Assembly (NCBI RefSeq): GCF_010692555.1
Contig: NZ_JAAHHG010000031.1
Span: forward strand, 1 to 50,263
DNA length: 50,263 nt
Direction: 5' to 3'
From: Okeania sp. SIO3B5
GTDB lineage: Bacteria > Cyanobacteriota > Cyanobacteriia > Cyanobacteriales > Microcoleaceae
Part shown: positions 1 to 50,263 of the stretch, one piece after another
How positions within the stretch are numbered: the first letter of the stretch is position 1
Layout of the letters: each line of letters begins with the position of its first letter
The notes under the pieces: generated by a model
Seen by the model: the letters and a program-made list of their open reading frames with translations, nothing else
The model's database searches: none
What the model was told of the DNA's origin: nothing
Made by a program: the position numbers and the translations under genes

Positions 1-45
<45 letters not shown>

Positions 46-530
46 GTTTGATGCTCTAACTTTTTTTCACAGTCTCTTGACTATGAGGGTTTTTTCTTGT
101 ATCAAGGATTTAGAACTACGTTCTTGATCCTAATTAAATATTTTCAACAAGGAATGTAGTGCTGTTAAACTTTCAAACTATTGAGTTTTCTAGGTTCTGG
201 CGTTGGTTGGAGGTGTTTACCTCTCTCCCTGCGCATTTACTAATCTAGCAACTCTATCTTTGCCTGTCAACCCCTTTGAGCAAACTTTTTTATTTTTAGT
301 AGGGAGATGATGCTTGTATCTCATATATGGTAGGGCTTTTGAGGCTTGAAATTTTATAGAAAAAATATTAATCTCCATGAAAATAATCTAATTCAAAATG
401 AAGATGCCCCTAGTTTGAGAGTGAGATGTAAATTTTTAAGGCCGTATGCTGTACAAGGTATTCTGAGAATATATAGTTAAAGTTTCGGGGCAAAATTAAA
501 TGTCCAAAACATACTATTAAGTTTAATGCT
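46..530. other. rRNA leader and intergenic region
   Basis: Positions 46-235 are the presumed 16S leader. They include a nested inverted repeat at about 97-133 (ATCAAG pairing with CTTGAT, and AGAAC with GTTCT inside), which could be an rRNA processing stem. Positions 271-530 are AT-rich with no gene I can support. No convincing promoter was found for the rightward TRAP genes. Confidence 0.5.
242..270 (-). promoter_or_regulatory. sigma-70-type promoter of the rRNA operon
   Basis: On the minus strand there is a perfect -35 box TTGACA (265-270), a 17-nt spacer and a -10 box TAGATT (242-247). It points at the 16S gene and predicts a start near 235, giving a leader of about 190 nt. The position and consensus quality fit a strong rRNA promoter. 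Confidence 0.75.
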
Positions 531-545
531 ATGGGAGGACTCGTA

Positions 546-1100
546 TTGAAAAGACTCCTACGTCTATCACGGATGATTGATGGATTGAATGAATTAATTG
601 GACGTCTTACTTATTGGTTAGTTTTACTGATGGTCTTAGTTGGTGTTTGGAATGTTATTGGACGCTATCTAGGTAGGAGTGTTGGTCAAAATTTAACTTC
701 CAACGCTTTTATTGAAATTCAGTGGTATATTTTTGATCTGGTTTTTCTTCTTGGTGGAGCTTATTGTGTCAAACATAATCAACACGTTCGTGTAGATATT
801 TTTTATACTCGCTGGAGTCCCAAAAGAAAAGCTCTAGCTAACTTGATTGGTACGATATTATTTTTAATTCCCTTCAGTCTCATTGTGATTTTTGTTTCTT
901 GGGGAGCTGTTTTAAATTCATGGGCTATTCTTGAAACTTCTCCCGATCCTGGTGGGTTACCTCGTTACCCAATTAAGACAATGATTATTGTTAGCTTTGT
1001 ATTGTTGTTTCTCCAAGGAATTTCTGAAGCAATTAAAAATTTTGCGGTTTTTACAGGTCAACTACCAGGTGATAAGGAGTTTTATGAATCTGAGTATTGA
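546..1100 (+). CDS. TRAP transporter small permease subunit (DctQ family)
   Basis: This is the small membrane subunit of a tripartite ATP-independent periplasmic transporter, which imports organic acids or similar solutes using an ion gradient. The ~184 residues contain four hydrophobic segments and the family-typical 'W.V.GRY' region after TM1 (WNVIGRYLGRSV) and an 'E.QWY.F...FLLG' block. I favour the TTG start at 546: GGGAGGA at 533-539 lies 6 nt upstream, whereas the ATG at 531 overlaps that Shine-Dalgarno and has none of its own. The gene overlaps the large permease by 17 bp, indicating translational coupling. The substrate is unknown because no DctP binding protein is adjacent. Confidence 0.88.
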   Translation: MKRLLRLSRMIDGLNELIGRLTYWLVLLMVLVGVWNVIGRYLGRSVGQNLTSNAFIEIQWYIFDLVFLLGGAYCVKHNQHVRVDIFYTRWSPKRKALANLIGTILFLIPFSLIVIFVSWGAVLNSWAILETSPDPGGLPRYPIKTMIIVSFVLLFLQGISEAIKNFAVFTGQLPGDKEFYESEY

Positions 1101-2427
1101 ATATGAATGGCTAGGCCCATTAATGTTTGCAGGAGCACTGGTGCTACTGTCTATTGGTTACCCTGTAGCTTTTTCTCTGGGGGGTGTGGCAATAATTTTT
1201 GGACTAATAGGTATTGCTTTAAAAGTGTTTGACCCTATATTTCTGACTGCAATGCCCCAAAGAATTTTTGGAATCATGGCCAATTATACTTTGTTGGCTA
1301 TACCCTACTTTATATTTATGGGAGCAATGTTGGAAAAATCCGGTATTGCAGAACAACTTCTGGAAACAATGGGGATATTATTTGGCAGAATAAGGGGTGG
1401 TTTAGCTCTAGCTGTTGTTATTGTGGGCGCTCTTTTGGCTGCGACGACAGGTGTTGTTGCTGCTACAGTAGTGGCAATGGGATTAATTTCTTTACCTATT
1501 ATGTTGCGGTATGGATATAATAGAGAGCTGGCTACGGGTGTTATTGTTGCATCGGGAACTTTGGGGCAAATTATACCTCCTAGTGTAGTTTTGGTAGTAT
1601 TGGCTGACCAACTCGGAATTTCTGTTGGCGATCTATTTATTGGCTCTATTTTGCCTGGTTTACTAATGGCAGGAACATTTGCTCTTCATATTCTGGTTGT
1701 TGCTTTTATTAGGCCAGACTTGGCTCCTGCTTTACCCGCAGAGGTGCGCAGTCTTAGAGGTAAAGATTTGGGCATCAGGGTGCTAAAAGTAATGATTCCA
1801 CCATTATTATTAATTTTACTGGTTCTGGGTAGTATATTTTTTGGTATTGCTACGCCGACTGAAGCTGGAGCGGTAGGGTGTGTGGGGGCGATCGCTCTGG
1901 CTCTGGCCAATGGTCGATTTAGTTGGACTTCTTTGAGAAAGGTATGTGACGTGACTCTCAGGACAACTACGATGGTGATGTTTATACTTCTTGGGTCAAC
2001 TGCTTTTAGTTTGGTTTTCCGGGGGGTTGAAGGCGATCGCTTTATGTTTGATTTACTTTCTAATCTTCCTGGGGGAACAACAGGCTTTTTATTTGTCAGT
2101 ATGACAATTGTTTTTTTGCTTGGTTTTTTTATCGACTTTTTTGAGATTGCTTTTATTGTTGTACCTTTATTTGTACCTGTTGCTCAACAACTTGGAATTG
2201 ATTTGGTTTGGTACGGCGTAATATTGGGGGCTAATCTTCAAGCATCTTTTTTAACGCCTCCCTTTGGTTTTGCACTATTTTATCTAAGGGGTGTTGCACC
2301 TCCAGAGGTTACTACTGGTGAAATTTATAGAGGTGCTATTCAATTTATATTACTTCAGTTATTGGTATTAGTTATAATTATTTCTTTTCCTGGTATTGTT
2401 GATTTTTTGCCATCATTAAGTAGATAA
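1084..2427 (+). CDS. TRAP transporter large permease subunit (DctM family)
   Basis: This is the ~447-residue, roughly 12-TM transport subunit of the TRAP system. Family features visible are the N-terminal 'L.IGYPVAFSLGG' block, 'LLAIPYFIFMGAMLE', 'SGTLGQIIPPSVVLVVLAD', 'TPTEAGAVG' and the C-terminal 'ANLQASFLTPPFGFALFYL'. The reading frame is open from 988, but the ATG at 1084 is preceded by AAGGAG and gives the normal family length; an upstream start would read back through the DctQ gene in another frame. It forms a two-gene operon with the small permease. No DctP gene lies on either side, so the binding protein must be encoded elsewhere. Confidence 0.93.
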   Translation: MNLSIEYEWLGPLMFAGALVLLSIGYPVAFSLGGVAIIFGLIGIALKVFDPIFLTAMPQRIFGIMANYTLLAIPYFIFMGAMLEKSGIAEQLLETMGILFGRIRGGLALAVVIVGALLAATTGVVAATVVAMGLISLPIMLRYGYNRELATGVIVASGTLGQIIPPSVVLVVLADQLGISVGDLFIGSILPGLLMAGTFALHILVVAFIRPDLAPALPAEVRSLRGKDLGIRVLKVMIPPLLLILLVLGSIFFGIATPTEAGAVGCVGAIALALANGRFSWTSLRKVCDVTLRTTTMVMFILLGSTAFSLVFRGVEGDRFMFDLLSNLPGGTTGFLFVSMTIVFLLGFFIDFFEIAFIVVPLFVPVAQQLGIDLVWYGVILGANLQASFLTPPFGFALFYLRGVAPPEVTTGEIYRGAIQFILLQLLVLVIIISFPGIVDFLPSLSR

Positions 2428-2530
2428 AGGTTTAAGCTCAAAATCTTGCTCGGAGATGTATACAAGTTTTCAACTCTTTTAAGCAACTTTCAAGGTCCAG
2501 CACAAAATAATTAAAAATCTTTCTCAACTA

Positions 2531-2560
2531 TTGCATAAACCAAGGAGTTTAATATATACT
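2531..2560 (+). promoter_or_regulatory. putative promoter of the repeat-peptide gene
   Basis: TTGCAT (2531-2536), an 18-nt spacer and TATACT (2555-2560) resemble a sigma-70 promoter. A 6-bp hairpin (AACTCC with GGAGTT, about 2568-2588) lies between it and the AAGGAAGG ribosome-binding site ahead of the ATG at 2617. Confidence 0.45.
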
Positions 2561-2616
2561 GATTTTTAACTCCAGTTCATAGGGAGTTATTCAGAACAAA
2601 TAAGGAAGGATAAAGT

Positions 2617-2808
2617 ATGTCACAGAGTTTTAATGTTCAGCAAGCTCGGCCTAGTAAAATTCAAATAGAAGTCACAGACATACCTGTGTTACAGGGAAAA
2701 AACTTGGTATCAGGATTAAACTTTGATGCAGATGGTGGTGACCGTAATTTTGATGCAGATGGTGGCGACCGTAATTTTGATGCAGATGGTGGTGACCGTC
2801 ATCATTAA
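2617..2808 (+). CDS. small peptide with three NFDADGGDR repeats, RiPP precursor candidate
   Basis: This is a 63-residue peptide with a strong Shine-Dalgarno (AAGGAAGG) 5-12 nt before the ATG. Residues 1-34 form a non-repetitive leader-like part (including KIQIEVTDIPVL). Residues 35-61 are three exact NFDADGGDR units encoded by 27-bp repeats (2719-2745, 2746-2772, 2773-2799), followed by HH and the stop. No signal peptide or TM segment is visible. The leader-plus-identical-cores layout is typical of multi-core ribosomal peptide precursors. An oxygenase of the Cupin_4 type and a [2Fe-2S] protein follow downstream. The Asp-rich unit also recalls Ca-binding DxDxDG loops, so a metal-binding role is an alternative. 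I do not recognise the family. Confidence 0.7.
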   Translation: MSQSFNVQQARPSKIQIEVTDIPVLQGKNLVSGLNFDADGGDRNFDADGGDRNFDADGGDRHH

Positions 2809-3082
2809 TAGTTAAGTATTCAAGTCTTTTAATTTTTGTTTTGAATATTTAGGGGTTAAGGCTTACCTATTTCCCTTATTTTAACTAGCCATGTAAGTCT
2901 TGAACTGGTGACAACTAAACAGAGCTAACGGTAAAAGCTTTACCCCTCGTTAATCAAAATATTTATAAGAATTGTTTTTCAAAATTATGTTTATTATATT
3001 TATATAGTCCAAGAAGTATTTACAGTCATTTCAGCTTAGATTGAGACAAGGGTTTCTTGCCACAGAAAGTTTTAATTTTTAT
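2809..3082 (+). other. intergenic, with possible terminator hairpin at 2926-2952
   Basis: No gene is visible. A hairpin at 2926-2952 pairs TAACG with CGTTA and GGTAAA with TTTACC. It is followed by AT-rich DNA but not by a clean T-run, so a terminator role is only possible. Confidence 0.3.
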
Positions 3083-3343
3083 CTCAACGTTGGTTGAAGA
3101 CCCGCCCTCTCCCTAAGGGAGAGCGTCGTATGGGAAAACCAATCAATAAGAGCGGTTCTTACAAGGGTATGCTATCCTAAATATACTTAGGCTGCTGGGC
3201 TAGCAGTTTCAGTCTGTGGAGCGACCGTAAGACCAGAAAGAGGTTTGGCCTCGGAGGCAGGTGCTACGAAGCAGAAAGTCCTGAGCCGCGAGGTTTAGGA
3301 ATCCCGCGTTGTCGCGCCATGCGCAACGTCGGGAGGATGTCAA
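3083..3343 (+). mobile_element. miniature IS605-type element, tnpB deleted, right-end RNA kept
   Basis: Both ends match the tnpB element at 42870-44318. The left end shares CTCAACGTTGGTTGAAGACC with the TTGGTT...AACCAA palindrome around an inner hairpin. The right part, from about 3200, shares CAGTCTGTGGAGCGAC and then the GGAATCCCGCG...GGGAGGATGTCAA tail, including the 3' end of the tnpB coding region. The ~1.1 kb in between is missing. It is an internal-deletion derivative of about 260 bp that still carries the presumed omega-RNA scaffold. It separates the repeat-peptide gene from the oxygenase gene. Confidence 0.8.
3298..3343 (+). ncRNA. presumed omega-RNA 3' stem (orphan copy)
   Basis: CCCGCGTTG...CAACGTCGGG can form the same terminal stem as the tnpB element's CCCGCGCTG...CAGCGTCGGG at 44273-44318. 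The C-G pair is replaced by T-A on both arms, so the stem is preserved. It ends in GGGAGGATGTCAA like the parent. Whether it is transcribed is not known. Confidence 0.55.
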
Positions 3344-3522
3344 TTGAAATGACTATACTAGAGTAAACTCAATAGAAGAGACCAAGCAATTTTTTTGTAT
3401 ACATAGTATTCATAGTTTCAAAATCTCTTGAAGCACCAAGAGCAACAAGTAAAAAAAGTTATTGGTGAGTACTTAGGATTACAACGTATTCCAGCTTTCT
3501 CGATCTGCTAAAAAATACAAAA
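3344..3522. other. intergenic, nothing recognised
   Basis: This is AT-rich DNA with no supported ORF or repeat. Confidence 0.5.
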
Positions 3523-3655
3523 CCAATTTTAGGTAGCTTTATAATATGAGAAAGTTAAGAATTCTATAAAAAACCATGTTAAAAAATTAATAGAAAAAAA
3601 TCTCAATTATGTTAAACCTAAAGCATTTAATACAGCTCTATCAAAGAATACAGAA
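3523..3655 (+). repeat. tandem duplicate of the oxygenase gene's 5' region
   Basis: The segment containing TTTTAGGTAGCTTTATAATAT and the first codons (ATG at 3609, reading MLNLKHLIQ) is repeated at about 3656-3790, where the ATG at 3756 reads MFNLRYLIE. The offset is 133 bp at the TATAAT-like box and 147 bp at the ATG, so small indels have accumulated. The 5' copy dies after 18 codons and is a relic. The TTTATAATAT box is kept in both copies and may be the promoter. Confidence 0.7.
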
Positions 3656-3755
3656 TCAATTTTAGGTAGCTTTATAATATAAGAAAGTTAAGAATTCTGG
3701 AAAAACCCATTTTATGAAAATATTATTGAAAATTTAATAGGAAAAATTATCAATT

Positions 3756-4916
3756 ATGTTTAACCTAAGGTATTTAATAGAGCCATTACCTCAAGAAGAA
3801 TTTCTGGAAAACAACTGGACAAAGAAAGCGATCGCCATCTCTAGTAAAGGACAAAAAAACTTTACAGACTTATTTTCATGGGACAAACTCAACCATCTAT
3901 TGAACTTCCATCAAATAGAATATCCCGATCTACGTCTTGCATTTGATGGAAAAGTTCTAGAGGCAAAAGAGAATAGAAATCTTACCCAATGGTGTCAGAA
4001 AGGTGGGACATTAATCATAGACCAAATTCATCAAAGGGTTCCAGAGGTTTCAATTTTGGCCTCAAAACTTAGTTATGAGTTAGGATATCCTACTCAGGTC
4101 AATGCTTACTGTTCCTGGTCTAGTAAACAAGGTTTCTCTCGCCACTACGATACTCACGATGTATTTATTCTGCAAGTAGAAGGAAGCAAACAATGGTATG
4201 TCTACACCGACACTTTAAAATACCCATTGCCAAACCAGAAATCATCCTCTCTTGAACCACCAGAAGAAGAAGCTTATTTAAGTTGTATTTTGCATCCAGG
4301 AGATGTACTTTATATACCTCGCGGACATTGGCATTACGCAGCGACAAAAGAAGAACCATCTATTCATCTAACTTTAGGTATTCACAGTAAAACAGGTATC
4401 GATCTATTGGAATGGTTAATCTGTAAATTACAACACAGAGAAGAGTGGAGAGAAAGTCTACCTTTAAGAATAGATAATAATTCTTTTCATCTAAGTCTTG
4501 AAACCTTAATTCAAGACTTAGAACAGTATATAAATAATCATAATATTAGCGAAGAATATTACAGCTATTTAGATAGTTTGGCAAAACCTATCTATCAATA
4601 TGTTTTGCCTTATCAAGCTGGATTTAATATCTTTGATAATGGCATTGAAACTAAGTTTAAAACACCTCAATTTCAACGTTTACAAATTTCTAAAATAGCC
4701 GAGGGAGAAGATGAATATAAAATAATAGTTTCTGGTAAAGAAGTATCTATTAAAGGAGTGCCAGAAAAATTCGTTAAAAATTTATTTAGTCGAGAAACAT
4801 TTACGGGAAAAGATGTCATAAATTTACTCCCAGATTATGATTGGGAAATAGATATTATGCCAATGTTATCGAAGTTAGTTAATGAAAGAGTTATTTTTGT
4901 AGAACCTGGAGTTTAA
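3756..4916 (+). CDS. Cupin_4/JmjC-like Fe(II), 2-oxoglutarate oxygenase (ROXA/YcfD-like)
   Basis: This 386-residue protein has the layout of ribosomal-oxygenase-type cupins, which hydroxylate Arg, His or Asp side chains in proteins. The iron-binding HxD is H130-Y131-D132 within FSRHYDTHDVFILQVEG, which closely follows the YcfD pattern. The distal histidine is H193 (or H191) in GDVLYIPRGHWHYA. The C-terminal ~150 residues form a helical/winged-helix tail as in this family. The gene would originally have ended 3 bp before the Suc/Fer start codon, in a tight operon; a 300-bp tandem duplication now separates them. The peptide at 2617, with Asp- and Arg-containing repeats, is a plausible substrate, by inference from proximity only. 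Confidence 0.85.
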   Translation: MFNLRYLIEPLPQEEFLENNWTKKAIAISSKGQKNFTDLFSWDKLNHLLNFHQIEYPDLRLAFDGKVLEAKENRNLTQWCQKGGTLIIDQIHQRVPEVSILASKLSYELGYPTQVNAYCSWSSKQGFSRHYDTHDVFILQVEGSKQWYVYTDTLKYPLPNQKSSSLEPPEEEAYLSCILHPGDVLYIPRGHWHYAATKEEPSIHLTLGIHSKTGIDLLEWLICKLQHREEWRESLPLRIDNNSFHLSLETLIQDLEQYINNHNISEEYYSYLDSLAKPIYQYVLPYQAGFNIFDNGIETKFKTPQFQRLQISKIAEGEDEYKIIVSGKEVSIKGVPEKFVKNLFSRETFTGKDVINLLPDYDWEIDIMPMLSKLVNERVIFVEPGV

Positions 4917-4928
4917 ACATGAATACAT

Positions 4929-5218
4929 ATATTTGATAATGCCATGGAAACTAAGTTTAAAATACCTCAATTTCAACGTTTACAGATTTCTAAAATACCT
5001 GAGGGAGAAGATGAATATGAAATCATAGTTTCTTGTAAATAAATATCTATTAAAGCAGTGTCATAAAAGTTTGTTGAAAATTTATTTAGTCGAGAAACAT
5101 TTACGGGAAAAGATGTCATAAATTTACTCCCAGATTATGATTGGGAAATAGATATTATGCCAATGTTATCGAAGTTAGTTAATGAAAGAGTTATTTTTGT
5201 AGAACCTGGAGTTTAAAC
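4929..5218 (+). pseudogene. duplicated 3' end of the oxygenase gene
   Basis: This is a tandem copy, offset exactly 300 bp (100 codons), of the last ~97 codons of the upstream gene. It contains internal stops, for example TGTAAATAA near 5035-5043, and has no start. Positions 5077-5228 are identical to 4777-4928 over 152 bp, whereas the first half has diverged by many substitutions. The identical part includes the last codons, the stop and the first bases of the next gene, so the next gene keeps its native upstream sequence. Confidence 0.9.
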
Positions 5219-6226
5219 ATGAATACATTTTTTTGCGCTGATGCTTGCCGACAAGCAAATGAAGATATTATTGGAAGTGGTACAAACTATTCAATATATG
5301 TGTTGATAGAGTGCCCTTACCCTTGGGATTATAATGCTTATGAGTCTCGTTATCTACCAGAAAATTTAGAGATTTTGATGAGAGAAGTTAGTAAATCTCA
5401 ACTTTCAGTCAGATTTTTACTAATTACTCAAAATCAAAATCAAAGACAAAATAATAGAAAAATTTTAATCTATGAAAAAGAGCAAAGTTCATTTGTAAGT
5501 GGTTATAAAAAATATGAATTTGATGTAGATAGTCCTGAAAAAATAGCTCCTGTTATTCAAAAATATTTAGCGGGGGATAATTTAGATATTAATATTCAAG
5601 AAAATCAAATTAGGGATATGTTAGTTTGTACTCACGGTAGCCATGACAAGTGCTGTGCTAGATATGGTAATCCGTTTTATATGCAAGCTAAAAAAACTAT
5701 TTCCGAATTGGGTGTAAAAAATACTAGAATTTGGAAAGCAAGTCACTTTGGTGGCCATAGATTCGCACCTACTATGATTGATTTTCCTGATGGTAGATAT
5801 TATGGGTTACTTGATGGGGAATCTTTTAAGTCTATTTTGCTACGAACGGGCAATATTAAATTATTAGGTGGTGTATATCGAGGTTGGGGTATTTTACCAA
5901 CTTGTATTCAGGCATTGGAAAGGGAACTAATGTTCCGCCATGGTTGGGAATGGTTTGAGTGTAAGGTTAATTTTTTAGATATTGATATAAATTCTGATAG
6001 AACGTTAATTAATACTGAATTAGCTGTAGTTAAACCTGATGGTTCTAGATACACTTGTCAAGGTAGGTTAGTTAAAGATGAAAGTAAAACTATCCAACTT
6101 AAAGGTTCCTGTGATGCTACTCAGAATTCTGAATTTATTAAGTATTATGTTAGTCATATCAGCTTCAAAATTGAACGGAAAATTATTGAGAAAGTTGTTG
6201 TCAATCCTCACAAAAAAGCAAGTTAA
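5219..6226 (+). CDS. Suc/Fer-like (sucrase/ferredoxin-like, thioredoxin-fold) protein
   Basis: This 335-residue protein belongs to the Suc_Fer-like family (PF06999), which resembles thioredoxin-like [2Fe-2S] ferredoxins. The hallmark is C137-T-H139-G-S-H142-D-K-C145-C146-A, followed by 'KASHFGGHRFAPTMIDFPDGRYYG', where further His/Gly residues are conserved. Early cysteines (FFCADACR) are also present. The biochemical role of the family is poorly defined; electron transfer is likely. It immediately followed the oxygenase gene before the duplication (stop and ATG 3 bp apart), so supplying electrons to a modification reaction is a reasonable inference. Its 3' end overlaps the convergent GNAT gene by 26 bp. 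Confidence 0.85.
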   Translation: MNTFFCADACRQANEDIIGSGTNYSIYVLIECPYPWDYNAYESRYLPENLEILMREVSKSQLSVRFLLITQNQNQRQNNRKILIYEKEQSSFVSGYKKYEFDVDSPEKIAPVIQKYLAGDNLDINIQENQIRDMLVCTHGSHDKCCARYGNPFYMQAKKTISELGVKNTRIWKASHFGGHRFAPTMIDFPDGRYYGLLDGESFKSILLRTGNIKLLGGVYRGWGILPTCIQALERELMFRHGWEWFECKVNFLDIDINSDRTLINTELAVVKPDGSRYTCQGRLVKDESKTIQLKGSCDATQNSEFIKYYVSHISFKIERKIIEKVVVNPHKKAS

Positions 6227-6650
6227 AGTACATAAATTGATGGGGTATGTCTAAATATTGAAATGGCTCGCCAGTTTCGATAAAACCTATTTTTCTATAG
6301 AACTGAGAAGCACTGATACGAGTCATTACTCTCAAATGTTTTAGTTGTTTTTCCTTGGCAATTTCAATGGTTTTTTTGATTAAAGCTGTTCCTATTCCCT
6401 GAGATTGAAATTCAGGTAAAACAGAAATATATGCAATACTTCCTAATTCTTTAGATATTTCCCGGAGTCTAGCTGACCCAATGATTTGTTGCTCGCAAAC
6501 AGCAATAATATGTAAGGCACTATCTTCATATTCATCTTTTTCTGTTCCTATCTCCATATTTATTGGTGCTCTTAATACTAACCAACGTTGATAGTACATT
6601 GCATCTTTTTCTTGTTGGTTTTGAATTAAGCGAATCTGAAATTCTCTCAT
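6201..6650 (-). CDS. GNAT family N-acetyltransferase
   Basis: This is a 149-residue single-domain acetyltransferase that would transfer an acetyl group from acetyl-CoA to an unknown amine. Motif A is visible as 'ISVLPEFQSQGIGTALIKKTIEIAKEKQ', carrying the Q/R-x-x-G-x-G/A pyrophosphate-binding loop (QSQGIGTA). The 'FYRKIGFIETGEPF' motif-B region follows. The gene is convergent with the Suc/Fer gene and overlaps it by 26 bp. An element with GGGTGCATCTCA ends is inserted 18 bp upstream of its start codon and probably affects its promoter. Confidence 0.88.
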   Translation of the reverse strand: MREFQIRLIQNQQEKDAMYYQRWLVLRAPINMEIGTEKDEYEDSALHIIAVCEQQIIGSARLREISKELGSIAYISVLPEFQSQGIGTALIKKTIEIAKEKQLKHLRVMTRISASQFYRKIGFIETGEPFQYLDIPHQFMYFNLLFCED

Positions 6651-6668
6651 TTTTCAAGCATCTTTAAT

Positions 6669-6953
6669 GGGTGCATTTCAATTTTAAATAAAGCAAAAAA
6701 ATTATCGCTTTTAGGCAACAGGGAACAGGTCTTTTCAGTTATCAGTTATCAGTTATCAGTACCTCTGTCTGTTTGCGCAGCATCACCATAGGAAAGCAAA
6801 GTGAATTGAAAATACTGAATCGAATATTTTTTTCATCCCCTTAAAAGGGGAGGCTTTAGACCCTATTTTTTGGTGACAGGAAATAGAGAATAGGGAATAG
6901 AAAATAGGGAATATATAGGAAAAAAGTATTTTTGCAAATATTGAGATGCACCC
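6669..6953. mobile_element. MITE with GGGTGCATYTCA inverted ends and 8-bp duplication
   Basis: The left end GGGTGCATTTCAATTTT and the right end ATTGAGATGCACCC are inverted. They are flanked by an identical 8-bp TCTTTAAT (6661-6668 and 6954-6961). A second copy lies at 34600-34711 in the opposite orientation with its own 8-bp duplication. This 285-bp copy has been enlarged by other repeats (CAGTTATCAGTTATCAGTTA at about 6738-6760 and an AAAAGGGGAGGCTTTA repeat near 6840). I cannot assign a parent transposase family. Confidence 0.85.
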
Positions 6954-6961
6954 TCTTTAAT

Positions 6962-7403
6962 TATGGCTTACCGATTAAATTTCAAACCATTGACTGAGAT
7001 TGACTAAAGCCTTTTTTAAGTTGAAAAAAGGTAAGCATTCAGCTGTCAGCTATCAGTTTTATTAGCTTGAATTGTATAGGTTAAAAACTCAAAACAAGTC
7101 TTTCTTGTGTTTCAATTTATGGGGGGAAAATGTAGTATGAAGTTAAACGAATTTTTACTTCATTCATTAAAAAGCTGTTTGCGCAGCATTCCGCAGTTAC
7201 GAAAAAAGTACCAGGTTTTCAGTCGAAAACCATCAAAAAGTTAGCATAAAAGGCATAATAATTGCAGAAAAATCACTCTAACAATTGTTACAACTATCTC
7301 CTAATTAAATGCTATTCTCCATTCCTCCTAACTACTCTCTACTCCCCCACTCCTGAAAAAGACTTTTTCAGCAAACCCTAATTAAAGGCGATCGCCATTC
7401 TGA
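6962..7403. repeat. intergenic repeat region
   Basis: The segment from about 6967 (CCGATTAAATTTCAAACCATTG) to about 7250 resembles the repeats at 37122 and 50056 that start with GGACTTGCTGATTAAAT. It is interrupted by a GTAAGCATTCAGCTGTCAGC end at about 7032 and a 'CTGTTTGCGCAGCATTCCGC' piece near 7172. No gene was seen. Confidence 0.5.
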
Positions 7404-8123
7404 TTAAGACCAAGCAGGATGAGATAATATAGAAGCAAACATTCGCACCCCACGCAGTAAATTGGATAGAGGTAAATGTCCTTTTGGTGCATTCAAATTC
7501 CAAGTAAATTCATTTGGATATCTCGTCCAACTATTGCCATTTTTCCAGCCAATTTTTGGCAGCAACTTATCCCAATTTTTATTTACGCTTAACCACATTT
7601 CTCTCTGTACAGAATAGCCAAATTTACCTTCTGAATAAACTAACCACATAGTATTAATAGTTTGCAAATCTGCAATGGGAATACTATCTACTTCTGAAAA
7701 ATAAAGCCATTTTCTTTGTATAGCTGCCTCTCCTGCCAATTCACACAATTTTTGCATAGTTAATTTGTCAGCTTCTAAAAAATCCTGATGAGCAAGTTTT
7801 ACTTGTATATGACTATAGTCAACATTAGATTCTGATTTTATCGGTACAACTCCCAGAGGAAAGTTTTTGTTTATAAATTCATCAATTTTCGATGAATCTA
7901 TTTGACGTAAAACTTGGTATATTTTTCCTGAAATAATAGTAGGTGAATCTGATTTTTGCCCTTGTAAAAATTCCATTAATATTTGCCAACCATCATTACC
8001 TGTTTGTGCCAAAATAGGAATTGCCTGTAGCTGTTTTTTTTCAGAACCAGATTCTAATTGAGACTTTAGTTCAGCTATATTAGATGAAGCGTTTGTTGTA
8101 GAATTAATCCTTGATTCTGTCAT
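7404..8123 (-). CDS. gun4: Gun4-like tetrapyrrole-binding regulator of Mg-chelatase
   Basis: Gun4 binds protoporphyrin IX and Mg-protoporphyrin and stimulates Mg-chelatase at the first committed step of chlorophyll synthesis. This 239-residue protein matches the cyanobacterial two-domain form: an N-terminal helical bundle (about residues 10-95) and a GUN4 core (about 100-230). The core begins with 'LAHQDFLEADKLTMQKLCELAG' and contains 'IPIADLQTINTMWLVYSEGKFGYSVQ' and 'SWTRYPNEFTWNLNAPKGHLP'. Length is typical. The gene stands alone between repeat-filled spacers. Multi-domain proteins with only a GUN4 domain exist, but the length here supports true Gun4. Confidence 0.88.
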   Translation of the reverse strand: MTESRINSTTNASSNIAELKSQLESGSEKKQLQAIPILAQTGNDGWQILMEFLQGQKSDSPTIISGKIYQVLRQIDSSKIDEFINKNFPLGVVPIKSESNVDYSHIQVKLAHQDFLEADKLTMQKLCELAGEAAIQRKWLYFSEVDSIPIADLQTINTMWLVYSEGKFGYSVQREMWLSVNKNWDKLLPKIGWKNGNSWTRYPNEFTWNLNAPKGHLPLSNLLRGVRMFASILSHPAWS

Positions 8124-8163
8124 AAAATTACTGTGTGTTTCAGCTTTTGAAGTAATTTGTAAT

Positions 8164-8353
8164 TTACCGAATAATTAAGGTTTAAAGTCTCTTCCTTATA
8201 AAGAAAAAAAGCGGTCGATGGATGGCGTTTTGCTCCGCAAAATATAAAGCGGAGCGGCTCTGTCAAGAGCGGGTCTCCTCGCCATATCCCATCGACCAAA
8301 AGAAGAAAAAAATTTTCCTTTTAGTCAATTTTATTCTTGGAAAGAAGAGGTAA
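8164..8353 (-). repeat. intergenic repeat family with TTACC/GGTAA ends, carrying a nested palindrome
   Basis: The element runs from TTTACCG to AGAGGTAA and belongs to a family also found at 11381, 13410, 32830, 34576 and 49956. Inside sits a palindrome from GGTCGATGG to CCCATCGACC (about 8214-8298) that also occurs in the 11381 and 13410 copies. Confidence 0.65.
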
Positions 8354-8370
8354 TTATTAATTGTTGAAAA

Positions 8371-8877
8371 CTATTTATTTTGTAAAATACGATTAATAAT
8401 TGCAGTAGTGGAAGTCGAAACTTCTATTTGAACTAAAGAAATTTTACCACCATATTCCATAACTTTTGGTGCTTCTGGTAATGTTTCAACCGAATAGTCC
8501 CCACCTTTAACATAGACATCAGGTTTCAGCCGTTCTATAAGATGAGTAGCAGTCGCTTCATCAAACATTACTACTCCGTCCACTGGTTTCAGAGCGACTA
8601 AAACTTCTGCCCGTTGGTCTTGGGGAATAATTGGCCTCACAGGAGACCCCGATGGTTGTGGCTTAATTGTTTGTACAGATCGGTCGCTATTTAACCCTAC
8701 TATTAGCGAGCGTCCCAAAGATTTAGCTGCCCATAAATAGCGAATATGTCCTGCATGAAGTAGATCGAAGCATCCATTTGTAAATACTAAAGGTCTCCAA
8801 TAAGTAGGTTGAGAATTGATTGTCTGTTCTAGTTCAATTAAACTATATAAACCAGAAATTAGTTTTTGGGAGTCCAT
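8371..8877 (-). CDS. rfaE2: D-glycero-beta-D-manno-heptose 1-phosphate adenylyltransferase (RfaE domain II)
   Basis: This cytidylyltransferase-like nucleotidyltransferase transfers AMP from ATP to heptose 1-phosphate, giving ADP-heptose for LPS or S-layer glycans. The 168-residue length matches a stand-alone domain II (HldC-type) with no kinase domain. The signature is 'FTNGCFDLLHAGHIRYL' with the HxGH-type nucleotide-binding motif, then 'LIVGLNSDRSV', 'DGVVMFDEATATHLIERLKPDVYVKGGDY' and the C-terminal 'VSTSTTAIINRI', which corresponds to the ISTSxxI motif. It is on the same strand as gun4 and the response regulator but separated by repeats. Confidence 0.92.
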   Translation of the reverse strand: MDSQKLISGLYSLIELEQTINSQPTYWRPLVFTNGCFDLLHAGHIRYLWAAKSLGRSLIVGLNSDRSVQTIKPQPSGSPVRPIIPQDQRAEVLVALKPVDGVVMFDEATATHLIERLKPDVYVKGGDYSVETLPEAPKVMEYGGKISLVQIEVSTSTTAIINRILQNK

Positions 8878-8893
8878 TCTTTAATATTTATCT

Positions 8894-8966
8894 TTGATCA
8901 AAATAATTGGGTCGCGCAACCCCGCCTTTTAAGGCCAAATATTTTTGGAGCCTTGCTCAAATCCCC
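8894..8966 (-). repeat. structured intergenic repeat, second copy at 42699-42772
   Basis: The reverse complement of this stretch matches 42699-42772. Differences are compensatory: GAGC-loop-GCTC keeps its stem while the loop changes from AAG to TTC, and GCCTTAAAAGGC becomes CGCTTTAAAAAGCG. It is followed by four TTCTGAC heptads (8982-9010). Confidence 0.65.
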
Positions 8967-9012
8967 GTTAAAAAAATAACTTCTGACTTCTGACTTCTGA
9001 CTTCTGACTTCG

Positions 9013-9714
9013 TTAAGCTTGACCTTCATTAACGTTTTGTTCGGTAGGTGGTTGATATCCATGTTCAAAGGCATAACGAACCAACTGGGAGCGATTTTCT
9101 AAATTTAGCTTTCTCATTATTTTACTCAAATGAGTTTGTACAGTTCGAGGACTAATAAATAGGCGATCGCTAATCTGTTTATTAGTCAAACCTTGAGCTA
9201 CTTCCCAAAAAACTCTTTCTTCTGCTGGTGTTAGAGGTAGTGGTTCTGGAGCTTCTTGAGGTTGAGATTTTGTTGTTTGAGTTAGATGCTTTTCAGTCAG
9301 CTTTTTGATTTCTAGATGAACACGACGGGAACGGTTTAATTGAGCCTCAATTTTTGCTACCAATTCTCGCATTTCAAATGGCTTATTTATGTAATCATCT
9401 GCTCCCATAGATAAACCCAAAATTCGGTCTTCTAACTCTCCTTTACTCGATAGAAATATAAATGGTACTAATTGACCCAAATTACTAGAGCGTAGACGTT
9501 GACAAAATTCCAAACCATCCATTTGTGGCATCATTATATCAGAAACAATTAAATCCGGATTTAATTGTTCTAATATTGATAGTGCATCCAAACCAGAATT
9601 TGCATCTTTCACCTCATATCCTTGTAACTCTAGATGTCTTTTTAAGAGTATTCTTAAACTGTCTTCATCATCTACTATTAGTATTTGTTTCTTGTTATCA
9701 ATTTTATCGTTCAT
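9013..9714 (-). CDS. NarL/FixJ-type response regulator (REC-LuxR HTH)
   Basis: This is a 233-residue two-component transcription factor. The receiver domain (about residues 10-125) has the acidic pair in 'LIVDDEDSL', the phosphoacceptor Asp in 'PDLIVSDIMMPQMDG', the conserved Ser in 'IFLSSKG' and Lys in 'YINKPFEMRELVAKI'. A Gln/Pro-rich linker leads to a LuxR-type HTH (about 158-222) with 'LTPAEERVFWEVAQGLTNKQIS' and 'ISPRTVQTHLSKIMRKLNLENRSQL'. It resembles cyanobacterial and plastid Ycf29-like regulators, but I do not assign a symbol. No histidine kinase is adjacent, so its signal is unknown. Confidence 0.93.
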   Translation of the reverse strand: MNDKIDNKKQILIVDDEDSLRILLKRHLELQGYEVKDANSGLDALSILEQLNPDLIVSDIMMPQMDGLEFCQRLRSSNLGQLVPFIFLSSKGELEDRILGLSMGADDYINKPFEMRELVAKIEAQLNRSRRVHLEIKKLTEKHLTQTTKSQPQEAPEPLPLTPAEERVFWEVAQGLTNKQISDRLFISPRTVQTHLSKIMRKLNLENRSQLVRYAFEHGYQPPTEQNVNEGQA

Positions 9715-9943
9715 TGCTGATTCAATCCTCCTCGTTTACCCATAATTCATACTACCAATAATATATTTATTATATTTATTTATTTTGACATTTATTTTCT
9801 ACTTTTAATAAGATCTTTGTGATTTTCATCAGTCTTCTTTTTATCCATCGTAATTTTTACCATTATTTCTAGTTTTTAGCAATTCCTGAGTAAATTAAGT
9901 TTTGGGAAATTTTTATTTAACTTAATACAAAATATTAACTAAT
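9715..9943. other. AT-rich intergenic region
   Basis: No supported gene. The last 8 bases (9936-9943, TAACTAAT) are the left target duplication of the next element. Confidence 0.5.
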
Positions 9944-10154
9944 GTAAGCATTCAGCAGTCAGCCAGCCTCCTATGGTCGGAACTACGGACTTCAGCTATC
10001 AGCTATTGCTTTTAGTTTAGGATAAAAGCAATATTTAATTGTCTTCCTGCAAAAGTGGCCTCCCTTACCTTTAAACTCAGTTGTTAATTTAAACACTATC
10101 CTTAAGGAGATACTCTTGTTGCTGATAGCTGACAGCTAATAGCTGAATGCTTAC
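9944..10154. mobile_element. IS66-like MITE, GTAAGCATTCAGC ends with 8-bp duplication
   Basis: This 211-bp element has 13-bp perfect inverted ends, GTAAGCATTCAGC and GCTGAATGCTTAC. It is flanked by TAACTAAT at 9936-9943 and 10155-10162. GTAA termini and 8-bp duplications are characteristic of the IS66 family, so it is probably mobilised by an IS66-type transposase encoded elsewhere. Single ends of the same family occur near 7032 and 48141. No ORF is inside. Confidence 0.85.
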
Positions 10155-10162
10155 TAACTAAT

Positions 10163-10512
10163 TTATTTGATCATTAGTAGAAAAAAGTAAATATGATAAA
10201 TGTGAATGTCAAAACATTAAGCTGTTAAAATCAGCTTAGTCAAGCCAAAAATTGGGTTTTTGTAAAGAATGGGAGTAACTTGGCCTATTTATAGACCATT
10301 ATTACACAATATATACTTCAGTACCATCAATTTCTAAATAATAATAATAGAGAAATGCTGATAAATTCTTTGTATACTCTGCGATAATTGTAAAGACAGA
10401 TAGCTACATTAACAGCTAAAATATGTATTAGCTCTTAGCGTAGTAAAGTGCATTCTCAGAATTTAAGACCCGCTACCCAGTGAACGATAATTTTAGAACT
10501 TAGTAAAATGTC
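10163..10512. other. AT-rich upstream region of the HpsJ-like gene
   Basis: No gene or clear repeat was seen, and no convincing ribosome-binding site lies before the ATG at 10513. Confidence 0.4.
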
Positions 10513-11346
10513 ATGAAAGCAACAAACATTCGTCAATATTCCTCCATAGCTGCTAGGACTCTTACAATAGTAGGAATAATTATGATTCTGTCCTCTCTGC
10601 TTGACTTTGTAGTATTGTCAATTCCTTTCAACATAGGTAGTAGACCATGGCAAATTGGCCTAGTGACACAGTTAGTCGATCGAGGAATTATTCCTATGGT
10701 AGGAATGGCCTTATTATTTACAGGCTATTGGGTAAGCAGTAATTCTGGACTTCAAGATAACTCCAAGTCCTCTATATTAGATTTGAGGTTTTGGGGACTT
10801 TTACTAGCAAGTTTATTAGGGCTAATATATCTGTTAATGTTTCCTCTACATCTAAATAATACTCTTCTAGCTCGAACAGAGGCCATTGAACGAATAAATC
10901 AGCAAGCAAGTCAAGCTGAAACACAGTTAGAAGCTCGTGTCAGTACTAGCGAATTTCAAAATCAGATACAACAAAGGCAAAGTCAATTAAAGAATCAATT
11001 TAGTACTTTGTTAGGAGATGAAACTAGGCTGAATGAAGCATTAGAAAATGAACAATTATCAGAGCAAGTGAAAAACTTGTTAGCACAATCAAAGGACAAC
11101 CCTCAAGTTCTAGATGAATTTCTCAACCGTCAGGCACAACAATTACCAACTCAACTTTTAACTAGAATTCGTACTCGCAAGCAAGAATTAGAAGAACAAG
11201 CTAAAACAAATTCTTTTAAATCAATGCTCAGAACAGGTTTAAGCAGCTTACTTTTAGCAGTAGGCTACATTATGATTGGTTGGACAGGTTTAAAAAATAT
11301 GGGAATTATTAAAAGTAAAGGGCGTCGCCAAAATCCCGCAAGATAG
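10513..11346 (+). CDS. HpsJ-like membrane protein
   Basis: This 277-residue membrane protein has hydrophobic segments at about residues 15-35, 55-75, 95-115 and 240-260. Between the third and fourth lies a ~120-residue Gln/Glu-rich coiled coil (for example 'INQQASQAETQLEARVSTSE'). The layout resembles the HpsJ family linked to hormogonium polysaccharide secretion in filamentous cyanobacteria. I base this on remembered family resemblance, not a search. A GT2 glycosyltransferase follows 330 bp downstream on the same strand, consistent with polysaccharide-related roles. Confidence 0.6.
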   Translation: MKATNIRQYSSIAARTLTIVGIIMILSSLLDFVVLSIPFNIGSRPWQIGLVTQLVDRGIIPMVGMALLFTGYWVSSNSGLQDNSKSSILDLRFWGLLLASLLGLIYLLMFPLHLNNTLLARTEAIERINQQASQAETQLEARVSTSEFQNQIQQRQSQLKNQFSTLLGDETRLNEALENEQLSEQVKNLLAQSKDNPQVLDEFLNRQAQQLPTQLLTRIRTRKQELEEQAKTNSFKSMLRTGLSSLLLAVGYIMIGWTGLKNMGIIKSKGRRQNPAR

Positions 11347-11380
11347 TTAAACAATTAATAATTAATAATTAATAATTAAT

Positions 11381-11540
11381 AATTACCTATAGTTGAAAAG
11401 AAGAAGATTTACCCTTAAGGAAAATTTTTTCTTCTCTTGGTCGATTGCATATGGTGAGGTCTCCTCGCCATCCTAACCTACGGGAAGCTGCGCTACGACC
11501 GCTTTTTCTCCTTTAAAGGAGAGGCTTTAAACAACTCTTT
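11381..11540 (+). repeat. TTACC-family intergenic repeat after a TAATTAAT tract
   Basis: A microsatellite of AATTAATAATT units (about 11352-11384) leads into the element beginning AATTACC. It includes the TTGGTCGAT...CGACCGC palindrome and 'CTCCTTTAAAGGAGAGGCTT' hairpin. The rest of the spacer to 11677 has no gene. Confidence 0.6.
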
Positions 11541-11677
11541 GAAGAGTTAATTGTTGACAGTAAGGATTAAAATATAAACTTAATCCTAATGCTCAATGCC
11601 CCACCTTTAAATATCTTAATTTCATAATCTGTATTTACAAGCTTGATAGTTAAAGAGCAGTTACTAAAATTTAGCGA

Positions 11678-12559
11678 ATGTTCTCAATTTATATACTGAC
11701 TTACAACGAAGAGATAGATATTGCCGCTTGCATTGAGTCAGCAATGTTGTCAGATGACATTATAGTAGTAGACTCCTTAAGTAGCGATCGGACTGTAGAA
11801 ATAGCAAAATCTTATAATGTAAGAGTAGTTCCACATAAATTTGAAAGCCATGGAAAACAACGCACATGGATGTTACAAGAAGTTACTACAAAAAACGAAT
11901 GGGTCTATATTCTAGAAGCAGATGAACGAATGACCCCAGAATTATTTAATGAATGCCTAAAAGTAATAAAAAGTCAAGAAGAATATATTGGGTATTATGT
12001 TGCGGAACGGGTTATGTTTATGGGGGCTTGGATTCGCTACAGTACACAATATCCCCGCTACCAGATGCGTCTATTTCGTAAAGACAAAGTATGGTTTAGC
12101 GATTATGGTCACACAGAAAGAGAAGTTTGTGAAGGTCCCACAAGTTTTTTGAAAGAAACTTATCCCCACTACACCTGCAGCAAAGGAATTTCTCGGTGGA
12201 TAGAAAAGCACAATCGCTATTCTACAGATGAAGCAGTAGAAACAGTTAAACAACTAGAAACAGGAAACATATCTTGGAAAAATCTATTTTTTGGATCTTC
12301 AGAAGTAGATAGAAGACGTGCCCTCAAAGATTTTTCCTTACGCTTGCCCTTTAGACCAGTAATTCGCTTCATCTATATGTATATTTTTCTCAAAGGATGT
12401 CTTGATGGCCAAGCAGGATTTGCTTGGTGTACCTTGCAAGCTTTCTATGAATATCTCATACTAATTAAAGTCTGGGAAATGAAAAATATGCCTGTACCAT
12501 CATTAACTTCAGCCATCGATGCTAATTCATCAAAAGTAGAAATTGAGGCACAAGGGTGA
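11678..12559 (+). CDS. glycosyltransferase family 2 protein
   Basis: This is a 293-residue GT-A fold enzyme. It starts with the GT2 signature 'SIYILTYNEEIDIAACIESA' and has 'IIVVDSLSSDRTVEIAKSY' and an acidic DxD-like 'LEADERM'. Then 'AERVMFMGAWIRYS' and 'QMRLFRKDKVWFSDYGHTE' match the WaaE/KdtX-like and polysaccharide GT2 group. The C-terminus (about 215-260) is amphipathic or hydrophobic ('FIYMYIFLKGCLDGQAGFAWC') and may contact the membrane. The acceptor sugar is unknown. The HpsJ-like gene upstream suggests extracellular polysaccharide synthesis. Confidence 0.88.
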   Translation: MFSIYILTYNEEIDIAACIESAMLSDDIIVVDSLSSDRTVEIAKSYNVRVVPHKFESHGKQRTWMLQEVTTKNEWVYILEADERMTPELFNECLKVIKSQEEYIGYYVAERVMFMGAWIRYSTQYPRYQMRLFRKDKVWFSDYGHTEREVCEGPTSFLKETYPHYTCSKGISRWIEKHNRYSTDEAVETVKQLETGNISWKNLFFGSSEVDRRRALKDFSLRLPFRPVIRFIYMYIFLKGCLDGQAGFAWCTLQAFYEYLILIKVWEMKNMPVPSLTSAIDANSSKVEIEAQG

Positions 12560-12598
12560 GAAACTGTTTGATAATTTCTACCCATAACTATTGGTCAA

Positions 12599-13115
12599 AT
12601 AAACTAGCTGCCATTACAGAAAAGCGTAATCGCCAAATGCGATTTGGGTCTTAATAAAGCAGCCAGAATAGTAATTAATCATTGCGCACAAAAATTCTAT
12701 TGGTACAATTGTTTTTGGTTGGAATAAAGGTCAGAAAAATGAAATCAAATTAGGAAAAAAAAGTAATTCAGAATTTGTACCAATTCCTACAGCTAGACTC
12801 AAAGAAAGAATAGCTCAGTTATGCTCTGAATATGGAATAATATTTATAGAAACAGAAGAAAGTTATACAAATGTCGCTTCATTTTTAGATGGTGACTGTC
12901 TGCCTAATTATGGTGAAAAACTCGGTGCTGGTGCTCGGAACCTGAGTCCGAGCAAGGAAGCACCGACCCTACGGGCCAATGATTGGAAACCGTCAGGAAA
13001 AAGAATCAAGCGATGCAGCGCCGCCAAAGGGGGTTTCCCCCATGAGCGACTGCATCAAGAAGCGTGGTTTGTATAGAACAGGTAATAATTGGTGTGAAGA
13101 CTGCAGACTGTAATG
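12599..13115 (+). pseudogene. tnpB relic (IS605/IS607-type) with two palindromes inserted
   Basis: Translation pieces in shifting frames give 'TEKRNRQM', 'FGWNKGQKNEIKLGKKS' and 'GIIFIETEESYTNVASFLDG', then 'WKPSGKR', which is the TnpB C-terminal half. The start is missing and there are frameshifts and stops. Two hairpin repeats interrupt it: one at about 12919-12962 (GGTGC...GCTCGG...CCGAGC...GCACC) and one at about 13010-13058 (GATGCAG...CTGCATC). Both lie inside formerly coding sequence. Confidence 0.8.
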
Positions 13116-13324
13116 GGGCTGCAAATATAATCACAAAAGTAAGCAGAAAGCAGTAGGGGCGATTCGCGAATCGCCCCTACTTAAGCCAACTGTGTAGGGG
13201 CACTTTGACTTGTCCCCAGAGAGTGTATCTTTGGTCAGCTAAGAACAGGCGGAGCAACACGGATTTATCCTGTTGCGTAGTATCAACTTAGAATCCTCGT
13301 GACTGACCTCCGGGGAGTAGTCAA
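13116..13324 (+). mobile_element. remnant right end of the tnpB element
   Basis: A palindrome GTAGGGGCGATTCGCG...CGCCCCTAC lies at 13154-13181. At 13291-13324, GAATCCTCGTGACTG...CCGGGGAGTAGTCAA matches the general shape of the TnpB-associated right ends seen at 15850 and 44273. This is probably the scaffold end belonging to the tnpB relic upstream. Confidence 0.45.
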
Positions 13325-13631
13325 AAGGTAAATCAATCGTCAATATTCCCCAGTAAACATCTTCATTAATGGATAATTGATAATGGATAATTGATAATGG
13401 ATAATTGATAATTACCTCTGGTTAAAGCCGAGAGGATTGAATATCAGGAAATATTATTTCTTCTCTTGGTCCATTGGATATGGTTAGGAAAACCATCCAT
13501 CTCTCGACCGCTTTTTCCCCTTAAAAGGGGAAGCTTTAAACCAGAATTATTTAATTATTAATTATTAATTATTAATTATTAATTATTAATTATTCGGTAA
13601 ATCTACACAAAACTTCAATAAAATTTAAAGT
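13325..13631 (+). repeat. intergenic repeats upstream of dxs
   Basis: Three TGGATAATTGATAA units (about 13370-13410) precede a TTACC-family repeat (13410-13550, with the TTGGTCCAT...CGACCGC palindrome). Then comes an AATTATT microsatellite (13551-13592), ending ~40 bp before the dxs ATG. No promoter could be singled out. Confidence 0.6.
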
Positions 13632-15539
13632 ATGCATCTGAGCGAAATTTCTCATCCTAACCAGTTGCACGGTCTTTCAATTCATCAATTAGAAGAAATT
13701 GCTAGACAAATAAGAGAAAAACATCTAGAAACCGTTGCTACAAGTGGAGGACATCTAGGTCCGGGATTAGGAGTAGTAGAACTTACCCTGGGTCTCTACC
13801 AAACTCTCGATCTCGATCGGGATAAAGTTCTATGGGATGTAGGCCACCAAGCTTATCCCCACAAAATTATCACAGGTCGATATAACAATTTCCATACCTT
13901 GCGACAAAAAGATGGGGTGGCAGGTTATCTCAAACGTTGTGAAAGCAAGTTTGACCATTTTGGTGCAGGTCATGCTTCGACAAGTATCTCTGCTGCTTTA
14001 GGAATGGCCTTAGCTAGAGATATGAAAGGAGAGAATTTTAAGGTAGCAGCGATTATCGGTGATGGCGCTTTAACTGGTGGTATGGCCTTAGAAGCTATTA
14101 ACCATGCAGGTCACTTACCTAAAACTAATATGCTGGTAGTGTTAAATGATAACGAGATGTCTATCTCTCCTAATGTGGGAGCTATTTCTCGCTATCTGAA
14201 CAAAATGCGCCTCTCTCCACCAATCCAGTTTCTCAAAGATAACCTAGAAGAACAATTCAAACATATTCCTTTTGTAGGCGAAACCTTTACGCCAGAAATG
14301 GAAAGGCTTAAAGAAGGGATGAAGCGTTTGGCAGTATCAAAAGTGGGAGCAGTTATTGAAGAATTGGGCTTCACTTATATTGGTCCTGTTGATGGGCATA
14401 ACTTAGAAGAACTAATTACAACTTTCAAGCAAGCTCACGAAATTCCTGGACCTGTATTAGTTCATGTTTCTACAACTAAGGGTAAAGGGTACGCAGTTGC
14501 TGAAGAAGATAAAGTTGGTTATCATGCTCAAAATCCCTTTAATCTAGCTACTGGCAAAGCTTTACCAGCAAACAAGCCAAAGCCTCCCAAATACTCTAAA
14601 GTTTTTGCCCATACCTTGGTGAAACTTGCCGAAAATAATCCTAAAATTATCGGTATTACTGCTGCCATGGGAACTGGTACTTGCCTGGATAAACTTCATG
14701 CTAAGTTGCCAAAACAATATATTGATGTTGGTATTGCAGAACAACACGCTGTGACTCTAGCTGCGGGATTAGCTTGTGAAGGAATGCGGCCTGTGGCGGG
14801 TATTTACTCGACTTTCTTGCAACGAGCTTATGACCAAATTATCCATGATGTTTGTATTCAAAAGCTCCCAGTTTTCTTCTGTTTAGACCGCGCTGGAATT
14901 GTGGGAGCTGATGGCCCTACTCATCAGGGAATGTATGATATTGCCTATTTACGTTGTATCCCTAATATGGTAATCATGGCACCTAAAGATGAGGGAGAGT
15001 TGCAACGAATGGTGGTGACTGGGATTGACTATACAGATGGCCCTATTGCCATGCGGTATCCTCGTGGTAATGGTTATGGTGTGCCATTAATGGAAGAGGG
15101 TTGGGAAGCTATTCCTATTGGTAAGGGTGAAATTCTCCGGAATGGCGATGATGTTTTGATATTGGGCTATGGGTCAATGGTACATCCTGCTGTGCAAACT
15201 GCCGAAATTCTCAGCGAACATGGTATTGCAGCTACAGTGGTAAATGCTCGTTTTGTCAAGCCTTTGGATACAGAATTAATTTTGCCTTTGGCACAACGTA
15301 TTGGAAAAGTTGTGACTATGGAGGAAGGCTGTTTGATGGGTGGTTTTGGTTCGGCAGTTACGGAAGCTTTGATGGATAATGATGTAATAGTACCTGTGTT
15401 ACGTTTGGGTGTACCGGATAAGTTGGTGGATCATGCTAAACCTGATGAGTCGAAAGCTGATTTGGGTTTGACTCCATCTCAGATGGCTGAACGTATTTTG
15501 CAGAGTTTTAAGTCTAAGTTATCAACGGTTAACGTTTAA
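13632..15539 (+). CDS. dxs: 1-deoxy-D-xylulose-5-phosphate synthase
   Basis: DXS condenses pyruvate and glyceraldehyde 3-phosphate to DXP using thiamine diphosphate, the entry step of the MEP pathway for isoprenoids (carotenoids, phytol, quinones). The 635-residue length is normal. Visible features are the N-terminal '[15 protein letters not shown]' with an active-site His, the TPP-binding '[18 protein letters not shown]' with the downstream Asn in '[11 protein letters not shown]', 'DGHNLEELI', and the Pyr domain with '[15 protein letters not shown]', '[15 protein letters not shown]' and 'RYPRGNG'. The C-terminal transketolase domain has '[16 protein letters not shown]'. The gene appears intact and monocistronic. 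Confidence 0.97.
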
Positions 15540-15885
15540 GTTTACTAGCGGTAATTCCCTCACTAATAGTTTGGCTTTGGTAATTGATAGAATGATTTAC
15601 CGAAAAATTGGGTTTAAAGCCTCGCCCTTGTAGGGCGACTTTTTATTTGAGCATGCAAGTGAATTGGATATATGCTAAACTGTTATTAGTTGCCGGGGGG
15701 CACGCCTCCTCCGGAGGAGCTGCGAATTGCGGAAACTCGTGCGCGGACGTGGAGGGAAGCATCAGACTACCGCCAAGGAAGCAGCGCCCCGTGTTAGCGG
15801 CAGCTATGCGAAGCAAAGCGTCAACCCGCCGAAGAGCTACGGCTCAGTAGGAATCCCCGCGCCTAACAGCCGGGGAGGATGTCAA
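15540..15885 (+). mobile_element. orphan TnpB-type right end, GC-rich
   Basis: Positions 15596-15645 are a partial TTACC-family repeat. From about 15690 to 15885 is an unusually GC-rich segment ending GGAATCCCCGC...GCCGGGGAGGATGTCAA (15850-15885), the same tail as the tnpB element at 44273-44318. Its terminal stem CCCCG/CGGGG is intact. No tnpB ORF precedes it, and the open frame across it (15608-15850) looks accidental. It is a solo right end or omega-RNA relic enlarged by inserted repeats. Confidence 0.55.
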
Positions 15886-15932
15886 TAGGTGTGAGGTACA
15901 CTCATAGCGGGCAAGATGCTCGCAATGGGAAC

Positions 15933-16041
15933 ATTTATAGCAGTTTTCATTAACATAGAATACAGAGATTTTGCCTTAAAGGCAGCTATGCTGAGGGCGA
16001 AAGGCAGAAGCTTTGTAGTCTACCTTTGTGAAAACTGCTAT
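15933..16041. mobile_element. small element with TATAGCAGTTTTCA inverted ends
   Basis: ATAGCAGTTTTCA near 15937 is inverted as TGAAAACTGCTAT ending at about 16041. The interior contains TTTTGCCTTAAAGGCAG. A single left end with the same interior occurs at 39266-39300. Flanks are TA-rich and a clean duplication is not evident. Confidence 0.6.
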
Positions 16042-16073
16042 AATTTTTAATATCTGTACTTTATCAGGACTTA

Positions 16074-16196
16074 TATCATGTCCGGATAATTAGTGATAAA
16101 AAAACTTCTTTCTCCTGACTTCCTGTTCCCCTCCTGGGAGGGGTTAGGGGTGGGTTGACTCCCTAATTATTTATAACTGTTCAACCGGACATGATA
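16074..16196. mobile_element. MITE family A, copy 1 (TATCATGTCCGG ends)
   Basis: The 12-bp ends TATCATGTCCGG and CCGGACATGATA are perfect inverses, with TTA at 16071-16073 and 16197-16199. Joining the flanks restores AGGACTTACGCATGAAC, the end of another element (compare 35185), so this copy inserted into that repeat. The interior holds a CCCCTCCTGGGAGGGG palindrome. Confidence 0.88.
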
Positions 16197-16567
16197 TTAC
16201 GCATGAACCGATACTATTTTGCTAACATTTGTTAACAATGCACAGCAAGATTAACCTGCTGAGGGGGTATCTCCCAATGTCTACAAGAAAACCTGTAGAC
16301 GCAAATGAATTACTTACGTCGCCTTGGTTATCGGCTCAACAGAAGTTTTAATTACTTGACCACGAAGCGCGGCAACTTATCAGGATAGCGGTTACTTAGT
16401 GGTCTGGCGCAAGCACCACAAACTACTCTGTTTGCTAGATTTTAGCATAATCTATACAACTAGATCGGTATAGCTGTATCAATATATATGAACTTATGTT
16501 AGTAAATATTAGTACATCAACAATTTCTATTCCTCTTTCTTCTTCTTTCTTCCCTCCTGACTCCTAA
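16197..16567. other. intergenic between two family A MITEs
   Basis: No gene was seen. There are short AT-rich stretches and fragments of unclassified repeats; the last three bases (TAA) are the duplication of the next element. Confidence 0.4.
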
Positions 16568-16683
16568 TATCATGTCCGGATAATCAGTTATGAAAAAACT
16601 TATCCTCTTGCTTAAACAGTAAATCTTTCTATTTTCCCTACTCCCCTACTACCTTAATAATAAGTATTCAACCGGACATGATA
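16568..16683. mobile_element. MITE family A, copy 2
   Basis: TATCATGTCCGG and CCGGACATGATA ends are flanked by TAA at 16565-16567 and 16684-16686. The interior has a CTACTCCCCTACT-type short repeat. Confidence 0.88.
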
Positions 16684-16916
16684 TAACTTCCCCTCCTGGG
16701 AGCTAGGGGTGGGTTGACTCCTAAGTAATTAAGATTAATATTATACATTAATTCAGCAACGCCGATTTTAGCTTAATCGAATCTGGAGGCATATAAAAAT
16801 GGAATCAAACTACAATTCTAATAATCAAACCGTACGAAAAAAACTGTAGAAAATTGTAACAACTTTTATCTTGATATTGGATTAACCAATATTGGCGCTC
16901 TCGGCACAGCTCACTA
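16684..16916. other. intergenic, with a 16-codon ORF of doubtful status
   Basis: Starting at about 16688 is a CCCCTCCTGGGAG...GGGGTGGGTT repeat. At 16800 an ATG with GGAGG 9-13 nt upstream opens a 16-codon ORF (MESNYNSNNQTVRKKL). It lies just outside a decayed tnpB element and I see no reason to call it a gene. Confidence 0.35.
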
Positions 16917-16944
16917 TTCCCTCGGCAGTAAATGCCTCTGGGAA
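16917..16944 (-). ncRNA. hairpin at the right end of the decayed tnpB element
   Basis: On the minus strand TTCCC...GGCA pairs with TGCC...GGGAA, just past the tnpB stop. This is the position where TnpB elements encode the omega-RNA terminal stem. Function is inferred from position only. Confidence 0.4.
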
Positions 16945-16953
16945 TTTCTTATC

Positions 16954-18075
16954 TTATATTTGAAGACTGCCATTAACATCAGCATTAATGACTATACCAG
17001 TTGCACTCCTGAACAAACCACGTTTGACTCGTTTACCTACATAAGTTCTATGTTTACAAGGTTTTTCTAAGTCAATAGCTGAAGTTTTACTGGTGTAACT
17101 TTCTTCCGTTTCAATGACTTTGATCCCAGCCAGTTGACACTTATAAGTTATCTGTTGAATTAGCTGAGAATGCGGTATTTGAGTAAAATTTTGGTTGTTT
17201 TTTTTGCCGATATTTGCGCCTTGTTTCCAGTTATCATTTTGGCCGATGACTACAATACCAATTCTGTTAGTGACTAAATAATTCACCACTAATTTACTGG
17301 TGTTATGCAGATAATTCTCGACAAAACGATTTCGGTGATAGGTTAATGCTTCAATCTTACGGCTCGTTTTTTTCTGTCCCTTGAGAACACTTTGATACTT
17401 AGCTTTTCGCTTGTTATATAGTTGATTGACGCTTTTTAGTGGCTGACCATTAACTAGCATAGGTTTAACACCGGGCTTGTTTGTAGATAGAGCTACCTTA
17501 CTGTCAATTCCTAGGTCAATTCCGGCTACATATGTTGAGTCTATTTGTGGCTGATGTTTTTTTTCACGCCACTACTTCAATTATATAGCAGCTAGTAGCA
17601 GGTACTATCCTCACTTCGATGACAGTATCCACAACTACAGGTATGCATGATTTCACTCATGGATAAGTGACAAATACCATCTAAAAGAGGGGCTTTATAG
17701 ACTGATTATGCATGAATATATAACTACATTCCTACCTTGAGTTTTATTTTTATACTTTGGTATTTTGGGTTTACCTAAAAACTTCCCTGGATGCTTTGAC
17801 CATTCAATGATTGCCTGAAAATAACCACGCCAAGTGGCAACCAAGCATTTGATTATTTGTTTTGATACCTTGGTTGGTAAGGATCTGTAAGCATCACTAT
17901 CTTTGGTTGCATGGTAGAGTTTGGTTAAATCTAGACTTTTTGAACACTTGAAAAAATGCTGACGACAGTAATAATTAGCCAAATTATACAAGTTTTTTGA
18001 CTTAAAGGCTAACTCATCACACACTCGCCAAAAGTTATGTGTTCGTTTAATAATATGTCTGTCAACAAGTCGCAT
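16954..18075 (-). pseudogene. tnpB: decayed tnpB (IS605/IS607-type RNA-guided nuclease)
   Basis: The N-terminal part (18075-17695, 'MRLVDRHIIKRTHNFW' through 'GKPKIPKYKNKTQGRNVV') and the C-terminal part (about 17569-16954) are separated by ~125 bp with stops and frame changes. In that gap 'RIVPATSCYIIEVV' and then the RuvC 'YVAGIDLGID' can still be read in different frames. The C-terminal part holds 'IVVIGQNDNWKQG', 'IETEESYTSKTSAID' and ends at 'GRVKRGLFRS...INADVNGSLQI'-like sequence. The zinc-ribbon cysteines are partly missing. The element's left side abuts the 5'-truncated dynamin-like gene at about 18170, so its insertion may have truncated that gene. Confidence 0.85.
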
Positions 18076-18169
18076 TCACATGAATTATTTCCTAAGCTTT
18101 GGTTACCTGTTTAATATTAACACACTTTTCTACTTCTAGCAACTATTTTATACAATTTTCATTCAACAG

Positions 18170-19318
18170 TTAATCACCCCAGGAACATTCACGGATTATA
18201 GAAAAGTTCAATTAACTTTAGTCACCGATCTGAAAAATTTGCGAGAGTTTTCTCAAAAACTCAACTTACAAAAATCAATTTTCTTGATTGATGATGTTCT
18301 AGAACGTGTTCAAAAAAACTCTTTCTCAGTTGCAGTTGTTGGAGAATTCAAAAGAGGAAAAAGCACTTTCATTAATGCTTTGTTAAGTAAAGAGATACTA
18401 CCAGCAGATGTTAATCCTTGTTCTGCAACTCTCAACCGCGTGACCTATGGAGTTAAACCATTAGTACAGATTAAATTCCGAGATGGTGGAATTGAAGAAG
18501 TAGCTATTGATAAATTAGCTGACTATGTTACCAAACTAACACCAGAGTCAGAGGAAACTGCTGCTAATGTAAAAGAAGCAGTAGTTTACTATCCAGTGCA
18601 TTATTGTCAGAATAATGTCGATATTATTGATACACCTGGATTAAATGATGAAGCTAATATGACTGAGGTAACACTTTCGGTGCTACCGGAAGTGGATGCA
18701 GCTATTATGGTTGTGATGGCTCAATCTCCTTTTTCTCAATTTGAGAAAGAATTTGTCGAAACAAAATTACTGACAAACGATCTAGGTCGGATAATCTTTG
18801 TTGTAACAGGAATCGATCGTTACAACAGTCCTGAAGATGCTGAGAAAGGAATTAAGTATATCCGAGATCGTATCCAGAAAATGACGACAAATAGAGCTAA
18901 AGAACAATATGGCGAAGATTCTCCAGAATATGAAGTATATTATAAAAAAAATTGGAACTCCAAAGGTGTTTGGTCTTTCTGCTTACCAAGCGTTACAAGC
19001 AAAGCGCAACGATGATAATGCTCTACTAACTCAAAGTCGCTTTTCAGAATTTAAAACAGCTTTAGAGAAATTTCTCACCCAAGAAAGAGGGGCGACCTTT
19101 TTACAAGTTCCACTTAATCGGGCGATCGCTTCAGGGGCAGATGGATAATACTCAACATCAACTATTTGAATTGCGTGAGAAACGTTCGCGGCAAGAAACT
19201 TTAACTGAACAAGAGCGTCAAGGTATCAAACAAATGAAAACTGAGACTCAGAGAATTTTAGACAATGCGCAACGATTATCTCAGCAACTCGTTCAGCAGG
19301 TCAATCTAATTGATGAGT
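18170..19318 (+). pseudogene. dynamin-like GTPase, decayed copy
   Basis: The translation is closely similar to residues ~930-1378 of the fusion protein at 20911. Similarity begins at 'TFTDYRK' (about 18185), with no ATG; an ORF could only start at TTG 18239. G1 is 'GEFKRGKSTF', G3 'DIIDTPGLN' and G4-like 'VVTGIDRY'. A frameshift in the A-run near 18945-18952 moves the frame. After 19148 a stop and a deletion of most of the helical region follow, then 'MKTETQRILDNAQRLSQQL' (to 19318), which corresponds to the last residues of the intact protein. The decayed tnpB lies immediately upstream. Confidence 0.85.
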
Positions 19319-19387
19319 AGTGGATGTCGCGCAAGTCTTCAGAAGTCAGAAATAATTTCTGACTAAATTTTAACAGCATTTAGGAAT

Positions 19388-19506
19388 AGACATCTCTAGA
19401 AAAAAGGGAGTAGGGACGTTGCATGCAACATCCCTACAGAGTAGGGGGAAAGAATTGATTATTTCTGTAGCATAATTGATTTTATTTGTTATTATTAGAG
19501 ATGTCT
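19388..19506. mobile_element. element with AGACATCTCTAGAA inverted ends
   Basis: AGACATCTCTA (19388) is inverted as AGAGATGTCT (ending 19506), with AAT on both sides. The interior contains a GTAGGGACGTTGCATGCAAC palindrome. A related element frames the nested repeats at 34513-34870. Confidence 0.65.
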
Positions 19507-19558
19507 AATGTTCTAACCTCAATGTTTAGTAGACTAACACTGATAACTGATAACTAAA

Positions 19559-20914
19559 ATGACAGATTTAAAAGAATTTCGTAGAGCTACAAATCCTAAT
19601 AAAGCTCTCAATATAGAAAATGCTCAAGATAAAGCATATTACATTGACTTTGCTTCAGTGCGAGGAGGTAAAGTTATTACTAAACTCAAAAATAAAATTA
19701 CCGTTTTTGATACTGACGAACCTACTTGTAGTCTTTTTACAGGACATATTGGTTGTGGCAAATCTACAGAATTATTACGACTTAAAGTAGAATTAGAAAA
19801 TAAAAATTTTCATGTTGTTTATTTTGAGTCAAGTGAAGATTTAGACGTTGGTGATGTTGATCTTATTGATGTACTCCTAGTGATTGCTCGTCGTATCAGT
19901 GAAAATTTAGAGGAAAATCAAATTAAGCTAGAAGCAACAGGTTTGAAAAAGTTGATTAAAGATGTTTGGCAAGGTTTGAATGCAGAAGTTAAAGGTTTAG
20001 AAATAGGCATTCCCAAATTAGGAAAAATAGGAGGAGGAACTACTAATAAAGAAGGAGAATTTTCTTTATCATTTGGCATTGGTAAGATTACGATGATGGC
20101 AAAAAGTGACCAGAAGCTACGTCAGCAACTTAACCAATATTTAGGACCTCAAAAAATTGACTTAATTAAAACAATTAATCAGGAATTATTAGAACCTGCG
20201 ATCGCCAAGCTCAAACAAAAGGGCAAAGAAGGATTAGTCGTAATTGTGGATAACCTAGACCGAATTGACAATACAGTTAAATCTTTTGGGATACCTCAGC
20301 AGGAATATCTATTTATCGATCAGGGAGAATTCCTCAAAGGTTTAAATTGTCACTTAGTCTATACCATGCCTCTCTCTCTAATGTTCTCCAATGATTTTGG
20401 CAGACTTGAGAACAGATTTGGGGAAGCTCCTGATGTTTTACCCATGGTTCCTGTAAAGTTTAAGAATGGCAAAAACCATAAAGAAGGAATGGAGCTACTA
20501 CAAAAGATGGTATTAGCGCGAGTTTTTCCTAATATTGAACCAGAACAACGTCTCCACAAAATTACAGAAATTTTTGATTCTACTGAGACTTTGGAGCGTT
20601 TATGTCGTGTCAGCGGTGGTCATGTGCGGGACTTATTAAGCCTTTTAAGTACATTAATTATGGAAGAAATGCAATTACCTCTTTCTGGGAAAGTATTAGA
20701 AACTGTCATTCGTACTCGCCGAAATAAAAGGACTATGGCTATTTCCGATCAAGAATGGGAGTTATTGCGTCAAGTAAAGCAACGAAAAAAGGTCAGTGAT
20801 GATATAGGTTATCAAAAGCTCATTCGCAGTCATTTTGTCTTTGAATATATAGAAAATGATGAATCTTGGTTTGATATTAATCCTATTTTGGCAGAAGCAC
20901 TTGAATTACAATGA
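19559..20914 (+). CDS. AAA-type P-loop ATPase paired with the nSTAND-dynamin protein
   Basis: This 451-residue protein has Walker A 'GHIGCGKST' (G62-T70), a long insert, and Walker B 'LVVIVDNLDRID' (D231). 'DLISLL'-type helices and 'RVSGGHVRDLLSLLSTL' follow at about 345-365, like sensor-2/lid elements of AAA or KAP-like ATPases. The C-terminal ~60 residues look like a winged helix ('QEWELLRQVKQRKKVSD'). I recognise the broad type (cyanobacterial AAA ATPases beside large STAND proteins) but no specific function. Its stop overlaps the next start (ATGA at 20911-20914), so the two proteins are translationally coupled and probably act together. Confidence 0.85.
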   Translation: MTDLKEFRRATNPNKALNIENAQDKAYYIDFASVRGGKVITKLKNKITVFDTDEPTCSLFTGHIGCGKSTELLRLKVELENKNFHVVYFESSEDLDVGDVDLIDVLLVIARRISENLEENQIKLEATGLKKLIKDVWQGLNAEVKGLEIGIPKLGKIGGGTTNKEGEFSLSFGIGKITMMAKSDQKLRQQLNQYLGPQKIDLIKTINQELLEPAIAKLKQKGKEGLVVIVDNLDRIDNTVKSFGIPQQEYLFIDQGEFLKGLNCHLVYTMPLSLMFSNDFGRLENRFGEAPDVLPMVPVKFKNGKNHKEGMELLQKMVLARVFPNIEPEQRLHKITEIFDSTETLERLCRVSGGHVRDLLSLLSTLIMEEMQLPLSGKVLETVIRTRRNKRTMAISDQEWELLRQVKQRKKVSDDIGYQKLIRSHFVFEYIENDESWFDINPILAEALELQ

Positions 20915-23900
20915 TGAATGAATCACAGAAAAGGTTAAATATTACGGATGAACAAGAAAGCTCTCTCAAGAAATTAGCCTCAACAATAGAGGATTTTCAG
21001 GGAGAGTTTATGTTAATTTTTGCCCATTGTAATTATACGGGTTTAAGGGAGCGCTTAGTTCAACGTCTACAAGAATTTTGTTTAGTTGAAACAGTAGTTA
21101 TTCAGCCATTGGATATTACTTTGTATACAACTATTCAAACTCAAATTACAGGAAAAAAACCATTAGCTGTGATGGTTTTGGGGTTAGAAACTGTGATTAA
21201 CCTTCGGCAGATGTTAGCATCAGCAGATCAAGTCCGGGAGGAGTTCCAGAAAAACTTTCATTTCCCTTTAATATTATGGGTTGACGATCGAGTCCAAGTC
21301 GAATTCATGGACTCAGCCCCTAATTTTGATAATTGGGGAATAACGAAAGAATTTACGATTACAAAGGAAGAACTAGCCATTATTTTGAAAGATAAAGCCG
21401 AAGAGTTTTTTACTCATAATTCCCCACAACTAACTCATGGTGAAGCTTTAGCACTAGAAGTAGAAATAGAAGCGGCACAGAGAGATTTTCACAGTGCAGA
21501 AGACCTAGAGTTAGAAGCAAATTTACAATCTTTATTAGGCTTTGTTAAAGATATTAATAAGAAAAGAGATAGTGCTTTAGAGCATTATCAAAAAGGGTTT
21601 GAGGTTTGGCAACAACTTGGTAATTTAGAAAGACAAGGAACAATACTGAGTAAAATTGCTTTTTGTTATTATCTGCAAGCTTTTAAACAACCACTTGAGC
21701 ATCCAGATTGGCAAAAGACTAGAAATTATTTAGAACAAGCACTACAGGCTTGGGAACAGGCAAAAAGACCAGATTTAATGGCTGATTCTATTACTAAATT
21801 AGGTAGAATTTTTAGGAAGCTAGAAGACTGGGAAAAGCTTAAAGAATTTGCTAAAAAAGCTTTAGAATGGCATCAAAAGGGTATGATAATTTCAGGAAGA
21901 ATAGAAGATTATACTTTTCTGGCTGAAGTAGCTTTAGTCCAAGAGCAATGGGAGAAAGCAATTAATTTAGCTCAAGAATCTCTAAAACTTCACCCACCAA
22001 TAGAATCAGAAAATCAGGTAGTTATTCCAAGCTTTAGTAGATGTTATTTTATAAAAGCAAGAGCGCAACAACATTTAGGAAAGTATCAGGAAGCAATTGA
22101 AAACTTAGAAATTGCTGAACGTTCTATAGATACTAGATATAAAGTTTATTTGGTTCTTGATGTTCAATTATATCTAGATATTCTCTACAATTTACGTCAA
22201 CTCTACTTTGATAACCAAGAATATCGTAAAGCTTTTGAAATTAAGCAACGATCTCAAAGGACTAAATATAGATATGGTCGAAAGCCATTTATTGGTGCAA
22301 GTCACCTAGAAAGCAAAGAAATTTTAGCACCTACCTACTTAACTGGGAATGGCTTCCTAAATCTTCCTAGAGAAATAATTTCTTCAGGTCGCGATCAAGA
22401 TGTGAAAAATTTAGTGCAATGGGTTAAGCGAAAAGACAAAAAAGTAATTGTTATTTATGGCGTTTCTGGAGTAGGAAAAAGTTCTTTAATCAAGGCAGGA
22501 TTAGTGCCTAGTTTAGAACAAGAATTTATTGGTTTAGAAAAATTTATTCCTGTATATATTCGTAGTTATACTAATTGGCTGGAAGAGTTAGGAAAAAAAC
22601 TAAAAAAAGCTCTAGCAAAAAATGGGATTAACTTAACTAACCCTCTAAACTCTTCAGAATTTATTTTAGAACAATTACAAAAAAGTCAGTCCCAAAACCT
22701 GCGATTTGTTTTAATTTTTGACCAATTTGAGGAATTCTTTTTTATTGCTGATACAGAAGCACTGAGAAATGAATTGTTTGAATTTTTAGGAAAATGTTTA
22801 GATATTATTACTCTTAAGGTTATTTTTTCCTTGCGTCAAGATTATATCCATTTATTGCTGAATAGACCAGGAATGACAAAAATTAGTGATGATATTCTCA
22901 GCAAGAATGTCCTTTATGAAATTACTAATTTTTCTGTTGATACAGCAAAAAGTTTAATTGATAAATTAACTCAGCAATCTAATCTTCGTTTAGAAGAGGA
23001 TTTAATTGAGGAACTTGTTAAAGATTTGGGAGAAAAAGATGATCAAATACGTCCTATTGAGTTGCAAGTAGTGGGAGCGCAACTACAACAAGAGAAGATT
23101 ATTAATCTGGAACAATATCAGAAGTGTGGCAGTAAAGAAGAGTTAGTCAAGCGTTATTTAAAATCAGTTGTACAAGACTGCGGAAGAGAAAACGAAAAGC
23201 TAGCAAATTTAATTCTATTTTTGCTAACTAATGAAAAAGATAATAGACCACTGAAAACTCGTTTTGCATTAGAAAAAGAGTTGAAAGATTTAGGAGAGAA
23301 TCTAACTCTAGGAACTGAAAATTTAGATTTAGTTTTAGAGATTTTAGTAGCTTCTAGGTTGGTGTTTGAAATACCAGAAAATCCAGAAAACAGCTATCAA
23401 TTAGTTCATGATTATCTAGTTTATTTTATTCGTGAAGCACACGCTTCCAGATTTTTAGAGCAACTAGAAACAAGCAAAGAAATAAATAGACAAACTGAAG
23501 CAGAACTCCAAGAAACTCGTCAACAGTTAGAACAATTACTGGAAGTAGTTAAAAGGAATCGTCAACGTGCAGAACAAGAACGAAAACAAACCGAGCAGGT
23601 TAAAGAATGGCTAGAAAATGCTACATTTGAGGCACTGAATTCACCTTTTATGAGTCCCAAAGTTTCAGGTTTTACAGATTACAAAGAAACTTTAGAAATG
23701 GTGGTAAATAGTCTAGAGAAACTACAACAATTTTCCCAAAAATTTAAGTTAGAAAAATTAATTTTCTTGATTAATGATGTCCTAGAGGATGTTCAAACAA
23801 ATTCTTTTGCAGTCGCGGTTGTGGGAGAGTTTAAACGAGGTAAAAGTACCTTTATTAATGCTTTAATTGGTGAGGATATATTGCCAACAGATATTAATCC

Positions 23901-25047
23901 TTGTACTGCTACTGTTACTCGTGTTACCTATGGAATTAAACCTTTAGTGAAGGTAATATTTACAAGTGGTTTAGTGGAAGAAATAGCTACTGATAAGTTA
24001 TCTGATTATGTTACCCAACTAACACCAGAAGTAGAAAAAATTGCGGCTCATGTTAAAGAAGTAATAGTTTACCATCCAGTTAGTTATTGTCAGAATAATG
24101 TAGATATTATAGATACACCAGGGTTAAATAATGAACCTAATATGACAAATGCAGTGCTTTCAATACTGCCTAAAGTTGATGCAATTATTATGGTTATAAT
24201 GGCTCAAACTCCTCTTTCAAAATTTGAACAAGAATTTATAGAAACTAGGTTATTAAATAGCGATATAGTTCCAATCATTTTTGTCGTTACAGGAATTGAC
24301 CGCTATTCCAATTCAGAAGATGTTGAAAAAGCAATTCAGTATATCCGAAACCGTATTTCTCATCTAGTCATGGATAAAATCAAAGAAAAATATTCTGAGG
24401 ATTCTCCACTGTATGAAATTGATAGTAAAAAGCTTGCTACAATGAAAATTTATCCTCTTTCTGCTTATCAAGCTTTGCAAGCAAAAAAGAATTCTAATAA
24501 TCAACTTTTAATTCAAAGTCGCTTTCCTGAATTTGAGGAAGCTTTAGAGAAATTTCTAACTCAAGAAAGAGGAGGGGCTTTTTTACAAATTCCAATCAAT
24601 AGAATTATTCATTCAGCCAATGAGATTCTCAAAACTATTAGCCTTAAGCAAAATGCTTTAGATATCCAACAGAACAAGTTGCTGGATGATTATAAAAAGT
24701 TGTTTTCTGAGTTAAAAACTGAGGAAGACAGTCAAATATATTTTATTAACTTGATTAAGAAAGAACTTGAAGAAGAACATAAATATCAGCAAATCCCTGC
24801 TCAGGTACTTAACAAGATATTTCAACTTTTGGAAAAAGTTCAAGAACATGGAGATTCAAAACTAACTAAGATCAAAAATCTATTAAATGAACAGTATGCT
24901 AAACTCAAACAAGAAGAAATTCAACTCAAACCTCAACGGGAAGAACTGGATTATATGGCTGGTGAAACACAGATAATTCTGAGTAATTCCCTGCGCTTAT
25001 CTCAACGACTTAGACAACAAGTAAATATGGATGACTCAGAACTATAA
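20911..25047 (+). CDS. TPR-nSTAND NTPase-dynamin-like GTPase fusion
   Basis: This is a 1378-residue multidomain protein. Residues 1-185 are an alpha/beta domain ('FMLIFAHCNYTGLRERLVQRL') with no P-loop that I can see. About 190-450 are TPR-like helical repeats (for example 'KRDSALEHYQKGFEVWQQLG'). About 485-830 form an nSTAND1-type NTPase with GRDQDVKNL, Walker A 'GVSGVGKSSL' (517-526), Walker B 'LIFDQFEEFF' (D604) and 'FSLRQDY'. A Gln/Glu-rich coiled coil spans about 850-900. From about 930 is a dynamin-like GTPase with G1 'GEFKRGKST' (972-980), G3 'DTPGL' (D1068) and G4-like 'TGID' (1127-1130), then helical bundles to the end. STAND proteins sense ligands and oligomerise; dynamin domains remodel membranes. 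A membrane-acting immune or stress sensor is my inference. Confidence 0.88.
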   Translation: MMNESQKRLNITDEQESSLKKLASTIEDFQGEFMLIFAHCNYTGLRERLVQRLQEFCLVETVVIQPLDITLYTTIQTQITGKKPLAVMVLGLETVINLRQMLASADQVREEFQKNFHFPLILWVDDRVQVEFMDSAPNFDNWGITKEFTITKEELAIILKDKAEEFFTHNSPQLTHGEALALEVEIEAAQRDFHSAEDLELEANLQSLLGFVKDINKKRDSALEHYQKGFEVWQQLGNLERQGTILSKIAFCYYLQAFKQPLEHPDWQKTRNYLEQALQAWEQAKRPDLMADSITKLGRIFRKLEDWEKLKEFAKKALEWHQKGMIISGRIEDYTFLAEVALVQEQWEKAINLAQESLKLHPPIESENQVVIPSFSRCYFIKARAQQHLGKYQEAIENLEIAERSIDTRYKVYLVLDVQLYLDILYNLRQLYFDNQEYRKAFEIKQRSQRTKYRYGRKPFIGASHLESKEILAPTYLTGNGFLNLPREIISSGRDQDVKNLVQWVKRKDKKVIVIYGVSGVGKSSLIKAGLVPSLEQEFIGLEKFIPVYIRSYTNWLEELGKKLKKALAKNGINLTNPLNSSEFILEQLQKSQSQNLRFVLIFDQFEEFFFIADTEALRNELFEFLGKCLDIITLKVIFSLRQDYIHLLLNRPGMTKISDDILSKNVLYEITNFSVDTAKSLIDKLTQQSNLRLEEDLIEELVKDLGEKDDQIRPIELQVVGAQLQQEKIINLEQYQKCGSKEELVKRYLKSVVQDCGRENEKLANLILFLLTNEKDNRPLKTRFALEKELKDLGENLTLGTENLDLVLEILVASRLVFEIPENPENSYQLVHDYLVYFIREAHASRFLEQLETSKEINRQTEAELQETRQQLEQLLEVVKRNRQRAEQERKQTEQVKEWLENATFEALNSPFMSPKVSGFTDYKETLEMVVNSLEKLQQFSQKFKLEKLIFLINDVLEDVQTNSFAVAVVGEFKRGKSTFINALIGEDILPTDINPCTATVTRVTYGIKPLVKVIFTSGLVEEIATDKLSDYVTQLTPEVEKIAAHVKEVIVYHPVSYCQNNVDIIDTPGLNNEPNMTNAVLSILPKVDAIIMVIMAQTPLSKFEQEFIETRLLNSDIVPIIFVVTGIDRYSNSEDVEKAIQYIRNRISHLVMDKIKEKYSEDSPLYEIDSKKLATMKIYPLSAYQALQAKKNSNNQLLIQSRFPEFEEALEKFLTQERGGAFLQIPINRIIHSANEILKTISLKQNALDIQQNKLLDDYKKLFSELKTEEDSQIYFINLIKKELEEEHKYQQIPAQVLNKIFQLLEKVQEHGDSKLTKIKNLLNEQYAKLKQEEIQLKPQREELDYMAGETQIILSNSLRLSQRLRQQVNMDDSEL

Positions 25048-25069
25048 TAAATCCTAATCATGTACAATT

Positions 25070-25366
25070 ATGAATAATACAAATCAAATAGAAAAATCTC
25101 ATTTCTCGCCATTACTTAATTACAAGCAAACAGTTTTTAAATTATCAAACATTCTCAGAAAATTAAGAGAATATTCTGAAAAACTGAATCTAGAAAAGTC
25201 TATTCAACTAACTGACGATGTTCTACAAAGACTCGAAAATAATTCTTTTTCCATTGCTGTTTTTGGAGAATTTAAACGTGCTAAAAGTACCTTCATTAAT
25301 GCTCTATGGGGCGTTTCATGTCCCGAACAAAATGGCCATTCGCCCCTACTAACTTCTGACAACTGA
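25070..25366 (+). pseudogene. truncated dynamin-like GTPase
   Basis: It starts 22 bp after the fusion gene and reads like a dynamin N-terminus: 'ILRKLREYSEKLNLEKSI' then 'VFGEFKRAKSTFINAL'. The P-loop has GxxxxAKS rather than GxxxxGKS. Similarity stops at about 25309, where a GGGGCG...CGCCCCTAC palindrome is inserted, and the frame ends in repeat DNA. It is probably the remains of a third gene of the operon, since bacterial dynamins often come in pairs. Confidence 0.8.
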
Positions 25367-25493
25367 TAACTGATAACTGAAATGACGTGCGCATAGCACT
25401 ATACTCCTAGTTAAGCGAGTAGCCACAGTTGGAGTAAAAGCGAGCATTATCTATTACAAAAGCACCACAGGAAGGAGAAAAAAACTCTTATTA

Positions 25494-25619
25494 TATCATG
25501 TTCGGATAATCAGTTATAAAAAACCTTATCTCGTTTGAACCAATATTCCCTTCAGCATAGCTGCTTTCTGCCCTCTGCCTTCCTTTCTCCAAAGTATAAG
25601 TATTTAACCGAACATGATA
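25494..25619. mobile_element. MITE family A, copy 3
   Basis: TATCATGTTCGG and CCGAACATGATA ends carry matching changes on both arms. TTA flanks both sides (25491-25493 and 25620-25622). It lies between the truncated dynamin gene and the NRPS; the remaining sequence 25367-25493 has a CTGATAACTGATAACTG repeat and no gene. Confidence 0.88.
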
Positions 25620-25632
25620 TTAGTGATGGAGC

Positions 25633-25677
25633 GGGAATCCCGCACTGTCTCTTAGAGCAGCGTCGGGAGGATGTCAA
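25633..25677 (+). mobile_element. solo TnpB right end (omega-RNA tail) upstream of the NRPS
   Basis: GGGAATCCCGCACTGTCTC...GCAGCGTCGGGAGGATGTCAA is nearly identical to 44273-44318 but has no tnpB or left end nearby. One stem pair is broken (CACTG against CAGCG). It lies 62 bp before the first codon of the NRPS fragment. Confidence 0.7.
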
Positions 25678-25739
25678 GCTTGACTAAATTAGATTGATAT
25701 GAAAATATTACCTTTGTAGGATTAGCGGAAAAATGACTT

Positions 25740-28700
25740 ATGGTGACAAAAGAAGAAAGCGATCGCTTCTTAACCTCTTGGAATGATACTGCTATGGAGT
25801 ATCCCCAGGACAAGTGTATCCACCAGTTATTTGAACAACAGGTAGAAAAAACTCCAAACTCGGTGGCGGTAGTGTTTGAGGAAAAACAGCTAACCTACCG
25901 GGAGTTGAACGACAAAGCTAATCAACTCGCCCGCCACTTGCAAGATTTGGGGGTAGGGCCAGAAGTGCTGGTGGGTCTTTGCATCGATCGCTCTTTGGAC
26001 ATGGTTATCGCTATGTTGGGAATCCTAAAAGCGGGTGGCGCTTATGTGCCGTTAGACCCAGCTTATCCGACAGAGCGTTTAGCTTTCATGGTTGAAGATG
26101 CGGGTTTGTCAATTGTAGTTACTCAAGAAAAACTAGGGACAAAATTGCTGGAGTTGGCAACGCTGGCAACTTCTTCTTTGATGGTTAGCTTAGACAATGA
26201 TTGGGAGAAAATATCGCAACAGAGTCCAGAAAATCCTGACAGTAATATAAGTTCTGAAAATTTAGCATACATCATCTATACGTCTGGTTCTACTGGAAAA
26301 CCTAAAGGAGTGCAAATTGCTCACAAGTCTGTAGTCAACTTATTACAGGCGATCGCTACTTGTCCGGGACTCGGTGCTGGCGATACAATGTTAGCTGTCA
26401 CCACTATATCATTTGACGTTTCAGTTCCCGAAATATATGGAGTATTAACTATCGGAGGTCGCGTCGTCTTAGCTAGTCGAGAAGTAGTCAAAGATCCACC
26501 ACAATTAATGGAGTTGCTAGCATCCCAAAATCCTACAGTTATGTCAGCAACTCCAGCAACTTGGCGAATGTTGCTAGACGCTGGTTGGCAAGGTAGTCAA
26601 AATCTGAAAATTATTTCTACTGGAGAGAGGTTATCGAGAGAGTTAGCAGACAAGTTATTAGAAAAATGTGACTCCCTCTGGAATTTATACGGACCCACAG
26701 AAATTACCGTTTGGGCAACTCTCTACCAGGTTAAACCTGGTGAAGGAGCAGTAGCGATCGGGCGACCAATTGCTAATACTCAAACCTATATTCTCGATCC
26801 GAATCAGCAACAAGTACCTGTTGGTGAACCAGGAGAATTGCATATTGGCGGTGCAGGTTTAGCGAAAGGATACCTAAATAGACCAGAACTAACCGCAGAA
26901 AAATTTATCTTTTTTAAGTCAAAAGTCAAAAGTCAAAAGTCAAAAGTTTTATATAAAACAGGAGACTTAGCTCGATACCTACCCGACGGCAACATTGAAT
27001 ACCTGGGACGCATTGACCATCAAGTCAAAATTCGCGGTTATCGCATCGAACTTGGAGAAATAGAGGCAACCCTGAGCAAACATCCTGATGTCAAACAAGC
27101 TGTAGTTACTGCGCGGGAAGATATCCCCAACCAAAAACGCCTCGTTGCTTACCTGGTTCCTGGTTCCGAAGCAGATACAGAAAATGCAGTCAAGCAAACT
27201 GAACAATGGCAAAAAATCTGGGATGAAGCTTATATTCAGCCAGACAATGGGCAAGATGGGAGTTTTCATATCGGTGGTTGGAACGATAGTTATACGGGGA
27301 AAGACCTCGACCCCGAACAAGTACGAGAGTGGGTAGAGCATACTGTAGAGCGGATTCTATCTTTGCAACCACAGCGACTGTTAGAAATTGGGTGCGGGAC
27401 GGGGTTGCTACTGTTTCGGATGGCTTCTCAATGTGAATATTACTACGCTACAGACCTTTCTGGGGAAGCAATTCGCTATCTAGAAAGACAAATTGATAAT
27501 AGTGAGTTAGCATCTTCAGTAGTGCTGCGTCAGACACCTGCGGATGGGTTAGGAAAAATTGTCAATGAACCGTTTGATACAGCTATCTCTAACTCAGTGA
27601 TTCAGTTTTTTCCCAGTATTGACTATCTAGTTCAGGTTATAGAAACAGCGGTAAAGTTAGTGGAACCTGGAGGTCAAATTTTTCTGGGGGATATACTGAG
27701 TTTGCCTTTGCTGGAAACGTTTCATACGTCGGTGCAGTTGTATCAAGCTTCCGCTTCTCTTTCGATAGCTGAATTACGGCAACGGATAGCTTCGCGCTTA
27801 TCCCGAGAACAACGACTAATTATTGACCCTGAGTTCTTTATTGCTCTCAAAGCGCATTTACCTCAAATTAGTCATGTAGAAGTTCAACTCAAGCGCGGGT
27901 ATTATCAAAATGAATTGACTCGCTTCCGTTACGATGTGGTTCTCCATTTAGGAAAAAAAGTCTGTTCTTCGACAACTCCTCCAGTTTATCTAAATTGGCA
28001 GGAAGATATCACCCTAAACGCCTTTTTGAAAGAGGAAGATCCCCCCCTAACCCCCCCTTGGGAAGGGGGGGAATTGACTGTAGATGGTGTTTGTCAAAAA
28101 TTGTTAGAAACTTCCCCAGAAATACTCGTTGTTACCCGCATTCCCAACGCCAGAATTTGGGCAGATGTGCAAGCAATGGCATTGTTAGCAAGTTCAAATT
28201 GTCCTGAAACTGTAGGGGAACTGCAACAAAAAATTACCCGAAACGGAATTGAACCGGAAGAATGGTGGGAATTGCAGGAAAAGATTCCTTATCGGATAAA
28301 CATTACCTGGTCTGGTAATGATGCTGATGGTTACTATAATGTGATATTTATACGGAATGATACCAATTTAATTGCAGACAGCACGGTCATTTGCCCTAAA
28401 CAACCCAAGTTTAAACCTTGGAATGTTTATGCTAATCAACCATACACCGGAACCAAACACAGTCAGTTAATCCCTCAGTTGCGTGGGTTCCTGCAAGAAA
28501 AACTGCCAGATTACATGATGCCATCAGCATTTGTTGTTCTGGACAAACTGCCGCTCACACCGAGCGGAAAAATTGACCGACGCGCTCTACCTGCTCCAGA
28601 TAAATCTCGTCCGGTTCTGGATGTGGAGTTAGTTGCACCGCGAACTCCCACAGAAGAAATTCTCGCAGGAATATGGGGAGAAGTTCTCAGTCTCAATGAA

Positions 28701-31700
28701 GTTGGAGTATTAGACAATTTCTTTATGTTGGGAGGAGACTCCATTGGTGCAACTCAACTGATTTCACGAGTGCGCGATACTTTCCAGATAGAACTGTCCC
28801 TGCATCGGTTGTTTGAATCTCCAACAGTGGCAGAATTTGGGGAGCTGATATTAGGAGCAACTCGCCAACAATTAGCTCCTATAAAACCAGTGTCGCGAGA
28901 TGAAGAACTTCCCCTATCTTTTGCCGAACAACGACTATGGTTTTTAGACCAATTGCAGGAAGGAACTATCGTTTATAACGAGCAAGAAGGGTTGCGTCTA
29001 TCCGGTTCGCTTTCTGTGGAAGCATTAGAAAAAGCAGTACAAGAAATAGTTCGCCGTCACGAGAACTTACGGACAAATTATCAGGCGATCGCTGGTTCTC
29101 CTGTGCGAGTTATTCACACAGAACTGGATTTGAAAATTCCTATTGTTGACTTACAGCAGTTGCCACCAGAGGAACAGCGAAAAGAAGTACAACACTTGGG
29201 TGAACGAGAAATTCAGCAACCATTTGACTTAGCAAATGATTCTTTAGTGCGAGTTACCCTATTGCAATTGGCAGTCGATGATTATGTGCTATTGCTGACA
29301 ATGCACCATATTATTACTGATGGTTGGTCAACAGGTGTATTTAGCCATGAATTGGAAGTGCTTTATGGAGCTTATTTTCAAGGGAAACCCTCACCCTTAC
29401 CCCAACTGCCAATTCAATATGCTGACTTTGCTTGCTGGCAACGGCAACCTGCGACTGTTGAAATTCTAGCACCGCAACTAGATTACTGGAAAAAACAGTT
29501 AGCAGGAGCGCCACCTCTATTAGAATTACCTACAGACTATCCTCGGAAAACGGTGCAGACAGCTCTTGGGGGTAAAGAGTTTTTTGAGCTTGGAGTCGAT
29601 TTCACAAAACAACTCAAGGGTTTGAGTCAAGAATTAGGAGTGACTCTATTTATGACCCTATTTGCTGCGTTTAGCACTTTACTTTATCGTTATTCTGGTC
29701 AAGAAGATATAGTTGTTGGTACACCCATTGCCAACCGCAACCGCAGTGAAATAGAAGGGTTAATTGGCTTTTTTGTCAATACGTTGGTGCTGCGAACTCA
29801 ATTTGAAGATAATCCCAGTTTTACTGACTTGTTGCATCAGATACGGCAGACTTCTTTGGATGCTTACGCTCATCAGGATTTACCGTTTGAGCAATTGGTA
29901 GAAGCACTGCAACCAGAACGCAGTCTGAGTTACACGCCCATATTTCAGGTAGCATTTGCCCTGCAAAATGCTCCGATGGCACCTCTGGACTTACCGGGGG
30001 TGAGTTTTAATTGGTTGCAGATGGAAAGTGCTAAAGCTAAATTCGATCTAACCTTGTCAATGGAGGAGACAGAAAAAGGATTAATTGGATATTGGGAATA
30101 TAATCGGGATTTGTTTGAACCAGCAACTATTCGTCGAGCTATCGGACATTTTAAGACTCTGCTCGAAGCGATCGCTACTCATCCAAAAACACGAGTTAGC
30201 AAACTTCCCTTATTAACAGAAGCAGAAAGCCATCAATTATTAATAGAGTGGAACGATACCAAAACAACCTATCCTCAAAATCAGTGTATTCATCAGTTAC
30301 TAGAGGAACAAGTAGAACGTACTCCCAATGCGGTGGCAGTTGTTTTTGAAAGCGAACAACTCACCTATCGCGAATTGAATGCGAAAGCAAACCAACTGGC
30401 ACGGTATTTGCAAAATTTGGGAGTCAGAGCAGAAGTTCTGGTAGGAATATGCGTTGATCGCTCTCTAGAAATGGTAGTAGGAATACTCGGCATTCTCAAA
30501 ACTGGTGGAGCTTATGTACCGTTAGATCCAGCTTATCCATCAGAACGCTTGACTTATATGTTAGAAGATTCAGCAATACCAGTGTTGTTAACCCAATTTA
30601 AGTTAGTGAGACAACTGCCAAAAACAGAGGCTCAGGTAGTCTGTTTGGATACCCAGTGGGGGGAAATCGCTTCAGAAAGTGAAAAAAACCCAATTAATCA
30701 GACGAAACCGGATAACTTAGCTTATATAATTTATACTTCTGGATCGACAGGCAAACCTAAAGGAGTTTTAATTCATCACTCTGGACTGGTTAACTTAGTT
30801 TATTGGCATCAAAGAAATTTTGATATTTCTTCATCAGACAGAGCTACTCAAATCGCTGGAACTGCTTTTGATGCATCAGCCTGGGAATTGTGGCCATACT
30901 TAACAGCAGGCAGCACTATTTATCTGGCGAAACCTGAAACAATTCTCAACCCAGAAAAGCTGCTCAATTGGCTTGTATGCAACAAAATCACAATTACATT
31001 TTTACCCACACCACTAGCAGAAAAGTTGCTAGATTTGAATTGGCCAGAAAATACTCATTTGCGAACAATGCTCGTAGGTGGAGATAAACTTTCTCGCTTT
31101 ACCTCCGATTCTATTCCATTTAAGCTGATCAACAACTACGGGCCAACTGAAAATACTGTCGTGACCACTTCTGGGTTAGTTATCTCTAACTCAAGGGATT
31201 TGATATCACCAGCGATCGGTCGTCCCATAGCTAATACCCAAATCTATATCCTAGACAAACATCTCCAACCCGTCCCCATCGGCGTGCCAGGGGAACTTCA
31301 TATTGGTGGCGCGGGATTAGCCAGAGGTTATCTCAATCGCCCGGAATTAACCGCGCAAAAATTTATCCCCAATCCCTTTAGCACGGAACCGAACTCCCAT
31401 CTTTACAAAACTGAATATCAGGGACACTACCTTAACGATAGCAAAACAACCTATCCTCAAAATCAGTGTATTCATCAGTTATTTGAGTCACAAGTAGAAC
31501 GCACTCCCGACGCGGTGGCAGTTGTTTTTGAAGACGAACAACTCACCTATCGCGAATTAAATGAAAAAGCAAATCAACTGGCGCGGTATTTGCAAAGCTT
31601 AGGAGTCAAACCAGAAGTTCTGGTAGGTATTTGCGTAGAGCGATCGCTGGAAATGATAATAGGATTGTTGGGAATTCTCAAAGCAGGTGCGGCCTATGTA

Positions 31701-32051
31701 CCCTTGGACTCCAACTCTCCACCAGAACGCCTAGGTTTTATACTTGCAGATACTCAAATTTCAATTATTCTTACCCAAGAAAAGCTTAAATCTACAATTC
31801 CTTCCCTTGCTGATATTGCGCTCTGTTTAGATACTGAGTGGCATCAGATTGCACAACAAGCTCCAACCAATCTGACAACCTCCGTTAAATCTAACAATCT
31901 AGCATACATCATCTATACTTCTGGTTCAACTGGTAAGCCAAAAGGGGTGTTGATTCAACATAACAATGTCAACCGCCTGTTTGCGGCAACTCAATCCTGG
32001 TTTTCCTTCACAGGATCGGGGGAAGCCAGATGTTGCTACGCTTTTTGTTGA
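25740..32051 (+). CDS. decayed nonribosomal peptide synthetase, A-MT-T-C-A-(A)
   Basis: This 2103-residue NRPS remnant begins in a C-A linker ('FLTSWNDTAMEYPQD'), so a preceding domain is probably lost. A1 (~20-480) has 'YIIYTSGSTGKPKG' and 'GYRIELGEIE'. A methyltransferase ('LEIGCGTG', 548-555) is inserted between A8 and A9, as in N-methylating modules. The carrier protein has 'LGGDS' (Ser1001) and the C domain 'HHIITDG' (H1189). A2 reads specificity positions D-A-W-F-L-G-N-V-V, the classical Leu code. A2 stops after 'LYKT' and jumps into the start of a third A domain, which is cut after 'FAATQSWFSFTGSG'. There is no termination domain. Repeat DNA is in frame at 26916-26947 and 28038-28070. 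A functional product is unlikely. Confidence 0.85.
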   Translation: MVTKEESDRFLTSWNDTAMEYPQDKCIHQLFEQQVEKTPNSVAVVFEEKQLTYRELNDKANQLARHLQDLGVGPEVLVGLCIDRSLDMVIAMLGILKAGGAYVPLDPAYPTERLAFMVEDAGLSIVVTQEKLGTKLLELATLATSSLMVSLDNDWEKISQQSPENPDSNISSENLAYIIYTSGSTGKPKGVQIAHKSVVNLLQAIATCPGLGAGDTMLAVTTISFDVSVPEIYGVLTIGGRVVLASREVVKDPPQLMELLASQNPTVMSATPATWRMLLDAGWQGSQNLKIISTGERLSRELADKLLEKCDSLWNLYGPTEITVWATLYQVKPGEGAVAIGRPIANTQTYILDPNQQQVPVGEPGELHIGGAGLAKGYLNRPELTAEKFIFFKSKVKSQKSKVLYKTGDLARYLPDGNIEYLGRIDHQVKIRGYRIELGEIEATLSKHPDVKQAVVTAREDIPNQKRLVAYLVPGSEADTENAVKQTEQWQKIWDEAYIQPDNGQDGSFHIGGWNDSYTGKDLDPEQVREWVEHTVERILSLQPQRLLEIGCGTGLLLFRMASQCEYYYATDLSGEAIRYLERQIDNSELASSVVLRQTPADGLGKIVNEPFDTAISNSVIQFFPSIDYLVQVIETAVKLVEPGGQIFLGDILSLPLLETFHTSVQLYQASASLSIAELRQRIASRLSREQRLIIDPEFFIALKAHLPQISHVEVQLKRGYYQNELTRFRYDVVLHLGKKVCSSTTPPVYLNWQEDITLNAFLKEEDPPLTPPWEGGELTVDGVCQKLLETSPEILVVTRIPNARIWADVQAMALLASSNCPETVGELQQKITRNGIEPEEWWELQEKIPYRINITWSGNDADGYYNVIFIRNDTNLIADSTVICPKQPKFKPWNVYANQPYTGTKHSQLIPQLRGFLQEKLPDYMMPSAFVVLDKLPLTPSGKIDRRALPAPDKSRPVLDVELVAPRTPTEEILAGIWGEVLSLNEVGVLDNFFMLGGDSIGATQLISRVRDTFQIELSLHRLFESPTVAEFGELILGATRQQLAPIKPVSRDEELPLSFAEQRLWFLDQLQEGTIVYNEQEGLRLSGSLSVEALEKAVQEIVRRHENLRTNYQAIAGSPVRVIHTELDLKIPIVDLQQLPPEEQRKEVQHLGEREIQQPFDLANDSLVRVTLLQLAVDDYVLLLTMHHIITDGWSTGVFSHELEVLYGAYFQGKPSPLPQLPIQYADFACWQRQPATVEILAPQLDYWKKQLAGAPPLLELPTDYPRKTVQTALGGKEFFELGVDFTKQLKGLSQELGVTLFMTLFAAFSTLLYRYSGQEDIVVGTPIANRNRSEIEGLIGFFVNTLVLRTQFEDNPSFTDLLHQIRQTSLDAYAHQDLPFEQLVEALQPERSLSYTPIFQVAFALQNAPMAPLDLPGVSFNWLQMESAKAKFDLTLSMEETEKGLIGYWEYNRDLFEPATIRRAIGHFKTLLEAIATHPKTRVSKLPLLTEAESHQLLIEWNDTKTTYPQNQCIHQLLEEQVERTPNAVAVVFESEQLTYRELNAKANQLARYLQNLGVRAEVLVGICVDRSLEMVVGILGILKTGGAYVPLDPAYPSERLTYMLEDSAIPVLLTQFKLVRQLPKTEAQVVCLDTQWGEIASESEKNPINQTKPDNLAYIIYTSGSTGKPKGVLIHHSGLVNLVYWHQRNFDISSSDRATQIAGTAFDASAWELWPYLTAGSTIYLAKPETILNPEKLLNWLVCNKITITFLPTPLAEKLLDLNWPENTHLRTMLVGGDKLSRFTSDSIPFKLINNYGPTENTVVTTSGLVISNSRDLISPAIGRPIANTQIYILDKHLQPVPIGVPGELHIGGAGLARGYLNRPELTAQKFIPNPFSTEPNSHLYKTEYQGHYLNDSKTTYPQNQCIHQLFESQVERTPDAVAVVFEDEQLTYRELNEKANQLARYLQSLGVKPEVLVGICVERSLEMIIGLLGILKAGAAYVPLDSNSPPERLGFILADTQISIILTQEKLKSTIPSLADIALCLDTEWHQIAQQAPTNLTTSVKSNNLAYIIYTSGSTGKPKGVLIQHNNVNRLFAATQSWFSFTGSGEARCCYAFC
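26916..26947 (+). repeat. AAGTCAA heptad repeat inside the A1 domain, in frame
   Basis: There are 4.6 units of AAGTCAA. They are translated as KSKVKSQKSKV, where A domains normally have a short variable linker just before 'LYKTGDLARYLPDG'. The same heptad (reverse GACTTTT) fills intergenic DNA elsewhere, for example 39450-40560. Confidence 0.9.
28038..28070 (+). repeat. GATCCCCCCTAACCCCCC repeat inside the MT-domain region, in frame
   Basis: It encodes DPPLTPPWEGG (residues 767-777). This is the usual translation of a widespread cyanobacterial intergenic palindrome, also present in part at 34900-34965 and 35569-35712. It disrupts neither frame nor flanking homology. Confidence 0.85.
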
Positions 32052-32063
32052 ACGGGGGATTTA

Positions 32064-32311
<248 letters not shown>

Positions 32312-32504
32312 TTACGCAAATTGACTTTTAAACCACCATCTGTAGGGGCGAATGGCATTGGCTAACGCCAAGCTCCGCTAACGCCCTCACTGGATTTAGT
32401 GCCTGTCCGTAAGTCCTGATAAATTTAAGTAAAACTACTGAATTTGCAAATTTTAAGGTTCTGTAGTATACTTGCCGAGATGTAAAACTCAAGGAAAATC
32501 AATA

Positions 32505-32660
32505 ATGAATCAACCCTCAGAATCTAATGCTTCTCACAGTAAAATTACTGTTAATCGCCGTTCCCGAACAAACCTGTTGAATTTAAACAGCTCTAATTCC
32601 CTTATTCAAGCGGTTTTAGATACTTGTTCTGATTGTGGGCAATATCCCTGCGAATGCTAG
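32505..32660 (+). CDS. small Cys-rich peptide, RiPP-like
   Basis: This 51-residue peptide starts at ATG 32505 with AAGGAAAATC upstream; an in-frame ATG at 32472 is possible but lies at the likely transcription start. A TATACT box at about 32466 and TTAAGG upstream could be a promoter. The first ~38 residues are Ser/Asn-rich and basic, and the last 11 are CSDCGQYPCEC with four Cys and a negative charge. No signal peptide was seen. It does not match a family I know. The leader plus short Cys-rich tail suggests a modified peptide or a small metal-binding protein. A FAD oxidoreductase lies 550 bp downstream on the same strand. Confidence 0.5.
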   Translation: MNQPSESNASHSKITVNRRSRTNLLNLNSSNSLIQAVLDTCSDCGQYPCEC

Positions 32661-33133
32661 AGTAATGTGCTAAATACTACTGTATTTTTGTCTGGGTACA
32701 TCTATTAAAATTTTTATAAAAACAGTAGAGAGGGGTTAACGGCCGTTAACCCCTAATATGTTTGGTAGTTATGCTTCAATAATTAATAATTAATAATTAA
32801 TAATTAATAATTAACAATTAATAATTAACAATTACCTCTCCTTTAAAAGAAGAGGATTGACTCAAAGGAAAATTTTTCTTTATTATCCTCTTCAAAGGGT
32901 CGGCTTTAAAACACAATTTTTCGGTAAGTCCTGTATAATTTCCGTTTGTTTGAATTCATCCTAATTTTTTTCATCGTTAATATTGAGTCAAATTTGACAA
33001 TAATTATAATTTTTATAATAATAAGAATCGTTCTTATTTTTTGTTGTTAAAAAAATGTAAACTTAACTTATAATTATATAAAAATCAGTTAAGCTGAAAG
33101 TAAAAGAATAAAAAAAATAAGGAAGAATAAATC
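32661..33133. repeat. intergenic with TTACC-family repeat
   Basis: A GGGGTTAACGGCCGTTAACCCC palindrome (about 32734-32756) sits shortly after the peptide gene and could be its terminator. Then come an AATTAATAATT microsatellite (32778-32832) and a TTACC-family repeat (32830-32937). From 32940 to 33133 is AT-rich with no gene. Confidence 0.6.
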
Positions 33134-33181
33134 ATGACAACTGTAGCTGAAATGAAGCTTGTGAACCCTATATTTGCTTAA
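33134..33181 (+). CDS. 15-codon ORF in frame with the FAD oxidoreductase
   Basis: ATG at 33134 has a good AAGGAAG Shine-Dalgarno and reads MTTVAEMKLVNPIFA before TAA. It is in the same frame as the next gene, with only that stop and 27 bp between. Either it is a short leader peptide, or the FAD gene once started here and a CAA-to-TAA change shortened it. Confidence 0.35.
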   Translation: MTTVAEMKLVNPIFA

Positions 33182-33208
33182 TATCAACTGAAGCAGCCCT
33201 TCAAAAAG

Positions 33209-34513
33209 ATGGTAAATACTATTATTATGAACAGTAGAAAAGATTTTAATTTAGTAGTTATTGGAGCGGGCCCGACAGGTTGTCAATGTGCTAGAAGTTT
33301 GGCAAAATTGGGAATAAAAGTTTTATTAGTTGAACAGCACGAAACATTTAATAAAAATGACTTTTCTAGTGCTGCAACTCCTCAAGAAACTCTCGATAAA
33401 TTTGATTTGCCAGAAACAGTAGTCGGTAGTTATTGGCAGAAAATTAGTATTGTGACAACTAATGTTAGTCATACTTGGGAATCAGCAAAAATATTAGGAG
33501 CAGTTTTAAATTTTGCCAAACTTAGAGAATTTTTGGCGGGTGAAGTGGAAAGTTATGGCGGTAAAGTTTGGATGGGTTGTCGCTACATTAGACATTTTCA
33601 AGAAGGTGGAAAAACTATTGTAGAAATGAGGCGTTTCGGAGGTGAAAAATTTACTGTTTGTACAGAAGTTTTAGTTGATGCAACGGGGCCAGCAAGGGCA
33701 GTAATGTATGACAAAAAAAGTAGTAAACCTCAATTTTTAACTGCTGCTGGAATTGAATATTTAATAGAAGTTGAACCAAGAGAATATGAGAAATACGCTA
33801 AGGATTTGATTTTTTTCTTAGGTCATAAATGGATGCCGAAAGGTTATTCTTGGATTTTTCCTATGGAACCAGAAAAGCACAGATTAAAAATAGGTGTAGC
33901 GCGGTTTAATTTAGAACATAAACAAATAGTTGAAACAAAATCTATGAGGTGGTATTTAGAACTATTGATTAAAGATTATATGAAACTTGAGGAGTATGAA
34001 TTAATTGATTCTCATGGTTCAACTGTTAGATATTCTGTGGGATTAAAGGATATTTATTGCCAAGATAATATTATTGCTATTGGTGATGCTGTTTCTACTA
34101 TTAATATGTTGGGTGGGGAAGGAATTAGGCATGGTATGGATAATGCAGAAATTGCTAGTAAATATATAGAAAAATATCTCGATAAACGCTTATCTAGTTT
34201 TCGTTCATATCAAAGAGAAATGCAGAGACGATATGCGATTAAATGGAATATTTCTGAACAGATGGGGCGCAGAAGATATATGCAAGATAGTGATGAGTTG
34301 ATTGACAAAGGAGTGAATTATTTAAAATCTTTGACAGTAGAGGATATGATGAATATTTTATTTGCATATAATTTTCAAAAGTTGTATAAAGGACTGGGTA
34401 AGTATTTACAACGTAAAATTAAGTTTGGTTGGCAACAAATGCAAGCATTTAGCGGTCAGCTATCAGCTATCAGCTATGAGTTATTAACTCATTATTTTGG
34501 CAGGAAGAATTAG
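33209..34513 (+). CDS. FAD-dependent oxidoreductase, geranylgeranyl reductase/lycopene cyclase-like
   Basis: This 434-residue flavoprotein has the Rossmann dinucleotide-binding motif 'LVVIGAGPTGCQCARSLAKLG' ending in 'LLVEQHE'. The second FAD motif is 'CQDNIIAIGDAVSTINMLGGEGI' and there is an internal 'VLVDATGPARAVM'. This arrangement is typical of the geranylgeranyl-reductase and halogenase-like group. The substrate is not predictable. The start is uncertain (ATG at 33209 or 33227), with a stronger Shine-Dalgarno upstream at 33134. The last ~20 codons contain TCAGCTATCAGCTATCAG repeat DNA (34455-34474) in frame, so the C-terminus (SGQLSAISYELL) is repeat-derived. Confidence 0.8.
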   Translation: MVNTIIMNSRKDFNLVVIGAGPTGCQCARSLAKLGIKVLLVEQHETFNKNDFSSAATPQETLDKFDLPETVVGSYWQKISIVTTNVSHTWESAKILGAVLNFAKLREFLAGEVESYGGKVWMGCRYIRHFQEGGKTIVEMRRFGGEKFTVCTEVLVDATGPARAVMYDKKSSKPQFLTAAGIEYLIEVEPREYEKYAKDLIFFLGHKWMPKGYSWIFPMEPEKHRLKIGVARFNLEHKQIVETKSMRWYLELLIKDYMKLEEYELIDSHGSTVRYSVGLKDIYCQDNIIAIGDAVSTINMLGGEGIRHGMDNAEIASKYIEKYLDKRLSSFRSYQREMQRRYAIKWNISEQMGRRRYMQDSDELIDKGVNYLKSLTVEDMMNILFAYNFQKLYKGLGKYLQRKIKFGWQQMQAFSGQLSAISYELLTHYFGRKN

Positions 34514-34870
34514 ACATCTCCAGAAAAGAGGGATTCAACAATTAATAATTAATTATTAATTATTAATTATTAATTATTACCTCTCTTTTAAAACGGATAG
34601 GGTGCATCTCATATTTGCAAAAATACTTTTTTCCTATATATTCCCTGTTCCCTGTTCCCTGTTCCCTAAAAGCAATAACTTTTTGGCTTTATTCAAAATT
34701 GAGATGCACCCAACGGATAGGATTAACGAACAGGAAAATTTTTCTTTATTATCCCCTTAAAAGGGGAGGCTTTAAACCACAATTTTTCAGTAAGGAGTAG
34801 TGGGGGGAAAGAATTGATAATTTATGTGGGATAATTAATTTTATTTTTTATTATTGGAGATGTTTATAGC
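34513..34870. repeat. three-level nest of repeats
   Basis: AGACATCTCCAGAAAAGAGG (34512) and TTATTGGAGATGT (about 34862) are ends of the same element type as 19388-19506. Inside lies a TTACC-family repeat (34576-34795) preceded by an AATTATT microsatellite. Inside that is the GGGTGCATCTCA MITE at 34600-34711. The order of insertion can be read from the nesting. Confidence 0.75.
34600..34711. mobile_element. MITE with GGGTGCATCTCA ends, copy 2
   Basis: It starts GGGTGCATCTCATATTTGCA and ends AAAATTGAGATGCACCC, with AACGGATA at 34592-34599 and 34712-34719. At 112 bp it is the compact form; its reverse complement aligns end to end with the 285-bp copy at 6669-6953. The interior has CCCTGTT heptads. 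Confidence 0.9.
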
Positions 34871-35184
34871 ATTTCTCATAAAGATGAGGTACATTTACGA
34901 TCCCCCTAAATCCCCCTTGAAAAGGGGGACTTTGAAACCTCCCCTCTTTTTAAGCGGTTCCCCCCTTATTAAGCTATGCTTTATAAACATCTTTCTTAAC
35001 ATAAAAATTGACACCCATAGACAAGTTATGTTCAAGTCTTTAAAAGATTTTTGTCAGAGAAAAAGTGTACTAAAAAGTACATTTTTTTTGATAACTTAAG
35101 TAGTTTTTCCTATCTACTATGATTCTTTCTTCTTTCTCCTTTTTCCCATCCTGGGAGGCAGGGCTGTTTCAAAGTATAGTATAT
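34871..35184. repeat. intergenic with GATCCCCCTAAATCCCCC repeat
   Basis: A GATCCCCCTAAATCCCCCTT...AAGGGGGAC palindromic repeat covers about 34900-34975. Its accidental ORF reads DPPKSPLKRG. The rest has no gene. Confidence 0.6.
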
Positions 35185-35273
35185 AGGACTTACGCATGAA
35201 CGCTATTGGTAGGGTGTGTTAGCGCTAGCGTAACTGAGCAGCACACCTTATGTAGTGCCTTTGCGTAAGTCCT
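35185..35273. mobile_element. small element with AGGACTTACGCA inverted ends
   Basis: AGGACTTACGCA and TGCGTAAGTCCT are inverted ends of an 89-bp element. GTATAT lies at 35179-35184 and again at 35275-35280, one base off a perfect junction. Another copy of the left end was split by MITE A copy 1 at 16074. Sequence 35274-35574 has no gene and contains CTCCTGGGAGG-type repeats. Confidence 0.65.
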
Positions 35274-35574
35274 GGTATATTAACGATTTAAGGAGAATGG
35301 GAGTAATGGGGATAGAGGAACACTGAAATTTACTAAAATTTGCCTATTTTGAGCGCCAATAGGTGTAGTTAAACTCTGAGAGGATATCTGGTTCAATACC
35401 GCTTAAAAGCCTCCATCCCCGTGTCTCCGTGTCTGGTGCGTCCCCGTGTCTATTGAGAATGAAACAGCCCTACCTCCTGGGAGGGGGAGGGGCGAGGGGT
35501 GGGTACCCTGCTCCCCTGCTTGCCACAAGGTTTTCAGGAGTTCCTTATAAGGGATAGCTTATTAAGGGGGGTTA

Positions 35575-35700
35575 TATCATGTCCGGATAATCAGTGATAA
35601 AAAACTTTTTCTCATGAGCGCCTTTTCTTCCCTTCTGCCTCCTGCCTCCTGCCTCCTGCCTTCCTGACTCCAAAGTGTAAGTATTCAACCGGACATGATA
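35575..35700. mobile_element. MITE family A, copy 5
   Basis: TATCATGTCCGG and CCGGACATGATA ends are flanked by TTA (35572-35574 and 35701-35703). Outside, AAGGGGGG and GGGGGGATC join into the GGGGGGTTAGGGGGGATC repeat, so it inserted into that repeat. The interior has GCCTCCT heptads. Confidence 0.9.
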
Positions 35701-35846
35701 TTAGGGGGGATCTGGAGGCAGGGGGGGAATCTAAAACTGTACCTCATAAATTAGAGAAGCGTTATATTTAAAATTACTATAATTGTTGGGTTGCGCTGTC
35801 GCTTAACCCAACCTACTATTCAAGTTAATTATTAGAGAAGAATACT

Positions 35847-36893
35847 ATGTCTAAAATCACAGAGGTTAATCCAATTATCTGGCAAAATGACCGTGTTTTA
35901 TTAATTGATCAAACTTGTTTACCAGGAGAATATAAAACTGTAGAAATTAATAACTCTATGGAGATGGCAAGAGCTATTAAAACAATGATAGTTCGTGGGG
36001 CACCAGCTATTGGTGTATCGGCAGCTTATGGAATGTATTTAGGGGCGAAAGAAATTTCTATAACTGATAGAAATGAGTTCTTAAAACAGTTAGAAGAAGT
36101 GGCTGTAATGTTACGACAAACTCGCCCAACTGCTGTTAATTTATTTTGGGCAATTGAACGAATGTTGAAGGTAGCAAATGAAACTAATAGTTCTGTAGAA
36201 AAAATTCAAACTGCTTTATTAGAAACTGCTAAAAATATTCATGCAGAAGATTTACAAACTTGTCAAGCTATAGGCGATCGCGGAGTTGAAGTTTTACCGA
36301 CTTCTCCAGAAAAATTGAATATTTTAACTCACTGTAATGCTGGTGCTTTAGCTACTGCTGGTTATGGTACAGCATTGGGTGTTATTCGTTCAGCGTGGCG
36401 AGAGGGAAGGTTAGCAAAAGTCTATGCTGATGAAACTCGTCCTCGTCTCCAAGGTGCAAAACTCACGACTTGGGAATGCGTGCAAGAAAATATTCCTGTC
36501 ACCTTAATAAGTGATAACATGGCTGCTCATTGTATGAAACAAGGTTTAATTCATGCTGTAGTAGTGGGAGCAGATCGAATTGCTGCTAACGGAGATACTG
36601 CTAATAAAATTGGTACTTATAGTTTAGCTATTGTGGCGAAGGCACATAATATTCCTTTTTTTGTAGCAGCACCTTTATCAACAATAGATTTTAAAATATC
36701 TGATGGCAGTCAAATACCAATTGAAGAGAGAGATGCGGTGGAAATATATCAAGTAGGAGAAACACGCATTTGTCCGGAAGGAGTAGAATTTTATAATCCA
36801 GCATTTGATGTCACCCCTGCGGAATTAATTGCAGGAATTATGACAGAATATGGTACTGTTGCGCCGGGAGAATTAGGACAGTTTCTTAAGTAG
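35847..36893 (+). CDS. mtnA: S-methyl-5-thioribose-1-phosphate isomerase
   Basis: MtnA converts methylthioribose 1-phosphate to methylthioribulose 1-phosphate in the methionine salvage pathway, recycling the by-product of polyamine synthesis. The 348-residue length is normal. Family motifs are '[16 protein letters not shown]', '[10 protein letters not shown]', '[20 protein letters not shown]' with the catalytic Cys, '[19 protein letters not shown]' and '[20 protein letters not shown]' with the catalytic Asp. It ends with '[18 protein letters not shown]'. AGAGAAG lies before the start codon. Regulatory eIF2B-like paralogues lack the HCNAG Cys, so this is a true isomerase. Confidence 0.97.
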
Positions 36894-37015
36894 GGGAGTG
36901 GGGGAGTAGGGGAGTGGGGGAGTAGGGGAGTGGGGAAGTGGGGGAGTGGGGGAGATCGAGTTGAACCAATATTCCCTTCTGCATTCTTCCCTCTCTCTGC
37001 CTTCCTTCCTCTTAA
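36894..37015. repeat. GGGGGAGTAGGGGAGT minisatellite
   Basis: Right after mtnA, about 60 bp consist of GTAGGGGAGTGGGGGA-type units (36895-36955). AT-rich and CTTCCT-rich DNA follows. Confidence 0.7.
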
Positions 37016-37329
37016 TATTATGTCTGGATAATTAGTGATAAAAAAAACTTTCTCTTTTTCCTCTTCTTCTTGCTTCTTTCTTCCCTCCTGAGTCCTGACT
37101 CCTCAGTCGTTTATTTATAACTAGGACTTGCTGATTAAATCTAAAAACATTTACAAATAAAGGTTTTAGCCTTTTTAGGTCTGAAATACCTTGGTTTTCA
37201 GCTCTTCATGCTCAAAAAGTTAGCATTTTTGCTGCTGAGTTGGGCAAAAAAATTCTCCCCTACTCCCCTACTCCCCTACTCCCCTACTCCCCTACTATTT
37301 TAATAATAAGTATTCAACCAGACATAGTA
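37016..37329. mobile_element. MITE family A, copy 6, with a nested repeat
   Basis: TATTATGTCTGG and CCAGACATAGTA ends carry a matching C-to-T/G-to-A change. The left flank is TAA and the right flank TTA. About 37122-37255 is an insert starting GGACTTGCTGATTAAAT, related to 50056 and 6967. The right end touches the stop codon of the kinase gene at 37330. Confidence 0.8.
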
Positions 37330-39213
37330 TTATTCACAACGCCAAATTTTGACGGTATTGTCACTACTTCCACTCACAATTGTATTATCATAGCCACTAA
37401 TTGCCACAGAATTTACATCCTTAGAATGCCCGTTTAAAGTATTAATAACTTCTCCAGTTTCCATATTCCAAATCTTAATAGTTTTATCTGCACTGCCACT
37501 AATTATTGTTTTTTTATCCAAACAAATTACAGATCTAACCCAATCAGAATGCCCTGTAATTGTTTTGATTAATTTACCTGTTTCTACAGACCATAATTTA
37601 ATTGTTTTGTCACTACTACCACTGACTAAAACTTTACCATCAGGACTAAAAGCAATTGTATTAATATCTCTAGTATGTCCGATTAATTTATCTATAAGAT
37701 TACCTGTTTCTACTTCCCATAATTTAATTACATTATCGCTACTACCACTAGCTAGAATTTTACCATCGGGGCTAAAAGTAACTACATTAATGCCACGAGA
37801 ATTTTTGATGCCGTACAAAAGTTGACAAGTTTCTTGATGCCAAATTTTAATAGTCTGGTCGTCGCTACCACTGGCAATAAAATCTCCATTTGGGCTAAAT
37901 ACTACTGGCATTGAAATAATAGAATTAGAATGTCTGGATAAACTGCAACTTATTGTACCTGTAGCTAAATCCCAAATATTAATAATTCCACCAACATTAC
38001 CAATAGCTAGGATATTACTTTGAGGATTAAAAGCAATTGATAAAACTATATTAGAAGCTATAAAAGAGTCTAATAATTCTCCTGTAGATAATTTCCACAA
38101 TTTAATTGTCCGGTCAAAACTACCACTAGCAATCATTTGATTATCTGGGCTAATGGCAACTGATGAAACTGAACTTAAATGACCGGAAATAGTTTGCGGT
38201 TTTCCCCAAGAATAAAGATGTAATCCTGGTACATAATTTGTATCTTTGAGAGAAATTTTTGGGAATGAAAATTGGAGTAAAGATGGCTGAGGTGGGGGTG
38301 GTAATTTTCCGTAATTCAAATCCTTTAAGACATCTGTAGCAGATTTATAACGTTTGTTTGTAGCTTCAGTAATTAGTTTATCGAGAATATTTCCCAATTC
38401 TTTGCTAATCGGATTATCAATTAAATAATCTCGCCATACCCATTTATTTTCCCCAGTATCAAATAGTTTAAATGGAGAAATATTGGTTAGTAAATTGATA
38501 CAGGTTACGCCTAAACTATATAGGTCACTGGCAAAATTTGCTCTACCTTTTAGTTGTTCTGGAGCTACATATTCGGGAGTACATAATATCGTGCCTGGTT
38601 TAAATATTGGTGCTCCAGTTAACTGTTTTGCTACATCAAAATCTACTAATACAAATTGACCTTTTATTCCAGCTTGATAAGCAGAATTTGATGGTAAACG
38701 ACGAATTATATTTTCAGGTTTAATATCTTGATGAATAATGTTGTGAGAGTGAATAAATTCTAGCACTGGCAGAAGACTATTTAATAGTTCTCGAATTTGA
38801 TATTCGGAAAATATTCCTTCTGTTTCTAAAACTTGAGCTAAATTTTTTCCAGGTATAAATTCTTGGACTAAATATTGACAATAATCATCATGTAAATTTG
38901 CCAATAATTCAGCTATTTGAGGATGTTTTCCTAAAGTATCTAGTTTTTCCGCTTCTTTTTCAAACAAAGCGATCGCTCTTTTTATATCTACTTCATTTTG
39001 TGAGATAAAATAAAATTGTTTAATTATACATGGTGGTTTAGAAGGTTTATCTTGATCTACTGCTAAATAAGTTTTACTGAAGCCTCCTTGGCCAATCATT
39101 TTAATAGTCCTATAGCGGTCTTTTAGAAGTAACATAGAATCACAAGCTAAACAGATTCTAGCTTCTGGTGGAGAACTAGGATTGTTGCAATTTTCTTTAA
39201 GGCAGTAATTCAT
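37330..39213 (-). CDS. Ser/Thr protein kinase-WD40 fusion with atypical catalytic motifs
   Basis: This 627-residue protein has an N-terminal zinc ribbon ('YCLKENC' and 'CLAC'), a kinase domain (~32-290) and seven WD40 repeats (~345-627) forming one beta-propeller. The kinase has GQGGFS (41-46) and the ATP Lys in 'CIIKQF' (K65). The catalytic loop is H161-Q-D163-IKPENI instead of HRD, and the metal motif is D191-F-D193 instead of DFG. HQD lacks the Arg typical of activation-loop-regulated kinases; loss of the DFG Gly is more unusual. It may be weakly active or a scaffold. It is a paralogue of the gene at 40567, from which it is separated by a repeat array. Its TAA stop lies in the MITE target duplication. 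Confidence 0.9.
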   Translation of the reverse strand: MNYCLKENCNNPSSPPEARICLACDSMLLLKDRYRTIKMIGQGGFSKTYLAVDQDKPSKPPCIIKQFYFISQNEVDIKRAIALFEKEAEKLDTLGKHPQIAELLANLHDDYCQYLVQEFIPGKNLAQVLETEGIFSEYQIRELLNSLLPVLEFIHSHNIIHQDIKPENIIRRLPSNSAYQAGIKGQFVLVDFDVAKQLTGAPIFKPGTILCTPEYVAPEQLKGRANFASDLYSLGVTCINLLTNISPFKLFDTGENKWVWRDYLIDNPISKELGNILDKLITEATNKRYKSATDVLKDLNYGKLPPPPQPSLLQFSFPKISLKDTNYVPGLHLYSWGKPQTISGHLSSVSSVAISPDNQMIASGSFDRTIKLWKLSTGELLDSFIASNIVLSIAFNPQSNILAIGNVGGIINIWDLATGTISCSLSRHSNSIISMPVVFSPNGDFIASGSDDQTIKIWHQETCQLLYGIKNSRGINVVTFSPDGKILASGSSDNVIKLWEVETGNLIDKLIGHTRDINTIAFSPDGKVLVSGSSDKTIKLWSVETGKLIKTITGHSDWVRSVICLDKKTIISGSADKTIKIWNMETGEVINTLNGHSKDVNSVAISGYDNTIVSGSSDNTVKIWRCE

Positions 39214-40566
39214 ATTTTTTCTACTCTCCTAACGATAAAATTTAGTCAGCACACCCGATAATTTATAGCAGTTTTCATTAAAAGATTTTGCCTTAAAGGC
39301 AGAAGGCAGAGGGCAGAAGGCAGAAGGCAGAAGGAAAAGAAAGGTTCAAAGGGTAATGATTTTTGTTATAACAGATTATATGGGCACTATATAACCTATT
39401 TGCGTAGTACTATAAAAAGGTGCTTTAGAAGAGCTTAATTGACATAATAATAATTTTTGACTTTTGACTTTGAACTTTTGACTTAAAAAAGGTGCTTACA
39501 ACAAGTTGCACTTTAATGAGGTACACCCGTCGCGGGCAAGATGCCCGCACTTGCATTCATTTAATTGTTAATCTTTGTACTTCATATACTAGGAATTCGC
39601 TGTAATTGACATAATAATAATTTTTAACTTTTAACTTTTGACTGTTGACTTTTGACTTAAAAAAGGTGCTTTAGAAAAGCTTAATTGACATAATAATAAT
39701 TTTTGACTTTTGACTTTTGACTTTTGACTTGATAAATTTTTGACTTTTGACTTAAAAAAGGTGCTTACAACAAGTTGCACTTTAATGAGGTACACCCGTC
39801 GCGGGCAAGATGCCCGCACTTGCATTCATTTAATTGTTAATCTTTGTACTTCATATACTAGGAATTCGCTGTAATTGACATAATAATAATTTTTGACTTT
39901 TGACTTTGAACTTGATAAAATTTTGACTTTTGACTTTTGACTTTTGACTTGATAATTTTTGACTTTTAACTTTTGACTTAAAAAAGGTGCTTACAACAAG
40001 TTGCACTTTAATGAGGTACACCCGTCGCGGGCAAGATGCCCGCACTTGCATTCATTTAATTGTTAATCTTTGTACTTCATATACTAGGAATTCGCTGTAA
40101 TTGACATAATAATAATTTTTGACTTTTGACTTTTAACTTGATAAATTTTTGACTTTTGACTTTTGACTTTTGACTTGATAAAATTTTGACTTTTGACTTT
40201 TGACTTGATAAAATTTTGACTTTTGACTTAAGAAAGGTGCTTACAACAGACTCAACTTTAATGAGGTACACCCGTCGCGGGCAAGATGCCCGCACTTGCA
40301 TTCATTTAATTGTTAATCTTTGTACTTCATATACTAGGAATTCGCTGTAATTGACATAATCATAATTTTTAACTTTTAACTTTTGACTTTTGACTTTTGA
40401 CTTAAAAAAGGTGCTTTAGAAAAGCTTAATTGACATAATAATAATTTTTGACTTTTGACTTTTAACTTGATAAATTTTTGACTTTTGACTTTTAACTTTT
40501 AACTTGATAAATTTTTGACTTTTGACTTTTGACTTTTGACTTGATAATTTTTGACTTTTGACTTAA
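39214..40566. repeat. higher-order tandem array of TTTTGACT heptads and a unique block
   Basis: A ~225-270 bp unit is repeated about four times. Each unit has AATTGACATAATAATAATTT, variable numbers of GACTTTT heptads, 'GGTGCTTACAACAAGTTGCA', and a GTACACCCGTCGCGGGCAAG palindrome (starts at 39521, 39790, 40016, 40266). Then follow 'GAATTCGCTGT' and the next unit. The open frames across it are repeat artefacts. At 39266 is half of a TATAGCAGTTTTCA element. Confidence 0.9.
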
Positions 40567-42468
40567 TCACTCCTGTTGCCAAATTTTAATTGTATTATCA
40601 CTACTACCACTAGCTAAACTCTTTCCGTCCTGAGAAAAAGTAACAGAATTAACATATTTAGAATGACCTTCTAAATTAGCAATTTGCTGGCCTGTTTCCC
40701 AATGCCAAATCTTAATAGTTTCATCCTCACTACCACTAGCAATAATATCTCCTTGAGGACTAAAAGCTATGGCACAAATATCTTTTGAATGTCCCTCCAA
40801 AGTCTTTAATATTTCACCTTGCTCTATTTGCCAAATTTTAATATTGCGATCGCGGCCGCCACTAACTAAAGTTTTACCATCACAGCTAAAAGCAACCGCA
40901 TAAATATAATGTACTCCCTGATAATAATTGCATAGAGTCTGAACAGCATTACCTAAATTTAAATCCCATAATTTAATCGTATTATCTTCACTTCCGCTCG
41001 CCAAAGTTTTACCATCAGGACTAAAAGCAACCGCACGCACTGGACGTGAATGCCCAGTCAAAGTCATTATCACCTTCCCATAGTTAGAGTCATAAATATC
41101 GTCCCCAAGTTGCCAAAGTTTAACATCATTATCCTTACTTGCACTAGCCAAAATTTTGCCATCCGGACTGAAAGCGATCGCCGTTACTCCCTTAGAATGA
41201 CCAAAATATTGCCCCTGACTCCAGTCACCAAGAATACAAAGAAGTTTTCCTGTCTCAACTTCCCAAAGTCTAATAGTTTTGTCATCACTCCCACTAGCTA
41301 AAATTTTGCCATCCCGACTAAAAGCAACAGAGTTGACATAACCAGAATGCCCAAACATAGTCAATATTTCTCTGCCACTATCTACTTCCCACAACTTAAT
41401 AGTTTCATCCTCACTCCCACTCGCTACAATATTGTCATCAGGACTAAAAGCAACAGAGCAAACCCATTTTTGATGACTGGTGAGAGTATGTAGACATTTC
41501 CAAGTTTGAGTTGGTAGAGGTTCAGGTGTAACCTCCGGTGTTTGGATAGCAGTTTTATCTTGAATACGAGTCAAATTAACTTGAGTATTAGCATTTAAAA
41601 TTTTGATGACTTCATCAACAGACTGATAGCGACGGTTAATAGCATTTTCCACCAGTTTATCTAAAACATAACCCAACTGTTCGCTCACAGAATTACTGTT
41701 TAAATAACGTCGCCATACCCAATTACCCTCACCCACATCAAATAAATCAAAAGGGGAAATGTTGGTCAAAAGATGTAAGCAAGTTACCCCCAAACTATAT
41801 AAGTCACTAGCAAATACTGCTTTACCTCGGCTTTGTTCGGGGGGAGTATATTCCGGAGAGCCAATAGTAGTACCTGTTTTCAACAGTGCCGTACCAATAG
41901 CATATTTGGCAGCACCAAAATCTACTAATACTAATTGACTGTCACTGTTTTGACGACGAATAATATTGTCTGGTTTGATGTCGCGGTGAATAACGTTGTG
42001 AGAGTGGATAAATTGCAGGACTGGCAGTAAATTATTCAGTAACGCTTTAATTTTCTCTTCATTGTAAGGCCCTTCCACTGCCAGAGCTTGGCCTAAATTT
42101 TGTCCGTCGATGAATTCTTGCACTAAGTATTGTCGCCCATCCTGGGTGAAGTGGGCCATTAGTTCGGGGATTTGGGAATGTCTGCCCAATTCATCTAATC
42201 TTGTAGCTTCTTTTTCAAAGAGTTCGGCAGCTTTGCTAATATTGTTTGTGCCCTGGGATGCTGGAAAAAATTGTTTAATTACGCAATAGGGTTTGGAGGG
42301 TTTATCTTCGTCGATAGCTAAGAATGTTCTGCCAAAACCTCCTTGTCCAATGAGGTTAAGGGGACGATAGCGGTCTTTCAGTAGTAGTTTTGAGCCACAG
42401 TTTTGACAATATATGTTCGAGTCTGGGTTTTGGGGAATTTGACAATTGGGGTTGAGGCAATGACTCAT
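40567..42468 (-). CDS. Ser/Thr protein kinase-WD40 fusion
   Basis: This 633-residue protein starts at MSHCLNPNC (ATG at 42466-42468) by alignment to its paralogue; an upstream in-frame ATG (42519) lies in MITE DNA. It has an N-terminal zinc ribbon ('CLNPNC', 'CQNC'), then a canonical Hanks-type kinase with GQGGFG, 'CVIKQFF', 'HRDIKPDNII', 'LVDFGAAK' and the 'GSPEYTPPEQ' P+1 region. Seven WD40 repeats follow from about 340 ('SVAFSPDDNIVASGSEDETI'). Such cyanobacterial proteins are signalling hubs whose targets are mostly unknown. A family A MITE abuts the start codon, so the native Shine-Dalgarno and promoter have been displaced. Confidence 0.93.
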   Translation of the reverse strand: MSHCLNPNCQIPQNPDSNIYCQNCGSKLLLKDRYRPLNLIGQGGFGRTFLAIDEDKPSKPYCVIKQFFPASQGTNNISKAAELFEKEATRLDELGRHSQIPELMAHFTQDGRQYLVQEFIDGQNLGQALAVEGPYNEEKIKALLNNLLPVLQFIHSHNVIHRDIKPDNIIRRQNSDSQLVLVDFGAAKYAIGTALLKTGTTIGSPEYTPPEQSRGKAVFASDLYSLGVTCLHLLTNISPFDLFDVGEGNWVWRRYLNSNSVSEQLGYVLDKLVENAINRRYQSVDEVIKILNANTQVNLTRIQDKTAIQTPEVTPEPLPTQTWKCLHTLTSHQKWVCSVAFSPDDNIVASGSEDETIKLWEVDSGREILTMFGHSGYVNSVAFSRDGKILASGSDDKTIRLWEVETGKLLCILGDWSQGQYFGHSKGVTAIAFSPDGKILASASKDNDVKLWQLGDDIYDSNYGKVIMTLTGHSRPVRAVAFSPDGKTLASGSEDNTIKLWDLNLGNAVQTLCNYYQGVHYIYAVAFSCDGKTLVSGGRDRNIKIWQIEQGEILKTLEGHSKDICAIAFSPQGDIIASGSEDETIKIWHWETGQQIANLEGHSKYVNSVTFSQDGKSLASGSSDNTIKIWQQE

Positions 42469-42620
42469 ATCATGTCCGGTTGAGTAATTAGATTTTGGTG
42501 GAAGGAAGGCAGAAGGCAAAAGGCAGGAGGCAGGAGGCAGGAGGCAGGAGGCAGGAGGCAGAAGGTTTTTTCCTATTGCTACGTTGTTTTATAAACGCTC
42601 CGATACTACTGGAGATGATA
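42468..42620. mobile_element. MITE family A, copy 7, fused to a start codon
   Basis: TATCATGTCCGG starts at 42468. The far end is a degenerate CTGGAGATGATA ending at 42620. TCA flanks both sides (42465-42467 and 42621-42623), fitting the family's TNA duplication. The last base of the element is the A of the kinase gene's ATG on the minus strand. The interior is a GGCAGGA heptad array. Confidence 0.75.
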
Positions 42621-42698
42621 TCAGGAAAGACAGAAGTCAGAAGTCAGAAGTTAGAAGTCAGAAGTTAACCCACCCCCGCCCCTCCCAGGAGGGGAAGT

Positions 42699-42772
42699 AG
42701 GGGATTTGAGCTTCGCTCCAAAAATATTTCGCTTTAAAAAGCGGGGTTTTAGACCCAATTATTTTGATAAAA
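42699..42772 (+). repeat. structured repeat, copy of 8894-8966
   Basis: It begins GGGGATTTGAGCTTCGCTCC and ends CCAATTATTTTGAT. Stems GAGC/GCTC and CGCTTT/AAAGCG are kept relative to the other copy, with base changes on both arms. The flanking sequence has AGAAGTCAGAAGT units and a CCACCCC...CCTCCCAGGAGGGG repeat, with no gene. Confidence 0.65.
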
Positions 42773-43008
42773 CCCCATCGTCTAAATGGTGCCTAAAATT
42801 GGTTGGGATCAAAAACTCCATCCAATTGTTCCTTCTGCCCTTTGCCCTCTACCTTCTGTCTTCGTTTATCTCAACGTTGGTTGAAGACCCGCGCTCTCCC
42901 GAAGGGGAGCGTCGGGATGTTTGCGTAGCATTCCGGAGGAAAAACCAATCAATGTTGTGGTTTCACACATAATATGCTAAAATGTAAATATTAACAAATA
43001 AACAGTAG

Positions 43009-44221
43009 ATGGTCGAAAAAGCGTACAAATTTAGGTTCTACCCAACTCCAGAACAGGAGAATCTGTTGCTGAGAACATTGGGGTGTGTTCGACTGATCTA
43101 CAACAAAGCTTTGGCAGCAAGAACTCAAGCTTGGTATAAAAACAAAGAGCGAGTAGGATATAAGCAAACTTCTGCTATGCTGACTCACTGGAAAAAACAA
43201 GATGACTTAGATTTCCTCACAGAAGTCAGTAGCGTCCCATTACAACAAGGCTTGAGACATCTACAAACAGCTTTCACTAACTTTTTTAGTGGACGTACTA
43301 AGTATCCTAACTTTAAGAAAAAGCGCGCCGGGTGGTAGTGCTGAGTTCACAAAGTCCGCATTTAAGTGGAAAGAAGGTCAAGTATATTTAGCTAAATGTG
43401 CTGAACCATTACCCATTAGATGGAGTAGACAACTGCCGCCAGATTGTTTGCCAACAACAATAACAGTGAAACTGGATTCCTGTGGTAGATGGTCTGTGTC
43501 TTTGAGAGTCAATGATACCAGAGATTTAAAACTTAAACCAGTCAAAAAACAAATAGGTATTGACTTAGGAATTGCCAGTTTAGTTACTACCAGTGATGGA
43601 GAAAAAATTGCTAACCCTAAGAATATAAACAAATTACACAAAAAATTAAGGTTAGCCCAAAAATCACTTTCTCGTAAAACTAAAGGCTCTAATAACTATC
43701 ACAAAGCCAGGATAAAAGTAGCGAGGATACACGCAAAAATTAAAGATTCAAGGTTTGACTATACCCATAAGCTAACCACTCAACTGATTAGAGAAAATCA
43801 AACTATTGTAGTTGAAAATTTAGCGGTAAAAAACATGGTCAAAAATCACAACCCACCCCCATCCCCTCCCGGGAGGGGAGCAAGAGGGGTGGGTTGTGAT
43901 GCCAACTGGGGAGAATTAGTCAGGCAATTAGAGTATAAGGCTGATTGGTATGGCCGAGAATTAATCAAGATTGATAGATATTTTCCTAGTTCTAAACGTT
44001 GCTCTAGTTGTGGGCACATAGTAGAAAAATTACCTCTAAATATTAGAGAGTGGGATTGTCCAGAGTGTGCAGCTCACCATGACCGTGATATTAACGCTGC
44101 AATAAATATTTTGCGGATGGGAACCCGCGTCGGCGTCAGACGCAAGGGAACGCCCACGCTCGAAGGCTGCGGGACTCGCAGTGTCAGTCTGTGGAGCGAC
44201 TGTAAGACCCGATGGGAGTAA
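43009..44221 (+). pseudogene. tnpB: tnpB, RNA-guided nuclease, with one frameshift
   Basis: TnpB (IS605 OrfB) is a RuvC nuclease guided by an omega-RNA encoded at the element's right end, and the ancestor of Cas12. The N-terminal part is 43009-43338 ('EKAYKFRFYPTPEQENLLL'); the rest continues in another frame from about 43330. The shift is a single extra G in CGCCGGGTGG at about 43331; removing it restores 'KKKRAGGSAEFTKSAFKW'. The RuvC residues are intact: D in 'IGIDLGIAS', E in 'VVENLAV', D in 'HHDRDINAA'. So is the zinc ribbon (CSSC, CPEC). A palindromic repeat at 43847-43898 is inserted in frame, giving NPPPSPPGRGARGVGC. The shift could be a recent mutation, a read error or programmed. 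Confidence 0.9.
43847..43898 (+). repeat. CCCACCCC palindromic repeat inside tnpB
   Basis: CACAACCC...CCCCTCCCGGGAGGGG...GGGTTGTG is a perfect-ended palindrome belonging to the repeat family at 16130, 35465, 42664 and 49610. It replaces a short loop between 'KNMVKNH' and 'DANWGELVRQLEYK' without breaking the frame. Confidence 0.85.
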
Positions 44222-44272
44222 ATCTCGTTTATGCTGGTGCTAAGAAACAGAAAGTCCCTAACAGTGATGCTA

Positions 44273-44318
44273 GGGAATCCCGCGCTGTCTCGTGAGAGCA
44301 GCGTCGGGAGGATGTCAA
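44273..44318 (+). ncRNA. presumed omega-RNA 3' stem of the tnpB element
   Basis: GGGAATCCCGCGCTGTCTC...GAGAGCAGCGTCGGGAGG folds into a long stem with one bulged base, ending GATGTCAA. In TnpB elements this region is transcribed as the guide-RNA scaffold, with flanking DNA (from 44319) as guide. Transcription is inferred from the family. Confidence 0.6.
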
Positions 44319-44743
44319 TATATAATTGCCTGAAACTAAATATATTTTTAGCCGATGTATTGTCACATCAAGTCTAACTTTTGATTTTTAACTTCAAATA
44401 TATTGTCAAAATTTTTAACCCAGGCAATCTCACTTCTAACTTTTGAATTTTGAATTCAAATGACTTTTGATTTTTGAATTCAAATATATAGCAATGTGCG
44501 CTGGCATATTTACAAATTTCAGGAGGTGTCCAATAGCTAAAAGTTTTATATCATAAGCTTTTTATCCCCCCTACTGCCTATTGCCTACTGCCTATTGCCT
44601 GCGCACAGCGCTATATTGTCAAAATTTTTAGCCCAGGCAACCTCACTTTTGACTTTTGACTTTTGACTTTTGACTTCAAATAACTTTTGACTTTTGACTC
44701 CACAAAAAGGGTTGACAATTTGTATACTTAAGGTTAAGATAAA
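44319..44743. repeat. intergenic short repeats
   Basis: It contains TTTTGACT heptads (44645-44700), CTGCCTATTGCCTA units (44575-44600) and a TATAGCAATGTGCGCTGGCA repeat at about 44489 that recurs at 49315. A possible TTGACA (44711) with TATACT (44724) lies too close together for a standard promoter. No gene was seen. Confidence 0.5.
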
Positions 44744-45041
44744 AAGTAAGCACATTGGTATAAAGAACCTCGATAAATGAATAGCAGTAGTTTTTTAGTC
44801 ATTTCTAGTTTTTTAGGAGTGATTAAGAGGTTGTTTTTCATCTTTGCATGGTACCCCATCGACGCACCTCGCAGAATCGCTGAAACCCTGATTCTCTCGT
44901 TGAACTGCGTCGATGCCATGCCAGGAGAGGGTTTGAGGGTCGTCATTTTGGCAAAAATTGCCTTGTTGATTTTTTTATCAAAGGGGTGCGTCGATTTGGG
45001 GGTCTGAAAGCCTTGTTCTGTCGTGGTTCCAAAACGTAACT
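44744..45041 (+). promoter_or_regulatory. probable CRISPR leader
   Basis: This region directly precedes the first repeat on the side from which repeats ending in GAAAC are normally transcribed. The GCGTCGAT motif (or its complement ATCGACGC) occurs three times: about 44867-44874, 44907-44914 and 44990-44997. The outer pair are long inverted repeats (CATCGACGCACC and GGTGCGTCGAT). No ORF here is convincing. The adjacency and the motif spacing are the basis for the call. Confidence 0.6.
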
Positions 45042-46247
45042 CCCCCCCGCTGGGGTTAATGCGGATTAGTTGGAAACTTGAGATTTGACAATTGATCCGG
45101 TCGAAACAACCCCCCCGCTGGGGTTAATGCGGATTAGTTGGAAACAAGAAAATCAGAAGCATCACTTAGTGTTTGAAAATTCCCCCCCGCTGGGGTTAAT
45201 GCGGATTAGTTGGAAACGTTTGTATTATAATGCAAACAATGACCCCATAATGCCTCCCCCCCCCGCTGGGGTTAATGCGGATTAGTTGGAAACTTCTTGC
45301 CATTTTCAAGAGCCTGAATCGTTTCCTCAGACCCCCCCGCTGGGGTTAATGCGGATTAGTTGGAAACTGGAACTGTTTGGTTTTAATCTGATTAAATCTG
45401 AGACCCCCCCGCTGGGGTTAATGCGGATTAGTTGGAAACCAAATAATACCCCAAAGGTCATTGAAGACATAGCCACAACCCCCCCGCTGGGGTTAATGCG
45501 GATTAGTTGGAAACGATATTGATGATTGCGAACACCTTCTTCACATCTTGCCCCCCCGCTGGGGTTAATGCGGATTAGTTGGAAACAAAGATTTAGGAGA
45601 AAAGAAACCATAAAAAAGTAAGAAACCCCCCCGCTGGGGTTAATGCGGATTAGTTGGAAACCCGATATTGCCAATTTTTCTCTGGAGTCAATTTGTGGCC
45701 CCCCCGCTGGGGTTAATGCGGATTAGTTGGAAACGAAAGGTTTCCTGGGTGTAAAACATGTCTTGAACTTCCCCCCCCGCTGGGGTTAATGCGGATTAGT
45801 TGGAAACATCTTGGGGGACCTCATCCCCTGGCTTAAGCTTCCATACCCCCCCGCTGGGGTTAATGCGGATTAGTTGGAAACCCAAGGCTTTCAGATCTTG
45901 CCATGTTTTTGGAGGCGCCCCCCCGCTGGGGTTAATGCGGATTAGTTGGAAACAGGGGGGCATCGTCCTTCTTGATCAAGTTGATCGTCCCCCCCGCTGG
46001 GGTTAATGCGGATTAGTTGGAAACAATTATGCTATACACTACTAAAAGGAATAACATTGCCCCCCCCGCTGGGGTTAATGCGGATTAGTTGGAAACACAA
46101 GTTTTTCTCGCTTTTGCCATTTCTATTTTAGCGACCCCCCCGCTGGGGTTAATGCGGATTAGTTGGAAACCAAAAGCCCCTGAATGACCTATTTGGATCT
46201 GTAAATACAATCCCCCCCGCTGGGGTTAATGCGGATTAGTTGGAAAC
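45042..46247 (+). CRISPR. CRISPR array, 17 repeats and 16 spacers
   Basis: The 36-bp repeats are identical throughout, starting CCCCCCCGCTGGGGTTAATG and ending TTAGTTGGAAAC. They carry a CCCC-GCT-GGGG mini-stem. Spacers are 32-41 bp and all different. Repeats start at 45042, 45110, 45182, 45258, 45332, 45404, 45479, 45551, 45626, 45699, 45772, 45846, 45918, 45989, 46061, 46135 and 46212. The GGAAAC end suggests plus-strand transcription. Even the last repeat is perfect. There are no cas genes in the window, so subtype cannot be set; type I or III would be usual for this repeat form in cyanobacteria. Confidence 0.99.
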
Positions 46248-46252
46248 TTTTG

Positions 46253-46271
46253 GTAGGGGGAGTCCCCCTAC
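46253..46271 (+). terminator. palindrome just after the CRISPR array
   Basis: GTAGGGGGAGTCCCCCTAC is a near-perfect 9-bp palindrome 5 bp after the last repeat, with a T-rich stretch only ~25 bp further on. It may stop crRNA precursor transcription, or it may be another GTAGGGG-type repeat. Confidence 0.35.
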
Positions 46272-46404
46272 TCCCTCATTTTATAGAGATGTTTTTTGTA
46301 TAAAACAACTAATGCAGGACAGCAGAAATAACTGGTTACAAAATCCTAAAAAAATTACAAATTAATACTTTTTACTTTTGACTTTTAACTTCCGCGTAGC
46401 GGCA

Positions 46405-47997
46405 CTAACTCAACTGCACAACCGCCTGCTCATTCAACAAAATTTCATTAGTCAATAAATCTTCTACTGTTATTCTGAGAAATCTAGACTCATCCACCCA
46501 AAACAACACCTTAATTCGATCGCTTCCAGGATTTCCCAGAGGACTTAATTGAGCAATACTACGACCTCCATCTCGATCATTTAAAGGTTTTACCACAGTT
46601 TGCTCTCCAGATATTTTGCGAGTAATTAGGCGATCGCCATCGAAATAAACTTCTGTACCACCAGACTCAGCACCCAACTCTCCCAAAATTAATTCAATAC
46701 TTGGTTGACTATTCACCGAAGCACCCAAAACCAACTCCACAGGATTACCCATTGGATATGGTTGACCAGATTTAATCAAAGGATGCCAACTATGAGCATT
46801 TTTCCTTCTATCCCAATAACGGATACCATAACTGTGATACAAAAAGTCCTTAACCTCAACCCCTTGAGTTAATTGTAAAGCTCCCTGAGAAATTGCTTCA
46901 AAAGGTTTTTCACAACGAATTTTTGCAGCATCAAAATATTCCTTTACCCAATTTTGTACCGCCGGAATTTGTACCGTACCTCCCACCAACAAAACAGCAT
47001 CAATTTCTGATAAATCTATTCCTTGCCTTTTTGCCTGTAGTATAACCTGATTCATCGATTCATCAAGACTCACAAAAAATCCCTTTTCTCTGAGAATTTC
47101 CTCAAAGCCATCTCGCCCTAATTCCAACTCATAACTTTCTAAACTTTCATCATCAAAATAAACTTCCGTTGCCTGCTGTTGTAAAGACAATTGAATCTTT
47201 AACTTTTCTGCCAAACGAGTAGTTAAAGGAGTCTTTTCAATACCCTGATTTTCCACAAAATAATCTACCAACCAATTATCAATATCCGAACCACCCAAAT
47301 TTTGTCCTGCCTTTGCCAAAACCCTCGCAGTTTTTGCCTTTTGACTTGAACTTTTACCAAATGACTTTTCACCCCATTTCAAAATAAAACCCAAAGGTTG
47401 TTTCTGTGCCGAATTATCCAACCGCACCAAAGATAAATCTAAAGTACCCCCACCAAAATCAACCACCAATAAAACTTCTGCATCTGCCATCCCATAACCC
47501 AAAGCAGCAGCAGTAGGTTCATCAATCATTCTTACCTGCTCAACCTGTAGAGACTGGCAAACCTCCCCCAACCAATTACGATAAGTCTCAAAACTATCTA
47601 CCGGAACAGTAAAAATCAAAGATTCTACAGGCAAAGGAACATTCCGAATACCAGCCACAACTGATTGTAAAAATAACTCTCCTGCTTGTTCAAAAGAAAC
47701 CACCTCACCATCAAGCTCAGGCAAAAATCCTTTAATATCTGAGCCAATACCCCGCTTAAAATTACGAAAGAAGCGAGAATCTGTATTAACATCGTAACCC
47801 CTATCTCTAACTTGTTGGCCTATTACTACCTTCTTTTCAGCAGCATTCTCCACATAAACCAAACTCGGAATTAGAGGTGGATTTTGTCCATAAATAATTG
47901 ACAAACCTGGTAATTTAACAATTTCAGGCTGTTGAGTTGTTTGATTCCAACGGGATATTACCGTGTTACTTGTTCCGAAGTCTATCGCGATCGCCAT
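46405..47997 (-). CDS. Hsp70-family (DnaK-like) ATPase
   Basis: This 530-residue protein has an Hsp70/actin-fold ATPase core. Phosphate-1 is 'AIAIDFGTSNTVIS', the 'MIDEPTAAALGYG' and 'LLVVDFGGGTLDLSLV' motifs follow, and the adenosine region is 'AVLLVGGTVQIPAVQ'. The C-terminal ~150 residues are shorter than DnaK's substrate-binding domain and lack its lid, as in cyanobacterial Hsp70-like and YegD-type proteins. The role is probably chaperone-related or regulatory; no DnaJ or GrpE gene is adjacent. The protein is intact. A HIP1 site (GCGATCGC) overlaps the start. Confidence 0.9.
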   Translation of the reverse strand: MAIAIDFGTSNTVISRWNQTTQQPEIVKLPGLSIIYGQNPPLIPSLVYVENAAEKKVVIGQQVRDRGYDVNTDSRFFRNFKRGIGSDIKGFLPELDGEVVSFEQAGELFLQSVVAGIRNVPLPVESLIFTVPVDSFETYRNWLGEVCQSLQVEQVRMIDEPTAAALGYGMADAEVLLVVDFGGGTLDLSLVRLDNSAQKQPLGFILKWGEKSFGKSSSQKAKTARVLAKAGQNLGGSDIDNWLVDYFVENQGIEKTPLTTRLAEKLKIQLSLQQQATEVYFDDESLESYELELGRDGFEEILREKGFFVSLDESMNQVILQAKRQGIDLSEIDAVLLVGGTVQIPAVQNWVKEYFDAAKIRCEKPFEAISQGALQLTQGVEVKDFLYHSYGIRYWDRRKNAHSWHPLIKSGQPYPMGNPVELVLGASVNSQPSIELILGELGAESGGTEVYFDGDRLITRKISGEQTVVKPLNDRDGGRSIAQLSPLGNPGSDRIKVLFWVDESRFLRITVEDLLTNEILLNEQAVVQLS

Positions 47998-48155
47998 TCA
48001 GCTATCCAATTAAAATATGGCATATTATATCATGAATAAGGGAAAAGCAATTGAACGGATGAAAGACGAGTTTATTTCTGTAGTTAGTCACGAACAAAGC
48101 TTTGAGCCTAAACTAAAAGCAATAGCTGATGGCTGACGGCTGAATGCTTACCTTA
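47998..48155. other. intergenic with one IS66-like MITE end
   Basis: GCTGATGGCTGACGGCTGAA then TGCTTAC (about 48127-48151) is one end of the GTAAGCATTCAGC family; the partner end is not seen nearby. No gene was found. Confidence 0.5.
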
Positions 48156-48349
48156 TACCAATTTTAAAAAAGAATGTTACAGATAATAAGCAGTATTAAA
48201 ATAATTTGTAGGAAATATTTATTGGAGGAAAAAGATAAACTTTTATATAATAAATGGCATAAAACCCATTTATTCTAACTCCTGACTCCTGTCTCCTGAC
48301 TCCTAAACAGTAACCTAAGTATTTGTAGCAAAGATTTATCAAACTGGTA
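48156..48349. mobile_element. MITE with TACCAATTT ends, copy 1
   Basis: It starts TACCAATTTTAAAAAAGAAT and ends TTTATCAAACTGGTA, with TTA on both sides (48153-48155 and 48350-48352). The interior has TCCTGACTCCTG heptads. The second copy is at 49408-49602. Confidence 0.88.
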
Positions 48350-48443
48350 TTATTATTGAATATAAATTCTCAATTCTACAAACTTGAATAGAAATCAAGT
48401 TTACTGCTAAATTCAGAGTTTGTTAAAAAAATCTTTGCTTTTC

Positions 48444-48471
48444 TTGACAAGAAAAAATATTATGATAATAT
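48444..48471 (+). promoter_or_regulatory. promoter of the CADD-like gene
   Basis: TTGACA (48444-48449), a 16-nt spacer and TAATAT (48466-48471) predict a transcript start near 48478. This rules out the TTG at 48478 as a leadered start codon and favours ATG 48502 or 48523. Confidence 0.6.
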
Positions 48472-48501
48472 TCGTATTTGAAAACTATTAGTTTACTAAA
48501 T

Positions 48502-49206
48502 ATGTTGCTTCAAAATACACAAATGACTGCACAAGATTTCCTTGCACAACTTGATGAGATTATTGAAAAACAACATCTACTTAAGCATTCTTTCTACCAA
48601 ATGTGGAATGAAGGAAAACTTTCTCTAGAAATGTTGCAAGAGTATGCCCAAGAATATTATCTACAAGTTCATTATTTCCCCACTTATGTTAGTGCTACTC
48701 ATGCAGCTTGTGATGATTTAGAAACTCGTAAAATGCTCTTGGAAAATCTCATGGAAGAGGAAATGGGAGCAGCAAATCATCCGGAATTATGGCTACGTTT
48801 TGCGGAAGGTTTGGGTGTAAAACGAGAGGCAGTTAAAAATAGGCAACATTTAGCAAAAACCAAGGAATCTGTAAGTATTCTCAAAGAGTTAGCTCGCAGT
48901 GAAAATCCGGCAAAAGGTTTAGCAGCTCTTTATGCTTATGAGTCTCAAATTCCTGAAGTAGCTACTACTAAAATTGCTGGTTTGAAAGAATTTTATGGCA
49001 TTAATTCTGAAGCAGCTTTAGCCTTTTTTAAAGTACATGAAAAAGCTGATGAAATTCACAGTCAAGTTACACGAGAAGCATTAGTAAAAATGTGCCAAAC
49101 TGATGTTCAAAAACAGGAAGCATTATCAGCAGCAGCTAAGGCAGTAGATGCTTTAAATTTATTACTTGATGGTGTTTATGAAGAGTATTGTCAAGCTGTG
49201 AATTAA
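48502..49206 (+). CDS. CADD/PqqC-like (heme-oxygenase fold) protein, putative folate-related
   Basis: This ~234-residue all-helical protein belongs to the TENA/PqqC-like superfamily and resembles Chlamydia CADD (TIGR04305-type), which supplies p-aminobenzoate for folate by an unusual route. Likely metal ligands lie in 'EYYLQVHYFPTYVSATH', 'LMEEEMGAANHPELWLRFAEG' and 'FFKVHEKADEIHSQV'. The start may be 48502 (MLLQNTQ) or 48523 (MTAQDFL); neither has a clear Shine-Dalgarno. A strong promoter lies just upstream. The pABA role is from memory of the family and has not been tested here. Confidence 0.8.
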   Translation: MLLQNTQMTAQDFLAQLDEIIEKQHLLKHSFYQMWNEGKLSLEMLQEYAQEYYLQVHYFPTYVSATHAACDDLETRKMLLENLMEEEMGAANHPELWLRFAEGLGVKREAVKNRQHLAKTKESVSILKELARSENPAKGLAALYAYESQIPEVATTKIAGLKEFYGINSEAALAFFKVHEKADEIHSQVTREALVKMCQTDVQKQEALSAAAKAVDALNLLLDGVYEEYCQAVN

Positions 49207-49407
49207 TTTAGCTATCAGCATTTCAGCACTCAGCTTTCAGCACTACAGCGGTTTTCATCACAGTAAGGGGCAAATTGTCATTCGCTCCTTACTGAACTTT
49301 GGTGATGACGATGTATAGCAATGTGCGCTGGCATATTTAGGGTTTGCGTATGGAAAGTATGAGTGGTAGGGGTAGGAGACAGGAGACAGGAGACAACCCA
49401 CCCCTAA

Positions 49408-49602
<195 letters not shown>

Positions 49603-49605
49603 TAA

Positions 49606-49690
49606 CCCCTCCCAACCCACCCCTAGCCCCTCCCAACCCACCCCTAGCCCCTCCCAACCCACCCCTAGCCCCTCCCAGGAGGGGAGGGGA
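49606..49690. repeat. CCCCTCCCAACCCACCCCTAG tandem repeat
   Basis: There are about three 21-bp units of CCCCTCCCAACCCACCCCTAG, ending in CCTCCCAGGAGGGG. The same motif occurs singly at 16130, 35465, 42664 and inside tnpB at 43847. The ORF across it is an artefact. Confidence 0.85.
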
Positions 49691-50263
49691 AGACAGGAGA
49701 AATGGAAATTATAGAGGAGGTAGTCGTAAAAATTGTCCCAAGATTTTTCTGCCATAATCATCCCAAAATACTAGCTTTTTGAGCTTGAGCGACCGAAAAG
49801 CTTGCACTTTTTAAAGGCAAAAAAAGGCTGAAACCAATATCAGTAAGTCTAAATACTTACTCAAGTTTTCCCCTCTTTATGTACTACATTTTGTCGTGCG
49901 TAATGTAGGCTATAAGATGGAGTGGGCAACTACCGCCGGGTTGTGTACCAAGCACAATTACCGAAAAATTGTGGTTTAAAGCCTCCCCTTTTAAGGGGAT
50001 AATAAAGAAAAATTTTCATTATTAGTCAATCCTCTTCTTTTCAAGGAGAGGTAATTAGGGCTTGCTGATTAAATATCAAAGTATTGACTGGTTTTGGTTT
50101 TACCCTTTTCAGGTACTAAGGGAGTACCCGCTTTTAGGTGGTAATGGTTCAAAAATCTAAGATTTTCGGCATTTCGAGGGGTAGAAAATCACTTTTACGA
50201 TTCTTCTGACTACTTCTTCTATAATTCCCATTCCTCCTGACTTCACCGATTGCAGGATTGCTG
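49691..50263. repeat. gene-free right end of the window with two repeats
   Basis: 49956-50056 is a TTACC-family repeat (AATTACCG...AGAGGTAATT). From 50057 a GGGCTTGCTGATTAAATATC element begins, related to 37122 and 6967. At 49905-49945 a short piece resembles tnpB ('GWSGQLPPGC'-like) but is too short to call. No gene was found. Confidence 0.5.

Follow-up and report, generated by a model that had tools for sequence, protein, structure and literature searches.

Known systems closest to the locus

JmjC-type Fe(II)/2-oxoglutarate (2OG) oxygenases have been described in pathways of ribosomally made, post-translationally modified peptides (RiPPs). BipG, the JmjC ornithine gamma-hydroxylase of the biphenomycin RiPPs, is encoded together with a precursor (PMC12707348). 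As described there, BipG is one of several tailoring enzymes, lies beside an MNIO and a B12-rSAM enzyme and acts on Orn, whereas the JmjC enzyme of the family presented here always accompanies the peptide and the peptide tail is Asp-rich; it is on that description that the two are set apart. Bregman et al. (2025; PMC12710340) report RRE-like domains fused to PF08007 in proteins of fish and algae, and note that bacterial homologues of these RRE-JmjC fusions, at about 30% identity, occur in RiPP-like contexts. The combination of PF08007 with a bbb-aaa domain, an order named in that work as a requirement for an RRE, is shared by the enzyme studied here; however, the paper reports no precursor peptides near the fish and algal proteins, whereas precursors are defined in the present family.

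Other likenesses lie in the peptide or the chemistry. In corallotide, from Corallococcus, a single precursor likewise bears several copies of a motif, and a 2OG-Fe(II) oxygenase hydroxylates each of them; there, a graspetide synthetase cyclises the Lys beforehand and the target is the Lys delta-carbon, according to the description in PMC13097080. Asp beta-hydroxylation, at the residue proposed here, is attributed in RiPPs to SmaO, which is described with a different precursor, and beta-hydroxy-Asp to PesHI, which is described as an MNIO enzyme with another precursor (PMC13060819). The aKG-dependent macrocyclisation of Xia et al. (2025) appears to be the Cys-Tyr crosslink described in PMC12636437, whereas the peptide studied here has no Cys. 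Three elements are already known separately, namely a JmjC enzyme in a RiPP pathway (BipG), the RRE-JmjC fusion and the repeated hydroxylated core (corallotide); what is new is a RiPP family that has a precursor type of its own, for which no describing paper was found in the open-licence literature, a scope outside which most subscription papers fall.

The repeat-bearing peptide gene

The window, i.e., the whole 50,263-nt stretch of Okeania sp. SIO3B5 DNA that was analysed, encodes a small peptide (Table 1) that reads MSQSFNVQQARPSKIQIEVTDIPVLQGKNLVSGL, followed by three NFDADGGDR units and His-His. An earlier note on this DNA had described a 63-aa ORF with a 34-residue non-repetitive N-terminus, three exact units and a His-His end, all of which were confirmed; it counted one silent change among the 27-bp units, where there are in fact two silent sites (AAC/AAT and GGT/GGC). 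Tandem Repeats Finder reports the repeat at 2722-2799 with a period of 27 and 96% matches, and the best 54-nt stretch at this period holds 51 matches against a maximum of 32 in 200 first-order Markov simulations of the window.

Codon differences among homologues indicate that the peptide gene is under protein-level constraint, with a signal that weakens over longer distance. When the four Okeania copies of 63 codons are compared in all six pairs, which are not independent of each other, the codon differences total 40 synonymous and 12 non-synonymous, and the thirteen copies of the genus labelled g9 show 584 synonymous versus 453 non-synonymous differences, the reference being the 94:356 ratio given by all single-base changes to a g9 copy. 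Over the first 24 codons, comparison with seven Trichodesmium-type copies gave 3-5 synonymous and 6-11 non-synonymous differences.

Upstream, the promoter-like block contains a 16-mer, TTCTCAACTATTGCAT, that is identical in all 12 Okeania/Trichodesmium-type loci compared; the block is not among the promoters listed by a consensus promoter scan. A genome-wide regulon for the block was rejected, as its 24 matches were near chance (20 for a control pattern) and those elsewhere in the genome all carried 2-3 mismatches. A CAA-N3-TTG core like that of the block was also seen in several loci of other families. No plus-strand terminator was found between the peptide and JmjC genes, and Rfam at its gathering score gave no match in positions 1-9000, including positions 1-43, which look like the reverse complement of a 16S rRNA gene start. 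Elsewhere in the window, repeats of CCCCCCCGCTGGGGTTAATGCGGATTAGTTGGAAAC at 45331-46170 look like a CRISPR array by eye, long arrays of the heptamer TTTTGAC occupy 39618-40587, and other 7-bp tandem repeats are scattered throughout.

Table 1. Positions and descriptions of the features of the peptide-JmjC locus
Feature	Position	Strand	Description
Promoter-like block TTCTCAACTATTGCATAAA ... TATACT	2521..2560	+	5' of peptide gene; from alignment of loci
Shine-Dalgarno-like GGAAGGA	2604..2610	+	ends 6 nt 5' of peptide ATG
Precursor peptide gene	2617..2808	+	63 aa, ATG start, stop included
Leader, residues 1-34	2617..2718	+	non-repetitive; conserved part of 12-peptide alignment A1
Leader strand SKIQIEV, residues 13-19	2653..2673	+	like the strand in cytosolic and signal-peptide precursors
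Core unit 1 NFDADGGDR, residues 35-43	2719..2745	+	
Core unit 2 NFDADGGDR, residues 44-52	2746..2772	+	
Core unit 3 NFDADGGDR, residues 53-61	2773..2799	+	
C-terminal His-His	2800..2805	+	after core unit 3
JmjC_2 (Cupin_4) Fe(II)/2OG-type oxygenase	3756..4916	+	386 aa; ROX-like fold; PF08007 E 8.5e-28
C-terminal bbb-aaa domain, residues 309-376	4680..4883	+	RRE-like/winged-helix order; putative leader-binding domain
Suc_Fer-like protein (thioredoxin-like ferredoxin class)	5219..6226	+	335 aa; PF06999 E 1.4e-30
GNAT acetyltransferase	6201..6650	-	convergent; PF13673/PF00583; in 32/42 loci

Homologues of the peptide

A single-sequence search of 61 genomes of the family Microcoleaceae gave a match at E<=1 in 29. 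A profile (A1) was then built from 12 peptides chosen from this family and searched over 388 genomes of the order, where it found the peptide in 38 genomes at E<=1.1e-6 and in 50 at E<=0.1; the members of A1 score high by construction, and 11 of the 38 matching genomes lie outside the family and hence outside the profile. Conserved-leader homologues, as the earlier note had anticipated, therefore exist. All 12 A1 peptides share R11, S13-Q16, E18, V19, N29, L34 and N35, whereas the remoter peptides vary in the leader strand (SRISIEV, SPIEIEV, TKIQLEI; general form SKIQ[IV]EV). By the record titles of the matches, the peptide is known in Okeania and Trichodesmium, which are marine cyanobacteria. 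The plasmid collection gave no match, and among viral contigs the enzyme profile found nothing but one partial match of 28% identity.

The number of units also varies, a point that note had proposed to check. Three units are found in the four Okeania copies and at L040-L042, two at L057, L043, L089, L091-L093 and L101, and one in most of genus g9 (LNVDADGSDVTNE type), while four degenerate tails hold none by the strict pattern. The His-His end is common to most Okeania/Trichodesmium-type copies and was not seen in the other tails of the near tier. The family is one of a conserved leader and a variable tail with mostly 1-3 D-x-D-G units, and three identical cores are the Okeania state rather than the rule. 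A short ribosomal precursor with a conserved leader and a variable core, as is characteristic of RiPPs, is found here.

Linkage to the oxygenase and other neighbours

A JmjC_2 gene lies next to the peptide gene on the same strand in all 38 genomes with a peptide at E<=1.1e-6 (22, 11 and 5 loci drawn from three locus sets). One of these enzymes is a 223-aa fragment: in G368 the peptide stands beside a broken JmjC gene, and an intact paralogue without a peptide is on another contig. The gap between peptide and enzyme ranges from 60 to 1216 nt (41 loci). Approached from the enzyme, the best 42 places in the 388 genomes (E<=2.7e-183) have the peptide on their 5' side in 40 cases, the exceptions being G368:C409 and G003, whose contig starts 317 nt before the match. 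Three weak peptide matches (E 0.004, 0.017 and 0.069) likewise precede the enzyme; they come from four examined among the 16 places at E 1.1e-6 to 0.1, and the fourth, a leader match in G007 (E 0.036), was set aside as chance with no enzyme adjoining. A maturase gene linked to the precursor, a further hallmark of RiPPs, is thus present in 38/38 genomes, one maturase being broken, and the reading of the ORF as a RiPP precursor gains support from the conserved-leader homologues with the oxygenase gene next to them in all 38.

The linkage is not plain synteny because the upstream contexts differ between types: a DctQ/DctM TRAP transporter precedes the peptide in the Okeania/Trichodesmium type and other gene clusters do so in g9. 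Only the JmjC, Suc/Fer and GNAT clusters are common to the two, and no peptidase or exporter common to both was found among the few neighbours identified. By Pfam, the seven neighbour proteins encoded at 531-8877 are DctQ, DctM, JmjC_2, Suc_Fer, GNAT, GUN4 and a cytidylyltransferase. Assignment of the window locus to lanthipeptides, lasso peptides, graspetides or cyanobactins was rejected, since these seven include no LanM, Asn-synthase-like, ATP-grasp or cyanobactin enzyme.

The Suc/Fer gene, named in the earlier note with Cupin_4 as a neighbour whose conservation should be checked, lies directly 3' of the oxygenase in 21/22 loci and is present in 37/42 fetched loci, two of the five misses being contig ends (L041, L087). 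Its CTHG, HDxCC and HxGGHR motifs are invariant in 16/16 aligned proteins, and a comparison with PDB sequences gave nothing better than E 0.4. Work on Aim32, a protein of the same class, describes thioredoxin-like ferredoxins whose [2Fe-2S] cluster is bis-histidinyl (PMC8482512). The GNAT gene is a possible accessory gene. Among the next tier of 46 enzymes, Suc/Fer is found at 3 and GNAT at 2, so that both are almost confined to the near clade.

The main alternative offered in the earlier note was calcium binding. The DxDGxD of the peptide resembles calcium loops, and the tails are acidic; an unmodified small Ca2+-binding peptide with D-x-D-G-x-D loops, its oxygenase incidental or merely co-regulated, might therefore be imagined. 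We consider this very unlikely, as the enzyme follows the peptide in 38/38 genomes, also after quite different tails, and the calcium-loop spacing is lost in many relatives (DYDQTQ, QDVDQDQ, YDYSRN). In addition, neither Pfam nor NCBIfam gave a match for the window peptide at E<=1, EF-hand and other Ca-binding families included, and its profile search of the PDB gave a single 21-residue match (E 0.0057), to an autolytic lysozyme.

The JmjC oxygenase

The enzyme has the features of a JmjC_2/ROX-type oxygenase, namely a PF08007 domain together with HxD...H residues. PF08007 matches 25/25 members of the enzyme family, and H130, D132 and H193, which by analogy would form the metal triad, are invariant in 75/75 enzyme sequences. 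An AlphaFold2 model built with 75 sequences reached a mean pLDDT of 92.4 and a pTM of 0.87 (mean pLDDT 72.2 with 25 sequences). Its best PDB matches are NO66 (4ccn, E 1e-24, TM 0.70), MINA53 and YcfD, then 1vrb/YxbC and FIH. NO66, MINA53 and YcfD (4ccn, 4bxf, 4ccl) have the same overall fold by the model but only about 20% identity, and by their PDB titles they act on ribosomal proteins, whereas the enzymes of the window clade are linked to precursor genes.

In the model, residues 309-376 form three strands followed by three helices (block pLDDT 83-96), and the winged helices of ROX enzymes look alike. This RRE-like order is no proof of leader binding, because the top PDB matches, which are ribosomal oxygenases, have a similar winged-helix domain. 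The leader strand carries alternating hydrophobic residues (I15, I17, V19), a pattern that would fit strand addition to the RRE-like domain. Downstream, at 4920-5216, the 3' third of the JmjC gene is repeated as a decayed tandem copy (period 300, 93% over 4627-5235) that covers the C-terminal, RRE-like end; partial copies lie beside the gene in several relatives.

The wider enzyme clade

The enzyme profile matched 104/388 genomes at E<=1e-10, with at most four candidates scored per genome. In a draw of 386 genomes from the phylum, overlapping the earlier ones, the enzyme was found at E<=1e-60 in 17, all but one of the same order. Next-tier enzymes (330-590 bits) are in many cases preceded by other small proteins, often with a signal-like N-terminus, a strand (SPIEVEVVNL, NRLHVEIEDL, NRIQIDIEDL) and a repeat tail (DYDQTQDYDQTQ, QDVDQNQDV, YDYSRNYDYSRN).

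An ORF with such a strand and an Asp/Asn tail lies within 700 nt of 30/46 next-tier enzymes versus 10/536 control genes, i.e., the remaining genes of 150 aa or more at these loci; both this rule and a stricter tail rule were written after the loci had been seen, and related genomes are not independent. The stricter rule gave 28/44 next-tier enzymes versus 0/536 controls (8/862 with ORFs from 100 aa) and was loosened because it found a precursor at only 10/42 enzymes of the near tier, mostly because the precursors there are short or farther off. The looser rule finds one at 32/42 near enzymes within 700 nt and 41/42 within 1300 nt, although these loci were mostly fetched through the peptide and the enzyme-first figure is 40/42. 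Controls rise from 10/536 to 16/536 between the two distances; two of the hits at 700 nt are one genuine precursor (L113) counted again beside neighbouring ORFs, and five of those at 1300 nt are genuine precursors. The next tier stays at 30/46 at both distances, one of the 30 (L142) being of MIISDL type. Among the 16 enzymes that fail the rule, 3 have such a precursor by eye, 2 have a different Asp-rich type, and 11 have nothing recognisable on the 5' side, one of them at a contig end.

At L110, L125 and L142 a different Asp-rich small protein precedes the enzyme (MIISDLxYLEV or a neighbouring frame, a GG motif, DVDVDxD repeats); these proteins resemble bacteriocin-type precursors, L125 being judged from an overlapping frame only. 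L117, on contig C1303 of G057, is a second JmjC enzyme belonging to this clade and lies between a TPR/sulfotransferase-match gene and a TPR/glycosyltransferase gene, and no precursor was seen there. A GrrA/OscA triceptide identity was considered and rejected: one of eight precursors scanned (L127) weakly matches the GrrA/OscA1 cyclophane RiPPs over its signal and leader (TIGR04260, E 0.028), but at 15 bits, below the cut-off of 31; NCBIfam gave nothing for the window peptide at E<=1, and the seven window neighbours have no radical SAM match.

In a maximum-likelihood tree of 98 enzymes, the window enzyme falls in a 38-row group (support 99/99), in which 37 rows carry a precursor of cytosolic type. 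The precursor types cluster on the tree (15 changes versus 42.8 in shuffles, 0/200 as low), a result to which close copies contribute and for which the labels come from a crude rule and are in some cases wrong. The sister clade (10 rows, 9 loci) has RiPP-type genes at 6/6 loci put to Pfam, on chosen neighbours, with L151, L155 and L158 left out and L148 and L157 likewise. These are a LanM-type DUF4135 gene with LANC_like at L149 and L152 and without it at L153, Asn_synthase with an ABC transporter and, by eye, a lasso-like precursor at L150, TfuA at L156, and an MvdD-type pre-ATP-grasp (graspetide-type) protein at L154; LanC-like or lasso-like sequence had already been seen at L149, L152 and L150 when these three were chosen. 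At a nearer enzyme (L106) the directly adjoining gene is a ThcOx cyanobactin oxidase gene, and ten further neighbours, mostly from precursor-less loci, yielded this ThcOx as the one clear RiPP enzyme and an ABC transporter at L115. Given the RiPP genes of the sister clade and the ThcOx at L106, RiPP tailoring seems to be the business of the whole JmjC clade, albeit with gaps.

These surroundings bear on another idea, in which the JmjC protein acts on ribosomal proteins as a ribosomal oxygenase (ROX) and the peptide serves it as inhibitor, chaperone or decoy. That the nearest solved structures are ROX enzymes speaks for it, but the loci of sister enzymes are of lanthipeptide, lasso-like, TfuA and graspetide type, many precursors of the wider clade have a signal peptide (25/98 tree rows by the crude rule), and a decoy would leave the hypervariable repeat tails unexplained; we regard it as extremely improbable.

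The probable target residue

The earlier note suggested hydroxylation at Asp, Asn or Arg. For a comparison of these residues, 69 distinct tails were counted, with L142 dropped and L102, L107 and L129, read by eye, added. Asp is the sole residue present in all 69, which is partly built in because the tail rule asked for Asp plus Asn; Asn occurs in 66, Arg in 47, His in 35, Tyr in 26 and Cys in 2. D-x-D spacing, which was no part of the search rule, occurs 172 times versus 62.8 expected from shuffling within tails, and DD 17 times versus 64.6, related tails being non-independent. The pattern [FYVTL]-D-x-[DN] occurs 112 times versus 21.1 expected and in 57 of the tails, leaving 12 without it. FIH, a remote JmjC relative, is described as hydroxylating Asn in VNVN motifs (PMC9189129).

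Arg appears an unlikely target, because g9 tails (LNVDADGSDVTNE type) lack it and Asp alone is found in every tail. Asp is favoured because of its universality in the tails, its D-x-D spacing, and the likeness of the FIH VNVN motif to [FYVTL]-D-x-[DN]; by analogy with other RiPP Asp hydroxylases, it would be hydroxylated at the beta-carbon. At L114 and L116, signal-peptide precursors have tails of long Asn-Ser repeats ending in Asp, which suggests that Asn may also be a target.

The peptide may also be a RiPP precursor on which the JmjC enzyme performs other chemistry: it might hydroxylate Asn or His, form a crosslink or, helped by the Suc/Fer protein, turn hydroxy-Asp into another group. The JmjC_2 relatives NO66, MINA53 and YcfD are named His/Arg hydroxylases, BipG acts on Orn, an aKG enzyme is described as making a Cys-Tyr crosslink in a RiPP (PMC12636437), and the frequency of Asn together with the two Asn-Ser tails points the same way. 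The presence of Asp in every tail, against the patchier Cys, His, Arg and Tyr, argues for Asp, and we hold such other chemistry to be rather unlikely.

Proposed pathway and implications

The adjacent oxygenase probably hydroxylates the repeated aspartates, giving a modified peptide natural product. We consider it likely, from the sequence comparisons and the structure model, that the 63-aa ORF is a RiPP precursor whose leader docks on the RRE-like domain of the JmjC enzyme and whose core aspartates are hydroxylated at the JmjC centre. The leader strand SKIQIEVTDI would add as a beta-strand to the RRE-like C-terminal domain, and the tail, held in this way, would bring its three NFDADGGDR units within reach of the Fe(II)/2-oxoglutarate centre, which would hydroxylate the aspartates, the beta-carbon being the likeliest site. 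The same pathway may include the Suc/Fer-like protein and the GNAT acetyltransferase, any cleavage or export of the product is presumed, and metal binding as its final function is a guess.

More broadly and only tentatively, the family might represent a new cyanobacterial RiPP class, with a ROX-like JmjC enzyme as founding maturase and its winged helix as leader-binding domain, in which D-x-D tails would be hydroxylated into beta-hydroxyaspartate-rich metal-binding peptides by a cytosolic branch, which includes the window locus and its Suc/Fer partner, and a Sec-secreted branch; we lean somewhat against this wider proposal as a whole.

If the proposed pathway is true, it would give a RiPP family defined by a ribosomal-oxygenase-type maturase and a small gene set for peptide hydroxylation that is testable in E. 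coli, and would suggest a way for an oxygenase to read a leader through its winged-helix domain. A hydroxy-Asp-rich metal-binding peptide in Okeania and Trichodesmium would, as a speculation, bear on the handling of iron or other metals by these cyanobacteria.
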